In this document: piece after piece, positions 1-49,964 of the stretch | Layout: the number at the start of each line of letters is the position of its first letter | How positions within the stretch are numbered: the stretch's first letter is position 1 | Virus record (IMG/VR): IMGVR_UViG_3300036800_000220 | Location: 1-49,964 of that record | Length of the DNA: 49,964 nucleotides | Source of the DNA: a virus | Strand: one strand, 5' to 3' | Notes under the pieces: model-generated | What the model saw: the letters and a program-made list of their open reading frames with translations, nothing else | The model's database searches: none | Told to the model about the DNA's origin: nothing | Position numbers and translations under genes: made by a program

Positions 1-959
1 GCGTAACCGGCCGCCCAGGCCCACACGGGGCTGGGCGAGCCATAGAAGCCGATGCAGCTGGTGTGCGGGTCGTTCTGCGCCGTTCCGAAGGTGGTCAGGG
101 AGCCGTAGGTTCCGCGATAGGCCATGAAGACCCCGCCGTAGACCTGGGTCTGCCAGCTCCAGCGCCCGACCTGGCCGTTCATCAGCGTCGTCAGGGCCGC
201 GATCGAGGTGTTGTCCGTGTACGGCGAAACGATGAAATCGAACGGCGCCTGGCCAAGGTTGGCCAGCGCGGCGGCGATGGTGGGATTGGTCGCGCCGCCG
301 GCCATGGCGACGATGGCGGGCGCGAGGCCCGCCGGCGTCGCCTCGCCGGCGGCCGGCCCCTGGAAGTTGAACTGCAGGTCGATGTCGTTGCCCACGATGC
401 CCTTGTTGATCGCGGTGATGGTGACCACGGCGCCGGCGGCGGCCGCCGTGACAGGCAGGTTGAACCGCTGGCCGTTGGGCCCGGCGCCGTAGCCGACGTT
501 GATGGCTGCGGCCAGCGCAGTCGCGGCCTGGGCGGCCGTCATGCCGCTGGTCACCGCGACGCTCACATAGATCCCCGCGGCGTAGAAGGTCAGCGTGCCC
601 GCGGCCGTCGCGGGACCGCCGAAGGTGACCGTGCCGCTCGCCGCGACCGCGCCGGCGGCGTCCGCCAGGGGCAGGAACCAGACCTCGGCGAAACCGTCGT
701 TGAGGCCATAGACCTGCGAGAGCGTGTCGAGCATCGAGCCCGCGCCGCCCTTTGCCGCGCCGTCGCCGGGCCCGGCGCTGATCACCGGCATGCCTGGCGC
801 GACGGTCCCGGCGGCCAGCGCCGCGGCCGACATCTGGCCGATGATCAGCGTGCGCTGGGTCTGCTGGTTGGTGTTCGCCTGGCTGTTGTCGACCTCGGCC
901 CAGAAGAGCGGGATGCGAAGGTTCGCCGGGATGCTCTGAAACGGGACTGACGCGCTCAT
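1..959 (-). CDS. Contractile tail sheath protein, N-terminal part (Mu gpL-like)
   Basis: This is the N-terminal 319 codons of the tail sheath, the polymer that contracts to drive the tail tube through the host envelope. The start is the ATG at 959-957. The frame is open to base 1 and continues at 49964: the split codon reads GCG (Ala), followed by CGC GTG GAT. The joined gene encodes about 518 residues, close to the roughly 495 of Mu gpL. The N-terminal region resembles Mu-type sheaths (an early PFWAEVDNSQA-type segment, then an alanine/glycine-rich beta region). It follows the DUF2635 gene and precedes the tube gene, the Mu order. Family assignment is by resemblance and synteny. Confidence 0.9.
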   Translation of the reverse strand, partial: MSASVPFQSIPANLRIPLFWAEVDNSQANTNQQTQRTLIIGQMSAAALAAGTVAPGMPVISAGPGDGAAKGGAGSMLDTLSQVYGLNDGFAEVWFLPLADAAGAVAASGTVTFGGPATAAGTLTFYAAGIYVSVAVTSGMTAAQAATALAAAINVGYGAGPNGQRFNLPVTAAAAGAVVTITAINKGIVGNDIDLQFNFQGPAAGEATPAGLAPAIVAMAGGATNPTIAAALANLGQAPFDFIVSPYTDNTSIAALTTLMNGQVGRWSWQTQVYGGVFMAYRGTYGSLTTFGTAQNDPHTSCIGFYGSPSPVWAWAAGY

Positions 960-961
960 TT

Positions 962-1213
962 TCAGGCCTTCGTCTCAGTGGATTGGGAGGCGTCGCCGAT
1001 GGGCGCCGGCGCAGGCCGCTGCGGCGGCTCTGGCGGCGCAGGGGCAGGAGCAGGCGCCTTGGGCGCCGGCGGCTGCTCCACCAGGTCGCCATGGCGGCGC
1101 ATGCGGATCAGGTCGAAGTCGTTCGCGCCCGCCTCGATGCCCTCGGCGGGATCGATGAAGGCGCGCGTGCGCGGGTCCCGGACCTTGAGGCCCGGGGCGG
1201 GATAGAGTCGCAT
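962..1213 (-). CDS. DUF2635 protein (Mu gp38-like)
   Basis: An 83-residue protein starting at the ATG at 1213. The first half has the DUF2635 pattern: PAPGLKVRDP near the start, then an acid-rich link and an RMRRHGDLVE segment. The second half is a proline/alanine-rich tail. In Mu-like phages this small gene sits directly before the sheath gene, as here with a 2-bp gap. Its role in tail assembly is not established. The Pro/Ala extension after about residue 48 is low complexity and probably disordered. Confidence 0.8.
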   Translation of the reverse strand: MRLYPAPGLKVRDPRTRAFIDPAEGIEAGANDFDLIRMRRHGDLVEQPPAPKAPAPAPAPPEPPQRPAPAPIGDASQSTETKA

Positions 1214-1223
1214 GAGACCCCTT

Positions 1224-1844
1224 TCAGGTTGGGGGCGTGAGCGGGATGAGCAGGCCGATCTCTGGCCCGGAGCCGCCAAGGACGTCCTCGCCCAGCTGGG
1301 CGAGGGTCTCGGCCTTCTGCTGGCGCGTGGTCGCCGGATCCCAGAGCTCGAAGGCCACGGCGACCTCGGTCAGAGGCGGCGCGCCCGGGTTCCAGGACGA
1401 CTCGGGCCCAGCGTCGAAGTCCATGTCGATATCGAGCTGCAGCTCGCCGAGGTTCTCGAGGCCGTCGGCGGAGAAGACCGCCTGGGAATCGATCTCGGAG
1501 AATTGCGAGGTGCGCGTCCGGAGCTCGGGGTTGTTCACCAGCAGCTGCAGCAGCTGCTGCTCGATGGGCTCGAGGAGGCCCTCGACCTCCATCTGGCCCC
1601 AGGTGGTCGCGTCGGGCGGCGCCTGGACCGTCAGGACGATCCGGATCGTGGCGATGACGTCGTAGAGCGCCGACCCGCCCTTGCCCTTGGACGTGCGGCG
1701 CTCGCGCGGCGAGTAGACCCGGATCACCGGGTACTCGCCATCCCAGGTCGGCAGGTCGCCGGGCGTGAACACCCGCGGGCCCGCCGGCGTGGCGCCCTTG
1801 AGGATCCTCGCGGTGATGTCCCGCAGCTCGTAGCGCGTGGTCAT
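1224..1844 (-). CDS. Mu gp37-like tail protein (DUF1834 type)
   Basis: A 206-residue protein that by position corresponds to Mu gp37, between the head-tail joining gene and gp38/sheath. In Mu-like phages this slot is thought to hold the tail terminator, which caps the sheath and tube at the head end. The middle resembles that family (TWDGEYPVIRVYSPRERR, then a beta-rich segment with repeated aliphatic/acidic strands). The start ATG at 1844 overlaps the stop of the upstream joining gene by 4 bp. Assignment is by synteny and moderate similarity. Confidence 0.7.
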   Translation of the reverse strand: MTTRYELRDITARILKGATPAGPRVFTPGDLPTWDGEYPVIRVYSPRERRTSKGKGGSALYDVIATIRIVLTVQAPPDATTWGQMEVEGLLEPIEQQLLQLLVNNPELRTRTSQFSEIDSQAVFSADGLENLGELQLDIDMDFDAGPESSWNPGAPPLTEVAVAFELWDPATTRQQKAETLAQLGEDVLGGSGPEIGLLIPLTPPT

Positions 1845-2176
1845 TGCTGGCGCGCGCTTTTGCCCAGCACCAGCTTGGCCCAGCCGTGGCCGTCCGGCTG
1901 CAGGTCCTCGACGGTATAGACCACGCCGGTGCTCTGGATCAGGACGCGGTCGCCCTTGGCGGGCGGCGAGCGCATGTTGACCAGGCGCACGCCGAACACC
2001 GGCTTGACCGTGCTCGCCGGCGAGGCCTGGTCGAGCAGGCCGATCGCGACGTGACCGTTGTCGAAGACCCCGGCCAGATCGTAGGACGCGCCGGCTCGCG
2101 GCATGTAGGTGGCCGGACCTGTCTCGCCGAACACGGCCTCGAGGGGCCCGAGCACGACGGCGTCCCAGTCGATCAT
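1841..2176 (-). CDS. Head-tail joining protein (lambda FII / phage_attach-like)
   Basis: A 111-residue protein opening MIDWDAVVLGPLEAVFGE, which resembles the lambda FII-like family that completes the head and provides the tail attachment point. A small beta-barrel fold is expected. The C-terminal GVVYTVEDLQPDGHGWAKLVL segment is typical of the family. It sits between the capsid gene and the first tail gene, exactly at the change from lambda-like head genes to Mu-like tail genes. Confidence 0.75.
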   Translation of the reverse strand: MIDWDAVVLGPLEAVFGETGPATYMPRAGASYDLAGVFDNGHVAIGLLDQASPASTVKPVFGVRLVNMRSPPAKGDRVLIQSTGVVYTVEDLQPDGHGWAKLVLGKSARQQ

Positions 2177-2197
2177 GGCAAGCTCAGGCCGCGGCCG

Positions 2198-3238
2198 TCA
2201 GGCCTCGTACCGGCCGCTCTGCAGCATCGCCGGGCGCGTACAGACGAACAGCGGGAAGCTGTACACCTCCTGGCGCCACCACTCGTTCCGGTCGCGGTCG
2301 AAGATCGGGTAGACGTAGACGTCCTTGCCCAGGGTGTTGACGAACTCCATGCGATCGGCGGGAGCCATCGCCTTGCGAAACACGCCGGGAGCGCCGACCG
2401 GGAAGAACTTCACCTTGTCGGTCGCCACGCCGATCGTGGCGTCCTGGTCGTCCGAGCCGCGGTAGTTCTGCCACTCGATGTTGCCGAACTGGAAGGAGTC
2501 GAAGGCGCCCCCCTGCTTGCCGCGCAGGTCGGCCGCCTCGGCCCAGTTCAGGAAGGTCCTGACCACGTCGGGATGGTTCACGAAGGCGTCGTAGAACTCG
2601 TCGCCGCAGAGCGCCATGATGCGGGTCGTCGGCGTCCAGGCGCCCTGGGAGGCGCGTTGCATCGCCCGGATGATCTGGTTGCAGACCGGACGGATGGAGT
2701 TGGCGATGCCTGCGGCCAGGTCGAATCCGATCTCGTCCGCCTGCGCGATGCCGAACTCGTCGAACCAGTTGTAGAGGGTCGATCCGTCGGCATCGATGAG
2801 GACGCCCTGCACGGCCGCCAGGCGCATATGCTCCCAGGTGTAGGCGACGTTCGCCAGCAGGCCGGTAGGGCCGGCCAGTCGACGCGCCGATTCGTCCTGC
2901 ACCTGCATGAGCTCGCTCTCCTGGCCAAAGGCCCGGATACCGGCGATCTCGCTGGCGTAGATCGTGTCGCCTTGGGTGATCCGCTTGCACTGGAAGTAGC
3001 GGGCGGCGCGCTGTTCGGTGTTGCGCTCGACGTTGGGCGGCGTCCCCCGTTCGCTGGTCTGGATCAGGCTGAGCTTGCCGTCCCGCTCTTCGATCATCAG
3101 CGCGTTGACGCGGATCGGATTGGGTTCGAAGACGCCGAGGTCCCCCAGAAGGGTCGGCTGGAAGGGAACCTTCTCGACCGCCGTGGTCATCTCGATCGTG
3201 GAGAAGGGATCTTGGCGGAAGACGTCGAGGGACACCAT
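2198..3238 (-). CDS. Major capsid protein (lambda gpE family)
   Basis: A 346-residue HK97-fold capsid protein of the Phage_cap_E family (lambda gpE is 341 residues). Family features include FSTIEMTTAVEKVPF near the N-terminus, the RRLAGPTGLLANVAYTWEHMR region in the middle, and a C-terminal YPIFDRDRNEWWRQEVYSFPLFVCTRP segment. The start ATG at 3238 has GGAG about 8 bases upstream. It follows the decoration protein across a 122-bp gap that contains a strong hairpin, and precedes the joining gene. Confidence 0.93.
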   Translation of the reverse strand: MVSLDVFRQDPFSTIEMTTAVEKVPFQPTLLGDLGVFEPNPIRVNALMIEERDGKLSLIQTSERGTPPNVERNTEQRAARYFQCKRITQGDTIYASEIAGIRAFGQESELMQVQDESARRLAGPTGLLANVAYTWEHMRLAAVQGVLIDADGSTLYNWFDEFGIAQADEIGFDLAAGIANSIRPVCNQIIRAMQRASQGAWTPTTRIMALCGDEFYDAFVNHPDVVRTFLNWAEAADLRGKQGGAFDSFQFGNIEWQNYRGSDDQDATIGVATDKVKFFPVGAPGVFRKAMAPADRMEFVNTLGKDVYVYPIFDRDRNEWWRQEVYSFPLFVCTRPAMLQSGRYEA

Positions 3239-3337
3239 GAGGGTGGAGCTCCATCAAAGGGACGGCGGCGTCTCGCGCCGGCGCGTGCGACGGCCTGCCC
3301 CAAGGCCGAGGGTTTGAAGGGCGGGTTGTCGGGAAGA

Positions 3338-3353
3338 GGCGCGCGAGCGCGCC
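3338..3353 (-). terminator. GC hairpin between decoration and capsid genes
   Basis: Just past the decoration gene stop, the minus strand has two 7-base arms, GGCGCGC and GCGCGCC, at 3353-3347 and 3344-3338, with 2 bases between them. A folded form would open the inner pairs to make a loop. Pyrimidines (TCTTCCC) follow, but there is no proper U-run. It may be an attenuator or mRNA-stabilising element setting capsid versus decoration levels rather than a full terminator. Confidence 0.4.
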
Positions 3354-3360
3354 CCTCAGG

Positions 3361-4053
3361 TCAGCTCGGCGAGGACCGGATGCCGAGCGCGGCCAGTTGC
3401 GCGAGGGCCGCGGCCTGCTGGTTGAGCGTGGTGACGTTCGCGCCCCACACCAGCTCGCCGCTGTTGATACGCGCCGGCCCAGCGGTCAGGGCGGCGGCCG
3501 ACTGGTTGGAGGTCGTGGTGTCCTTGTACCCGGACCCAAGGATGGCGACGGCCGTCTCGGATCCCGCGCCATTGGCGCCGGTCGGGTCGAACGGGATGTA
3601 GAGCGGCGTGGCGGCCGGCGCGACGGTGATGGTGGCGGAATCGCCGGCTACGGCCGCCGTGCCGCCCGCAGTCAGGGTGAACTGCAGGCCGCCGGCGTTG
3701 AAGGCCGCGCCCAGCACGCCGTGGCCGACTTCCTCGGGCTGGGCGCCGATCTCGGCAAGCGGCGCTAGGACGACGAAGTGGGTCGGATCGGTCATCTCGA
3801 TCGAATAGCCGCCCGGCTGGACCGCCCCGTTCATCACGACGGCGCTGCAAGTGAAGTTGCCGGTGTTGGCGCCCAGCGCCGCATATACCGCGGTGGCCTC
3901 GAGCTTGGCGAGCACCAGCCCCGCGGTGAGCACGCCGAAGCCCTCGGCCAGGGTGATCTGCGAGCGCGTGGCGATCCCGTTGGTGGGATCCCAGACCATG
4001 AAGCCCCATGCGTGGCGGTGCTCGATGATCGGCGTGACTTGAGGGTTACCCAT
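3361..4053 (-). CDS. Head decoration protein (lambda gpD-like, enlarged)
   Basis: A 230-residue protein in the position of lambda gpD, which trimerises on the capsid surface to stabilise it. The N-terminal part has the family pattern (ITLAEGFGVLTAGLVLAKLE, YAALGANTGNFTC, then a proline/glycine beta region). It is about twice the length of lambda gpD (110). Extra beta-rich sequence follows about residue 110, with a C-terminal segment starting near GELVWGANVTTLNQQ. It lies between scaffold and capsid genes. The added domain may be a surface-exposed decoration; that is inference. Confidence 0.8.
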   Translation of the reverse strand: MGNPQVTPIIEHRHAWGFMVWDPTNGIATRSQITLAEGFGVLTAGLVLAKLEATAVYAALGANTGNFTCSAVVMNGAVQPGGYSIEMTDPTHFVVLAPLAEIGAQPEEVGHGVLGAAFNAGGLQFTLTAGGTAAVAGDSATITVAPAATPLYIPFDPTGANGAGSETAVAILGSGYKDTTTSNQSAAALTAGPARINSGELVWGANVTTLNQQAAALAQLAALGIRSSPS

Positions 4054-4119
4054 CGCGCGGGTGTCCTTTTCGGATGGAAGGTGTGGTGGGGCGGGCGGGG
4101 CGCGCCGGCGGCGTCCGGA

Positions 4120-4749
4120 TCAGCCGCGCTGGAGCGGCTTGTCTCCGACAGTCATCCCGGCCTTGGCGAACGAGCGGTTCCAGGACGAACCAGCCTCGCG
4201 ACGGGCGCCCGAGCCGTTGTCGCTGGGGGTGACGCGCGGGTTGTGCGCCGACCGATCCGTCCGCTCCGGACGGCGGACGCGAGGTCCGCCCTGGCCGGAC
4301 CCGACGCTCGCCTTCAGGGACGCGAGCGCCTGCTTGCGCGGCATGTTGGTGTCGAAGGCCAGGTAGGCGGCCATGGAGGGATTGGCGGCCGCGTCCTTGC
4401 TCTCGAAGATCGCCGCACACCGCGAGCGCTCGCGCCGGCGCGCCTGGGCGGCGTCGGAGCGGCCGCGCATCTCGGCCTCGTCGTCATCGTCGTCCTCGGC
4501 GCCAGGACCGTCGTCCTTCTCGCCAGTTCCCCCGCATGCCTCGCATTCCTCGCCGTCGGAGTCCTCGCCCGTGCCTTTGCACTCGGGGCAGTCCTTGCCG
4601 TCGCCATCGCCGGCCTGGGTATCGTCCGTCTTGCCTTCGGCGTGGGCGTCCGGATCCCCCGGGTCGTTCTCGGCCTTCGGCTTCGCGGCAAAGCCGGCCA
4701 GATGGGCGAAGCGCGCCGCGCCCGCCATGAGCGAGTTCTTGTTCGACAT
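4120..4749 (-). CDS. Scaffold-like head protein with DnaJ-type CxxCxGxG zinc motifs
   Basis: A 209-residue protein between the S49 protease and the decoration gene, where lambda has scaffold (Nu3) sequence. After about residue 50 it has two CxxCxGxG-type motifs (CPECKGTG and CEACGGTG) about 10 residues apart, as in a minimal DnaJ zinc finger, followed by an aspartate-rich stretch. The region after about residue 105 (RCAAIFESKDAAANPSMAAYLAF) resembles the C-terminal extension of many lambda-type capsid proteases. This suggests a scaffold tail that has become a separate gene. The zinc motif inside it is unusual. Scaffold function is inferred from position. Confidence 0.6.
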   Translation of the reverse strand: MSNKNSLMAGAARFAHLAGFAAKPKAENDPGDPDAHAEGKTDDTQAGDGDGKDCPECKGTGEDSDGEECEACGGTGEKDDGPGAEDDDDDEAEMRGRSDAAQARRRERSRCAAIFESKDAAANPSMAAYLAFDTNMPRKQALASLKASVGSGQGGPRVRRPERTDRSAHNPRVTPSDNGSGARREAGSSWNRSFAKAGMTVGDKPLQRG

Positions 4750-4785
4750 GGATGTCCTCGTGGGCGGGGCGGCGTGCCCCAGGGT

Positions 4786-5643
4786 TCAGCCCAGCTCGGC
4801 GAGCAGGGCGCGGAAAGCGGCGTCGGGCGCCATGACCTTGTCGGCGAAACCAACCTCGACGCCGGCGGCGCCCATGAAGGTGCCCGCCTCCGTGCCGGAG
4901 ACCTTGGCGGCGTCCAGTCCCCGGTTGCGCGCGACGGTGCGGTCGAACAGGGCGCCGATCTCGTCGACGTCCGCCTTGATGGCCTTGAGGGCCTGTTCCG
5001 ACAACGCGGAGAACTCGTTGCCTTCGGCCTTGCGGGAGCCCTTGGTGACCAGGGTCACCTCGAAGCCGTTCTTCTCGAGCGCCTTCTCGATCGAGACGTG
5101 CATGTAGATCACGCCGACCGATCCGACGCCGCCGGTGCGCGGCACGTAGAGGCGCCCCGGATCGACGGCCGACGCTACGGCGTAGGCGGCGGAGTAGGCG
5201 CTCTCCTCGAGGATCGCGGCGATCGGCTTGGTCCCCCGGGCGGCGAAGATCGTATCGACCAGGTCGAAGCAGCCGGCGACGTCGCCGCCGGGGCTGTCGA
5301 TCGAGAAGACGATCGCCTTCACGTCCGGATCGGCGAGGGCCTGCAGGAACTTCAGCCGGATGTCGTCGTAGCCGGCGATGCCGAGATATTCGGCCCACCA
5401 GCCGAGCTCTGCCACGCGCTGGATCAGCACGCCGCGGATCGGGATGATCGCGACGCCGGCGACGACGTCGTATGGCGTCCACTCGCGCGCCTCGCGCAGT
5501 TCCTCGGCGAGCGCCTTCATGGCGCCGGACCTGGTGGCCGAGGCCCACTCGGCCAGCAGGCCGACGGCGACGTCACGGGAAGCTTCGCGTAGCGCGACCG
5601 GGGCGTTGAAAAGCCGGCCGACCAGGTTGAACGATGGCGTCAC
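4786..5643 (-). CDS. Capsid maturation protease, peptidase S49 (lambda gpC-like)
   Basis: A 285-residue SppA/S49-type serine protease that processes portal and scaffold during head assembly. It has IVFSIDSPGG at 111-120, the nucleophile region ESAYSAAYAVAS with probable Ser151, the GGVGSVGVIYMH block at 171-182, and the TKGSRKAEGN segment at 200-209 that supplies the catalytic lysine. It lacks the long C-terminal scaffold extension of lambda gpC, and a separate scaffold-like gene follows. The start ATG at 5643 overlaps the upstream gene by 4 bp. Confidence 0.9.
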   Translation of the reverse strand: MTPSFNLVGRLFNAPVALREASRDVAVGLLAEWASATRSGAMKALAEELREAREWTPYDVVAGVAIIPIRGVLIQRVAELGWWAEYLGIAGYDDIRLKFLQALADPDVKAIVFSIDSPGGDVAGCFDLVDTIFAARGTKPIAAILEESAYSAAYAVASAVDPGRLYVPRTGGVGSVGVIYMHVSIEKALEKNGFEVTLVTKGSRKAEGNEFSALSEQALKAIKADVDEIGALFDRTVARNRGLDAAKVSGTEAGTFMGAAGVEVGFADKVMAPDAAFRALLAELG

Positions 5644-5975
5644 TCTTGGGTGGTCTCCTCCGCCGCCGCCTTGGCCGCACCCTTGGCGCCCTTGCCAATC
5701 GGAACGGCGGCCGGCGCCCGCTCATTGGCCGCGTCCGGACCGGCCGCCTGCTCGGGGTCGAACATGGGCTCGGGGTCCAACATGGGCTCGCCACGGATGA
5801 GGGCCTTCACCTCCTCCGGCGTCTCGCCGCAGGTGATGGAGAGCGCTCCGCCGATGAAGCTGAGGACCGCGTGGCCGCGGCCGTCCTGCGCCATGGTGGC
5901 GATCGCCAGCGGGTTGACGTCGATGCCGACGCCGCGCGGCGCGCGGTGCACGGTGATGAAGAGGTCGCGGTACAT
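5640..5975 (-). CDS. Small protein between portal and protease
   Basis: A 111-residue protein starting at the ATG at 5975, which shares its A with the portal stop (TAATG). The first 75 residues look folded (MYRDLFITVHRAPRGVGIDV, then a beta-rich segment and a PEEVKALIRGEP helix). The rest is a low-complexity Ala/Pro/Lys tail. No family recognised. Close coupling on both sides argues that it is expressed with the head genes. Confidence 0.6.
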   Translation of the reverse strand: MYRDLFITVHRAPRGVGIDVNPLAIATMAQDGRGHAVLSFIGGALSITCGETPEEVKALIRGEPMLDPEPMFDPEQAAGPDAANERAPAAVPIGKGAKGAAKAAAEETTQE

Positions 5976-7678
5976 TATTGGGGCTCCGGCTTCTGGCTGA
6001 TTTGCTGGGCGGTCGCCGCTTCGTCTTCGCCAAACCACTTTGGCGGGGGCAGTCCGAGTTCGAGCATGCGGGCATACTCGATGCCGCGCTGCTCGAGGTT
6101 CTCCTCCCAGTCGCCCCCCTGACGCGCGACGACCTCCTCGAGGGTCGAGAAGGCGGCGTCGAGGCCCAGGACCTCGCCCTGGCGCTCGGCCACCGGATCG
6201 ACCCAGCCACGCGCGGCGCCCAGCCAGCGGCAGCGCGAATAAAGCGTGCGCGCCTCGGCGTAGCCCGGCGCATTGCGCGGCAGAGGCAGCTCGCCGGCCT
6301 CGAAGGGTTCGTCGAGCCAGGTGGCGTAGATTGGGCTCGCGGTGTTGTGGTTGAACTCGGTCGTGCGGCGCACGAAGGTCTTCTCGGCCTCGACGATCCC
6401 GGCTCGAGCTGAGCTCCAGGAGGCGTCGGAATAGTCCCGGTGGATCTGCTCGGCCGACGTGCCCAGGACGGCGGCCACGGTGCGCAGCATCTCATGGGTG
6501 AAGGGGCTGAACGAGGCGTTCGGCCTGACGGCCGACACGGTCTCGATCTCCTCGCCCGGGGCCAGCAGCGGGATCGCCACGCCGTCGATCCGAAGAGCGT
6601 TGCGCTCGTGCACCTCGTCGCGGAGCGACTGGTAGAAGCCCCACGCCTCGCCTTCGCGGTCCCCGTCGTCGAGGGCTCCGGCGACCATGTCGCGGTCGAA
6701 CGGCGAGCTGACGTAGGTGCCGAAGTGGCTCGCCACCGTCGCCGCCGACAGCTCGACCCCGTAGTACTTGGCGAGCATCTTCAGCCGGCCGATCACCGGG
6801 GCGAAAATGCTGACGCCACGGTTCTGGCCAAACCGGTCGCGGTCGAAATCGTGGAACACCCGGCGGAAGCCGTCGGGATCACGGCGCGGGATGCGGTCCC
6901 ACTCCATCGACTCGATGGCGTTGTACCAGTCGTTCTGGTGAGCCCGGCGCACGTGGTAGGCGACGGGGACGCCCCGTTCGTCGACCTCGACGCCACCCCG
7001 CAGATGCTTGGTGTCCACCATCTCGAAGGGGTTCGAGAGACGGTCCGGATCGACCCCCTGGAACGCCGTTGCGAAGTGGGCGCCGCCGACGCCGACGTAC
7101 TCCGGCTGCCAGTAGGTCAGGATCAGGCTCTCGCCGTCGACCAGCTTATTACCCAGCGCGATGCGGAAGATCTGGCTCATCGTCAGCTGCTGGCTGACGT
7201 CGCAGAACCGGCCGTCGTCCTCGCTGAAGACCCGCCAGCGCGCTTCCACGGCGCCCCGGAATTCCTTCGCCCAGGCCGCGTCGAAGGCGCCGCCGAACAT
7301 CGAGCGGAGCGCTCGGTAGTCGGGCTTGGCGACCAGGCGGTAGGACGCCCCGATCGTGGAATCGAGGATCCCGCCGATCGCGCCTTTGGCCCAGCCGTCG
7401 TTGCGGTACAGGTCGCGGGCCCGCGCCGTGATCCGGTCGCGGTAGATCGTGTATTCGGCGTCCGGGGAGCGGATCCACGGAAGCCAGTCGCCGAACTCCT
7501 GGCTCGTCCAATCGGCGGCGTCATAGGGAAAGAACGCCGGCGCGGAACCGCCCAGGGAGGCGCGCATCCCGCCACGCCCGGCGCCCGCGCGATCACGGAT
7601 CCGGCTGATCAGCTGGGAGGGGATCGGCCTGGCGTCGGGGCCCAGGACCTGTCGTCGAACAGCCGGCGGCTGAGCCAT
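5975..7678 (-). CDS. Portal protein (lambda gpB family)
   Basis: A 567-residue portal of the lambda type, forming the dodecameric ring through which DNA is packaged. It has the family's N-terminal block (RDRITARARDLYRNDGWAKG), a central DRLSNPFEMVDTKHLRGGVE segment, the FSPFTHEMLRTVAAVLGTSAEQIHRDYS block and the following SSARAGIVEAEKTF. Length fits the family (lambda gpB 533). The start is taken at the ATG at 7678, which overlaps the upstream stop (TGATG), rather than three codons earlier. Confidence 0.93.
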   Translation of the reverse strand: MAQPPAVRRQVLGPDARPIPSQLISRIRDRAGAGRGGMRASLGGSAPAFFPYDAADWTSQEFGDWLPWIRSPDAEYTIYRDRITARARDLYRNDGWAKGAIGGILDSTIGASYRLVAKPDYRALRSMFGGAFDAAWAKEFRGAVEARWRVFSEDDGRFCDVSQQLTMSQIFRIALGNKLVDGESLILTYWQPEYVGVGGAHFATAFQGVDPDRLSNPFEMVDTKHLRGGVEVDERGVPVAYHVRRAHQNDWYNAIESMEWDRIPRRDPDGFRRVFHDFDRDRFGQNRGVSIFAPVIGRLKMLAKYYGVELSAATVASHFGTYVSSPFDRDMVAGALDDGDREGEAWGFYQSLRDEVHERNALRIDGVAIPLLAPGEEIETVSAVRPNASFSPFTHEMLRTVAAVLGTSAEQIHRDYSDASWSSARAGIVEAEKTFVRRTTEFNHNTASPIYATWLDEPFEAGELPLPRNAPGYAEARTLYSRCRWLGAARGWVDPVAERQGEVLGLDAAFSTLEEVVARQGGDWEENLEQRGIEYARMLELGLPPPKWFGEDEAATAQQISQKPEPQ

Positions 7679-7941
7679 CAGAACCACGGCCTGAGGGCGC
7701 GCCGCGGCCGCGGAATGATGCCGAGCTGGGCCTGGATCAGGCGAATCGCCGCCTGCAGCTGGGAGAGATTGGCCCTGGTGTAGGTGACAGCCTTGGAGCC
7801 GTCGCCCTGGGTGTAGCTGTAGCTCTCCCCTTTGGCGCCCGTGGAGAGGTCGATGTAGGCCTGTTGAAGCGCGGCAAGGTCGGCCTGCAGCTGCGCGGTC
7901 GGGCGCCCCGCGAGGATCGAGGTGTTCGGGTTGAAACGCAC
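7678..7941 (-). CDS. Head-tail connector gpW-like protein
   Basis: An 87-residue protein between large terminase and portal, the position of lambda gpW. It has the family pattern: helix-rich AQLQADLAALQQAYIDLSTG, a central beta turn (DGSKAVTYTRANLSQLQ), then a second helix (LIQAQLGI). gpW binds the filled head and is needed for gpFII and tail attachment. GTG start at 7941 with GAGGA upstream; an ATG two bases further up is out of frame. It overlaps the portal start by 1 base. Confidence 0.85.
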   Translation of the reverse strand: MRFNPNTSILAGRPTAQLQADLAALQQAYIDLSTGAKGESYSYTQGDGSKAVTYTRANLSQLQAAIRLIQAQLGIIPRPRRALRPWF

Positions 7942-7948
7942 ATGGTCC

Positions 7949-10036
7949 TCACTTCTTCACCAGGCGCGCGGCCATGCGTTTGGCGAGCTCGCTGCGCGAT
8001 GGCGGCGCCTTCGCGGCCGGAGCCACAGGCCCGGCCATCTCAGCCGCCGCGGGGCGCGCAGGCGTTTCGGGGCGCGACGGTGGGCGGATGGCGGCTCTCA
8101 CCTCTTCCGCCCTCCGGTTCAGCTTAAGGCCCATGTGGATCAGGCCGCAGAGCGCGCCATAGGCGTAGACCCGGCAGTCGAGCCGCTCGTTCGCGCGACC
8201 GGGGATCTGCACCCACACCCGATATTTTCGACCGCTGGCTTCGCGGATCTCGAGCCGCTCGGCCGTCAGCTGGTCGTATCCGGCCACGTCGTAGCTGGAC
8301 GGGAAGTGCATGTAGCCCGGGCCGCCTGGCGTTTCGGCCTCGGCGGTCTTGATCAGGCGATCGCGGACAGTGTCCTTGGCGGCGTTGACGCCCAGAATGA
8401 TGGGGCGGAAGGCCTTCTTCGTCCGCGAGCTCGGCCGCTTGGCCGGCCACACTGGATTGCGCTGACCACCGGCGGCGACGCTCTCACCCTTGATCGCCCA
8501 GATCTTGCGGCCCAGGCGCTGCTTCGCAAACTCATACACCGCCTGTGTATGGTGGCCTCCGGAGTCGATACAGGTCGCCTCGGCCTTGAAGGGCCGACCG
8601 TCCGCCCTGCTCCAGGTCCGCTGCAGGAATTCGTCGAGCGTGGCCTGGATCGGCGGATCGCCCATCTCGCCGTCGATCACCTCGTAGGCGATCGACCAGC
8701 TCTCCTCGTTCGCGCCCCAGCCCACCACCTCGATCTCGAGCCGGTAGTCCTGGACGTCGACGCCGATCGTCACGACGGCGGCGCCGTCGGGGACCTCCGC
8801 GGCCCAGGTCTCGCCGCGCGCGGCCAGGGCGTCGCTCTTCAGCGTCTTGGCGGTGTGCCGTTTGTAGGGAAGGCCCTGCTGGGTGTTCCACCAGGCCTGC
8901 TTCTTGTCCTCGTCGTCCTTGGCCGCGACGTACTTCAGCGCCTGGTTGGCGGGCGTATCCTTGGGCCACGGCGAGTAGAGCTTGCCGGCCTGGAACCCTG
9001 CATGTTCGTTGTCGACGCCCCAGGCGCCGCAGTGGGGACACCTGGCTCGGTAGACCGCCCAGCGATCCGACGCCCACCAGTCCCAGACCGCGCCTACCGC
9101 GTCGGCGCCGTCGCCTTCGCGCCAGGCCGACCTATACGCCGCGAGAGGCTCATGCCGCTCGCCGCAGCACTCGAATGGCCGGGTCTGATGCCACCGGATC
9201 GTCGCCAGCGCCCGTAGACGCTCGCCCTCGCTCCAGCCAGCGCCGCAGGCCTCGCAGTGGATCTCCGCGTGGCGGGGTTTCCCATCCGGCCATTCGACGT
9301 GGTCGAAAAACTCCGGGAACTGCCGGTGTCCGCAGTGCGGACATTCGACCGATGCGCGGCGACGGTCAGACGCCAGGTAACTGGTCTCGATCCGGCTCTC
9401 GTCCTCGATCGTCGGGCTGCACACCCGGATCGACAGCCAGTTCGCGAAGGTGGCCGTGCGCTCGTCGCCCAGGTCGAGCGGGTCGCCCTCCTTGGTGACG
9501 CTATACTTGTCGATCTCGTCGTAGAGGACGATCCGGACCGGACGACGCGCCAGGTTGTCGGGGCTGCCGGCGCCGACGAGCGCGAGGAAACCGCCGGGGA
9601 AGGCCTTGTAGGTGAGCGTCGACTCCGCCTTGCGGGTCTTGCCCGCGCCGATGATGTCCCGCAGCGCCGGCGTGGCGGCGATCAGCGGCTGGACGCGCTC
9701 CTTGCTGAACGCCTGTGCGGCGTCCTCCTTGGGCTGGACCAGCAGCACCGGACAAGGATCCAGGTGGGCGTGGTAGCCGAAGACGTTCTCCAGCAGGCTC
9801 GTCTTGAGCAGCTGCGTGGCCACCATGGCCGTGATGACATGGACGCCGGGCTCGGTCACCGCGAGCATCGGCCCGCGGGAGATCTCGACGCGTGAGGTCC
9901 GCCAGGCGCCCGCCGTGGATCCCGCGCCCTTGCCGTGGCGCCGGAAATGGTCCGCCCAATCGGGGATAGAGATCCGGGGCGGCGGCGTCGCGCCGCGCCG
10001 AAAAGCCCTACGGAGCCTTTCCTCCGGCGAAGTCAC
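7949..10036 (-). CDS. Terminase large subunit (lambda gpA-like)
   Basis: A 695-residue DNA-packaging ATPase and nuclease. It shows an N-terminal ATPase region with a deviant Walker A-type segment (ATQLLKTSLLENV) and a Walker B-type IVLYDEIDKYS. A zinc-binding stretch with CPHCGHRQ and CEAC follows, then the nuclease region beginning ITIGVDVQDYRLEIEVVGWG, whose Asp is a probable metal ligand. The GTG at 10036 is chosen because the protein then opens like family members; it overlaps the small subunit gene by 29 bp. Size fits lambda gpA (641). Confidence 0.92.
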   Translation of the reverse strand: MTSPEERLRRAFRRGATPPPRISIPDWADHFRRHGKGAGSTAGAWRTSRVEISRGPMLAVTEPGVHVITAMVATQLLKTSLLENVFGYHAHLDPCPVLLVQPKEDAAQAFSKERVQPLIAATPALRDIIGAGKTRKAESTLTYKAFPGGFLALVGAGSPDNLARRPVRIVLYDEIDKYSVTKEGDPLDLGDERTATFANWLSIRVCSPTIEDESRIETSYLASDRRRASVECPHCGHRQFPEFFDHVEWPDGKPRHAEIHCEACGAGWSEGERLRALATIRWHQTRPFECCGERHEPLAAYRSAWREGDGADAVGAVWDWWASDRWAVYRARCPHCGAWGVDNEHAGFQAGKLYSPWPKDTPANQALKYVAAKDDEDKKQAWWNTQQGLPYKRHTAKTLKSDALAARGETWAAEVPDGAAVVTIGVDVQDYRLEIEVVGWGANEESWSIAYEVIDGEMGDPPIQATLDEFLQRTWSRADGRPFKAEATCIDSGGHHTQAVYEFAKQRLGRKIWAIKGESVAAGGQRNPVWPAKRPSSRTKKAFRPIILGVNAAKDTVRDRLIKTAEAETPGGPGYMHFPSSYDVAGYDQLTAERLEIREASGRKYRVWVQIPGRANERLDCRVYAYGALCGLIHMGLKLNRRAEEVRAAIRPPSRPETPARPAAAEMAGPVAPAAKAPPSRSELAKRMAARLVKK

Positions 10037-10607
10037 CGTCGGGTTCGCCGAGCTCCTCGAGCTGCTCATGGACATGCCGGCTGAGGACCTCGAGGACCGC
10101 ATCCGGCGTGAGACCGAGGTCCGCCGCGATCAGCGGGCCGACCTTGCTGGGCCAGTTCGACCACGCGTCGCGGTAGCGCCTTGCCTCCTCGAACAGCACC
10201 CGCTCGGCGAGATCCGCCTCGACCAGCTCGCCGGCGGCCTTGCGGGCCGCGATCTGCTGGCGCGCGGCCAGCGCCTGCATCTTGGCGAGCTCGGCTTGAG
10301 CCATCGAGCCGCGGCCGCTGAGCAGATCCTCGAGCGCCAGGTCCCCGGTGTCCGCGGGCTTGGTGTCCGCAGCTTTGTCCGCAGCTTTGTCCGCAGTGTC
10401 CGCGGGCGCGGTGTCCGCACTGCGCCGGTTGCTCTTACGCCAGCCTGTGCCGACGAGAGCTTGGTCTAGCGATCCATCGTCGAGTGTAGCGAGCCGCCCA
10501 TACTGTATAGCTCGCCTGACCAGCTTGTCGTCGCAACCCTCGCGCCGCGCGAACTCGCGGATCGAAAGGCCTGCGGACAAACTTTTCGCACCCGTAGCTG
10601 GGCGCAA
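10008..10607 (-). CDS. Terminase small subunit (Nu1-like)
   Basis: A 199-residue protein in the Nu1 position. The N-terminus has a short DNA-binding motif (SIREFARREGCDDKLVRRAIQYGRL), as expected for the subunit that recognises the packaging site. A repetitive ADTADKAADKAADT linker follows, then a helical C-terminal half (AELAKMQALAARQQIAARKAAGEL) that would contact the large subunit. The start is uncertain: TTG at 10607 is used, with no good ribosome binding site; a TTG 27 bases downstream is possible. Confidence 0.8.
   Translation of the reverse strand: MRPATGAKSLSAGLSIREFARREGCDDKLVRRAIQYGRLATLDDGSLDQALVGTGWRKSNRRSADTAPADTADKAADKAADTKPADTGDLALEDLLSGRGSMAQAELAKMQALAARQQIAARKAAGELVEADLAERVLFEEARRYRDAWSNWPSKVGPLIAADLGLTPDAVLEVLSRHVHEQLEELGEPDGDFAGGKAP
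10344..10420. repeat. Short tandem repeat inside small terminase gene
   Basis: Two perfect 12-bp copies of GTCCGCAGCTTT lie at 10365-10376 and 10377-10388, followed by a partial copy and flanked by further GTCCGCrG units. They encode the Ala/Asp/Thr/Lys linker between the DNA-binding and C-terminal halves. Copy number may vary by slippage without breaking the frame, because the unit is a multiple of three. Confidence 0.7.
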
Positions 10608-10696
10608 ACCGCGCCGAGAAATTCCCCGCCTTCTATAAGGGTCGGCGGAGGACCCACGGGCATCTATGGTCGGCCGACGGTCGAGGGGGAAAGCTG

Positions 10697-10870
10697 ATGC
10701 CGGAAGGCTTGAAGGATGTCGTAGCGCGTGACGCGTTTCCCGCCCGTGGCCGATACCTGGCCAAATGGGCGGCGGTGTATGGCTTGCGCCGGTGGTGGTT
10801 TGAGCCGGACTGGTTGCTTCGCCGACGACTGATGCGACTGCTCACTTGGCGGTGGCTAGAGCCTTCGTGA
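10697..10870 (+). CDS. Small Trp/Arg-rich protein on the opposite strand
   Basis: A 57-residue reading frame on the plus strand between the small terminase and the next minus-strand gene. It has a strong ribosome binding site (GAGGGGG about 8 bases before the ATG). The product is basic and tryptophan-rich, with WAAVYGLRRWWFEPDW and LLTWRWLEPS. Its last 29 bases overlap the 3' end of the 10842 gene. No family recognised. It would be easily missed because of its length. Support comes from the ribosome site and the otherwise unused gap. Confidence 0.4.
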   Translation: MPEGLKDVVARDAFPARGRYLAKWAAVYGLRRWWFEPDWLLRRRLMRLLTWRWLEPS

Positions 10871-11504
10871 TTGCCGCGTCCCATGACTTTGCGGCTTGGG
10901 CGTCGACGACCTTCTGAGCGCGGCCTTCGTAGCCCAGGTTGTGGCCTACCGCTGCAGGAGCCGTGAAGCGGATCAGGAGCTGCAGGTGACCGCTGGTGTT
11001 GGGCGTTCTGCCCCGCCGGCCATGGCGGCCGACGTCGGGTCGGCTGGGTCGCTGCCAGACGCCGGAGATCTCGCCGCCCTTCGTCTTCACCGATCCGATG
11101 AAGATGTCCGACCGACCCTTCAGTTGGCGGAGCTGGCCGCGCGGGATGTTGCCGTACTGGTTCCGGGCCACGTCGATCGGCATGAGGATGACGCGGTTCT
11201 TGCCCAGGACCTGCACGCCGCCGCCGGGCTTGAGGTAGGGCTCGAGGTAGCGCGCCTGGGCATCCTTCACGAAGACCGAAGCGGTGAGGTCGGACTTCTT
11301 GGCCGCCTTCACGCCCATCGCCTTCACGGTGAAGGACGTAGGGCGATCGAAGGTCGACACCAGGCCCTGCGTCTCGGCCTTCGCCACCTTCGCGGCGAGA
11401 TCGGTGAGCATCAAGGCGGTGGCGAAGGGGATCTGCTCGCGGGCGAGGCTGTGAAGGCCTCGGGAGAGCTCCTTGATGTTTGACCGGATGTTGATGGCGG
11501 CCAT
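10842..11504 (-). CDS. Unidentified protein upstream of terminase
   Basis: A 220-residue protein with the N-terminal pattern of phage structural accessories (NIRSNIKELSRGLHSLAREQIPFATALMLTDLA). A mixed region follows (MGVKAAKKSDLTASVFVKDAQ, IPRGQLRQLKGRSDIFIGSV). The C-terminus is helical and alanine-rich. Similar genes are often annotated only as phage proteins. Position next to terminase suggests a virion or assembly role, but this is not demonstrated. Start ATG at 11504. Confidence 0.55.
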   Translation of the reverse strand: MAAINIRSNIKELSRGLHSLAREQIPFATALMLTDLAAKVAKAETQGLVSTFDRPTSFTVKAMGVKAAKKSDLTASVFVKDAQARYLEPYLKPGGGVQVLGKNRVILMPIDVARNQYGNIPRGQLRQLKGRSDIFIGSVKTKGGEISGVWQRPSRPDVGRHGRRGRTPNTSGHLQLLIRFTAPAAVGHNLGYEGRAQKVVDAQAAKSWDAAITKALATAK

Positions 11505-11507
11505 GGC

Positions 11508-12431
11508 CTAGACCGGCCAGGACTTGCGCCCACCGTCTTCCATCCGGACCCGGAAGTAGCGGCGCAGATCATCGCGCAGCTGGGGTTTGTTCCCGGTCAG
11601 GCGCAGCATGCCCTGGCTGTCGAGCTGGACGTCGACCTCGGGGTCGTAGTGATTGTCGACCAGGATGGACCAGCGGCTCTGATAGCGCCGATCGGCCTTC
11701 CAGCCGTGGAAAGTGTGGAGAAGCGTCCCCGGGATGTGGCCGATGTCGCCGTCGACAGCGCGCCGCGCGTGATCCTGCCAGTCTAGGACCATCTTGCGAT
11801 AGTTCGGGTGGATCCCGCCCGGCAGGCTCTTCTCGGCTTGGCCGATGAGCCCCAGCGCCATGTGGTGGTCGCCGGCGCCGCAGATCGCCCTTGAGATCAT
11901 CCCGCCGGCCTGGTCCCAGGCCTTTCGCCGCCACGCCCAGCCGTAGCCCGGATGCATGAACGGCGAGTACTCGCGCCCGGGTCGGTTGCCCTTCTCGTAC
12001 TGGTAGACGAAGGCGGTGTGGTTCTCGATGACCTCGCCATCAGGGCCGAGGTCGACGACGTGGCTGAACGGCTGGACGACCTTGTAGTGCTGGAGCGCCT
12101 CCAGCGTCTCGCTCGCCCAATCCTTGCTCAGGTGCTCGACGTCAGCGTCTTCCCACATGAGGAAGCGAATGTCGGCCGGCATGCGCTCGACCACGGCGTT
12201 CTGGATCGCCTCCTTGAGCCACACCTCCGAGTCGCACCGGAAGACGATGTGGCGCGAGTTGTCCGGATCCGTGACCTCGGGCTGGCGATCGCCGAAGACC
12301 GCCTCTCCGACCCAGAGCGTCACGCCCACCTCTGCCATCCGAGCTTGGTGCTCGAGGTGAAGCCGCCGGCGCGATTCATAGCGCACCGGGTTCGAGTGCA
12401 CGGTGATGACGTGCAGGTCGGAGGGCTTCAT
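11508..12431 (-). CDS. Glycosyltransferase-like protein (GT-A type)
   Basis: A 307-residue protein starting MKPSDLHVITVHSNPVRYESR, a typical first strand and helix of a GT-A fold. FLMWEDADVEHLSKDW at about residues 90-105 contains a DxD-like nucleotide-sugar motif. Later segments (FMHPGYGWAWRRKAWDQAGG, AICGAGDHHMALG) match the acceptor and catalytic region of family-2-like enzymes. In phages such enzymes can decorate host surface sugars, phage DNA bases or virion proteins; nothing here decides which. It lies just upstream of the head operon in the same orientation. Confidence 0.6.
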   Translation of the reverse strand: MKPSDLHVITVHSNPVRYESRRRLHLEHQARMAEVGVTLWVGEAVFGDRQPEVTDPDNSRHIVFRCDSEVWLKEAIQNAVVERMPADIRFLMWEDADVEHLSKDWASETLEALQHYKVVQPFSHVVDLGPDGEVIENHTAFVYQYEKGNRPGREYSPFMHPGYGWAWRRKAWDQAGGMISRAICGAGDHHMALGLIGQAEKSLPGGIHPNYRKMVLDWQDHARRAVDGDIGHIPGTLLHTFHGWKADRRYQSRWSILVDNHYDPEVDVQLDSQGMLRLTGNKPQLRDDLRRYFRVRMEDGGRKSWPV

Positions 12432-12520
12432 GCGTGGAGCTCAAGCCTACGAAACGGAGATTGTGGCCGCGCGGCGAACCGGCCTAGCTTCGGGCCGCTC
12501 AGCTCAATCGGAGGCGAAAA

Positions 12521-12727
12521 ATGCCCAGCCTTGTTCAGATCGAAGCCGTCAACGCGGACGGCGGAGAATTAAAGCAGACGGTTCTCATCAATCGGGACCA
12601 GATCACCGTCTTGACGTCCCAGGACTCACCGGTGGGCACGCTGACGAACATCAGTTTCCCAGGGACCTTATACTTCACCGTCAAGGGCGACCCCGCTGAG
12701 GTCCGCCGCAAATACGGGCTGGACTAG
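12521..12727 (+). CDS. Small hypothetical protein, plus strand
   Basis: A 68-residue protein with a clear ribosome binding site (GGAGG six bases before the ATG). Beta-rich composition (LVQIEAVNADGG, QTVLINRDQITVL, FPGTLYFTVKGDP). It lies between two minus-strand genes and ends 4 bp into the 3' end of the DUF3164 gene, tail to tail. A weak promoter is possible upstream (TTGTGG, 18-bp spacer, TAGCTT at 12461-12490). Function unknown. Confidence 0.55.
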   Translation: MPSLVQIEAVNADGGELKQTVLINRDQITVLTSQDSPVGTLTNISFPGTLYFTVKGDPAEVRRKYGLD

Positions 12728-13365
12728 GCTGCCGCGGCGTCGAGGACGACCGGCTGCCAGGCATCCTTTGGAGACGCGCGCTTGTGGACGCGGATGTAGC
12801 GCTTCGATCCCACGACCCTGATCGAGTCGCGGATAGCCTGCATGGCCCGTTCCCAGCGTGGATCCTCAATCTCGAGGCGGAGCAGGCTGAGAAGCCGAGA
12901 CCGGTTGATCTTGCCTTCTTTGTCGGCGTCGAAGGCGTCCAGAGCGAGCTTGCGCAGCTCGGCGCGGGCGCCGCTCGACCAGTCCTTCACGCACTCGGTC
13001 ACGAGCGACTTTGCGGCCTGGAGTTCCTCGCCGAAAGCGATCTGGTCGGCGACCTGCACCTGTACGCGCACGCGGCCGTCAAAGCTGATGAGCGAGATGT
13101 TGCCCTTCTCGCCGCCGATCGGCGCGCCGTAGCGCTCGGAGAGGACGTCGCCGAAGGCGTCGACTTCGCCGAACGCCATGGTCTTGAACTCGGCGATCGC
13201 CGCGGCAACGCCTTCGGCTTTCGCCAGGATCTCTCGCACCAGGCGGTCGCGCAGACGGTCCTGCGTCTTGACCAGCTCGTCAGGCGTAAGGTCGCCCTTC
13301 GCCGTTTGCCACCAGAGCGATCCATCGCGCATGGTGACCGTGTTCGGCTCTGCGCTACCGGTCAT
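12724..13365 (-). CDS. DUF3164 family protein
   Basis: A 213-residue protein matching the DUF3164 family seen in Mu-like transposable and related phages. It has an N-terminal GSLWWQTAKGDLTPDELVK, a central FGDVLSERYGAP and GGEKGNISLISFDGRVRVQV segment, and a C-terminal RLLSLLRLEIEDPRWERAMQAIRDSI followed by YIRVHKR. The role is unknown; in Mu-like genomes it lies among early genes. The start at the ATG at 13365 is preferred to longer versions because it matches the family's opening. Confidence 0.8.
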   Translation of the reverse strand: MTGSAEPNTVTMRDGSLWWQTAKGDLTPDELVKTQDRLRDRLVREILAKAEGVAAAIAEFKTMAFGEVDAFGDVLSERYGAPIGGEKGNISLISFDGRVRVQVQVADQIAFGEELQAAKSLVTECVKDWSSGARAELRKLALDAFDADKEGKINRSRLLSLLRLEIEDPRWERAMQAIRDSIRVVGSKRYIRVHKRASPKDAWQPVVLDAAAA

Positions 13366-13618
13366 CGCCGGCTCGCCAGACGGTAGACGGGCCGCGGCGG
13401 GTTTCGCCACGCTGGGCTCGTGCGAGTCGGCGGAGTGCGACGGCAATGTCCGACTTCTCCGCATGGAACCGCTCGGGATCGCCACCGAGATTTCCCAGGT
13501 GGTTCACGCGGCTCGCGAGGCGATCGAGCGCCTCGTCGAGCGTTGCGCTTGCGCTCTCGCGTGGGGCGGCGCGCCCCGGGTGATCGCGTTGGACGGAAAC
13601 GGGCTGACGACGAGGCAT
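13355..13618 (-). CDS. Small basic hypothetical protein
   Basis: An 87-residue reading frame between the tyrosine recombinase and DUF3164, starting at the ATG at 13618 and overlapping the DUF3164 start by 11 bp. It is rich in Arg and Ala with a helical middle (TLDEALDRLASRVNHLGNLGG). No family recognised. Accepted as a gene because it fills the gap and is coupled to its neighbour. Confidence 0.45.
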   Translation of the reverse strand: MPRRQPVSVQRDHPGRAAPRESASATLDEALDRLASRVNHLGNLGGDPERFHAEKSDIAVALRRLARAQRGETRRGPSTVWRAGDDR

Positions 13619-13622
13619 CCCC

Positions 13623-13649
13623 AGCCTTTCACGCCGCTCGATAAAGGCT
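13623..13649. other. Inverted repeat beside tyrosine recombinase
   Basis: Arms AGCCTTT (13623-13629) and AAAGGCT (13643-13649) are separated by 13 bases, immediately 3' of the tyrosine recombinase stop. It could be a recombinase core-type site, a weak transcription stop or chance. There is no U-run, so a terminator is not well supported. Confidence 0.25.
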
Positions 13650-13652
13650 CGA

Positions 13653-14684
13653 TTAGAGGCCGACCTTGCTCGCCGCGTTGCGGGTGAAGAACTCGGCTTC
13701 GCGGACGTAGCCCATGACGGTCTCGGTCTTCTTGTGCCGGGACTGCCGCATGATCAGCTGCAGGTCCGCGCCGCCAGCGGCCGCGCTGGTGATGAAGCCC
13801 GCGCGTAGGCTGTGCGCACCGAACAGCCGGGGATCCAGCTTCGTATGCGCGACGCCGCGCTTAACGATTTCGCTGGCCGATTTGCCGGTCAGCGCCTCTG
13901 CGCCGAGGCGGCCGTGACGATCGACGCCACGGAAGATGGGGCCGCAAGAGATCTGCGATATGTCGAGCCAGTCGCGAAGCGCGGCGACGGGGCAGAGCGC
14001 CGTCTTGCCGTGCGGAATCGCGACCTGGTGGCCGCGGCCCTCCTGGTCGGTCTTTGACCGGCCCAGATCGATAAGCAGGCCGCCGGCGACGAAACTGCAG
14101 CGGCAGGCTGCGACATCGTCGGCTGGCCAGTCGAGCCAGAGCGCCACCAGCTCCGATCGGCGGAGAGCGCCCGAAAACCCCAGGAGGAAGAGCGCCCGAT
14201 CCCGCGACCCAGCCAGTGTCGGCGGCAGGCGCGCGACCACTTTGCGCAGCTCCGCGGTGACCAAAGCCCTCTTCTTACGAGGAGGTCGGCCGCGCGTGCG
14301 CCGAATCCCTGACCAGACCTCATCAAGCCTCGAGCTCGCCGGCGGCGGTAGGTTTTCGCGACGGTGAACCTCGGCGATCGCGGCGATCGTCTGGAACATC
14401 GTCGAGACCGACAGCCGCGGCGCGACGTCGGTCATATAGAGGATCAGGACGTTCGGATCGGTGGGCGCCTCGCCCGCAAATCCGTGCGCGACGCACCAGC
14501 TGCTGAACTGTCGCCACCGTGAATTGTAGGCTCGCCGCGTCGCCGAGGCCTTTGAGGCGTCGGCGTAGTCGGCCGCCGCCGCGGCGAGCCGGCGAACCTC
14601 CGCCTCGAGGGCAGCCGGCGCGAGGTCGCCCGCCGGCCCGACCAGTATGAGATCGGAGCCGGGCATCCATGTCTCCGGCGCCAT
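13653..14684 (-). CDS. Tyrosine recombinase/integrase
   Basis: A 343-residue site-specific recombinase of the phage integrase/XerC type. It has an N-terminal SAM-like core-binding domain (about 35-130, with RRAYNSRWRQFSSWC) and a catalytic domain with the expected residues: Arg175 in SGALRRSEL, Lys211 in GRSKTDQEG, His291 and Arg294 in GAHSLRAGF, His317 in RQSRHKK, and nucleophile Tyr326 in VMGYVRE. All are present, so it should be active. No excisionase was recognised nearby. A large serine recombinase is also present (28076-29719), so the job of each enzyme is open. Confidence 0.9.
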   Translation of the reverse strand: MAPETWMPGSDLILVGPAGDLAPAALEAEVRRLAAAAADYADASKASATRRAYNSRWRQFSSWCVAHGFAGEAPTDPNVLILYMTDVAPRLSVSTMFQTIAAIAEVHRRENLPPPASSRLDEVWSGIRRTRGRPPRKKRALVTAELRKVVARLPPTLAGSRDRALFLLGFSGALRRSELVALWLDWPADDVAACRCSFVAGGLLIDLGRSKTDQEGRGHQVAIPHGKTALCPVAALRDWLDISQISCGPIFRGVDRHGRLGAEALTGKSASEIVKRGVAHTKLDPRLFGAHSLRAGFITSAAAGGADLQLIMRQSRHKKTETVMGYVREAEFFTRNAASKVGL

Positions 14685-14699
14685 GCGCCGGCGCGAACT

Positions 14700-14924
14700 T
14701 CAGAGCCGGCGAACGGCCACGAACTCGAGCGCGCCAGGAACGTCCGGCGTCGCCGGCGAGCGCAGACGCTGCACGAGGCTGATGCGGCCGCGCAGCGCGA
14801 GCTCGATCGCGGCCTGGTGTGTCGGTGTGATCGTCTTACCGTCGCCGGTTTCGTAGACGAGCGATTCGCCGGATGCGGTGGCGACCCAGAAGCGAAGGAT
14901 GGCAATCCGCTCGCGAGGGCTCAT
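14700..14924 (-). CDS. Small hypothetical protein
   Basis: A 74-residue protein (MSPRERIAILRFWVATASG, then TPTHQAAIELALRGRISL) immediately upstream of the tyrosine recombinase, 16 bp away and in the same direction. The position would suit a recombination directionality factor or a small regulator, but no winged-helix or HTH pattern is evident. No family recognised. Confidence 0.5.
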   Translation of the reverse strand: MSPRERIAILRFWVATASGESLVYETGDGKTITPTHQAAIELALRGRISLVQRLRSPATPDVPGALEFVAVRRL

Positions 14925-14971
14925 GCGCACCGCCGATGTGAAGTGAGTGTGAAGCGAGAGCGCCGCGGCGC

Positions 14972-15211
14972 TTAGCCCGCGTCGGCCGCGTCGCCATCGA
15001 AAACGAATTTCGCCGCCTGGCGCGCATTCTCGAGGATGTCAGCGAACGTCGTTTCGCCGTAGGTCGCGGCACCGGCCGCGACTTTCAGGCACTCGATGCG
15101 CAGTTCGGCGTCGGTCGGGCCGAACCGCGCGAGCTGGCCCTCGATAAGCCGGGCTTCCCCGTTGGCGCAGTCGTCGGCGGTGCCGCTAAGATCCATGCCG
15201 TCGGTGTCCAT
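14972..15211 (-). CDS. Small acidic hypothetical protein
   Basis: A 79-residue acidic protein (MDTDGMDLSGTADDCANGEARL, then LRIECLKVAAGAATYGETTF and DILENARQAAKFV). The C-terminal half looks like two helices. Similar short proteins are common in alphaproteobacterial phages without known function. Confidence 0.5.
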   Translation of the reverse strand: MDTDGMDLSGTADDCANGEARLIEGQLARFGPTDAELRIECLKVAAGAATYGETTFADILENARQAAKFVFDGDAADAG

Positions 15212-15282
15212 TCGTGCTCCTCAAAGGATCGCGTACGGCGCCCATTCTGGCGTTTGATAAGGGATATTCTCGAACCCCAGGA

Positions 15283-15528
15283 TCAGGGCGCGGACGCACC
15301 CCCGAGGCGCTCGGGAAGGCGAACCTCGATCGGCTCGTGCGGACCGACTTTCATCGCCTTGCGCAGCACGGCGAGGCCGAACTCCACCAACCAGCTGCTG
15401 GGAATGGGCGTCGTCGCGCTGCGGCGGTTGCGATCGCTGACCTCGACGTTGACGCCGTCGCCGGCGTCGCGAAGCACGAGCGAGCCTTCCGGGCCGTCCC
15501 AGGTGAACAGGTAGCCTGCGCGCGACAC
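15283..15528 (-). CDS. Small hypothetical protein
   Basis: An 81-residue protein starting at the GTG at 15528, two bases past the stop of the upstream frame. Opens with a beta-type segment (YLFTWDGPEGSLVLRDAGDG) and ends PIEVRLPERLGG. Nothing in it identifies a family. Tight spacing to its neighbour supports translation as part of the leftward operon. Confidence 0.45.
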   Translation of the reverse strand: MSRAGYLFTWDGPEGSLVLRDAGDGVNVEVSDRNRRSATTPIPSSWLVEFGLAVLRKAMKVGPHEPIEVRLPERLGGASAP

Positions 15529-15529
15529 G

Positions 15530-15772
15530 TCAGACGATCTCAGGAATCGCGGAAGCGGTCCCAGCCTCGACCCCGCGTAGCTTCGGCGTACCGTCCGGCC
15601 CAACCCTCAAGCCATATTGCGCGGCTCGAGCGTCGAGGAGCTTCGGACTGAACCTCGCGAGCTTCGACCTGATCCCGGCCGGGACCTTTGTCCGGCGCTT
15701 GAGGCATCGGTCAGCCTTCACCGCCGCGCGACGCGTGGCGCGATTGCTCGTCTTCGGGCGTGCTGCGGCCAA
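15530..15772 (-). CDS. Small basic hypothetical protein
   Basis: An 80-residue, strongly basic protein (RATRRAAVKADRCLKRRTK, then SKLARFSPKLLDARAAQYGL) from a TTG at 15772. The N-terminal arginine/lysine region could bind nucleic acid. It overlaps the 3' end of the 15711-15923 frame by 62 bp, so one of the two may be spurious. Confidence 0.4.
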   Translation of the reverse strand: MAAARPKTSNRATRRAAVKADRCLKRRTKVPAGIRSKLARFSPKLLDARAAQYGLRVGPDGTPKLRGVEAGTASAIPEIV

Positions 15773-15923
15773 GCGGCGTCTCCCGGGCCAGGTTGGTGTT
15801 GGGAATTGGATCCTCGTGGATCGATAGGAGGCCCCGCAGGCGCCGCCGCTCGTCGAGCGCCTCGCACGCTACGGCGCCGCGGCCGGCGATCAGGATCGTG
15901 GCGAACGGGACTACAGCGCCCAT
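15711..15923 (-). CDS. Small hypothetical protein
   Basis: A 70-residue frame from the ATG at 15923, with a GGGGG stretch in the ribosome-site position that also belongs to the hairpin at 15932-15956. The N-terminus is hydrophobic (MGAVVPFATILIAG). The rest is charged and low in predicted structure. It overlaps the 15530-15772 gene by 62 bp. Weakly supported. Confidence 0.35.
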   Translation of the reverse strand: MGAVVPFATILIAGRGAVACEALDERRRLRGLLSIHEDPIPNTNLARETPLGRSTPEDEQSRHASRGGEG

Positions 15924-15931
15924 GCGCAAAC

Positions 15932-15956
15932 CCCCGCGGCCTGGAGGACCGCGGGG
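15932..15956 (-). promoter_or_regulatory. GC-rich hairpin covering a start region
   Basis: Arms CCCCGCGG (15932-15939) and CCGCGGGG (15949-15956) with a 9-base loop lie 9 bases upstream of the 15711-15923 start codon. In the transcript the stem would hide the G-rich ribosome site, which could act as a translational control or an attenuator. No run of U follows on the minus strand. Confidence 0.35.
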
Positions 15957-16085
15957 TGGAATCTGCTCGCGCTGGGGGGACTTGCTGATCCGAGACCCAC
16001 TGACGGCCTCTATAAATTTCCCTGTGCGATCGTGCGCACGGAGTCAAGCGGCGGCCGAAAAAGCACAGCTCACTGTCCGGTCGCC

Positions 16086-16733
16086 TCAGGCGGCGGCCGG
16101 GCCGCTCCCCCGCGCCTCGCGTCTCGCCTTGCGGCGGGCCACGTCTTCCTCGTCGATCTCCTCCCACGCCAGGCGCAGGTTCTCGGCCATGCGGCGGATC
16201 GATCCGGCCTGACAGTGGCGCTCGGTCTCGCCCGTCACCTGCTTGACCAGGACGCGCCAGACCCGGATGTCGCCGGCGAGCATCGGCCGCACCAAAGCCT
16301 CGAGCAGGATCATGTCCGCCCGGCCGATCTTGTTCCTGAGCCGCACCAGCAACGCGCCGGCGTCGATCATGCGCTGGGTGACCAGGTCCGCCGCGCCGCC
16401 GCCATCGATCACGGTGAGCTGCAGCGTGTCGTGGGTCCGAACACCCTGCGATGCGCAAACCGCCCCGAGGTAGCGCTCGGTCGCCCAGTACTGGGCCGTG
16501 TTGAGGGACCCGGTTGTGAGTAGGTGGCGGAAGGTGTCCTGGCGCCGCGCCCGCAAGACGCGGCCCCGCGCGCCCTGGACCACGGTGACATCGGCGCTCG
16601 TCGGCAGCTGCTTGATCTCAGCCGAGAGGCCCCATCTTTCGGGATCCCGCGCCCTCTCGCGCTCCGCGGCGCGCGCCTCCGCGTTCCGCTCCGCGACGAC
16701 CTGGGGGTCCGCGGGCCTACGCCGTGTCGCCAT
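16086..16733 (-). CDS. Unidentified protein, possibly DNA-binding
   Basis: A 215-residue protein from the ATG at 16733, with GGGAG before it. Long charged helices at both ends (ERNAEARAAERERARDPERWG and DEEDVARRKARREARG) flank a central region (FRHLLTTGSLNTAQYWATERYL, then KIGRADMILLEALVRPML and WRVLVKQVTGETERH) that looks helical and HTH-like. There is a faint similarity to DUF6456-type regulators of Alphaproteobacteria, too weak to claim. It begins the 16.7 to 12.7 kb leftward cluster. Confidence 0.55.
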   Translation of the reverse strand: MATRRRPADPQVVAERNAEARAAERERARDPERWGLSAEIKQLPTSADVTVVQGARGRVLRARRQDTFRHLLTTGSLNTAQYWATERYLGAVCASQGVRTHDTLQLTVIDGGGAADLVTQRMIDAGALLVRLRNKIGRADMILLEALVRPMLAGDIRVWRVLVKQVTGETERHCQAGSIRRMAENLRLAWEEIDEEDVARRKARREARGSGPAAA

Positions 16734-16852
16734 TCGCGCTCCCGCCCCCCGAGGCGGAACAGTGACGCTTTACCTCAATTCTGCCTCTTTGCGAACGATG
16801 GCGGGTTGACGCGGCTTCGGCTCGCGGCGCGCCGAAACACTTCCGCTCGACC

Positions 16853-17269
16853 CTACCGGCGGCGGCTCCAACGCGCCCGCCGCGCCTCGCGCGCCTGGCG
16901 CTCGAGTGACCGAGTCTGGCGATCGAGCGCCTCGACCAGGCGCGCCTCGAGGTCGGGGGACCTTTCTGCCGACGCCGGCGGTATGGTCGCCAGGTCCTTG
17001 CCGTCTGACGAAACCTCGGTTTCGTCATACATGGATACGTCGGCTTCGCCCGGTTCCTCTCCCAGGACGGACCGGGCGTGGCGCACGATGGCCTCGCTGA
17101 CCCAGTCGCCGACAGTCGCTCCGCGCGCGGTCGCCGCGCGATTGGCCATGCCTCGGACGTTCTGCGGCACGCCGCGGATCGACCAGGGCGCCCCCGCCTT
17201 GGGCGACGACGTCGCCACGCCGCGGGCCATCTTCGGCCGGCCGCCGCGGTCCTTGGTTTCGTCGGACAT
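16853..17269 (-). CDS. Ribbon-helix-helix-like regulator
   Basis: A 138-residue protein. The start is set at the ATG at 17269 because GGCGGGG lies just upstream; the upstream in-frame ATG at 17287 has no ribosome site. After a basic N-terminus (DRGGRPKMARG), residues about 25-60 (WSIRGVPQNVRGMANRAAT, then VGDWVSEAIVRHAR) fit a ribbon-helix-helix DNA-binding domain like plasmid-type regulators. A coiled-coil, Arg-rich C-terminus follows. Upstream are inverted copies of TTTCGTCATAC (17345-17373), with others at 17279-17289 and inside the gene, so autoregulation is likely. Confidence 0.6.
   Translation of the reverse strand: MSDETKDRGGRPKMARGVATSSPKAGAPWSIRGVPQNVRGMANRAATARGATVGDWVSEAIVRHARSVLGEEPGEADVSMYDETEVSSDGKDLATIPPASAERSPDLEARLVEALDRQTRSLERQAREARRARWSRRR
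17020..17030. promoter_or_regulatory. TTTCGTCATAC site, copy 1 (inside RHH gene)
   Basis: Perfect copy of the 11-bp word TTTCGTCATAC inside the RHH-like gene. It overlaps codons for MYDETEV. Its presence in coding sequence may be coincidental or may reflect a true extra binding site. Confidence 0.35.
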
Positions 17270-17278
17270 AACCCCGCC

Positions 17279-17289
17279 TTTCGTCATAC
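17279..17289. promoter_or_regulatory. TTTCGTCATAC site, copy 2 (RHH gene leader)
   Basis: Perfect copy of TTTCGTCATAC placed 10 bases upstream of the RHH-like start codon at 17269. A protein bound here would block initiation or promoter clearance, as expected for an autoregulatory operator. Confidence 0.45.
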
Positions 17290-17344
17290 ATCCGCTTATG
17301 CATGACCGCAGCGGCGCCGGCGCGCAACCCACGCCGGCGGTTCG

Positions 17345-17373
17345 GTATGACGAAAACTCGGGTTTGGTCATAC
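17345..17373. promoter_or_regulatory. Paired inverted operator upstream of RHH gene
   Basis: GTATGACGAAA at 17345-17355 (inverted copy) faces TTTGGTCATAC at 17363-17373 (one mismatch), forming a 29-bp quasi-palindrome centred about 90 bp before the RHH-like start. Ribbon-helix-helix proteins bind such paired short inverted sites. The same word also occurs at 17279-17289 and 17020-17030. Confidence 0.5.
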
Positions 17374-17596
17374 GCCTCACGGCGGCCGAAATCACCGCCC
17401 ACCGGCGCTGGGGGCTTGACGGCGGGCGCCCCCACCCCACCCTCACGCAGAGCCTCTGCCCGCGGCCATGAGGCCGCGGCCCCCGTCCGCGGTTCGCGGG
17501 GGAGGTGGGCCGAAACGGCCCTGGAGCTGGGGTTGGCGACCGCATGATGTGGTCCGCCGACCAGGCGGACGCCGCTCTAACCCTGCAAACAGTGTG
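17374..17596. other. Non-coding GC-rich region with strong hairpins
   Basis: No convincing gene is seen in the stretch between the RHH-like gene and the replication-type HTH gene. It holds a perfect stem at 17460-17479 (CCGCGGCC, loop ATGA, GGCCGCGG) and another at 17480-17502 (CCCCCG/CGGGGG). With the paired sites at 17345-17373, this is the best candidate for a replication origin or partition-type site. No DnaA-box clusters or AT-rich unwinding segment were recognised. Confidence 0.35.
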
Positions 17597-17613
17597 GTCG
17601 GCCGCAGGCCGAC
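17597..17613 (-). terminator. Hairpin ending the leftward early operon
   Basis: On the minus strand, one base past the stop codon of the 17615-18319 gene, arms GTCGGCC and GGCCGAC pair around a 3-base loop, followed by CACACTGTTT. The stem is strong and the U-tract weak. The position suggests termination of the early transcript starting near 19.66 kb. Confidence 0.5.
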
Positions 17614-17614
17614 G

Positions 17615-18319
17615 CTATTTGATCTTCATGCTCTCGGAATCTGACCGATCGGCGGTCTCTCGTTTCGCCAGCGCGGCGCCTATGCTGTCCAGGCCGCGGC
17701 CCAGCCGCGATTCGGGGTCCGTCACGTTGCGCGCCCTCTCCTCGGCCTTGCACCGTGCCTGGTCGTCGTCGGGCGCCGGCGTGTCGGGCGGGGGCACGCC
17801 GGCGTTCTTCAGCGCCGCCTCCGGAACACACACCCAGTAGGCATTGTAGTCCTGCTCGACGCGGGGCCCGCGGCGACCGGTGTCATCGGTGTCGCGGAAG
17901 CGACGCACCCAGTCGAGCCAGCCGCAGGCCTTGAGCCGGGCGATCGCGGCGATCACCGCGCTCCTCGAGTGGCCGACGATCGCGGCAATCCGCGCGTAGG
18001 ACAGGTCGTCGAGCGCGCCCTTGCGGCGGACCGCCTGGTTGAGGAGCAGCTCGTAAACCGCCTCGGCGATGTATCCGCAGCCGCGGATCCGTCGGCCGTC
18101 CTGGCGTTCCTGCTTGCGCTGCCATCGTCGGAACGCCCATAGGCGCCGCGCCTTCTGACCCCAGGTCAGACTCACGCGCTGGGCACCGCGGCCCGGCGCC
18201 CAGCTGTTGCGCCGGACCCTCGATCCGGTGCGGCGTTCCGGCGGTTCGGTGCGCCGCCCCGCGCCACGGGTAAGCTTGCCGGCCAGATCGCCGGCGAGCG
18301 CGTCGATCGCCGGCGTCAT
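17615..18319 (-). CDS. HTH protein, probable phage replication initiator type
   Basis: A 234-residue protein. After a basic N-terminus (about 1-60), residues about 75-130 (GYIAEAVYELLLNQAVRR, then SYARIAAIVGHSRSAVIAAI and ARLKACGWLDWVRRF) form a winged-helix/HTH pattern like the N-terminal domain of phage O-type or plasmid replication proteins. The C-terminal third is polar and probably disordered. The ATG at 18319 overlaps the preceding gene's stop (ATGA). It is the last gene of the early leftward operon, where replication genes often lie. A purely regulatory role is an alternative. Confidence 0.55.
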   Translation of the reverse strand: MTPAIDALAGDLAGKLTRGAGRRTEPPERRTGSRVRRNSWAPGRGAQRVSLTWGQKARRLWAFRRWQRKQERQDGRRIRGCGYIAEAVYELLLNQAVRRKGALDDLSYARIAAIVGHSRSAVIAAIARLKACGWLDWVRRFRDTDDTGRRGPRVEQDYNAYWVCVPEAALKNAGVPPPDTPAPDDDQARCKAEERARNVTDPESRLGRGLDSIGAALAKRETADRSDSESMKIK

Positions 18320-18741
18320 GGCGCCGCCTCGCCGATCCGCGAACGGATCGCAGCCAGGTGCTGGTCGATGGCGTTGGCGTCTTCGACCAGCTGCAGGCGT
18401 TCGGCCTGGGTCAGGGGCCGCTGCGCCAGCACCGCCAGGCGGGCGGTCCGTTGCAACGTAAGCGCTGCCTCCGACGTTTCGCACGCCTCGGAGAGCAGCC
18501 CCTCGCCGCCGGCGAAGCCGGGGTTGGATTGTACGATTGCGGTCGAATAAATCGGCCGCCCGCAGTAGGCTTCGAGCAACTGAATGACATCGGCCGGCAT
18601 GAAGGCGCCGGCATTGGGATCCTGGAATTGGGCCAGGCGTGACTTGGCCAGCCGACCGGACAGGCCTGTGGCGGCCGCACTCGGGCCGCCACAGGCGTCG
18701 ATCAGCGAGCGAGCCAGCCAAGCGTGCTGCTTGGGGTCCAC
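18316..18741 (-). CDS. CII/Cro-like regulatory protein
   Basis: A 141-residue protein. The GTG at 18741 is chosen because GGAG lies 8 bases upstream; a TTG 51 bases earlier has none. The N-terminal half (AWLARSLIDACGGPSAAATG, then LAKSRLAQFQDPNAGAFM and PADVIQLLEAYCGRPIY) reads like an HTH with the layout of phage CII-type regulators (CP76-like). The C-terminal half is helical and may mediate oligomerisation. Context: early operon downstream of the Cro-like gene, coupled to the HTH replication-type gene. Confidence 0.5.
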   Translation of the reverse strand: MDPKQHAWLARSLIDACGGPSAAATGLSGRLAKSRLAQFQDPNAGAFMPADVIQLLEAYCGRPIYSTAIVQSNPGFAGGEGLLSEACETSEAALTLQRTARLAVLAQRPLTQAERLQLVEDANAIDQHLAAIRSRIGEAAP

Positions 18742-18998
18742 TGGATGAGCTCCGCTGACGTTCCGGCTGACGGCGCGTCTTCGCGCAGTCAAAGCGTCAC
18801 CGCAGCCCCGTTGAGGAGGCGGGCGGCGCGCGACGGCGCTGGGCGCAAACGCTCTCGCCCGCTTGGCGTAGGTTCCAAGCGGGGGAACAGCGGCTGTCAG
18901 CCGGGACGAAAATCTTCGAGGCGCCGCCGGATCTATCCGGGCCCTTTATCGGGGCGGCGCGGATGGGGGCCTGGCGGGATGAGGGTCCCGCGGCCGCG
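18742..18998. other. Gap with an inverted repeat, no clear gene
   Basis: No reading frame here has convincing coding character on either strand. It contains a 9-bp inverted repeat, CCCGCTTGG at 18858-18866 and CCAAGCGGG at 18875-18883, with an 8-base loop and no U-run. It could be a regulatory RNA hairpin in the early transcript, or a protein-binding or attachment site. Confidence 0.3.
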
Positions 18999-19166
18999 TC
19001 ATCGGCGCTGGCGGGCGCGCCGGAGCGCAGCGAGGAGCTCGCGTCGCGCACGCAGCCAGGCGTAGGCGGCCTGGACGCACGCGAACGAACGAATCAGGAA
19101 CGATGGAAGTTTGGCGGTAGTGGGCGGAGGCGGCGCGACGAGTGTGAGCGTGGCCCCCCGGCGCAT
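18999..19166 (-). CDS. Short basic helical protein
   Basis: A 55-residue frame from the ATG at 19166, 4 bases past the stop of the upstream membrane protein. The second half (LPSFLIRSFACVQAAYAWL followed by RARRELLAALRRARQRR) is an amphipathic, arginine-rich helix. No strong ribosome site was seen, so translation would rely on coupling. No family recognised. Confidence 0.35.
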   Translation of the reverse strand: MRRGATLTLVAPPPPTTAKLPSFLIRSFACVQAAYAWLRARRELLAALRRARQRR

Positions 19167-19169
19167 CGA

Positions 19170-19391
19170 CTACTGCGATCGGCGCCTGGTGAGGTCTGCG
19201 ATTCGAGCGACCTGCAGGCCCAGACCGATGACCGAGAGAAGGGCGCCCGTCTCAGAGAGCCAGACGGCCGCCCGCAAACAGGCGAGATCGTGCTGCGCGC
19301 GCCCAACGCTCGAACAGGCGACCCCAAGGAGGCCGCATGCCCAGGCGGCGCCCAGAACGAAAAGCACCAGCTTCAGGGCTGGCGTCCTCAC
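19170..19391 (-). CDS. Small membrane protein coupled to the Cro-like gene
   Basis: A 73-residue protein from the GTG at 19391, overlapping the Cro-like stop (GTGA). Two hydrophobic segments (about residues 8-29, KLVLFVLGAAWACGLLGVAC, and about 43-62, WLSETGALLSVIGLGLQVA) predict two membrane spans with a basic C-terminus. Early-expressed small membrane proteins of temperate phages often act in superinfection exclusion, but nothing in the sequence proves that here. Confidence 0.5.
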   Translation of the reverse strand: MRTPALKLVLFVLGAAWACGLLGVACSSVGRAQHDLACLRAAVWLSETGALLSVIGLGLQVARIADLTRRRSQ

Positions 19392-19654
19392 GCCGGAACC
19401 GCGGGACAGGTCGAGGTCGCGGCGATCGCGCGGTCGATCGAGGCCCCGAGAAGATCCCGATCGGTCTCGCTCACAAGGTCGACGGCGCGGAGTTCTCCGC
19501 CCGACCACCGCTCAACCTGCAAAGCGAGGCGAATGGGGAAGTCCTTGTGGCCGTTCTCCATATCGCTCAGGTGACCCTTGGATTTCAGGCCTAACTGCGC
19601 CGCGCACTCCCCGAGGGAGAGTCCAAGCCGCTCGCGGTATGCCTTGAAGTCCAT
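19388..19654 (-). CDS. Cro-like XRE-family HTH regulator
   Basis: An 88-residue protein starting at the ATG at 19654. Residues 5-50 (YRERLGLSLGECAAQLGLKS, then GHLSDMENGHKDFP and IRLALQVERWSGGEL) form an XRE/Cro-type HTH. It is divergent from the 19752 HTH gene and its start lies 12 bp from a perfect 17-bp operator, the classic layout of a phage genetic switch. As the first gene of the leftward early operon it is the best Cro counterpart. Confidence 0.75.
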   Translation of the reverse strand: MDFKAYRERLGLSLGECAAQLGLKSKGHLSDMENGHKDFPIRLALQVERWSGGELRAVDLVSETDRDLLGASIDRAIAATSTCPAVPA

Positions 19655-19665
19655 GAGCCACGATC

Positions 19666-19682
19666 GTTCGTATAATACGAAC
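19666..19682. promoter_or_regulatory. Operator O1, perfect 17-bp palindrome
   Basis: GTTCGTATAATACGAAC is an 8+1+8 perfect inverted repeat directly upstream of the Cro-like gene. It contains TATAAT, so it covers a likely -10 element. Related sites are at 19736-19750, 20810-20826 and 20844-20860, giving a consensus close to GTTCGyATnATrCGAAC. Confidence 0.75.
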
Positions 19683-19735
19683 ATCGAGTCAACGGCGCCC
19701 GATCGTATTAGCGGGAACGACTCACAGGCAGGGCT

Positions 19736-19750
19736 TTCGCATCATGCGAA
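19736..19750. promoter_or_regulatory. Operator O2, 15-bp palindrome before HTH gene
   Basis: TTCGCATCATGCGAA is a 7+1+7 perfect inverted repeat that matches the O1 half-site pattern. It ends one base before the ATG at 19752, in the ribosome-site position. A bound regulator would block translation or transcription start of the 19752 gene. Confidence 0.65.
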
Positions 19751-19751
19751 C

Positions 19752-20198
19752 ATGCCCCGTCGACGCTCGACACCGCCGGGCGAGCTCTCCCACCGCTGGT
19801 ATTTGGCTGAATGGGCGCAGGAGCTCGGCAAGAAACAAGCCGACGCCCAGCGAGAGCTCGGGTGGTCGAAGGCAAGCGCGAGCAACCTTTGGAACGGGCG
19901 CCAGCGCTACACGCAAGATCTCGTTGACGCCGCCGCGGCCTGGCTGAACATCGAGCCCTTCGAACTCCTGATGCCTCCAAATCGGGCGAGCGCGCTCAGG
20001 GAGATACAGTCTTACGCGGTGACGATCGCGGAGAAAGGATTGGCGTATCAACACGCGCCGGCAACGGGCTCTTCGCCAAAGGATAAAAAGGGACATCAGG
20101 GTGGGGGACGAGGGAACGGAGAGGGAACTCGAGGCCCTTCGGGCGCGGCTCGCGGACCTGGAGCAGCGCCGGCCGCAACGAAAGAAAAAGCCGCGTAG
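19752..20198 (+). CDS. XRE-type HTH regulator, probable lysogeny repressor
   Basis: A 148-residue protein, divergent from the Cro-like gene. Residues about 15-78 (RWYLAEWAQELGKKQADAQR, then LGWSKASASNLWNGRQRYTQ and DLVDAAAAWLNIEPFELLM) form an XRE HTH domain similar to small alphaproteobacterial regulators. There is no LexA/S24-type self-cleavage domain, so induction would not follow the lambda CI pathway. The last 33 codons overlap the next gene and are low complexity. No ribosome site precedes the ATG, and an operator occupies that place, so a leaderless message is possible. Confidence 0.6.
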   Translation: MPRRRSTPPGELSHRWYLAEWAQELGKKQADAQRELGWSKASASNLWNGRQRYTQDLVDAAAAWLNIEPFELLMPPNRASALREIQSYAVTIAEKGLAYQHAPATGSSPKDKKGHQGGGRGNGEGTRGPSGAARGPGAAPAATKEKAA

Positions 20199-20808
20199 CT
20201 CGCGGCCGCTTGTCATCGGGTCCGCGATCGTGGTGATCGCGGCGGCTGCGCTGATGCTCCTCATGGCCGGGCGCCCGAGATCATCGGCCGCAGGCGCGAG
20301 CAACCCGCCGCCGGCACCCCCGAACGCGGGGTCCGCCGTGAGCTCTCCGGCTCAAATATGCGCATCTGAAGAGACCGCATCATCTATTCGGGACCTGGTG
20401 TTCGCCCAAGTTCGCAGGGACGAAGGCTCTCTGTATCCCGCCGATCTGGCTCGACTCACCCAATCAACGCCGGCGTTGACCTCCGTCGTGCTCGACGCGT
20501 TCGACCAGTCTACTGGAAAAGTCGCGTGCTCTGGAACTTTCGGGATGTCGTGGTCGCCCGATTTTCAAAGACGCCACGCGCCCACCGACACGGGCTTTAC
20601 CATTCGAATCGGATTTTCCATTCAACCGGCCGCTAATGGCAGTGGCCTTGTCTATGCCATAGGCGGCATCCAGGGGCGCGAGTTGGTTCAGTATCTCGAA
20701 GGCGAGGTCGCTGCCGCGGCTCAGCTGGGGCCGCCCGAAACGACGACGCCGCCGCAGCCTCCTTCTTCGGAACAGCCTGGAGCGGGATCGAACACCGGGA
20801 ATCCCTAG
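20101..20808 (+). CDS. Membrane-anchored protein of unknown function
   Basis: A 235-residue protein from the GTG at 20101 (AGGGA upstream), overlapping the HTH gene by 98 bp. A basic cytoplasmic part with a short coiled-coil (ERELEALRARLADLEQR) is followed by one membrane span at about 37-57 (LVIGSAIVVIAAAALMLLMAG). A periplasmic domain comes next (about 90-200, with two Cys and a beta-rich SGTFGMSWSPDF region) and a Pro-rich end. Co-transcription with the repressor-like gene suggests expression in the lysogen, perhaps as an envelope or exclusion factor; that is inference. Confidence 0.6.
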   Translation: MGDEGTERELEALRARLADLEQRRPQRKKKPRSSRPLVIGSAIVVIAAAALMLLMAGRPRSSAAGASNPPPAPPNAGSAVSSPAQICASEETASSIRDLVFAQVRRDEGSLYPADLARLTQSTPALTSVVLDAFDQSTGKVACSGTFGMSWSPDFQRRHAPTDTGFTIRIGFSIQPAANGSGLVYAIGGIQGRELVQYLEGEVAAAAQLGPPETTTPPQPPSSEQPGAGSNTGNP

Positions 20809-20809
20809 C

Positions 20810-20826
20810 GTTCGTATTTTGCGAAT
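20810..20826. promoter_or_regulatory. Operator O3 upstream of rightward operon
   Basis: GTTCGTATTTTGCGAAT matches the O1 consensus with two changes. It begins two bases after the stop codon of the membrane protein gene and lies just upstream of the -35 element at 20835. Confidence 0.5.
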
Positions 20827-20834
20827 TAAATCCC

Positions 20835-20863
20835 TTGACGGTCGTTCGTTGTTAGCGAACTTT
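20835..20863 (+). promoter_or_regulatory. Candidate rightward promoter
   Basis: A good -35 (TTGACG, 20835-20840) is followed 17 bp later by a poor -10-like AACTTT (20858-20863). The spacer is almost wholly occupied by operator O4. It would drive the coupled gene chain from 20967 to 29719. The -10 match is weak, so the exact start is uncertain. Confidence 0.5.
20844..20860. promoter_or_regulatory. Operator O4 within promoter spacer
   Basis: GTTCGTTGTTAGCGAAC has intact GTTCG/CGAAC arms at the same 17-bp spacing as O1 and lies between the -35 and -10 positions of the candidate rightward promoter. Its centre is 34 bp from O3, which would place two dimers on about the same helix face. Confidence 0.6.
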
Positions 20864-20966
20864 AGGCCTCGCTCGCTCGGGCCGAGGCCGCACGTACTAA
20901 GGGAAGTTCCCCTTCCGTAGCCCCGTTCCGGGCGAGCACCTCGCAACAGCCGCGAAGGGGCTCGGT

Positions 20967-21206
20967 ATGGGAATCCTGTTTCCGGCCATCCCGCCGGATG
21001 AGTCGCCGGAGATGCTCGCAGACGACGAGCTCGACCTGGCGATCGACGCCAGTGCGCGTGTCGTCGACCAGTTCGTCACGCGGCTCGAGACGCTTCTGGC
21101 GGAGAGCGATCGGCGCCGCAGCCGCGTCCAGGTCGCCCTCACCGCCGTCGCCTTCGCCTATCTGGCCGATCGCCAGCTGCTGCGCGGCGCGGAGCTCGCC
21201 CGATGA
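20967..21206 (+). CDS. First gene of rightward operon, hypothetical
   Basis: A 79-residue acidic, helical protein (DDELDLAIDASARVVDQFVT, then RLETLLAESDRRR) with a good ribosome site (GAAGGGG). No family recognised. It overlaps the next start by 4 bp and begins the chain of coupled genes controlled by O3/O4. Confidence 0.6.
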   Translation: MGILFPAIPPDESPEMLADDELDLAIDASARVVDQFVTRLETLLAESDRRRSRVQVALTAVAFAYLADRQLLRGAELAR

Positions 21207-21421
21207 CCCGGCTGCCATATCGCCGCCTGCAGGCGCTCGCCGCTCACCCGACCGCAGGCGTCGAGGTGCTGGCGCCTGTCAACGACAACGAGGCGGTCCG
21301 CGCCGCGGGCCTTCGGATGATCGCCGGTTTGCGCCGCCCAGGGCGCTGGCTTCTGGAGTTTGTCATGCTCGGCGCGTTCCTGGGCGAAATCCTCTTCTGC
21401 GTCGTGATGTCATGCCGCTGA
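21203..21421 (+). CDS. Small protein with C-terminal membrane segment
   Basis: A 72-residue protein with a basic, soluble N-terminal two-thirds (LPYRRLQALAAHPTAGVEVL) and a hydrophobic C-terminus (WLLEFVMLGAFLGEILFCVV) that could span the membrane. ATG at 21203 overlaps the previous stop. Confidence 0.5.
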   Translation: MTRLPYRRLQALAAHPTAGVEVLAPVNDNEAVRAAGLRMIAGLRRPGRWLLEFVMLGAFLGEILFCVVMSCR

Positions 21422-21501
21422 GCCGCGTGCTTCCGGGCCTCGCCCTCCTCGCCCTGGCCGCCATTTTCGGCTGGGCGATCGCCCAATGGGCTGCCGTCTG
21501 A
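21412..21501 (+). CDS. 29-residue membrane peptide
   Basis: A very short frame from the ATG at 21412, inside the last codons of the upstream gene. It encodes 29 residues, mostly one hydrophobic helix (VLPGLALLALAAIFGWAIAQ). Its stop overlaps the next start (TGATG). The precise overlaps at both ends are the main support. Confidence 0.4.
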   Translation: MPLSRVLPGLALLALAAIFGWAIAQWAAV

Positions 21502-21821
21502 TGGCGGCCGACGTTCGCGTCCTCGATCCCACCGTCGCGGAGATGGCGCTGGCGCGCCGGCTCCTCGCCGAGATGGGGGTAGCGGACGGCGCCCTGGCGC
21601 TCCCGCGTCCCGAGGCGCTCCTCGCGCTCGTAGAAGCGGCCCGGTTCGGCGCGCGCCTGCAGCGGCTCAAGTCCCTTCGCTGCGAGGGCGCCTCGATCCG
21701 CTTCTGCCAGGTGTGCGGATGCACCAACACCGCCGCCTGCGTCGTCGACGGCGTGCCCTGCCACTGGGAGCGTCCGGAGATCTGCAGCACCTGCGCGCCC
21801 TACCTCGAGGGCGGCCGGTGA
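21501..21821 (+). CDS. Cysteine-cluster phage protein
   Basis: A 106-residue protein starting at the ATG at 21501. The C-terminal third carries Cys69, 72, 74, 80, 87, 95 and 98 in the order CQVCGC, C, GVPCHWE, ICSTC, a recurrent phage motif that probably binds zinc. The N-terminal part is helical. Function is unknown; such modules also occur fused to other early phage proteins. Confidence 0.65.
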   Translation: MAADVRVLDPTVAEMALARRLLAEMGVADGALALPRPEALLALVEAARFGARLQRLKSLRCEGASIRFCQVCGCTNTAACVVDGVPCHWERPEICSTCAPYLEGGR

Positions 21822-22048
21822 AGGCGGATCGGCTGGATGGCGGCCTGATCGAGGCGCTGCGCGAGATCCGGGCCGCGGAGCCTCTCGGCCTGGCGCTCTA
21901 CTTCGGGGGCACATTCTTCTGCAGCGGATCGCGCCTGATCAACGCCCTCACCTGGCGCGAGCTCGCCGGCCGCGGCCTGGTCGACGTGGTCGACGCGCGG
22001 ATCCGCATCACGGTGCGTGGGATCGAATTCCTCCAGGGGATCCCGTGA
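21818..22048 (+). CDS. Small hypothetical protein
   Basis: A 76-residue protein from the GTG at 21818, overlapping the previous stop. Sequence (GGLIEALREIRAAEPLGLAL, then LTWRELAGRGLVDVVDARIR and ITVRGIEFLQG) resembles a small winged-helix: a helix pair and a beta hairpin ending in a short helix. It may bind DNA. No exact family recognised. Confidence 0.5.
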   Translation: MKADRLDGGLIEALREIRAAEPLGLALYFGGTFFCSGSRLINALTWRELAGRGLVDVVDARIRITVRGIEFLQGIP

Positions 22049-22389
22049 TCCGCTCCGTGGGCCATCTTCTCTTGCTGATGTTCGCCGGCGAGACGGTCGC
22101 GGTCGACCTCTCCGGCGACCATCCGATCTGGCGCATGGTGCGCACCGGCGAGGCGATCGGCTTCGATCCCACCCGCGCGCCCTGGCCGGCGACGGCCGCG
22201 ATCCGGATCGTCCAGCGCGACCTCTTCGGCGCGCCTTATCAGCTCGGCGTCACCCCCCCCCGCAAAGGGACGGCGCGCCGTGAACCCACAACCCCACGCG
22301 GGTCCACGAGGACGTCAAGGTTCAACCCTCCCTGGCGTGGGAGGCTCGACACCTCCCGCCTGCTCCAACTTCGCGAGGTGAGCGCATGA
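22045..22389 (+). CDS. Hypothetical protein
   Basis: A 114-residue frame from the GTG at 22045. The first 70 residues look folded (VGHLLLLMFAGETVAVDLSG, then HPIWRMVRTGEAIGFDP and AAIRIVQRDLFGAPY). The remainder is Arg/Pro/Ser-rich and may be disordered. No family recognised. Coupled at both ends by 4-bp overlaps. Confidence 0.45.
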   Translation: MIRSVGHLLLLMFAGETVAVDLSGDHPIWRMVRTGEAIGFDPTRAPWPATAAIRIVQRDLFGAPYQLGVTPPRKGTARREPTTPRGSTRTSRFNPPWRGRLDTSRLLQLREVSA

Positions 22390-22682
22390 CGACGGAGATT
22401 GCCGGTTTTCGCCGGCTTACAGGCACTCAGAAGCGGGCGCTTTTGAACCTCGCTCATACAGATCGAGCGCTCCCGTTCTTCGCTGGGTGGTCAGTTGGCG
22501 GCCTGATCCTGAACGCGCGGACTGTTGACGCGCTCGTCGTGCGGGGTCTGGCGAAGACCGAAGCGCAGAATGTCCCGGGCCGCCGCGGCATCCTGCGGAC
22601 CGCCGGCGGAATGGCGCAGGTCGTCGTGATCACGAGCGCGGGGCGCGAGGCCGCCAATCGGATCGCGGAGCAGTGCGCATGA
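22386..22682 (+). CDS. Hypothetical protein, winged-helix-like
   Basis: A 98-residue protein (GTQKRALLNLAHTDRALPFF, then LNARTVDALVVRGLAKTEAQ and VVVITSAGREAANRI). The pattern helix, 'TVDALVVRGLA', beta hairpin, 'ITSAGREAA' is that of a small winged-helix domain similar to MarR-like wings. DNA binding is plausible, not proven. Confidence 0.5.
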   Translation: MTTEIAGFRRLTGTQKRALLNLAHTDRALPFFAGWSVGGLILNARTVDALVVRGLAKTEAQNVPGRRGILRTAGGMAQVVVITSAGREAANRIAEQCA

Positions 22683-23071
22683 GCGCCAACGCCGGCCGCC
22701 CGGATCTCGACCTCCTCCTCCGCGCACAGCACATCCCTGTCGGCGAGCCGATCTTCTACCTTCGCGCCCGAGATCCCGGCGCCGAAACCGGCGTCCGCGC
22801 CTGGGCCGCCAGGGCGTTCGAGCTGGGTGCGCCGGCGGCCGTCATCGAGCAGGGCCTGCAGCAGGCCGACGCCATCGCGAGCTGGCCCGAAAAGCGGCTG
22901 CCCGACGTCCACCACCTCAAGCGCCACGAGATCCTGCAGCTCGAATACCAGCTGCGCCGGCGCGCCTGGCGCGCACGGGAGGACGGGGGGCCGACCGAGA
23001 CCGCGATCCTGCTCGCCGAGCAGCGTGGCTACGCCCGCGCCCTGAGCGAGCTCCGCAGGGGAGGGATTTGA
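22679..23071 (+). CDS. Hypothetical helical protein
   Basis: A 130-residue protein from the ATG at 22679. It has LRAQHIPVGEPIFYLRARDP early, then a long helical part (FELGAPAAVIEQGLQQADAI, WPEKRLPDVHHLKRHEILQL) and a C-terminal coiled stretch. Nothing identifies a family. Overlaps neighbours by 1 to 4 bp. Confidence 0.5.
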   Translation: MSANAGRPDLDLLLRAQHIPVGEPIFYLRARDPGAETGVRAWAARAFELGAPAAVIEQGLQQADAIASWPEKRLPDVHHLKRHEILQLEYQLRRRAWRAREDGGPTETAILLAEQRGYARALSELRRGGI

Positions 23072-23382
23072 TGAGCCAGGGCGCGTCAGGAGATTTCGTC
23101 GAGTACGTCGGGCCGCCGATGCTGGCGCGTTATAACGGCCCCAATTTCGAAGTGGTGCCTGCTCCCGCGCCGGGGTTCCTTGCGCGCGTCGATGGGGAAG
23201 CGGGGCTCTGCCACTGCGGCCAGTCGAGCCTTCTGATCATCCACCTGGAAGGGTGGGACCCGGCCTGGTGTGTGCGCCTTTGGCAGCCCGTCCTTCGACC
23301 AAAGGCCGAGGTGCTGGCTTCGCTCCTCGCGCCCGCGCCCACCGAGCCGGCTGAACGCGAGCGCGTGAGGGAGCCGGCGTGA
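23071..23382 (+). CDS. Hypothetical protein preceding HerA-like ATPase
   Basis: A 103-residue protein (FVEYVGPPMLARYNGPNFEV, then CHCGQSSLLIIHLEGWDPAW and CVRLWQPVLRP). The paired CxC and later Cys could bind metal. It is translationally coupled to the ATPase gene (GTGA overlap). Function unknown. Confidence 0.5.
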   Translation: MSQGASGDFVEYVGPPMLARYNGPNFEVVPAPAPGFLARVDGEAGLCHCGQSSLLIIHLEGWDPAWCVRLWQPVLRPKAEVLASLLAPAPTEPAERERVREPA

Positions 23383-24596
23383 ACGCGCTTTCCCGCATCG
23401 ATGCGGCCGAGGCCTCGAGCGTCTCGGTGCGTCTGCCGATTGGCGAGCGCGCCGGCGGCGCGCCACTCGAGATCGACCTCGACAAGCTGATGGTCGGTCG
23501 GTGCCTGATCCAGGGCAGCTCCGGCGCCGGCAAGAGCCAGACGATACGCCGGGTCCTCGAGGAGGCCTTCGAGTACCTGACGGTGATGATCGTCGATCCG
23601 GAGGGCGAGTTCGAGAACCTCGCCCGCCACGTCGGCGCGACCACCATCATCGGCGCGGAGCTCGCCGCGGACGGCCTCACGGCCGCCGCCGCGCGCGGTC
23701 GCCATCACCGCCTGCCGCTGCATCTCGACCTCTCCGACCTCGCGCCGGACGAGCGCATCTCCAAGGCGGCCGCCTTCTTCGCCGGCCTCCTGGGAAGTCC
23801 CAGGGAGGGCTGGGCGAACACAGTCCTGGTGGCGATAGACGAGGCGCACCTGCTCGCGCCGCACCTGGCCGCGACCTCGCGCGACGCCGAAGTGCGCCGC
23901 CTTGGCGTCAGCACGCTGACCGAGCTCTGCGCGCGCGGGCGCAAGCGTGGAATCTCCGTTCTCGTGGCGACCCAGAGGCTTGCCAAGCTGGCCAGCTCCG
24001 TCACCAGCGAACTGCACAATGCGCTGATCGGACTGAACGTGTTCGACCGCGACGTCGCGCGGGCGGCCGACATCCTCGGGTTTTCTGGCGACCAGGCGCA
24101 GCGCCTTCGCCTGCTCGAGCCGGGCGAATTCTTCGCGTTCGGGCCGGCGCTCTCCCGGGTTCCGGTCAAGGCGCGGATCGGCGCCACGGTGACGATGCCG
24201 GCGGGAGCAGCGCCGCAGATCCAAGCGCCGGCTGACATTTCTCCCGAGCAGGCGCGGGCGCTCCTGGCGCTGGACGCCCTGCAGGAGACGGGGGCTGTCC
24301 CTCGCAACCTGACGGGGCGCGGCGCCGCTCGGGCGATCGACGGCTTTCTTCTGGATCCGGCGGCCGGAGCCGCCATCCGGATCATCGAGGCGCTGCGCCC
24401 GATCGCCCCGAACGCGACCACCTCGGCCGAGCTCGCACGGGCGCTGTCGCTGAACCTCGAGCAGGTCGACCAGGGGCTGGATCTTCTCCTGCAGGCCGGC
24501 GCGGTCGACGCGATGCCCCGTGGCGATGGCCGCATCGCCCGCCTCGCGGCGCGTCTGCGGCTGCGCTCGGTCGACGCGAACGTCGTGAGCCTGTGA
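23379..24596 (+). CDS. HerA/FtsK-fold hexameric ATPase
   Basis: A 405-residue P-loop ATPase of the HerA (DUF87-type) branch. Walker A is GSSGAGKS at 46-53, followed by the HerA-typical MIVDPEGEFENL at 70-81. Walker B is VLVAIDEAHLL at 149-159, then ARGRKRGISVLVATQRLAKL at 185-204, where the family has its arginine-finger and sensor region. The C-terminal 150 residues look like two winged-helix-type segments. HerA proteins are ring-shaped DNA translocases; archaeal forms work with NurA nuclease and some bacterial forms act in antiphage defence. No nuclease partner is adjacent. It is coupled to the seven-repeat DNA-binding gene, its likely partner. Confidence 0.8.
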   Translation: MNALSRIDAAEASSVSVRLPIGERAGGAPLEIDLDKLMVGRCLIQGSSGAGKSQTIRRVLEEAFEYLTVMIVDPEGEFENLARHVGATTIIGAELAADGLTAAAARGRHHRLPLHLDLSDLAPDERISKAAAFFAGLLGSPREGWANTVLVAIDEAHLLAPHLAATSRDAEVRRLGVSTLTELCARGRKRGISVLVATQRLAKLASSVTSELHNALIGLNVFDRDVARAADILGFSGDQAQRLRLLEPGEFFAFGPALSRVPVKARIGATVTMPAGAAPQIQAPADISPEQARALLALDALQETGAVPRNLTGRGAARAIDGFLLDPAAGAAIRIIEALRPIAPNATTSAELARALSLNLEQVDQGLDLLLQAGAVDAMPRGDGRIARLAARLRLRSVDANVVSL

Positions 24597-25858
24597 TGGA
24601 CGCCGCAGACCTCGAGCCCCAGATCGTCGAACTCGTCGCCGTTCCCGCGCCGGTGCTAGCCGGCGCGGTCCGTGAGCTGGCCTTTCGCGCCAACGCGTGG
24701 CTTCCGCAGGAAGACGCCCAGCTGCGCGAGCTCTTCGCGGCCGACGCGCCGATCGGCGAGATGGCCGAAGCGATCGGGCGCCGGTTCCAGGCGGTGCGCC
24801 AGAGAATCTGCACGCTCGGCCTGCGCCGCAACAGCCAGCGTCCGTGGTCCGAGCTCGAGGACGCGGAGGTCCTGCGTCGCTATGGGCCTGAGACCGCCGC
24901 AGCCATCGCCCAGGATCTGGGGCGCGGCGTGCCTGCGATCTACAATCGCGCGCGCCTGCTTGGGATGGCGGAGGCCATCGCTCCGGACTGGACCGCCTGG
25001 GAGGATGCCCAGCTGCGCGCCGGCTACGCCCAGGGCGCGCCGGTCGCACAGATCGCGGTGATCATCGGGCGCTCATACTCGGGGGCAAACAGCCGCGCGT
25101 ACGAGCTGCGCCTGCGTCACCTCTATCAGCCGGTCGGCTGGTCGGCGGAGGAGCTCACGCGCGCCCTGGCTCTCGCCCACGAGGGACACCGTTACCTCGA
25201 GGTGATCGAGCTGCTGGTCGCGGAGGGGTTTCCGCGGCGCACGAAGCTGGGGCTCGGCCCGATGCTGAAGCGCCTTGGTTATGGCCGTGGCTGGGGGCGT
25301 CGCTGGGCTGCGGAGGAAGACGATCTGCTCCGCCGCGCCTATTCCCGTGGGGACAGCCTTCGCGAGCTCGGCCGCAGCCTCAACCGGCCGCCAGGGTCCC
25401 TGCGCTGGCGTGCAGAGGCGCTGGAGCTCCGCGGCAGCCACCCCAACCACGACGGGTTCCGTCAGGGCCCGTGCTGGACGCCCAAGGAGGATGCGCGTCT
25501 CCGGGAGGTCTACGGCAAGATAAAGACTTCAGAGCTCCCTGCACTCTTCGGGAGGCCGAAAGGCGGCATCTTCCAGCGCGCCTTCCACCTGGGGATCCGC
25601 CACGGCTACTGGCGTCCGTACGCGGAAGACGAGGTCCGAGCGATCCGGATCGCGTGGAAGCGCGGGATCGGGGTGACCGACCTGGCGGTCGCGCTCGGGC
25701 GCAACCCGCAGGCGATCTACAAGCAGCTCGACCGGCTGAATCTCTCGTTCTCCGATCCCGCGCGGCCCGTGGCTTCCTCCCGGGCCCGGCGCGCCAAGCG
25801 CGCGGCGCCTCTTTCCCTATCCCAGATCCTGCAGCTCGAGGAGGCTGAACCTGCATGA
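24596..25858 (+). CDS. Seven-repeat Myb/GcrA-like DNA-binding protein
   Basis: A 420-residue protein built from seven HTH-like repeats of about 43 residues, at roughly 35-78, 84-124, 132-174, 182-228 (divergent), 237-279, 294-336 and 339-383. Each has a leading Trp, an acidic pair, an LR..Y helix, an (I/L)A..(I/L)GR turn and a recognition-type helix ending LGL/LRL, as in 'WTAWEDAQLRAGY...IAVIIGRS...SRAYELRL'. The pattern resembles SANT/Myb domains and the N-terminal DNA-binding domain of Caulobacter GcrA. Seven tandem copies would read a long or repeated site. The ATG at 24596 overlaps the HerA-like stop, suggesting one complex. Confidence 0.7.
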   Translation: MDAADLEPQIVELVAVPAPVLAGAVRELAFRANAWLPQEDAQLRELFAADAPIGEMAEAIGRRFQAVRQRICTLGLRRNSQRPWSELEDAEVLRRYGPETAAAIAQDLGRGVPAIYNRARLLGMAEAIAPDWTAWEDAQLRAGYAQGAPVAQIAVIIGRSYSGANSRAYELRLRHLYQPVGWSAEELTRALALAHEGHRYLEVIELLVAEGFPRRTKLGLGPMLKRLGYGRGWGRRWAAEEDDLLRRAYSRGDSLRELGRSLNRPPGSLRWRAEALELRGSHPNHDGFRQGPCWTPKEDARLREVYGKIKTSELPALFGRPKGGIFQRAFHLGIRHGYWRPYAEDEVRAIRIAWKRGIGVTDLAVALGRNPQAIYKQLDRLNLSFSDPARPVASSRARRAKRAAPLSLSQILQLEEAEPA

Positions 25859-26109
25859 CCCTTCGCCTGCAGATCGAACCGACCGACCGGATCGTCGAAA
25901 TCGCGGTCGCCGGCGGCGGATCCGTCCCTGCCCGCGCATGGCAGGGGGTCATGGAGGACGGGACGAACGTCGTCCTCCTCGTCACCCGTGTCGCTGTGTC
26001 CAAGGACGCGCCGGCCGCGGCCCAGGCCCGGTTTGCCGAAGCGCTGACCGAGGTCGCGCCGGCGCGTCCGGAGGTCATTCGCGCCTTCGACCTGAGGCTG
26101 ATCCTGTGA
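25855..26109 (+). CDS. Hypothetical protein
   Basis: An 84-residue protein of beta then helical character (LRLQIEPTDRIVEIAVAGGG, then DGTNVVLLVTRVAVSKDAPA and FAEALTEVAPARPEVI). Coupled by 4 bp to the seven-repeat gene and to the next gene. No family recognised. Confidence 0.5.
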   Translation: MTLRLQIEPTDRIVEIAVAGGGSVPARAWQGVMEDGTNVVLLVTRVAVSKDAPAAAQARFAEALTEVAPARPEVIRAFDLRLIL

Positions 26110-26366
26110 GCGCCGCCGAGACTGCGGCGGCCGAGCCGGACCGCGCGCGGATCCTTCACCGCCTCGAGCACGCCTTTGCGCCGTCAGGCGTCTGCGGCTT
26201 CTACCACCCCGATGATGCGGCGCTCCTGCGCCAGATGTCCAAGGAGGGCCTCGTCGAGTGCTGGTGGGGCGAGGGCCACGACCGCAGCGTCATGCTCGCT
26301 AAGCTTCGGCCCGAGTCACGCGCCGCCGGCGTGGCGTCTCCCTCTCGACCAGGAGGCGCGGCGTGA
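26106..26366 (+). CDS. Hypothetical protein
   Basis: An 86-residue protein from the GTG at 26106. RILHRLEHAFAPSGVCGFYH followed by PDDAALLRQMSKEGLVECWW reads as a small winged-helix-like domain, with a short disordered tail. It could be another small DNA-binding protein. No family recognised. Confidence 0.45.
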   Translation: MSAAETAAAEPDRARILHRLEHAFAPSGVCGFYHPDDAALLRQMSKEGLVECWWGEGHDRSVMLAKLRPESRAAGVASPSRPGGAA

Positions 26367-26734
26367 AGGCCTGGCGTGTCAAGTTTCGCCGCTTCAGCTT
26401 GGCGTCTATCGTCGAAGCGCCGACGCGGTCTGCAGCTCGGATGTCTTCTGCCCAGAACGCCATAGACGCCGGTCATTACGTGCGTGGCGGAGTGGGCAAT
26501 GCGCTCCGCGACTGCGAGTACGTGCGGAGAGCGCCAGCGCACGATCGGCCCGATCCGCCGCCGACGCCGGAGCCAGACTACCGCGCTGAGATGCAGCTGC
26601 CTGGGGGCAAGACCTGCGGCGACTGCGTCCACTGCGAGCGCTGCTGCGCCATCTTCGGCCATGCGCCCACCGATACGAGCTGCGACTGGTGGCCGAGCCG
26701 CTATCGTGAAGGCGCTGTTGGAAGCGTCGCGTGA
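26363..26734 (+). CDS. Phage protein with C-terminal cysteine cluster
   Basis: A 123-residue protein. The C-terminus (GKTCGDCVHCERCCAIFG, then DTSCDWWPSRY) matches a common phage motif, C-x2-C-x2-C-x2-C-C followed by CD-W-P-x-R(Y/F), likely a zinc or other metal site. The N-terminal half is basic and includes NAIDAGHYVRGGVGNALRDC. Function unknown; the motif is widespread in phage early regions. Confidence 0.6.
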   Translation: MKAWRVKFRRFSLASIVEAPTRSAARMSSAQNAIDAGHYVRGGVGNALRDCEYVRRAPAHDRPDPPPTPEPDYRAEMQLPGGKTCGDCVHCERCCAIFGHAPTDTSCDWWPSRYREGAVGSVA

Positions 26735-27033
26735 TGCCCTGCACCCAAGTTCGACTCCCCGGCGGCCAGGTTGCCATCGTCTGCGGACCACGGAGCCGAC
26801 CCAAGCGGTGCGCCTGCGGAAGCGGCCGGCCGGCGGATCGGCTGTGCGACTGGAAGTTGCCCGAGGGAGGCACATGCGACGCGCCGTTGTGCTCGGCCTG
26901 CACCCACGTCCCGGCGCCGAACAGGCCTGCCGGCAGAAATGGCGCGCCCTTGCGCTGGTCATCAAGGCGAAGCTGGAAGCGGTCAGCGCCGGCATCACCA
27001 CCGTCGAGGACGAGTTCCTCGCCCAGACCATGA
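26734..27033 (+). CDS. Zinc-cluster protein overlapping the next gene
   Basis: A 99-residue frame from the ATG at 26734. Its first 55 residues carry CGPRSRPKRCACGSG, LCDWKLPEGGTCDAP and LCSACTH, the pattern of a common small phage protein that usually ends with a further C-x-x-H. Here the last 45 residues read as low-complexity Arg/Ser/Pro because the next gene runs in another frame from 26874. Either the genes truly overlap by 160 bp or the 3' part has shifted frame. Confidence 0.5.
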   Translation: MPCTQVRLPGGQVAIVCGPRSRPKRCACGSGRPADRLCDWKLPEGGTCDAPLCSACTHVPAPNRPAGRNGAPLRWSSRRSWKRSAPASPPSRTSSSPRP

Positions 27034-27134
27034 TGGGCGACGGACGCACCGTGGGCGAGGTCGTGCAGCCCCAGCTCGAGGAGCACCTGCGTGTCGGGGG
27101 ACCGGTCACGCTCAGGCTGGAGGGGCCGCGGTGA
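26874..27134 (+). CDS. Conserved phage protein (VIKAKLEAV type)
   Basis: An 86-residue protein with a strong ribosome site (GAGGGAGG before the ATG). The core (WRALALVIKAKLEAVSAGIT, then VEDEFLAQTMMGDGRTVGE) matches a protein often seen in proteobacterial phages and prophages, with no known function. Its start lies within the preceding zinc-cluster frame. Confidence 0.7.
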   Translation: MRRAVVLGLHPRPGAEQACRQKWRALALVIKAKLEAVSAGITTVEDEFLAQTMMGDGRTVGEVVQPQLEEHLRVGGPVTLRLEGPR

Positions 27135-27406
27135 AGGAACGCGAGATCCGCGTGCGCGCGAGTCAGGTCGCGCAGATAGCGGCAGGGATCTGCGTCAACG
27201 TGCTGAATCTCGGTCTCGACGGCGACGAGGATCAGGCGAACATGGTCGCCGCGATCGACGACCTTCTCGACGAGGCCGCCGAGCTGGTCGAGCGGTTGCA
27301 CGAACTCGCCCCGTCCACGTCCGCGCTTCGGGAAACCTTGGTCGCGGCGGCCGCCGAGTGGGACTCGGCGAAGGCGCGCGGCGAGAGGAGCCGCCCGCGT
27401 GAGTGA
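27131..27406 (+). CDS. Hypothetical helical protein
   Basis: A 91-residue protein from the GTG at 27131. It is almost wholly helical and acidic (MVAAIDDLLDEAAELVERLH) with a short basic end, and may form a coiled-coil dimer. No family recognised. Overlaps neighbours by 4 and 8 bp. Confidence 0.5.
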   Translation: MKEREIRVRASQVAQIAAGICVNVLNLGLDGDEDQANMVAAIDDLLDEAAELVERLHELAPSTSALRETLVAAAAEWDSAKARGERSRPRE

Positions 27407-27641
27407 GCGACCCAGCTATCCCCGAATCCCGTGCTCGATCCCGTTCTGCCGGCGCGGCACGACGATCTATGAGCCGGGCTACGAGATCATCTGCGGCAAG
27501 CATTGGCGGCTGGCGGACCGCGCGCTCAGGCGCCTGCATTCCCGGGCCGTGCGGCTCGGCCGAAACAGGCTCGCGCACCTTCTCTGGGCGAGGCGCATCA
27601 AGCCGCAGATCATCGAGCGGGCCGCCGGGGCGAGCGCATGA
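27399..27641 (+). CDS. Conserved small phage protein (IICGKHWRL type)
   Basis: An 80-residue basic protein with IPCSIPFCRRGTT, IICGKHWRLADRALRRLHSR and LLWARRIKPQIIERAAG. This arrangement, a C-x-x-x-C pair plus CGKHWR followed by Arg-rich helices, recurs in alphaproteobacterial phages. The Cys/His residues could form one zinc site. Function unknown. Confidence 0.65.
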   Translation: MSERPSYPRIPCSIPFCRRGTTIYEPGYEIICGKHWRLADRALRRLHSRAVRLGRNRLAHLLWARRIKPQIIERAAGASA

Positions 27642-27949
27642 GCGGCTGGAAAAACGGCGATCTACTCGGCGGTCGCGCGCGTCGAGGCTGCCCGAACTGT
27701 GGTGGTACGCTCTACGACTGGGGCTGCGGCTGGTCCGCGTTTTCCAATTGCTACGTGCTCGAATGGAAATGCCATGGCGGCTGCGACGTTGGGCTCGGCG
27801 AGCGCCTGAGCAGCGATGAGCTGCGCTCGGTGCGCGCCGGCGACCAGCGCGCGGTAGACGACGCTGCGGCTCGGTTAGAAGGGCGTCCCCGGTGGATCGC
27901 CTGGTGGTTTCCTCACGCCGGCAATTCCTTGAAGTCGGCTTGGCGATGA
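27638..27949 (+). CDS. Small zinc-ribbon-like protein
   Basis: A 103-residue protein from the ATG at 27638. GCPNCGGTLYDWGCGW at about 17-32, followed by CYVLEWKCHGGCDVGLGERL, gives two Cys pairs in a treble-clef or zinc-ribbon arrangement. The C-terminal part is helical with a Trp-rich end. No exact family recognised. Confidence 0.5.
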   Translation: MSGWKNGDLLGGRARRGCPNCGGTLYDWGCGWSAFSNCYVLEWKCHGGCDVGLGERLSSDELRSVRAGDQRAVDDAAARLEGRPRWIAWWFPHAGNSLKSAWR

Positions 27950-28074
27950 GCCCCCGGCCGAACCAATCGCCTCCCGTCGGCCAGGACGCCTTCGTCCTGC
28001 AGCTGGCCGGCGTTCTTGCGCGGATCGCCGCCAAGCGTCAGCGTGAGGCGCAGCAGCCGCCCCCCACGAGGTGA
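27946..28074 (+). CDS. Short protein upstream of serine recombinase
   Basis: A 42-residue frame from the ATG at 27946 (TGA overlap with the previous gene) ending one base before the recombinase start codon. A helical core (DAFVLQLAGVLARIAAKRQR) with a basic end. Position immediately before the large serine recombinase makes a directionality factor one possibility; there is no sequence proof. Confidence 0.4.
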   Translation: MSPRPNQSPPVGQDAFVLQLAGVLARIAAKRQREAQQPPPTR

Positions 28075-28075
28075 C

Positions 28076-29719
28076 ATGCGAGTCGCGCTCTACGCCCGCT
28101 ATTCGACCGACCTGCAGTCGGAGACCTCAGCCGACGACCAGCTGGCGGCTCTGCGCAAGGTGGTCGCCGCCCGGGGCTGGACCGAGGTCGGGACCTACGT
28201 CGACGAGGGGATAAGCGGGGCCGCGCTCGCAACACGGCCAGGCGTGCGCGAACTGATGCGCGCCGCGAGCGCCGGCGGCGTGGATGTCGTGATGACCGAG
28301 GCGCTCGATCGCCTCAGCCGCGGCCAGGCGGACACCGCCCGCCTTTTCGAGCTGCTGACCTGGGCCGGCGTTCGTCTCGAGACGCTGGGATCCGGCGTGG
28401 TCACCAAGCTCCACGTCGGGCTCGAGGGGACCATGAACAGCCTCTTCCTCGACGAGCTGGCCAAGAAGACGCGCCGCGGCCTGATCGGGCGGGTGGAGGC
28501 GGGTTTTTCCGGCGGCGGCCGCTGCTACGGCTACGACATCGCCGCCAAAGGCGTCCTGGCGGTCAATCCGGACCAGGCCGGCGTCATCGCGCGGATCTTC
28601 CGGCAGTACGCGGCAGGCGCGTCGGCCTGCGCGATCGCGCAGGCCCTCAACGCTGAGGGCGTCGCGCCGCCTCGAGGCGAGCGCTGGCGCGCCAGCACCA
28701 TCATGGGGGACCGCCGGGCCCAGGATGGGATCCTCTGGCAAGAGCTCTACATCGGCGTGCGGATCTTCAACCGCCGGCGATTCCGCAAGCATCCGGAGAC
28801 CGGCCGGCGCAGCTCGGTGCTCAACCCGGCCGCCGAGTGGATCCGCAAACCCGCGTCGGAGCTGCGGATCCTCGACGATGAGCTGTGGGAAGCCGCCCGG
28901 GCGCGCGAGAGGGCCATCACCAGCTCGCCTCGGCCGACATCGCCCAGGCCCAAGCGCCTGCTCTCCGGACTGCTCCGCTGCAGCCTGTGCGGCGGTCAGA
29001 TGTGGCTGCAGGGGCCAAGGTACATCTGCTCGAGCCGGCGCGATGGCGCAGGCTGCGCCAACGGCAAGGCGATCGCCGCGCGGACCGTCGAAACCCGGGT
29101 CCTCGAGGGGATCCGCGCGCGGCTGCTGGCGCCCGAGGTGATCGCGGCGGCCGTGCGCGACTATCGCGCCGACATGGAGGCCGCGCGGTCGGCCGCCGTG
29201 AGCGAGCGAGCGCCGATCGAGCGCGAGCTCGCGGAGATCCAGCGCCGGATCGACCGGGCGGCCGAGAGCTACGATCGGGGGCTGTTCGAGATCGACGAGC
29301 TCGAGATCCGGCTGCGGCCCTTACGGGCGAGGCAGGCTGAGCTGCGCGCGCGCCTGGCGCTGGTGGACGAGCCGCAGCCCGTCCGGCTGCATCCCAAGGC
29401 GGCGGACTACTATGCGGCCCTGGCGGCGGACCTCGTCCAGTTCCTCGAGGGCGAGGACGCCGGCGAGGCGCGGGATCTGATCCGCAGCGCGATCGAGGCC
29501 GTGGACTTCATCCCACTCGAGGGAATGGGGAAGTTCGACCTGCAGGTGCATGGTCAGCTGGCGGCCCTGCTCGGGATTTCCGAGCGGGGCCGCCAGTCTG
29601 ACGGGGTAGTGGGTGCGGGGACCCGATTTGGGCAGACCGTCACATCTGCGCCTGGCGCGCTGCGCGTTTCGTTCTTCGTTCGATCGGACCGTTTTCAGCG
29701 ACAGGTCAGGGCCCGGTGA
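28076..29719 (+). CDS. Large serine recombinase/integrase
   Basis: A 547-residue serine integrase. The resolvase-type catalytic domain (1-150) has YARYSTDLQ with nucleophile Ser10, the DEGISG block and EALDRLSRG. It is followed by the recombinase domain (about 165-275, GLIGRVEAGFSGGGRCYGYD), a zinc-ribbon domain (LRCSLCGGQM, then CSSRRDGAGC) and a coiled-coil C-terminal part (ERELAEIQRRIDRAAESYDR). ATG at 28076 with GAGGTG upstream. It is the last gene of the rightward operon and converges on the methylase with a 14-bp overlap. A second, tyrosine-type recombinase is present at 13653-14684. Confidence 0.93.
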   Translation: MRVALYARYSTDLQSETSADDQLAALRKVVAARGWTEVGTYVDEGISGAALATRPGVRELMRAASAGGVDVVMTEALDRLSRGQADTARLFELLTWAGVRLETLGSGVVTKLHVGLEGTMNSLFLDELAKKTRRGLIGRVEAGFSGGGRCYGYDIAAKGVLAVNPDQAGVIARIFRQYAAGASACAIAQALNAEGVAPPRGERWRASTIMGDRRAQDGILWQELYIGVRIFNRRRFRKHPETGRRSSVLNPAAEWIRKPASELRILDDELWEAARARERAITSSPRPTSPRPKRLLSGLLRCSLCGGQMWLQGPRYICSSRRDGAGCANGKAIAARTVETRVLEGIRARLLAPEVIAAAVRDYRADMEAARSAAVSERAPIERELAEIQRRIDRAAESYDRGLFEIDELEIRLRPLRARQAELRARLALVDEPQPVRLHPKAADYYAALAADLVQFLEGEDAGEARDLIRSAIEAVDFIPLEGMGKFDLQVHGQLAALLGISERGRQSDGVVGAGTRFGQTVTSAPGALRVSFFVRSDRFQRQVRAR

Positions 29720-30530
29720 TGATCAGCTCTCGCGCGGCCGTCGAGCCCGCGGCTGCGAGCCCATAGCTCAGCCGGGCTTCCTGGATATCGAAGCCGGCGA
29801 ACAGCTCGCGGATCTCCGCCGCGTCGTTGATCGAGACGATGAAGCGGCCGCGGATCCGAGCGAGAGCATCGCGGAGATCCTGGAATTGGGGGCGATCGAA
29901 GAGACCGGGCCCATAATACGCCTCCGAGCCGAAATACGGGGGGTCGCAATAGAAAAGCGCGGTCGGCGCGTCGTAGCGGCGGATGAACTCGGCGAAGGGA
30001 AGCTGCTCGATCGTCACGCGCGCCAGTCGCGCGTGCACCGCCTCGAGCCGCGCCAGCAGCGCCCCGCGGTCGAAGGACCGCCCGTGGCCACCAGCCTTCG
30101 CCATGGCGAAGTTGCGCCCAATAGCCTTGCCGCCGAAGGCGCTCTTCTGCAGGCAGACGAACCTTGCAGCCCGTTCTATGTCCGTGAGGTGTGCCGGATC
30201 CAGCGCCGCCAGGCGCTCCCACTGGGCTCGGCCGTGGTGCGCGAACCGCAGCTCCGCGGCCAAGGCGTCCGGATGACGCTGCGCGATCCGCCAGAGGTTA
30301 GCGACCTCGCCGGCGAGGTCGTTGATGGCCTCGACCCGCGCAGGCCGGGGCCGGCGAAGGAAGACGCCGCCGGCACCCACAAACGGCTCCGCGTAGAGCT
30401 CGTGCGGCGTCGCCTCGATCAGGTCGACCAGACGTCGCGCCAGGTGCTTCTTGCCCCCGACGTAGGGAATGATTGGCCGCACGGCGGCGCTCCCCGCGGC
30501 GGCGGCCGCGAGGTCAGGTCTCGACACCAT
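29706..30530 (-). CDS. DNA adenine methylase, D12 (Dam) class
   Basis: A 274-residue N6-adenine methyltransferase. The SAM-binding start is IIPYVGGKKHLARRL at 20-34 with AEPFVGAGGVFL at 47-58, and the catalytic motif is DPPY at 197-200 (FYCDPPYFG). The D12-class order and length match Dam-like enzymes. No restriction partner is adjacent, so it is an orphan methylase that may mask phage sites from host enzymes or tune gene control. Start set at the ATG at 30530; upstream in-frame sequence is low complexity. Confidence 0.9.
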   Translation of the reverse strand: MVSRPDLAAAAAGSAAVRPIIPYVGGKKHLARRLVDLIEATPHELYAEPFVGAGGVFLRRPRPARVEAINDLAGEVANLWRIAQRHPDALAAELRFAHHGRAQWERLAALDPAHLTDIERAARFVCLQKSAFGGKAIGRNFAMAKAGGHGRSFDRGALLARLEAVHARLARVTIEQLPFAEFIRRYDAPTALFYCDPPYFGSEAYYGPGLFDRPQFQDLRDALARIRGRFIVSINDAAEIRELFAGFDIQEARLSYGLAAAGSTAARELIITGP

Positions 30531-30694
30531 CGGATGGATAGCCCGATAAGGCCCCGCCCCTGCAGGGGTGACGGGACTGGCGCACGGCCGCGGCCATGCA
30601 TCGGTGCGAGGTCTGATCTCGCGGTTCGAGGCGTTGACGCGCCTCGGGCCCCCGTCCCTTAGCACTAGACGGAGGCGAATACGATCAGTCGCCG

Positions 30695-31786
30695 CTAGAG
30701 AGGCCGCCCATCAGCATACGTACCGACTGGCAGGTAAGGAGCCGGAGCGAGCGAGGGCAGCATCTCAGTCGGCTGTCCGCGTCGCGGATCGAGGCCAACA
30801 CCGACGCTGTCGGGGAAGGCTCGCACCGAGCGAGGCGTGAGGTTCCACGGAAAGACGGCGCCGTCGTCCTGCGCCACGTCGAGTTCGTTAGGGGCGAATG
30901 GGGGGTCCAAGCGCTCGATGTGGAACGCCAGGCCGGTCGCCGATGCGAGGTGTCCGATCATCCAGGCAAGGGTGCCGTCCGACAGACCCCGATTCGGCAG
31001 GCCTCCGCCCACGTCGGAGTGACAACCCGGGAAAACCGTCTGCACGACGCCCTCCCGAGCGGCCCAGAATGTCGGGGCGAACAGGTCGCGCGTCTCGTCG
31101 GCCGCCAGGGCGTGGAAGCCGGACGCGACGGCCGGGCTAAGACTGGTGTCGCAGAGCGAGAAGTCGAAAGTCGCACGACCTGGCGTCACCGACGGGATCC
31201 CGAGCGAGCTCACGGTATCGAAGACGCCTACGGCGCCCACGGTGACCGGCCGCAGGAAGTCCTCTGGGCCCAGCGCCGGCGGCCGCGCGCCGATGGTCCC
31301 GCCGATCAGCTCGAGCCGCGCCTGGTCGGCCAGGTCGCTGCGATCGCCGCGATAGAGGTACCAGGCGCTCACCGCCCGCAGGTACGCCGCCATCTTGTCG
31401 CCCGGATCATAGGTCGGCGCGAGTAGCCCCCGGGCCGCGACCAGGCCGACCAGGGCGCGCGCGGCTGTGGCGCCGCGACTGAACCCAGTGATGACCACCT
31501 GGTCGCCAGGGGCATGGACGCGCGACAGGTAGGTGTAGCCCCGCGCGATCGGCTCGGCGATGCCAGCGCCGAAGGCGTTGCCAAGGAGCTTGAGGACGGG
31601 ATCCGCCTGGGTGCCCACGCCGGCGAGGTACTTCCCGGTCTGGCCGCCGGCGGTCATCTCGAACGATCCATTGCCGGCGGCCGCGGCCTCACCGCCCAGG
31701 GCGTCGAATATCCTGGCGATGTTGGTCGGATGCGCCTGCAGCTTGGTCTGGCCCGTGCCATCCAGGCAGACGACGTGGATCGTCAT
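30695..31786 (-). CDS. DUF2235 alpha/beta hydrolase (Tle1-like)
   Basis: A 363-residue hydrolase of the DUF2235 family, which includes the type VI secretion phospholipase effectors called Tle1. It opens HVVCLDGTGQTK with a following PTNIARIF, as in the family. The nucleophile elbow is VITGFSRGATAARAL with Ser103, a probable acid lies in VGVFDTVSSLG, and the catalytic His is in FPGCHSDVGGG. All catalytic parts are present. No signal peptide is visible. It lies 19 bp beyond a strong terminator after the lysis genes, with AGGAGC before the ATG. A lysis accessory acting on membrane lipids is one reading; a moron effector is another. Confidence 0.85.
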   Translation of the reverse strand: MTIHVVCLDGTGQTKLQAHPTNIARIFDALGGEAAAAGNGSFEMTAGGQTGKYLAGVGTQADPVLKLLGNAFGAGIAEPIARGYTYLSRVHAPGDQVVITGFSRGATAARALVGLVAARGLLAPTYDPGDKMAAYLRAVSAWYLYRGDRSDLADQARLELIGGTIGARPPALGPEDFLRPVTVGAVGVFDTVSSLGIPSVTPGRATFDFSLCDTSLSPAVASGFHALAADETRDLFAPTFWAAREGVVQTVFPGCHSDVGGGLPNRGLSDGTLAWMIGHLASATGLAFHIERLDPPFAPNELDVAQDDGAVFPWNLTPRSVRAFPDSVGVGLDPRRGQPTEMLPSLAPAPYLPVGTYADGRPL

Positions 31787-31804
31787 GGAGCGCTCCTGAA
31801 ATGC

Positions 31805-31835
31805 GAAAAGGCCCCCGGCGGTGAGCCGAGGGCCT
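31805..31835 (-). terminator. Intrinsic terminator after the lysis cassette
   Basis: On the minus strand AGGCCC-U-CGGC pairs with GCCG-G-GGGCCU around a 5-base loop (UCACC), giving an 11-pair stem with one G-U pair, immediately followed by UUU. This is a textbook Rho-independent terminator for the late transcript and stands between the lysis genes and the DUF2235 gene. Confidence 0.8.
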
Positions 31836-31860
31836 GACTTCGGTCGACGGTTGGCTCGAA

Positions 31861-32160
31861 TCAGGTGGCTGCGCCGCCCGGCGCCGGTGCGGCGGCCGCC
31901 GGGGCCGGGATCTTCAGGTAGGCGCCATACTTCTGGATGATCGCTTGGCCGATCGCTTGGGCGTAGGGGGCCAGCTCCGGGCCGTCAGGCAAGAAGATGA
32001 GGCCGGCGTTGAACGCATTGTTGGCCAACAGCTCAACCTTCGCCTCCATGGCGGTGATGGCCGCGTCGTAGTCCTCGATGGCGGCCGGGCCGCCCGGCTG
32101 GGCTGCGACGGTCTTGTTCACATTTTGAAAGAAGGCGCGCAGCTTGTCGAAGAAGGTCAT
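31861..32160 (-). CDS. Small hypothetical protein in lysis region
   Basis: A 99-residue protein starting MTFFDKLRAFFQNVNKTVAA, then helical acidic segments (DYDAAITAMEAKVELLANNA) and an Ala/Pro-rich end. No signal sequence or membrane span is clear. It is the last gene before the terminator. No family recognised. Confidence 0.55.
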   Translation of the reverse strand: MTFFDKLRAFFQNVNKTVAAQPGGPAAIEDYDAAITAMEAKVELLANNAFNAGLIFLPDGPELAPYAQAIGQAIIQKYGAYLKIPAPAAAAPAPGGAAT

Positions 32161-32210
32161 CGGGTAGTCTCCTGGGGTTGCCGGTTCAGGTTGAGGAATG
32201 GCCGGCCGCG

Positions 32211-32369
32211 CTATGCGTCCGGCTTGGTAGGAGGGCCGCGCATCCAGCCCAGAAGGCCGGTGGCCACGGCCAGGCACAGAGTGCCGTCGTGGCGAACGGC
32301 GAGGTCGGCGATAGCGAGAGCGACAAGTCCGACGACGGCGATCGGCGTGGCGAGCTGAGCGGAGTTCAT
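32211..32369 (-). CDS. Small membrane protein, candidate holin
   Basis: A 52-residue protein from the ATG at 32369, overlapping the endolysin stop (ATGA). Two hydrophobic stretches (about 7-26, ATPIAVVGLVALAIADLAV, and about 31-42, LCLAVATGLLGW) and a short polar tail. Size, coupling to the endolysin and membrane segments fit a small holin or lysis membrane protein; no family is certain. Confidence 0.5.
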   Translation of the reverse strand: MNSAQLATPIAVVGLVALAIADLAVRHDGTLCLAVATGLLGWMRGPPTKPDA

Positions 32370-32809
32370 GGGTACTGGGCCCAGGGCAGCTGGAAGTGCC
32401 CCCAGTCGTGATAGGTGCTGACGACGCCGGGCTCCCAGGCGCCCACCGTCGCGCCGCCCCATTCGATCGGGATCCCGAGCGCATCGGCGGCGTGCTGGAT
32501 CTGCCGGGCGACTTCGCCGAAGGCGCCGCCGCTGGTGTCGGCGACCGTCCAGTCGAGCGCGCCGTGGCCGCCCAGGACGCACACGTCCACCGCGCACGAC
32601 AGCTCATGCTGGCCAGGCTGCGGAAGATGGCGGGAATGCATCGTCTGCGAGTGGCCGCTGGCCACTGCCTGCGCTTCCGCCGCCTCGGTGCGGATCCCGT
32701 AGACGACCACGAAAGCCTTGGGCGCCTGGGCCGCCACGCGGATGACTTTGGCCAGGTCCGGATGCACCTGCGCCAGGTGGCCGTGCGGATCCACCTCCTG
32801 CTTGGTCAT
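32366..32809 (-). CDS. Endolysin, peptidase M15 (L-Ala-D-Glu type)
   Basis: A 147-residue cell-wall peptidase. Family features: VVYGIRTEAAEAQAVASG at 35-52, SRH at 59-61, then HELSCAVDV with probable zinc ligands His68 and Asp75, and YHDWGHFQL with probable ligand His138. This matches the phage T5/A118-type M15 endopeptidases that cut between L-Ala and D-Glu of the stem peptide. It lacks a signal peptide, so release depends on a holin. ATG at 32809 directly follows the upstream membrane protein gene. Confidence 0.88.
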   Translation of the reverse strand: MTKQEVDPHGHLAQVHPDLAKVIRVAAQAPKAFVVVYGIRTEAAEAQAVASGHSQTMHSRHLPQPGQHELSCAVDVCVLGGHGALDWTVADTSGGAFGEVARQIQHAADALGIPIEWGGATVGAWEPGVVSTYHDWGHFQLPWAQYP

Positions 32810-32810
32810 G

Positions 32811-33107
32811 TCAGGTCTCCTGCTCGTCGGTGGTCTCGGGCGCCGGCCGGCGGCGCGAGCGGCCGGCGCCAGCCCCGACGGCCGCATCGTGGGCGTTCAG
32901 GCGGGTGATCAGGTTGCGGATCTCCGCGCCCAGGGCGGCCATGTCCTGCTGAAGCCTCGCGATCGGCTTGGCCTGCTCCTCGAGCGCCTTGAGCCGCGCG
33001 GTGACGGACCCGGCCCAGAAGGCGGTCCCGCAGAGCTGCACGGTCGCGACCACCAGCGCGCCGCCGGCGGCGGCCCATGCGCCGACGACCTGCCAATCCT
33101 GAGACAT
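32811..33107 (-). CDS. Membrane protein with coiled coil, holin/spanin-like
   Basis: A 98-residue protein with an N-terminal membrane span (about 8-32, GAWAAAGGALVVATVQLCGT) followed by a coiled coil (SVTARLKALEEQAKPIARLQ) and an Arg/Pro-rich end. The layout resembles DUF2730-type or inner-spanin-like proteins in lysis cassettes. It is two bases upstream of the endolysin start. Exact lysis role unknown. Confidence 0.55.
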   Translation of the reverse strand: MSQDWQVVGAWAAAGGALVVATVQLCGTAFWAGSVTARLKALEEQAKPIARLQQDMAALGAEIRNLITRLNAHDAAVGAGAGRSRRRPAPETTDEQET

Positions 33108-33202
33108 GCGGATCCTCTCGACCGGACAGCGGTCGGTTCGCGTCTAGTTGCGCCGGGGAAAATCCTGATCCAGCATGAGCTTGCTTGCTGGAGGGACTAC
33201 CA

Positions 33203-33718
33203 ATGATCAGAACCATCGCGGCCATCGCCGCGCTTACGCTCGCCGCCGCATCGGCTGGGGCGGCGACCTATTACGAGACCGCGTCGACAATCGACGCGTC
33301 GAGCCTGACGATCTTCGATCAGCCGGGATTTATCGCAACGATCGACGGGACGATCGACTTGCCGACGCCCGTGACCCTGAATCCACGCGACATTCTGTAC
33401 GTCACGACGGACATCTCGCCGCCGCTAGCGTTGGATTCGCTGTTCTATCCAGGAGACATCGTGCCTGGCGTCGGCGAGGCGGAGGCATTCCCAGTGGCCT
33501 CGGCCACAGGGGCGATCGGGATCATCGCAGATAGCGGCGGGTCGCATTACCTTGGCGGACTGGACCTCGAGGTCGTCGATATAAGCGCCGAGTCCTACAC
33601 GCTTTCCGCCGTCAACTTCGCTCTCGACGCCGTCCCAGAGCCTGCTCCCTGGGCGCTGACGCTCGTCGGCATCGGCGCGATGGGCGCGGCTCTGCGCTTT
33701 CGCCGGGCGCTCGCCTAA
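33203..33718 (+). CDS. Secreted PEP-CTERM protein (phage moron)
   Basis: A 171-residue protein on the opposite strand to all neighbours, with its own ribosome site (GGAGGG before the ATG). It has a Sec signal peptide (MIRTIAAIAALTLAAASAGA), a beta-rich acidic domain (about 25-140), and a C-terminal sorting signal: PEPAPWALTLVGIGAMGAAL ending in RFRR. This is the PEP-CTERM pattern (PEP motif, membrane helix, basic end) cut by host exosortase. No exosortase gene is in the phage, so it would use the host's. Its end overlaps the tail-region gene at 33715 tail to tail. Most likely a cargo gene expressed from the prophage. Confidence 0.8.
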   Translation: MIRTIAAIAALTLAAASAGAATYYETASTIDASSLTIFDQPGFIATIDGTIDLPTPVTLNPRDILYVTTDISPPLALDSLFYPGDIVPGVGEAEAFPVASATGAIGIIADSGGSHYLGGLDLEVVDISAESYTLSAVNFALDAVPEPAPWALTLVGIGAMGAALRFRRALA

Positions 33719-34515
33719 GGCGCGCACGGTCCCGGCATCACACCGATCATCTGCATCGTGCAGAGTTGGGCGGCTGTCGGGCCCCCGCCGCCACCGCTCG
33801 CGTAACCGAAGCTGTCCACGTTTCCGGCCCAGCTGCGGGATATACTCAGGCTCGGTGAATAGGTTTCCGCAGCGGACATCGGCGCCCATGCCAAATGGAT
33901 GCCGTTCGAATTGCCGCCGTGCTCATAGTTGGTGTTGACGGCGGTGAAGCCCGCTGGGTCAGTCACCGTCGTGGAGCTGACGGAGTTGACCTCGAGCACA
34001 CCAAACGCGATTTCGTTCGTATACGCGGGGGCGGGCGTGGGGCCGATCGCCAGCGGCCCTGCGCCTGTTCCATTCCACCCTGTCGTACTGTTTGCGTCCA
34101 GGCTCAGGGTCAACGGATATCCCGTGACGCAGGCCGCTATCGCCGACTGTGCGACTGCATTGCTCAGATAGGTCACGACGATGCTGGATCCGCTGGCGAG
34201 GCCGTTGGCGAACGGCAGATAGAAACCGCGGGATGTCGACGCGCCGCCCCACCCGGCGTTGACCGCATTCATTGCCGTGCCGCCGGCCGTGACCCCGCTC
34301 GCCTTGAGTCCGGACCCGGAGTTCTCGTAGGTGAAGACGTAGACGAGGCTCGGAACCCCGGCCGAGCCGCAGCTGGCCGTCGTCGTGAAGCTGAGCGTCG
34401 TGGATCCCGCCGCCGCAGATGTGCTTCCGAGGGCGGCGACGCTCAGGGCGGCAAGCGCGGGTTTCGCGAGAAGGCAGGCAGCCAGGACCGTCGGAATAAG
34501 CCGCCTCAGTTGCAT
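33715..34515 (-). CDS. Exported protein at end of tail-fibre region
   Basis: A 266-residue protein with a clear N-terminal signal peptide (MQLRRLIPTVLAACLLAKPA, cleavage near ALA-A). The mature part is Ser/Thr/Gly-rich and beta-strand-like, with a few Cys, resembling phage or surface beta-sandwich proteins. It overlaps the preceding gene by 10 bp, in the late tail operon. A signal peptide on a tail-region protein is unusual. No family recognised. Confidence 0.65.
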   Translation of the reverse strand: MQLRRLIPTVLAACLLAKPALAALSVAALGSTSAAAGSTTLSFTTTASCGSAGVPSLVYVFTYENSGSGLKASGVTAGGTAMNAVNAGWGGASTSRGFYLPFANGLASGSSIVVTYLSNAVAQSAIAACVTGYPLTLSLDANSTTGWNGTGAGPLAIGPTPAPAYTNEIAFGVLEVNSVSSTTVTDPAGFTAVNTNYEHGGNSNGIHLAWAPMSAAETYSPSLSISRSWAGNVDSFGYASGGGGGPTAAQLCTMQMIGVMPGPCAP

Positions 34516-36287
34516 CCGACATGTCCCTGAAGGGTTTGGTAGTAGATCTGGCTGCCTGTCTCCAGGCTGAACACCGAGGAGGAGGAGCCCGAGGGCGTCA
34601 GTGTCCCGTAGATCGGGGACGGCGTCGTCTTGCCACCAGTGAGAGTAAGGCTTTGTGTGCCTGTAATGGTATAGGTGCCGACCCCGTGCGGCGTCCCCGA
34701 CACGAACCCCGTGATCTGAGTTCCAGAGTTTACCCCGCCGTTCGTAGCGAGCAGCTCGTTCTGCCCCTGATTATCGACGAGCCAGCCGACATATGATCCA
34801 GCAGCCATGCTGGTGATGGTAAGTTGGCCGCCACTCAGCGTTCCGACGATGCTACTGGCCGTACCGCCTGCATTGGCGACACAGCGGCCCAGGCCGGGCG
34901 TGCTGCCGATGTACGTAGTATCGATCCACACTTTTGAGACGTTGATATTTCCATACTGGATATAGGCAAACTCTATACCCGCGCTCATCGTACCGGAGCC
35001 GGCCGCAATCGACCCGTACGATGTTACCGACCTATTTGGAATGATCAGAGAGTTGGTGATATTGACGTTGGCCGCGGTCAGCGCGGCATTATTGCCGTTG
35101 TTCAGGTAAACCGCCGCTGTTAGCCCTGGCGGCGTCGTGTTAGGCGTGAAGACGACCACGTGGTCGTAATTGATCGTCGCCGCTCCGACCTCCAGCAATT
35201 CCCCGTGCTCGCCGCTGCCGCTCCCGCCGCCGCCCATAATCATGCCTTCATTGTAGACATAATCGACGTCTACCTGTGAAGGAAACCCCGCTGCGAGCGG
35301 TCTCTGATCGGCATTGATAAGCGCCAGGTTACTGTACTTGAGAGTGCCGACGTTACCAGCCACAATCTGCGCGTTTTGTAGGTATGTGTAGTGGTCCGAG
35401 AAAGTGCCTGTGCCGTTCGCGGCTATCCCGTCCACTTCTCCGTTGGAGACCACGACGTTCGCCGCAATGCCACTGGTGATGTATACGAAAGTACCTGCGG
35501 ACGTATCGCAATTAGACACCGCCTGCGGCCCATATCCCGTCTTGAACTCGTCAACCGTGATAAGTGCCCCGACCTGGTAAGTGCCGGCTACGTCAACATG
35601 CACGCAGTCACTCAGGCTCGGCGAAATGTAGTTAAAGCCGCCGAGATAGAACCCGGCGCCGTTTGTTTGCACGCAGTAGATTCTCTTATAAGAGGCAGTG
35701 CTTGGCTGATACGAGCAACCAAGCGGCAGTATTCCATAGGCTCCATGCCCAGCAGTGGGAGAACCCGACGTATCCGTCGCCGCATGCAGAGGGTCGACAA
35801 GCGAACTCGTCGTTATTGCAGAACCAGAAGCCGCATTGACCGATGCTGACAGGGTCCAGTTTAGACCACTGCCGCTGATTACTTCAGCACCAGTGTCCAC
35901 GCCGTTGGCATATATTTCCTGACCCAGAAGAATTCCTGGCCCGACAGGTGTTCCCGCGAGCGCGAGCGCACCGTTTACGATCGCACCGACGCCAACATTC
36001 ACGTGGAGTTGGGTCGTGTAGCCTGCCGAGATATCGATGCCCGGAAGAGGTCCGGTGTAGCCGGGGCCGGCGTTCAGCCACGGGTGCGGGTTGTTGCCGA
36101 GCCAGACCTGGCCGCTGCCGTACTGCCCGGCCTCTGTTCCGGTGGCGTAGGAATAGAAGTTGGACCGGATGAACGAATAGTTCCCAATCGGGATAGTGGT
36201 CTGCGCGATCCCGTGGATCGCGCCGGCCGCGCAGCCGGCCAACCCCAAGGCGGCTGCAGCGAGGCTCCCCGCGAGAAGGCGCCGCAT
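34506..36287 (-). CDS. Putative exported beta-helix protein with lipobox
   Basis: A 593-residue protein beginning MRRLLAGSLAAAALGLAGC, a lipoprotein signal with lipobox LAGC. The rest is rich in Gly, Asn, Thr and Val with short repeated strands (NITNSLIIPNRSVTSYG, GNINVSKVWIDTTYIGS), like right-handed beta-helix spike proteins. The segment 34.5 to 36.2 kb is visibly richer in A and T than its surroundings, which suggests recent acquisition. The ATG at 36287 overlaps the previous stop (TGATG). It could be a spike-type depolymerase, or a lipoprotein displayed on the host. Confidence 0.6.
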   Translation of the reverse strand: MRRLLAGSLAAAALGLAGCAAGAIHGIAQTTIPIGNYSFIRSNFYSYATGTEAGQYGSGQVWLGNNPHPWLNAGPGYTGPLPGIDISAGYTTQLHVNVGVGAIVNGALALAGTPVGPGILLGQEIYANGVDTGAEVISGSGLNWTLSASVNAASGSAITTSSLVDPLHAATDTSGSPTAGHGAYGILPLGCSYQPSTASYKRIYCVQTNGAGFYLGGFNYISPSLSDCVHVDVAGTYQVGALITVDEFKTGYGPQAVSNCDTSAGTFVYITSGIAANVVVSNGEVDGIAANGTGTFSDHYTYLQNAQIVAGNVGTLKYSNLALINADQRPLAAGFPSQVDVDYVYNEGMIMGGGGSGSGEHGELLEVGAATINYDHVVVFTPNTTPPGLTAAVYLNNGNNAALTAANVNITNSLIIPNRSVTSYGSIAAGSGTMSAGIEFAYIQYGNINVSKVWIDTTYIGSTPGLGRCVANAGGTASSIVGTLSGGQLTITSMAAGSYVGWLVDNQGQNELLATNGGVNSGTQITGFVSGTPHGVGTYTITGTQSLTLTGGKTTPSPIYGTLTPSGSSSSVFSLETGSQIYYQTLQGHVGCN

Positions 36288-37651
36288 CAGCCGACGAAGC
36301 CCTGCGCGTCGCAGACGACGGACGTGGTCGCAGCGCTCGGCGTGAACGTCAGGGCGGTCGTTGCGGGGATTTGCAGGGGGAGCTTGGTGTGAAGGTCACC
36401 CCGGCCCCCATAGCCGGCGTCGAGCAGGATGATCACCGAAGACGAGGCGTCATTGAGGGTGAGCGTTATCGGCGTCGCGCCGGCGTCGGTCCGCCAGCAC
36501 TCGATGTCGGTGACGAAGATCTGCCCGGACCCGGGCGCGGTGATAAGCGACGTGGCCGTCGCGGCCGTCGTGGTCGCCGTGCCCGATACCCGCAGTTGCC
36601 GCGGGGCGTACGGGACCATGATCTGCTTGCCATTGAGATCGCACCAGGCGCCCACGAAGGTGTTGGTGGTCTGGGCCGAGGGTTCGCTCGATGACGGCAG
36701 GCAACCAAAGTAGAGCGCCGTCGTAGGCGTCGTCCCGCCAGGTGTGCCGACACCGGACATGATCGCGTTCATCGCGGGTCCGCCGCTCTGCAGGCTCAGG
36801 TCCGTCACGGCGAGCGAGTTGCCGAGAGCCTGAGACCCCAGGTTCAGGGCCGCCTTGATCGCGCCGAGTAGCCCGTTGGTCGTGTTCGCGCCGGGGGTGG
36901 GGCCAGTCCCGAGATCGAAGATCGCGCCCGCTCCGAAGGCGTTCGCGGCTGCGGATACAGGCACTGAGAGACCGCCGGGGACGCCCTGAACATCGACCGC
37001 ATCTGCGGAAGACGAGCCTGGCGCCGCCTGGACTGCCGCCTGATTCGCCGCGGTGGCTCCGCCGCCGGCGCCCTCCGCCACGACGTTGACCCTGATGGCA
37101 TGGTTCGTCGTGTCGGTGGCGTCGTTGCCCGCCGAGTCCTGCTGCTTCGTCGCCTGGACCGCCGGCAGGTTGGAGACGGTGACGGCGCCGCCGGCCTGCG
37201 CCGGATTTCCGAGCGCGCTGATAATCGAGGTGAGCTTGGTGACGACGGTGTTCAGCGCGGCTACGCTCGCCGCCAGGTTGCCGCCGGTCTCCTGCGCCGC
37301 ATTGGCGGGAAGCGGCAGCGTGGCGACCGCGACATCCTGCGTGGCCGGGAAATTCCCGATATTCACCGTGCCGCCGGTGATGGCGAAGCCGGCGTTGACG
37401 ATGTCGACATAGAGCGCGCAGTTGGCGTCCAGGCTGAAGGCCGCCGGCGCGGTCCCGGTCCAGCCGAACGCCAGGTGCGCCGGCATTTCCACGCCGGCGA
37501 CGCCGACCGTCGCGACCGTCTGGGTCGCGCCACCCGCGTCCCTGCCCGAGAGGCCGAGGAAAGACGGTGGCGTCGGACAGGCGGCGTGGGCGGCCGAGGC
37601 GAGCGCGCACGCGCCCACCGCGGCGGCGAGGGCCGCGCGCAGAAACTTCAT
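36287..37651 (-). CDS. Exported tail-region protein
   Basis: A 454-residue protein with a Sec signal peptide (MKFLRAALAAAVGACALASA, cleavage near AHA-A). Segments such as VNIGNFPATQDVAVATLPLP, VTVSNLPAVQATKQQDSAGN and VDVQGVPGGLSVPVS are repeated short motifs seen in phage structural proteins. The C-terminal 100 residues (YAPRQLRVSGTATTTAATA, then LLDAGYGGRGDLHTKLPLQI) look like a beta-sandwich. First of three consecutive exported-type genes. Confidence 0.6.
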   Translation of the reverse strand: MKFLRAALAAAVGACALASAAHAACPTPPSFLGLSGRDAGGATQTVATVGVAGVEMPAHLAFGWTGTAPAAFSLDANCALYVDIVNAGFAITGGTVNIGNFPATQDVAVATLPLPANAAQETGGNLAASVAALNTVVTKLTSIISALGNPAQAGGAVTVSNLPAVQATKQQDSAGNDATDTTNHAIRVNVVAEGAGGGATAANQAAVQAAPGSSSADAVDVQGVPGGLSVPVSAAANAFGAGAIFDLGTGPTPGANTTNGLLGAIKAALNLGSQALGNSLAVTDLSLQSGGPAMNAIMSGVGTPGGTTPTTALYFGCLPSSSEPSAQTTNTFVGAWCDLNGKQIMVPYAPRQLRVSGTATTTAATATSLITAPGSGQIFVTDIECWRTDAGATPITLTLNDASSSVIILLDAGYGGRGDLHTKLPLQIPATTALTFTPSAATTSVVCDAQGFVG

Positions 37652-37668
37652 ATGGGAATCCTCGAAGG

Positions 37669-38088
37669 TTAGAGGACGGTCGCCGCCACGGCGAGCTGGC
37701 CGCTCGGGAAGAAGAAGCCGGGGTCGCCTCCGGCTGCGCCGCCGCTGACGCTGAGCGCCATCAGCTGGAACGCCTCGCCATCGAAGACCAGCATGGCCAT
37801 CAGGCCTGCGCCAAGCGCCCCAGCGGGGAGCACCTGGCCGCCGTAGACGATCGCGAACGGTCCCAGCTCGAGGCTGTTTCCGATCTCGATGGTGATCGTG
37901 GAAGCGCCGGTGTTGACGGCCGCGACCTTGACCATGAGCGTGGTTCCCTCGGGAACGTCCGTCCAGATCGCTGCGACCGTGACCGCGAGGGCGTTCGCCT
38001 CGCCGGTATCGGTACAGTACCAGGCGGCGGGCGCGCCGGGCGCGCCCTGCAGGCTGACGATCACCACCACATCCGGCGAAGCGGTCAT
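37669..38088 (-). CDS. Hypothetical tail-region protein
   Basis: A 139-residue beta-rich protein from the ATG at 38088 (GGGAG upstream, ATGA overlap with the preceding gene). It has TASPDVVVIVSLQGAPGAPA, then EGTTLMVKVAAVNTGASTIT and LVFDGEAFQLMALSV. The last resembles the C-terminal strand of tail-fibre knob proteins. Probably a virion accessory of the fibre module. Confidence 0.55.
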   Translation of the reverse strand: MTASPDVVVIVSLQGAPGAPAAWYCTDTGEANALAVTVAAIWTDVPEGTTLMVKVAAVNTGASTITIEIGNSLELGPFAIVYGGQVLPAGALGAGLMAMLVFDGEAFQLMALSVSGGAAGGDPGFFFPSGQLAVAATVL

Positions 38089-38441
38089 GGCGGCGCTCCC
38101 TGGTAGCCGTAGACCGTCAGCCATCCGGACCAGAGCACCGTCGGCTGACCGAACGTGCTCTCATCGACCACGGCGAACGGCATCTGTGTATTCAGTGGCA
38201 GCGAGGCGACGAGGGCCTGGTCGAGGGCGAAGAGCTGAGTGTAGCTGTCCGGGCCCTGGACACCGGCGATCGCCTGCACGCCGGAGATCTCGAAGGCGAG
38301 CTGCGCGCCCACCAGGCTGACCTGGGCGCCCTGGGCATCCTGGTATTTGTAGGCGATCGCGACGGCGGAGCGCCCGTGGATCGCGAGATTGCCGTTGGAC
38401 CCGTCGACGACGGCGCGCTGGGCGAGGGTGCGGAAGGCCAC
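38085..38441 (-). CDS. Hypothetical tail-region protein
   Basis: A 118-residue protein (FRTLAQRAVVDGSNGNLAIH, then YTQLFALDQALVASLPLNTQ and VLWSGWLTVYGYQG). Beta-rich with no recognised family. Its place right after the fibre gene suggests a fibre accessory, chaperone or adhesion tip. Confidence 0.5.
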   Translation of the reverse strand: MAFRTLAQRAVVDGSNGNLAIHGRSAVAIAYKYQDAQGAQVSLVGAQLAFEISGVQAIAGVQGPDSYTQLFALDQALVASLPLNTQMPFAVVDESTFGQPTVLWSGWLTVYGYQGAPP

Positions 38442-38444
38442 GGC

Positions 38445-39191
38445 TCAGCCGATCTTCTCGATGTAGACGTTGACGTAGACCTCGACCTCTCCGGAGCTGG
38501 CCGCCAGGCCGCCGTTGCAGGGCGCCGTGACCGCATAGCTTTCGATGTCGAAGGTCTTGGCCGCGCCGATCGCGAACAGGCCTTTGATAGAGCCGTTGGC
38601 GTTGCTGTTGCCGTTGGACTCGCTCTCCGACCCGACGATCATCGTCGCGCCATCAGTGAGGTCGCGCAGGCGATTGACGATCGCGCCGTTGCCGCCACCG
38701 GTCAGCTCGGAGGTCGTGATCACATCGACCTTGTAGGTCCCCGCCGGCAGGGCGAACTGGTTCCCCGCCAGCGACGCGCCCGTGATCGAGTTGAACACCA
38801 CCGTGTTCAGGCGTCTCTGCGTCCACTGACCTTGCGGTAACACCTCGCCCGAGCCGGTCCCGCTGCCGAGCTGATAGCGGACCCACAGGACCGGCGCCGC
38901 CACATAGGTCGGGGCGACCGGCGGGATCGCGGCGATCGCCGCCGCGATCAGATCGCGGATGGCAGCGAGCAGCTGCGCGCGGTCCGGATCGTTGACGGCC
39001 TGCGTGGCCGGCTTGGCCAGGGCAATCCCGGCCGCCACGATGACGTTCTCGAGCTCGCACTGGACGGTGTTGAGCCAGTCGGCGGTGACCACGGCGCCAG
39101 GGTTCGAGCCGTCCTGGAAAAACCCGGGCGCACCCGGGGCCGCGGGTGCCTGGATTGTGCCGGCGTTGTTCTGCTCATCGATGCGGTACAT
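38445..39191 (-). CDS. Tail fibre protein (Mu gpS-like)
   Basis: A 248-residue tail fibre. The N-terminus (MYRIDEQNNAGTIQAPA, then FFQDGSNPGAVVTADWLNTV) is the conserved baseplate-attachment region of Mu/P2-type fibres, including the ADWLNTVQ(C)ELENVI block. The C-terminal half is a beta-rich region with VYVNVYIEKIG at the end. Short for a fibre; host-binding functions may be shared with the spike and the following genes. Confidence 0.8.
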   Translation of the reverse strand: MYRIDEQNNAGTIQAPAAPGAPGFFQDGSNPGAVVTADWLNTVQCELENVIVAAGIALAKPATQAVNDPDRAQLLAAIRDLIAAAIAAIPPVAPTYVAAPVLWVRYQLGSGTGSGEVLPQGQWTQRRLNTVVFNSITGASLAGNQFALPAGTYKVDVITTSELTGGGNGAIVNRLRDLTDGATMIVGSESESNGNSNANGSIKGLFAIGAAKTFDIESYAVTAPCNGGLAASSGEVEVYVNVYIEKIG

Positions 39192-39194
39192 CGA

Positions 39195-39860
39195 TCAGTC
39201 CCCGTAGAGGAACGAGACGGTGGTTTGCGCTGGCTTGAGCTCGTTGATCACGCACTCGAGCACCGCCGAGCCGCCGCTCAGCAGCGGCTCGCCGGCGGTG
39301 GATTGGCCGGCGCGGAAGCGGATCGCCTGCACCTGGGGGCAGTTGACCTGCCAGTGGTGCGCCTGCGCGCCGCTGAACTCGGTGATGGTGATCGCGTAGC
39401 CGAGCGCCGCGGCCAACTGGACGAAGAAGGTGACCGATTGGCCGCCGCTGTTGATGAGCTTCGCCACGACCTGGCTCTGGCGCGCCTGCAGCGTCGGCGC
39501 AGGGCCAGCGCAAGGATCAGGCAGCCCAAGCGCGCCCTCCCATTCGGGCAGCATTTCCCCCGCCGTGGAGGGGAAGGCGCCGGAGATCAGGGCGCCCGCA
39601 GACTGGCCCAGCCGCGCAGGCGTCATCGCCAGGGCTGCGAGCACGAGCGCCTGCACGGCGCCCGGGCCGCGCGGCCAGACGCGCCCCCGCGGCATCAGCC
39701 CTTGAAGCGCGGCGAGATAGTCGGCAGGGCCGTAAGGGGGGGGGCTCGGTGGAACGATATTGGAGGGGTTGACGACCTTCGAGACCAGCAGGGCGTCCGT
39801 TTCGGTAACGCCCAGGTCCGAGCCGTCGCCGACCGCCAGGTCAACGTAGGCGTCCGTCAT
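39195..39860 (-). CDS. Baseplate wedge-type protein, DUF2313 (Mu gp48-like)
   Basis: A 221-residue protein of the DUF2313/YmfQ family (Mu gp48). DYLAALQGLMPRGRVWPRGP is a family hallmark, followed by LPEWEGALGLPDPCAGPAPT and LQARQSQVVAKLINSGGQS. In Mu it links baseplate and fibres. It lies between spike and fibre genes. Confidence 0.85.
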   Translation of the reverse strand: MTDAYVDLAVGDGSDLGVTETDALLVSKVVNPSNIVPPSPPPYGPADYLAALQGLMPRGRVWPRGPGAVQALVLAALAMTPARLGQSAGALISGAFPSTAGEMLPEWEGALGLPDPCAGPAPTLQARQSQVVAKLINSGGQSVTFFVQLAAALGYAITITEFSGAQAHHWQVNCPQVQAIRFRAGQSTAGEPLLSGGSAVLECVINELKPAQTTVSFLYGD

Positions 39861-39919
39861 GGCAACGTCCCCGCCCTAGCCATGGTCCAGCGGACCGCGC
39901 CGTTCGTGCTCTGGCCGCG

Positions 39920-42094
39920 TCAGACCAATTCGGTCAGCAGGCAGGTCGTCGAGAACACGCCGTTGGCAGTGATATTCGTTCCATCACTCTGCACGGCCTG
40001 GTTTGCGGTGATGTAGTTCGGGTCGATGTTCCCGGCCCGCACGACGACATGGAAGTTGGCCGCTCCGATCAGGTCGATGCCGATCGGGATCGTCAACGAG
40101 GGGTTCGAGCTGTGGATGTCGCAGTCGATGACGCCACGGTCGAGGGCGGTGATCTGAACCGCCGCCGTCGCCGGCGCTTGTTGGGCGACGTTGACGATGT
40201 CCTCGCAGCGCACGTTGAAGGACTGGTTGATGATGATCGGATCGTGCTGATCGGTGTAGATGTTCCCCCGCGCCGTGACGCCGGACGATGTGTCGATGCG
40301 AAGCCCCGTCGCCGAGTTCCCCGGGGACGCGATGATCTGGCAGCCCTGAATGTTGACCGACCCGTGGACCTGATAGATCTCGATCCCGATAGAGTTGGGC
40401 CCGGTCGCACTGGTCGGCCCGCTGTAACAGTTCTGGATCTGCACGGCCGTCTCGGGGCCGCCATCCTGGATCCGGATCCCCGCATAGCGCGGCGAGTCGA
40501 GCACGCAGCCCGAGATGATCAGGTCTTCGGTCTGGAAGTCCTCGCCGGTCGTGGTGCGCCCGGCTGCATCGATGCCATAGCCGGTGAGGCCGGTCTCGAA
40601 CTGGGTGATGTAGGTGTCCGTCCACCCGTCGTAGATCTGCAGTCCGGCGCTGTAGGTATATCCTGGGGCTCCGCCGATGGTGAAGTTGGAGAACGCCCGG
40701 CACAGGTTCATGTACGCCGAGGCGTTGCCGGAGTTGGCGCCCAAGGGCCCTGAGTTGTCCTGAAAGAACCCATTCCAGAAATCGTTAGCGCTATTCTGGC
40801 CTGCCGTGTACCGCAGCGCTGAGCAGTGCTCCATGTAGCTCTCGACGGTCCCGTAGCGGTAGAAACCGACCGAATGCTCAATACACATGACATTGCGCAG
40901 TTCGCAGACGTCGACCCAGCATAGGACGACGCCGCATGGCGGCGGCGGCGAGCTGAACAGGGAAAAGGCGCCCGGCGTAGGCGGGTTGTCGATCGCTGCA
41001 GCTCCCGTCACGCCGAGCGGAACGGCGGCGGTCGCGCGCACGACCGTAAAGTCTTCGAGCGTGACGTTCTGAACGAACGGGCCGGTCGGCTGAGCCGGTT
41101 GAAGCGTGCCCACCACGATCCCCATCGCCGAGGACGACGTGAGAACGATCTGGGTCGCGTTCGGATCGACCACACCAGTACCCGGGCCGCCAGCCGCGGA
41201 GGTGCAACACAACTGCGTTGGGCCAACGCCGCGCAGCGTGCGGCCGTCCTGCGTAATCGTGATCGGGCTGCCGACATAATATGCCCCGGCCTGCAGCTGG
41301 GTGATGGGGCAAGCGGCAATGCATGCGGTGATCGCCGCGGAGCAATCGATGGCGGGGTTGTTTACTGAGGCGCCCCACCACTCGGGGTAACCGGCGGCTC
41401 CGCTCCCGGAGAAGCCCGCGGCTCCTGTTCCAGAAAGGACGACCCTGCCCTGGCCAGCCAGGGCGTTCAGGAAGATGGAGCCCCGCGGAGCGCCCTCGGC
41501 CACGAAGAACGAGCTGCTGAGCGTAAACGTCACGCCAGTGGTGATCTGGAAGCCGCTGGGAGGGAGCAGCAGGAGCGTGTGGCTACCAAGCGTGGTGTTC
41601 GACTCGATGAGGAACCGGCCCCCCGCCAAGATCGCGGGACCGGTCAGCGCCGCTAGGATCGGCCCGTCGTCGCCGCCCGAGGGCGTGATGACCGGAAGCG
41701 CGCCCGCGGCGCCAAACAGGTTAGCGCGCAGCCAAGCCGCGATATCGTTCGGCGTGATGGTGATCGGCGCGCCGGAAGTCCTGGTCCCGAAGAGCGTCTC
41801 GCTGCCGGCGATCCCGCCGACATCCGCCTCGCCGCGCATGACCGTCTGAATGTAGGCGACCAGATTGGCGAGGCCGATATTGACGTTACCACCGCTCTGG
41901 ATGCCGAGCAGCGTTTCGGAGCCCCCCAGTGGCTCTGCGCTCGCGGCCACACGCAACACCGCTTCCACGAACGCTGCGAACTGCTGGGCGCTCGCGCGCT
42001 CGAGGACGGTGCCTCCGGCCTCGAGATCAGGAATCTGATCTGTCGCCGCAACGCCGCCGACTGGGGCGAGCTGGTCGAGAGTCTGGTCAGACAT
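39920..42094 (-). CDS. Tail spike with pectate-lyase-type beta-helix
   Basis: A 724-residue protein from the ATG at 42094. The N-terminal 140 residues (MSDQTLDQLAPVGGVAATDQ, ETLLGIQSGGNVNIGL) form an attachment domain with two short repeats of the G(S)ETL motif. From about 150 it reads as a right-handed beta-helix (SVNNPAIDCSAAITACIAAC, then GRTLRGVGPTQLCCTSAAGG and VHGSVNIQGCQIIASPGNS), as in spikes that bind or cut surface polysaccharides. It overlaps gp47 by 8 bp. It is the best candidate for the main receptor-binding or depolymerase spike. Confidence 0.75.
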   Translation of the reverse strand: MSDQTLDQLAPVGGVAATDQIPDLEAGGTVLERASAQQFAAFVEAVLRVAASAEPLGGSETLLGIQSGGNVNIGLANLVAYIQTVMRGEADVGGIAGSETLFGTRTSGAPITITPNDIAAWLRANLFGAAGALPVITPSGGDDGPILAALTGPAILAGGRFLIESNTTLGSHTLLLLPPSGFQITTGVTFTLSSSFFVAEGAPRGSIFLNALAGQGRVVLSGTGAAGFSGSGAAGYPEWWGASVNNPAIDCSAAITACIAACPITQLQAGAYYVGSPITITQDGRTLRGVGPTQLCCTSAAGGPGTGVVDPNATQIVLTSSSAMGIVVGTLQPAQPTGPFVQNVTLEDFTVVRATAAVPLGVTGAAAIDNPPTPGAFSLFSSPPPPCGVVLCWVDVCELRNVMCIEHSVGFYRYGTVESYMEHCSALRYTAGQNSANDFWNGFFQDNSGPLGANSGNASAYMNLCRAFSNFTIGGAPGYTYSAGLQIYDGWTDTYITQFETGLTGYGIDAAGRTTTGEDFQTEDLIISGCVLDSPRYAGIRIQDGGPETAVQIQNCYSGPTSATGPNSIGIEIYQVHGSVNIQGCQIIASPGNSATGLRIDTSSGVTARGNIYTDQHDPIIINQSFNVRCEDIVNVAQQAPATAAVQITALDRGVIDCDIHSSNPSLTIPIGIDLIGAANFHVVVRAGNIDPNYITANQAVQSDGTNITANGVFSTTCLLTELV

Positions 42095-43271
42095 ACGTGA
42101 TGGCCCCGGGGACGGCGAGGTAGCCGGCGTTACTGGTGATGTTGCCCGTCGGGCCCGGCGTGATCGCGCCGTTCGAGGCCGCCTCCGCGGTGAGGACAAA
42201 CCCCGCGGTTCCCGCTATGGCCGCGACCGCGCTCTCGATCGCGGAAAGCTGGACCGGCGGGTAGGCCGCGCCGCTCGGCAAGATCGCGCCGCCAACCGCG
42301 GCCTGCGCCAGAAACACCTGAGCGATGGCTGCGGCGATCGCCGACTTGGTGGCCGCGCTGGCCGTCGCGATTCCCTCGATGGTGAAGGTGACGGTGTTCG
42401 CGCCGGGGGCGTAGGCGTAGACGAGCGCGGTCACCGGCCGTTTGGGATAGATCGCATCGGCGACGGCGAGCTGGTCGCCGGTCGCCGGAGCGGCGCGCGA
42501 TTCGTACACGGAGACGCCGTTCGCCCCCTGCGGGAAGCCGCCGGCGCCGGCTTCCGCCTCGTCCATCATGAAGAAGACCTGGACGGTGCCGGCGCCGAGG
42601 CCCGAGCCGACGACCCAGACCCGGGTGACTCCGGGGACAGCCAACGCCCAGTTCTGATAATCGGCCTGGTCGCCGCCCTGGGGAGGCGCGGCGTAGGCGG
42701 CGAGCATCTCGCTGCGCAGCGAGTCGTTGCTCTGCGTCGGCGCGCCGCCGGTGACGGCGGTGGTCGCCGTCCCCTCCGAGCCGACGCCGGCGACGGCGGA
42801 TCCGAGTGTGAGCAGTACGCCGCTGGGCGAATTGCCGGGGGAGCCGTCCTCGCCCGGCTCGAGCTGCGCGGCGAACGCGACGGTGACCGAATTGCCGACC
42901 GGGACCGCCTCGCCGGTGGTCACGTACTGATAGCCGTCGCCGCGCACGACGATTGTGCCGGCGGGGACGGCTCCCGCGCCGGCGGCCGCCGGGAAGACGC
43001 CCTCGCCGGACGCCGCCTGCGACGGCTGGCGGAAGACCTGGCGCAAGGCCGCCCAAGCCTCGAGGTACTCGCCCGTCGCGGTGAAGGGGTTCGACTGGAC
43101 CGCGATCCAGTCGAGGTAGCCGTAGAGGCCGTTCACGAGCCCGGCGAGGACAGCGCCCAGGACCCCTAGATTGCTGAACCTCAGCAGGCCGTCGGCGCCG
43201 GGCAGCCCGGCGGTGATGTCCGCGGCGGCCTGCTGGCGCAGCTGGGTGATCGGGGGGCGCGAGTACGGGAT
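42087..43271 (-). CDS. Baseplate protein J (Mu gp47-like), apparent ATC start
   Basis: A 394-residue baseplate protein. The family's opening M-P-Y-x-R-P is matched by I-P-Y-S-R-P, read from an ATC at 43271-43269 with a near-perfect ribosome site (GGGGAGG, 5-base spacer). Following segments ITQLRQQAAADITAGLPGAD, LLRFSNLGVLGAVLAGL and YGYLDWIAVQSNPFTATGEY are typical of the family. The first in-frame canonical start (GTG at 43136) would remove 45 conserved residues. The conserved C-terminal baseplate region is intact. Confidence 0.85.
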   Translation of the reverse strand: MPYSRPPITQLRQQAAADITAGLPGADGLLRFSNLGVLGAVLAGLVNGLYGYLDWIAVQSNPFTATGEYLEAWAALRQVFRQPSQAASGEGVFPAAAGAGAVPAGTIVVRGDGYQYVTTGEAVPVGNSVTVAFAAQLEPGEDGSPGNSPSGVLLTLGSAVAGVGSEGTATTAVTGGAPTQSNDSLRSEMLAAYAAPPQGGDQADYQNWALAVPGVTRVWVVGSGLGAGTVQVFFMMDEAEAGAGGFPQGANGVSVYESRAAPATGDQLAVADAIYPKRPVTALVYAYAPGANTVTFTIEGIATASAATKSAIAAAIAQVFLAQAAVGGAILPSGAAYPPVQLSAIESAVAAIAGTAGFVLTAEAASNGAITPGPTGNITSNAGYLAVPGAITYV

Positions 43272-43272
43272 C

Positions 43273-43722
43273 TCAGCCTCCCCAGGCCGACTGGAACTGT
43301 GTGGTGTGGACGGAGCCGTCCTGGCGGTAGAGGTCGATGACCGCGGCGAACTGGCCCCGCGTCGGGTACCAGACGCGGACGCTGACCGACGCGATGACGC
43401 CGTCGCCGACCATCCAGGCGAGACACTCCTGCAGCGCGTCCTTGGCCGCCTGCAGGGCGTCGCTCGTCTGCTTGGCGCGCGAGATGACGATCCAGAGCCG
43501 CGAGCCGATGGGATAGGTCTGGCCGGCGTCGCCCCACCATCCGCGCGGATCCGGCGGCTGGCCGGCGACCGCGTCAGGAATGACGTCGTCGGGCCGGGCG
43601 GTCTGGTCGCTGAAGGCGCTGATCAGGACCGCGGTGGTCAGATCATCGCCAGACTCGAGCGCCGCGGCCAGCTGCACCCAGTCGCCATAGGTGATCGACC
43701 ACACGGTCGCGATGTCGGCCAT
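43273..43722 (-). CDS. Mu gp46-like baseplate protein
   Basis: A 149-residue protein of the phage GP46 family. Markers are DWVQLAAALESGDDLTTAVL, DPRGWWGDAGQTYPIGSRLW and a C-terminal VRVWYPTRGQFAAVIDLYRQ. It is equivalent in place to gpW/gp25-type wedge components. It lies between gp45 and gp47, as in Mu. Confidence 0.88.
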   Translation of the reverse strand: MADIATVWSITYGDWVQLAAALESGDDLTTAVLISAFSDQTARPDDVIPDAVAGQPPDPRGWWGDAGQTYPIGSRLWIVISRAKQTSDALQAAKDALQECLAWMVGDGVIASVSVRVWYPTRGQFAAVIDLYRQDGSVHTTQFQSAWGG

Positions 43723-43747
43723 GCGGTGACCTGAATTGAGGGCGCGA

Positions 43748-44308
43748 TCAGGCGGCGGTGACGACGGTCGAGCCGCTCGTGATTTCCGAGCCGCTCACGC
43801 TGTCGCCGACCCTGGCGACCGGCTTGGCGCCCGACCCGGACCCGAGCTGGATCGCCGGCGCCTCGACAATCACCTTCGTCGAATGCTTCACCGTGATCTG
43901 GCCCTCGGCCATGACCACCTGGTTGTCCCACTGGTCGGTGAGCGTGATCCCCTCGGCGCTGAGGAGGACCTTCTGGCCGCGCACATCGTACTGGACGCTG
44001 TCGCCCTGGGAGAGGCCTGTGGGCCGGGTAGGCTGGTGGTTGGTGCCAATCCCCACGGCGTTGGCGAAATCGCCGCCCACGGCCAGCAGGATAATGTCTG
44101 CGTCGGCGGGCGGGCTCGAGGAGAACCCGTAGACGTAGACCATGCGGATCTTGTCGCGGATGCCGAGCGATTTGCCGTCGGTACCGACCGGGCCGAAATC
44201 CCCCTGCAGGAGCTGCACCGGCCCGCTGTCGTCGACGAGCTTCACCTTCCCGCGCCGCACCAGCATCGAGATCCGGCGCATGGCGCGCACCAGGTCCGCG
44301 GGCGTCAT
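43748..44308 (-). CDS. Baseplate spike protein (Mu gp45-like)
   Basis: A 186-residue protein of the Mu gp45 family, which forms the trimeric membrane-piercing spike at the tail tip. It has SMLVRRGKVKLVDDSGPVQL early, an OB-like region, and a C-terminal triple beta-helix type segment (VKHSTKVIVEAPAIQLGSGS). Length is close to Mu gp45 (197). Its ATG overlaps the hub gene stop by 4 bp. Confidence 0.88.
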   Translation of the reverse strand: MTPADLVRAMRRISMLVRRGKVKLVDDSGPVQLLQGDFGPVGTDGKSLGIRDKIRMVYVYGFSSSPPADADIILLAVGGDFANAVGIGTNHQPTRPTGLSQGDSVQYDVRGQKVLLSAEGITLTDQWDNQVVMAEGQITVKHSTKVIVEAPAIQLGSGSGAKPVARVGDSVSGSEITSGSTVVTAA

Positions 44309-45372
44309 CCGGCCGCCGTCCCCGGCTTGACGTCGTTGAGCGTCGGCAGAAGCAGGATCGGCTCAGGCTGGAAGGCCGACGGATCCATCAGGGTGAGCTC
44401 GCAGGTGGTCCCGGCCGCGCCGCGACGATAGGTGACCTCGCCGATCGTCCATGTGACCCCGGTCAACTTCAGCCCGGGCAGGTCGATCGGCGCCTGGGTA
44501 TTGGGCGTCCACAATGTCCCTGCGCTATCGCGCCAGGAGTCGGTGGTGATGGTCGCCTGCAGGCCGCGGCCGGATCGGCGCGCGACCTCCCAGGTGGCCC
44601 GCTTCTGGGCGATGTCGATGCCGCCGCCGCCCGCTTCGGCGATGATGTAGAGCTTGCGATGGCGCGGCACGTTCGGATCGGGCGCGGAGCTGCAGAGGTT
44701 GCCGCCCTGGCCGGTATCACCCAGCACGTCCATCGACAGCAGGAAGGCGTCGACCTCGCTGTAGCGCTGGTCCATCGCCGCCATGACATGAGCCGCCTGG
44801 ACGTTGACGCCCTCCTGAAAACCGCAGGCTGCCTGGTCGCTCGAGGTGTTGGCGAGCACCAGGTTGCCGTCGACGTCCTCGTAGGGGAGCAGCCCCGCCG
44901 AGCGGCAGATCCGCTCGATGATGTCGTACGCCGTCTCGCCCAGGGTCAGGTTGAATTGCGGGATCTGCGCGCCGGCGCCGCCGGACGCCGAGACGCTGAT
45001 CCCATAGGGCTGGGCGAGCGCCTGGGCGATGGCGAGCAGCTGGCCGCTGATCTGGCCGGTCGGGTACTCGGCCGAGCAGTCGACCAGGTCCTGTGTCTTG
45101 CCACGTCCGGAGATCGAGACGGTGTGGTCTGTGGCGCTATAGCCTCGCGTGTAGCGGTCGAGATAGCCGGTGACGACGGCGTCCGGACCGATCTGCACGA
45201 CGCAGGCCTGCCCGGCCTGGACGAGCAGCTCGCTGGCCTCGCCGGGAAATCGCTCGGTGAAGGCGATCTCGAAGTCGTTGGGGCAGGCCTCGATCCGGCG
45301 CGTCACGCGCACGTCGGTCCAGCCGGAGATCTGCGAATCTCCGACCACCAGGGTCAGCTCGTCGGAGGCCAT
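44305..45372 (-). CDS. Baseplate hub protein gpP (Mu gp44-like)
   Basis: A 355-residue hub protein. Family features: LVVGDSQISGWTDVRVTRRI at the start, NDFEIAFTERFPG, the GYLDRYTRGYSATDHTVSIS block, then TLGETAYDIIERICRSAGLL and DIAQKRATWEVARRSGRGL. This protein forms the trimeric collar that links tube and spike. It overlaps gpN by 1 bp and gp45 by 4 bp. Confidence 0.88.
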   Translation of the reverse strand: MASDELTLVVGDSQISGWTDVRVTRRIEACPNDFEIAFTERFPGEASELLVQAGQACVVQIGPDAVVTGYLDRYTRGYSATDHTVSISGRGKTQDLVDCSAEYPTGQISGQLLAIAQALAQPYGISVSASGGAGAQIPQFNLTLGETAYDIIERICRSAGLLPYEDVDGNLVLANTSSDQAACGFQEGVNVQAAHVMAAMDQRYSEVDAFLLSMDVLGDTGQGGNLCSSAPDPNVPRHRKLYIIAEAGGGGIDIAQKRATWEVARRSGRGLQATITTDSWRDSAGTLWTPNTQAPIDLPGLKLTGVTWTIGEVTYRRGAAGTTCELTLMDPSAFQPEPILLLPTLNDVKPGTAAG

Positions 45373-46739
45373 CAGCTCGCCAGGACCTGCAGGACGCTTG
45401 GCATGAAGAGCGGGTTAGGCGGGTTCGCCTCGCCGGCCAGCTGGTCGGATCGCGTGGAGTCCCGATAGAGCCGCTGGGCGACGGCCAGCGCCGGCAGCGA
45501 TGCGCCCAGCGCGAAGGTCGCGACGCTCGGCAGGGCGGCGCCGCGCGCCGTGAGATCCTGGATCACCGCGGTGCGCAGCGCGATCAGCGCCGCATAGCTG
45601 GCGTCGTCTCCGGTGTCCCCGGCAATGGTGATCTGGGCGTCGAGCAGGCAGCAGACCCGCGTGCGGACCGCCGCCGCGTCGTTGTAGGACGTCGGCTGGT
45701 AGCTTTCCGCCGCTTCGGCGAGGGCGACCACCGCCAGCCGCTGGTGCAGCTGGTCGACCGCCTGGGTCACCGCGTCGGCGCCGCCGCTGGCGTAGGTCGC
45801 GAGCTGCTCCAGGAGCCGCAGGGCGTCCGCCGGGTTGGCGACCACCGCGGCGAGCGCGCCCAGGCACGCCTGGCCGGCGCCGGCCAGGTCGGTGGGCTCA
45901 GACCCGGGGAGGCCCAGGCTTGCGGCCATGCCGGTCTCGATACCGGCGCAGGCGCTGATCGCCGCCCGGTCCGAGGCCTGGGCCTGGACGAGCTGCTCGA
46001 TCGTCGTTCCCGCCGGCAGGATGATCGCCGGCGCCCCGCCAAGTCCGGCGTTCGCGCCGTTGAAAAAGCGCCCGTACTCGCCGGTCAGCTCCGAGCCGAG
46101 GTTCAGCAGGCTCGTCGCATCGCCGCCCAGCGAGACGATCTGGCCCGTCCAGGCCGTGACCGCCGCCACGATGGCGGTGATGGAGGCGCCGCCCAGCGGC
46201 AGCAGCGGCGTGATCAGCGAGGAGAAGCTCGAGGCTACAGCGCTTTTCGCCGCGGTCGCGGCCGACCGGACCGCCGAGCCGGTGCTCTGCAGATTGTTCG
46301 GAAAGACGGCGTTGCCGCCTTCCACGAACGAGAAGGAGATCTGCAGATAGCCGTCGACGTCGAGTTCCGAGGCCGGCTCGAAGCTGTCGCAGGCGACCTG
46401 CAGCGTCCCCAGGTAGGGATGGACGAGCGTGCCCAGGCCCTCGGTCTCGGCTGCGACGATCATCGCCGAGAGCTGATGAAAGACGTCGCCGCCGCCATAG
46501 ACCGCGCTGTTGGCGATCAGGAAGCCGGTGATCGCCAGGCGCCTCGCCTTGCGTCCCAGATCCTCGGGCCAGGGCACGTCCCGGTAGGGATACTCGTGGA
46601 CCGCCAGACGACGGCCGAACTTGGGGTTGTCGCCCGTGACTCCGAACGGAGCGCCGCGGAACGAGGCTTTCTGCAGGCCGACGGCCTGAAGCGGCTTGGC
46701 CGTGACGACGATCTCACCGGCCGTAGAGGTGTCGCTCAT
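45372..46739 (-). CDS. Mu gpN-like protein (DNA circularisation N-terminal domain)
   Basis: A 455-residue protein of the Mu gpN / DNA_circ_N family. The conserved block is KASFRGAPFGVTGDNPKFGR, then HEYPYRDVPWPEDLGRKARR and the LVHPYLGTLQVACDSFEPAS segment. Despite the family name, in Mu it is a tail/baseplate protein. A long alanine-rich helical C-terminal part follows residue 180. Confidence 0.88.
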   Translation of the reverse strand: MSDTSTAGEIVVTAKPLQAVGLQKASFRGAPFGVTGDNPKFGRRLAVHEYPYRDVPWPEDLGRKARRLAITGFLIANSAVYGGGDVFHQLSAMIVAAETEGLGTLVHPYLGTLQVACDSFEPASELDVDGYLQISFSFVEGGNAVFPNNLQSTGSAVRSAATAAKSAVASSFSSLITPLLPLGGASITAIVAAVTAWTGQIVSLGGDATSLLNLGSELTGEYGRFFNGANAGLGGAPAIILPAGTTIEQLVQAQASDRAAISACAGIETGMAASLGLPGSEPTDLAGAGQACLGALAAVVANPADALRLLEQLATYASGGADAVTQAVDQLHQRLAVVALAEAAESYQPTSYNDAAAVRTRVCCLLDAQITIAGDTGDDASYAALIALRTAVIQDLTARGAALPSVATFALGASLPALAVAQRLYRDSTRSDQLAGEANPPNPLFMPSVLQVLAS

Positions 46740-48310
46740 GCGCTACCGCCCGGCATGCTGTTTGCGACCCGCGCCGTGGTGGTGACCTTGGCGCTGTCGC
46801 TGCGCGCGGCGACCTGCAGGCCGGGCGCGTGGGTGATCTCGACGTGCACCAGGTGCTCGGCGGCGGCGCCGCGGCGCGACGCCTCGCCCTGGGCGTCCGC
46901 CGGGCTCTCGTAGAAGCGCGAGACCACCGCGCCGGCGTCGCCTGCGGCCGAGGTCGAGGCCAGGCGAGCGCCGGCGGCGCGTCGGGCGCCTTCGGTCAGC
47001 TCGTACTGCACGAAATCCAGCTGCTCGCGCATGGAGGCCATGCCCAGCGAATGACCGGCCCAGCGGGCGAACTCGGCCTGGCGGTCCGCGTGCCATTGGC
47101 CGATGCCCAGGGCCCGGCCGTGGTCGCCCACGGCATGAGGATCGAACCCGCTCTCGGCGCCGAGATTGGCGACGATCCCCGCCGCCTGAGCCTCGCTCCA
47201 GCCCTTGGACTTGAAGTAGTCCATCGCCTGGTGCGCGGCGGGGCTATCAACGCCACCTGCCGTGCGACGCCCGCCGCTGGCGCCCGCTGCAGATCCCGTG
47301 CTCGGTGCGCCAGCCGGGGCGCTCGCCGCCTGATGTTTGCCGCCGAGGAGGCCGGCGAGCCAGTTGGCGAAGTCGAACATCGCCTGGAAGACCGGAATAT
47401 CGACTTGCTCAGCCATCCGGTTCTGAAAGCCATGCCACGCGTCGTCCAGCTTGATGATCGACTCGTGTAGGCGCTTCTCCTCTGCAATCTGCCTTGCGCT
47501 CTTGATCGCGCCGGACTTTGAGGCTTCGTCGAGCTGCTCCTCGCGCTCGTCCTGTTTCTGTATCAGCCACGCGAGCGCGGAGCTCGCGCCGAACGTGCTG
47601 GCGATCTGCTCGCGCGCCTGAGCGTTCTGCCCCTGCATCGCGTTGCCGAGCTGGTTCATCGCGTCGGCGGTGTCGATGCTCCCGTTCTGGAGCCGATGTA
47701 CGTGGATCCCGAGCCGGCTGATGAGCGCCAGAGCATCTCGGCTCCCGCGCCCGGCCAGCGCGTCCTCGAGCGTCTTGCCGACGCCTTCGAACGCCTGGGT
47801 CATGCCTTCGGCGCTGACACCGGCGTGCTCGCCGGCGAGCTGGTGCTTCTGTAGAACCTCGACGTTCTGCCCGAGGATCGCAGCCTCGGCGGAGATTGCC
47901 GTGCCGAAATTCGCGTACTGCTCGGCGGCCTTTTTCCCGTTTTCGGCGGCCTTGGCGAGGGTCAGGGCAACCACCCCCACCGCCAAACCGACGGGTCCCG
48001 CCGCCGCGCCCAGGCCCGCGAACGCGGCGCCCGTCGTCTCGATCGCGCCGCCCGTGGCGGCCACGCCCTCCGCCGCGACGCCGACTTCGGCCACGCCGCC
48101 GGCCGCGACGCGCGAGTTGTCGCCCATGGCCCGGAAGCTGTTGATGAGGCCGCCGAAGGCCTCGCGCTTTTCGCCCAGCGCGCCCAGGCGCTTGTGCGCC
48201 TCCTCGAATGGCGTCCCCTTGGTCAGCTTGGCGAAGTTGCTCTCGATCTGCTTGACGACCGCCTCGGTGCGGTCCTTGGCGGTGATCTCGAGCTCAAACT
48301 TACGGGCCAT
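46736..48310 (-). CDS. Tape measure protein with tail lysozyme domain
   Basis: A 524-residue tape measure protein. The N-terminal part has coiled-coil and membrane-like segments (AAGPVGLAVGVVALTLAKAA). The C-terminal third carries a phage tail lysozyme-type domain: MDYFKSKGWSEAQAAGIVAN, GAESGFDPHAVGDHGRALGI and GQWHADRQAEFARWAGHSL, with the Glu of GAESGF as candidate catalytic residue. It would cut peptidoglycan during DNA entry. The length predicts a fairly short tail. Confidence 0.85.
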   Translation of the reverse strand: MARKFELEITAKDRTEAVVKQIESNFAKLTKGTPFEEAHKRLGALGEKREAFGGLINSFRAMGDNSRVAAGGVAEVGVAAEGVAATGGAIETTGAAFAGLGAAAGPVGLAVGVVALTLAKAAENGKKAAEQYANFGTAISAEAAILGQNVEVLQKHQLAGEHAGVSAEGMTQAFEGVGKTLEDALAGRGSRDALALISRLGIHVHRLQNGSIDTADAMNQLGNAMQGQNAQAREQIASTFGASSALAWLIQKQDEREEQLDEASKSGAIKSARQIAEEKRLHESIIKLDDAWHGFQNRMAEQVDIPVFQAMFDFANWLAGLLGGKHQAASAPAGAPSTGSAAGASGGRRTAGGVDSPAAHQAMDYFKSKGWSEAQAAGIVANLGAESGFDPHAVGDHGRALGIGQWHADRQAEFARWAGHSLGMASMREQLDFVQYELTEGARRAAGARLASTSAAGDAGAVVSRFYESPADAQGEASRRGAAAEHLVHVEITHAPGLQVAARSDSAKVTTTARVANSMPGGSA

Positions 48311-48311
48311 G

Positions 48312-48961
48312 TCAGGCGCCCCCGTCGAGGGCCGCGGCCGCCCACCAAGTCAGATCGCTCCAGGTCAGGGCGAGCGCATCGCCAGGACTCCAGCCATACA
48401 GGCGCACCACCCGGGCGAAGATCGCCCGCCAGTCGGGCGGGAGCCTCAAAGGAAAGGGAGCAGGTAGGCCTCGGCCGCTTTGAAATCGCGGATCCCGATC
48501 TCTTCCACAGCGCTCTCGGGCGCGCCGGTGACGGCGGCGATCAGGGCAACGGCGATGTCGAGGCCCTGCTTGCCGTCCGTGCGCTTGTAGGCCCCGATCA
48601 GAGGCTCGCGCAGATCGAGTACGAACAGCGTGTCTTCCTCGTGGACCACCGGCTTGCGCAGGGTGATCACCAGCTCTTGCGGCAGCGGGTCCGGCGCCGT
48701 GACGTCCCGGCACATCGCCTGCAGGTAGTTGCGGGCCTTGCGCAGCACGCTCAGCGGCAGCTGCTCGATCACCGGTATCGGGGCGCCGCTGACGTCGAAG
48801 ATCAGCCCGATGGTTCCTTCGGTCGCGCCCTTGCCGCGCAGGCGCTTGACCTCGCGCACCGTCGGCTCGCGCAGGCGCAGCTGCGTCCACGTCGCGCCGG
48901 CGAATTCCACCGGCGTGGGGAACCAGACGGTCAGTTCGTCAGGTGCTGTAGTCGACGACAC
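48312..48961 (-). CDS. Tail assembly chaperone, -1 frameshift product
   Basis: The zero-frame chaperone (48446-48961) joins a second frame to give about 216 residues if ribosomes slip back one base at CCCUUUC (48458-48452), four codons before the zero-frame stop. The sequence then continues LLPFPLRLPPDWRAIFARVV, with a W-x-x-A-I-F helix and a Trp-rich end (TWSDLTWWAAAALDGG), like the GpE-type extension in P2/Mu-like phages. The stop is at 48312, two bases before the tape measure start. Both products are normally needed at a fixed ratio. Confidence 0.8.
48446..48961 (-). CDS. Tail assembly chaperone, zero-frame product (Mu gp41-like)
   Basis: A 171-residue protein of the phage tail assembly chaperone family (P2 gpE / Mu gp41 type). 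GTG at 48961 has GAGGGG 5 bases upstream and overlaps the tube gene by 23 bp. It has LTVWFPTPVEFAGATWTQLR, LREPTVREVKRLRGKG and LDIAVALIAAVTGAPESAVE, typical of the family. It binds the tape measure during tail assembly. Confidence 0.85.
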   Translation of the reverse strand: MSSTTAPDELTVWFPTPVEFAGATWTQLRLREPTVREVKRLRGKGATEGTIGLIFDVSGAPIPVIEQLPLSVLRKARNYLQAMCRDVTAPDPLPQELVITLRKPVVHEEDTLFVLDLREPLIGAYKRTDGKQGLDIAVALIAAVTGAPESAVEEIGIRDFKAAEAYLLPFL

Positions 48962-49307
48962 TGGGCCCCTCGAACATGATGGTGATCTTCGCGTCCTCGG
49001 TCTCGGCCTCGAGCGGATCGCCCGAGCGGCTGAGGTTGGTCCCCACCACGGTCTTGCCGTTGGCAAGGATGGCGACCAGGCTCGCCCCCACCACATTGCT
49101 GAGCTGCGAGACGGAGAGGCCGCCCAGGTCGGTGATATCGCCGCCCATCTGGCCTGGGGCCTTCTTCTCCTTATTGCCGTGGTAGCCGTCCTGGCCCCAG
49201 ACACCCTCGCGGTGCACGCCGCTGACGCGGTATTTGAAGTTGCCGCGCAGGGCGTACGGCTGGCCGTTGATCGTGAGGGTCGCCGTGCCGGCGATCAGGT
49301 CGCTCAT
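48939..49307 (-). CDS. Tail tube protein (Mu gpM-like)
   Basis: A 122-residue tube protein. Family markers include IAGTATLTINGQPYALRGNF near the start, VHREGVWGQDGYHGNKEKK in the middle, and ITIMFEGPSVVDYS at the end. Six-subunit rings of it form the inner tube through which DNA passes. It follows the sheath gene and precedes the chaperone, as in Mu and P2. Confidence 0.92.
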   Translation of the reverse strand: MSDLIAGTATLTINGQPYALRGNFKYRVSGVHREGVWGQDGYHGNKEKKAPGQMGGDITDLGGLSVSQLSNVVGASLVAILANGKTVVGTNLSRSGDPLEAETEDAKITIMFEGPSVVDYST

Positions 49308-49366
49308 TCAAGCGCTCCGGAGATGAGGCGTGGGCCGGTCGCGCCGGCGGGCGGGCGCTTCGCGCG

Positions 49367-49964
49367 TCAGGCCGCGGCCTGGGCGTCGACGACGTCGTTG
49401 CTGTTGGCGGGCGGTGCGAGCAGCCGGAACTGGAACAGCAGGGCGAAGACGCGGAGCTGAGCGATCAGGACCGGCGGATACAGAACGTCCAGCCGTCCCG
49501 GGTTGGTCTGGTTGCGCTGGACCACCAGGTTGGCCGCAAAGAAGGCGGTATCCTCGACCCAGCCGTTGACCGTCTCGAGGATGGTGTAGTTGGCGACCAG
49601 TAAGCCCTCCACCGTGCTGGGGGTGACGATATTCGAGTTCGGCGGCGTCGGCGTGCCGTTGTCCGCCAGCTTCTTGCGGCTGAGCGAACTGGTCACCGTC
49701 GCCTGCAGGGACCGAAGCACGGCCATGATCGTGTAGAGGGTCTCGACCTCGAGCAGCGAGTTGTCGGCCTGGCCAAGGCTGTTGGTCTGGTAGGTGGTGA
49801 TCGCGTTCTGGATCGAGACCTGCTTGGCCGGCGAGACGTTGAAGGTGCTGATCCCGTCATAGAGCAGGGTGTTCTGCTGCAGCTGGCTGAACTGGTCCGC
49901 CGCCGGCGGCGCCCACACGCCGATGATCGGCAAGGTCTGCACCGGAAGCGCCGGATCCACGCGC
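49367..49964 (-). CDS. Tail sheath protein, C-terminal part (joined to 1-959)
   Basis: The last 200 codons of the sheath, read from base 49964 in frame with 1-959. Sheath-type features: VDPALPVQTLPIIGVWAPPA, LLYDGISTFNVSPAKQVSIQ, ITTYQTNSLGQADNSLLEVE and a C-terminal RVFALLFQFRLLAPP. These match the C-terminal half of Mu-like sheaths, including the strand that links neighbouring subunits. It would look truncated at 49960 if the sequence were treated as linear; it is not. Confidence 0.9.
   Translation of the reverse strand, partial: RVDPALPVQTLPIIGVWAPPAADQFSQLQQNTLLYDGISTFNVSPAKQVSIQNAITTYQTNSLGQADNSLLEVETLYTIMAVLRSLQATVTSSLSRKKLADNGTPTPPNSNIVTPSTVEGLLVANYTILETVNGWVEDTAFFAANLVVQRNQTNPGRLDVLYPPVLIAQLRVFALLFQFRLLAPPANSNDVVDAQAAA

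Follow-up and report, generated by a model that had tools for sequence, protein, structure and literature searches.

ATPases of the HerA family are known mainly in association with nucleases or defence effectors, while FtsK, with its gamma domain and KOPS sites, and TraB of Streptomyces combine a hexamer-type pump of double-stranded DNA with a helix-turn-helix (HTH)-type sequence reader. The locus described here comprises a HerA-family ATPase gene followed by a gene for a protein with seven predicted HTH repeats, and it can be compared with both groups. It resembles HerA-NurA, HerA-SIR2 and HerA-DUF4297 in the RecA-type HerA fold, in the presence of a partner gene and in its mobile or defence settings, but its partner appears to be a multi-HTH reader instead of a nuclease or NAD hydrolase, and its HerA lacks the HAS barrel and has a modelled C-terminal winged helix. 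With FtsK and TraB it shares, by prediction, the combination of a pump and an HTH-type reader, the latter being here a separate seven-HTH protein. The HTH protein resembles D5-like phage proteins (phrog_323; D5 of phage T5) in its PHROG match, its several HTH units and its location among early phage genes; however, D5-like proteins have few units as opposed to seven, D5 of T5 adjoins a ligase and a DnaB-type helicase and not a HerA, and the direct comparison with T5 D5 yields a weak match (12-14 bits, E ~1e-6 in a single-sequence search). Cbp1 (2lvs) also has tandem HTH repeats that arose by duplication, but it is an archaeal protein with three HTHs that binds CRISPR repeats and lacks a partner ATPase. 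Among the hexameric ATPases of the HerA/FtsK family, TdtA of Thermus (PMC5365140) is involved in DNA transfer between cells; it differs in being a HAS-barrel HerA-type protein with a NurA neighbour, acting in DNA donation, for which an HTH-repeat partner is not described. Our literature search (open-access papers; titles and abstracts) returned no description of a pair of HerA and an HTH-repeat protein.

The window analysed (49,964 nt) is an entire IMG/VR virus record. According to the gene calls it is a temperate phage, apparently in circularly permuted order: both ends carry minus-strand genes, those on the left for capsid, portal and terminase, those on the right for the tape measure, a DNA-circularisation protein, the baseplate and a beta-helix fibre. 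The pair is located in an early operon upstream of a recombinase (Table 1); the phage has a terminase and, in an operon other than that of the pair, an O-like gene of its own. Genes were called with our own gene caller and the starts may be wrong by some codons; the HTH protein could begin with GTG at 24593 or ATG at 24596, overlapping the HerA stop codon by 4 nt or 1 nt, respectively.

Table 1. Features of the HerA-HTH pair and its surroundings in the window.
Feature	Coordinates	Strand	Evidence
Rightward early operon with the pair; small, overlapping genes	20967..27641	+	gene calls, gaps
Minimal HerA/FtsK-family ATPase, 405 aa, GTG start	23379..24596	+	Pfam, AF2, Foldseek, PADLOC
Walker A GSSGAGKS (aa 46-53)	23514..23537	+	invariant or near-invariant in 40 relatives
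Walker B LVAIDEAH (aa 150-157)	23826..23849	+	D154, E155 and H157 invariant in 40 relatives
RGRKRGISVLVATQR motif (aa 186-200)	23934..23978	+	RGRKRG and T198 invariant; Q199 and R200 near-invariant (40 relatives)
C-terminal winged helix (aa 329-389)	24363..24545	+	AF2 helices 329-339, 349-356, 360-373 and wing strands
Predicted seven-HTH-repeat DNA-binding protein, 421 aa, D5-like phrog_323	24593..25858	+	Pfam, PHROG, AF2
HTH repeat 1 (aa 36-76)	24698..24820	+	AF2 helices 38-49, 54-61, 65-74; leave-one-out 0/1000
HTH repeat 2 (aa 85-124)	24845..24964	+	AF2; leave-one-out 0/1000; lowest third-helix entropy of the seven
HTH repeat 3 (aa 133-174)	24989..25114	+	AF2; leave-one-out
HTH repeat 4, divergent (aa 183-229)	25139..25279	+	AF2 helices 185-196, 201-210, 218-227
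HTH repeat 5 (aa 238-279)	25304..25429	+	AF2; leave-one-out
HTH repeat 6 (aa 295-335)	25475..25597	+	AF2; leave-one-out
HTH repeat 7 (aa 343-383)	25619..25741	+	AF2; leave-one-out
Large serine recombinase, downstream of the operon	28076-29719	+	gene calls

The first gene of the pair had been called a HerA-like ATPase in the initial annotation, in good agreement with the Pfam DUF87/HerA match (E 4e-9, over its cutoff), the AF2 fold and the retained motifs. The ATPase is also matched by the HerA and mad8 profiles of PADLOC (best 2e-16) and weakly by Pfam FtsK_SpoIIIE (25.9 bits over 45 residues). In the AF2 model (pLDDT 88, from 40 sequences) a RecA core (residues 18-270) is followed by a linker and the winged helix, and the closest fold found by Foldseek in the PDB is that of Sulfolobus HerA (4d2i, E 2e-14), with the HerA-NurA, SIR2-HerA and DUF4297-HerA defence rings among the further matches. 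Only ~45 residues precede Walker A, modelled as two short strands, with no N-terminal HAS barrel. The winged helix, a feature missing from the initial annotation, is matched by Pfam HTH_20 with E 0.003, under its cutoff. Taken together, the core, Walker A, Walker B and the GRK..QR motif identify the protein as a HerA/DUF87 ATPase, which is predicted to form a hexameric ring translocating double-stranded DNA.

The seven HTH/Myb-like repeats previously proposed for the second protein do model as HTH folds: AF2 predicts 21 helices in seven triplets (residues 38-74, 87-122, 135-171, 185-227, 240-276, 297-332 and 345-381) plus one short additional helix at the end, and Pfam recognizes HTH_38 and Myb with scores over cutoff (E 6e-11 and 5e-6, respectively; Myb 26.9 bits against the gathering threshold of 24.4), in line with three-helix repeats of the Myb/SANT type. 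The individual units mostly have pLDDT of 80-95, whereas the pTM of the whole protein is low (0.35), as expected for a beads-on-a-string architecture; likewise, the lack of PDB matches below E 0.01 in a Foldseek search with the entire protein is expected for a flexible string. When each repeat was scored with a profile built from the remaining six and compared with 1000 shuffles, repeats 1, 2, 3, 5, 6 and 7 outscored all 1000, while repeat 4 went undetected by its profile and is supported solely by its helices in the AF2 model and by the family alignment. Two relationships that were absent from the initial annotation are the match to phrog_323, "transcriptional regulator, D5-like" (E 1e-41, in four stretches), and that to Cbp1 2lvs, the top PDB sequence match to the profile of the HTH family (E 8e-7). 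On the other hand, the suggested membership in the GcrA family was not upheld (20.8 bits against the Pfam cutoff of 26.9; GcrA PDB match E 0.06), which leaves the idea that the protein reads methylated sites without specific support.

We looked for relatives of the pair in viral contigs and in 84,980 species genomes, with HerA as the query, and sorted the loci into three tiers. Tier 1 HerAs are ~57-72% identical to that of the window and are followed by a protein with seven repeats (eight by score in some), while tier 2 HerAs are ~38-43% identical and are followed by a ~275-aa relative with two to three detectable repeats; the profile of the tier-2 partner matches the downstream gene at every tier-2 locus as well as the HTH protein of the window (2e-6). 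Among 56 non-redundant HerAs (collapsed at 95% identity), the HTH-repeat partner was called directly downstream in 51 and found by HMM in three more (L132, L135, L148); in L140 it is cut by the contig end and in L110 only its first part is present, followed by unrelated sequence, so that an HTH-repeat gene or its start lies downstream of 56/56. No partner was detected for a truncated HerA (L156). In plasmids, for which the HTH protein was searched independently, the two genes co-occur in 23 of 23 cases both ways. Seven of 301 Sphingomonadaceae genomes encode the HTH protein and six of these also encode a close HerA, adjacent by coordinates; all six genomes with a close HerA have the HTH protein, and the seventh HTH protein is truncated. 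HTH-repeat genes without HerA are represented by fragments in two extra plasmid records (CP000700 and CP030354) and by one intact gene of the tier-2 type on pCHQ1 (L256 3914-4744), near a cytosine methyltransferase. Pairwise distances of the two proteins are correlated (Mantel r 0.81, 31 loci, 0/5000 permutations). The hosts are mostly Sphingomonadaceae, Caulobacteraceae and Rhizobiales, and since many loci come from one family, there are fewer independent events than loci. The only constant genes among the relatives are HerA and the HTH protein, with variable other neighbours, and neither the operon in the window nor any constant third gene supplies NurA, SIR2 or DUF4297, just as the initial annotation had stated. 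Its view of the two genes as a unit is strengthened by their co-occurrence elsewhere, but its argument that overlapping start and stop codons indicate a fixed ratio of the products is not: the 4-nt overlap is real and occurs at 51 of 92 HerA-HTH junctions (with a 12-nt gap in 20), but it is found at nearly every gene junction between 21818 and 27406 in the window, and was therefore rejected as evidence of coupling and carries no weight. The coupling of the two genes is well supported by the comparison of loci, and because they recur as neighbours in phages and plasmids across many alphaproteobacteria, they very probably constitute one undescribed DNA-handling machine.

The association also occurs in cis. 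In a phage contig from a metagenome (L188 6710-8608) a single 632-aa ORF comprises the HerA core directly followed by five HTH repeats, and just before this ORF the contig encodes another HerA, which is of the distant type; no other HerA-HTH fusion or full-length relative of L188 was found in the viral contigs or phages searched. In the HerA tree the fusion clusters with tiers 1 and 2 (97/78), a position that is uncertain because of its long branch, and the sister group comprises chromosomal HerAs of Sphingomonads together with HerAs from phages (L185, L189 and L190). A separate chromosomal HerA-like ATPase of ~500 aa, present in ~174 of the 301 Sphingomonadaceae genomes (e.g. L250 3470-5017, L251 3326-5014), is the nearest cellular relative that we have seen. 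In the sister-lineage phages HerA is directly followed by a gene whose small product has a zinc motif of the CxCGxxxxHxxxC type (L185 7861-8352, L189 7807-8700, L190 7894-8370), which indicates that the partner slot of HerA can be filled differently. These small proteins, in which Pfam recognizes no HTH, are related (E 3e-5) to the product of a third gene located beyond the pair in L006 (10450-12687) and also present in L003 (8414-10708), a polydactyl protein of 745-764 aa with many HTH units and CxCGxxxxHxxxC-type zinc motifs between them; in the large L003 relative Pfam does recognize an HTH. The distant tier-3 HerAs have no downstream partner gene; that of L002 shows a visible tandem duplication at its C-terminus, with weak Pfam matches, which we read as a putative pair of HTHs. 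HerAs of this group thus appear to be accompanied by a DNA reader, either within the same protein or as a separate one, and the case for a sequence-reading motor rests mainly on this tendency.

The pair is not confined to phages, a fact that was not recognized in the initial annotation. In addition to prophages (the window, L003, L006, L010-L013 and L170), it is found on plasmids and as chromosomally integrated copies. In two of the prophages it directly precedes excisionase-like and integrase-like genes (L012) or lies just ahead of an integrase-like gene (L013). Full-length pairs are present on 23 Sphingomonadales plasmid records, and the cultured carriers include Sphingobium sp. SYK-6 and Sphingobium xenophagum C1. 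On p1 of Sphingomonas sp. NY01 the pair belongs to a co-oriented block between the par genes and MobF, which also encodes strawberry-notch, ParB, a metallopeptidase, SSB, a thermonuclease and others; this plasmid has its own RepA/RepC, ParA/ParG, MobF and coupling protein. Anti-defence genes are a known cargo of plasmid leading regions (PMC11541004). Plasmid annotations label the HerA only as "DUF87 domain-containing protein" or "type IV secretory system conjugative DNA transfer family protein" and its partner as "hypothetical protein", which makes the pair easy to miss.

We propose that the pair is a sequence-addressed translocase of double-stranded DNA that acts early in the establishment of the element, a reading to which we assign a probability of about 40%. 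The seven-HTH protein would bind an extended DNA address, HTH by HTH, and would then recruit and orient the ring of the HerA-family ATPase, which would use ATP to pump along double-stranded DNA, so that the pair would do in trans what FtsK does with its DNA-reading gamma domain. In both phages and plasmids it would act when incoming DNA is being established, removing host proteins or defence complexes bound there and so opening the DNA for replication and expression. The assembly of the ring, the address and the direction of pumping are parts of the model that we infer, and it is solely the gene neighbourhood that suggests a role in establishment. For the reader, Cbp1 offers a working model by analogy: its HTHs align 5' to 3' along the CRISPR repeat and the third one recruits a partner (PMC10883916). 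The address itself may vary from element to element, or its reading may be loose, since the third helices are mostly not more conserved than the remaining residues, repeat 2 being the exception. More doubtful is the generalization to a class of address-guided motors, in which the seven-HTH protein would read a long address (perhaps 25-50 bp) and deliver the HerA ring, as a two-gene module of phages, plasmids and integrated elements that controls or protects entering DNA and whose partner slot is refilled by different HTH-repeat proteins.

The carriers that we examined have their own genes for replication, partition, coupling or packaging, which makes these roles less likely for the pair. Initiation of replication, with the HTH protein at the origin and HerA melting it or loading a helicase, is an unlikely alternative: the HTH family is named for T5 D5, annotated in T5 as required for DNA replication, and some distant phage HerAs have a gene for a sliding-clamp-like protein, for a primase-like protein or for a helicase nearby, but the O-like gene of the window and RepA/RepC of p1 speak against it, and a repeat search of the window and five related loci revealed no iteron-like array. 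It is improbable that the pair serves as a motor for segregation or dimer resolution, in which the HTH protein would mark polar sites, as KOPS do for FtsK, and HerA would separate sister copies; the HerA/FtsK fold with a winged helix and the presence on many plasmids are in its favour, but p1 has ParA/ParG, an integrating phage hardly needs such a motor, and no repeated polar motif was seen in the window and the five relatives, where the repeat-based search for binding sites returned two-copy families or scattered low-identity matches only. Slimmer still are the chances of transcription control, with a D5-like regulator silencing or activating genes and HerA displacing either it or the polymerase: the phrog_323 match, the annotation of T5 D5 as needed for late transcription and shutoff, and the nature of Cbp1 as a chromatin-like transcription factor would agree with it, but the similarity to T5 D5 itself is weak and a plain regulator leaves the conserved ATPase partner unexplained. 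Least probable is a weapon of competition or defence, with the HTH protein recognizing rival DNA and HerA attacking it with a nuclease from elsewhere: HerA is a core component of defence systems, the ATPase matches PADLOC profiles and the pair is mobile, but the window has no adjacent nuclease, SIR2 or DUF4297, no third gene is constant and the HTH protein has zero PADLOC matches.

If the addressed translocase is correct, a conserved HerA partnered solely by a long sequence reader would reveal how a ring motor can be aimed at DNA in trans, and the pair would point to an unstudied step common to the establishment of phages and plasmids. The named cultured carriers make it directly testable.

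Several other genes deserve mention. On plasmids and integrated elements a set of HATPase, PAPS-reductase-like and Mom-like DNA-modification genes recurs downstream of the pair (L119 9459-14697, L247 16546-21697), although its presence is variable; the PAPS-reductase-like protein gives a weak SspD match. In the window, the phage has a tyrosine-integrase-like gene (13653-14666, minus strand) besides the serine recombinase (28076-29719, plus strand), and the latter adjoins a D12-class adenine DNA methyltransferase (29706-30530, minus strand; PF02086, E 4e-22). The tape-measure protein (46736-48310, minus strand) contains a tail lysozyme domain. Tle1-like phospholipases are best known as type VI secretion effectors; the catalytic domain of this family is encoded here by a phage gene (30695-31786, minus strand; PF09994, E 6e-51) whose neighbours are phage genes.
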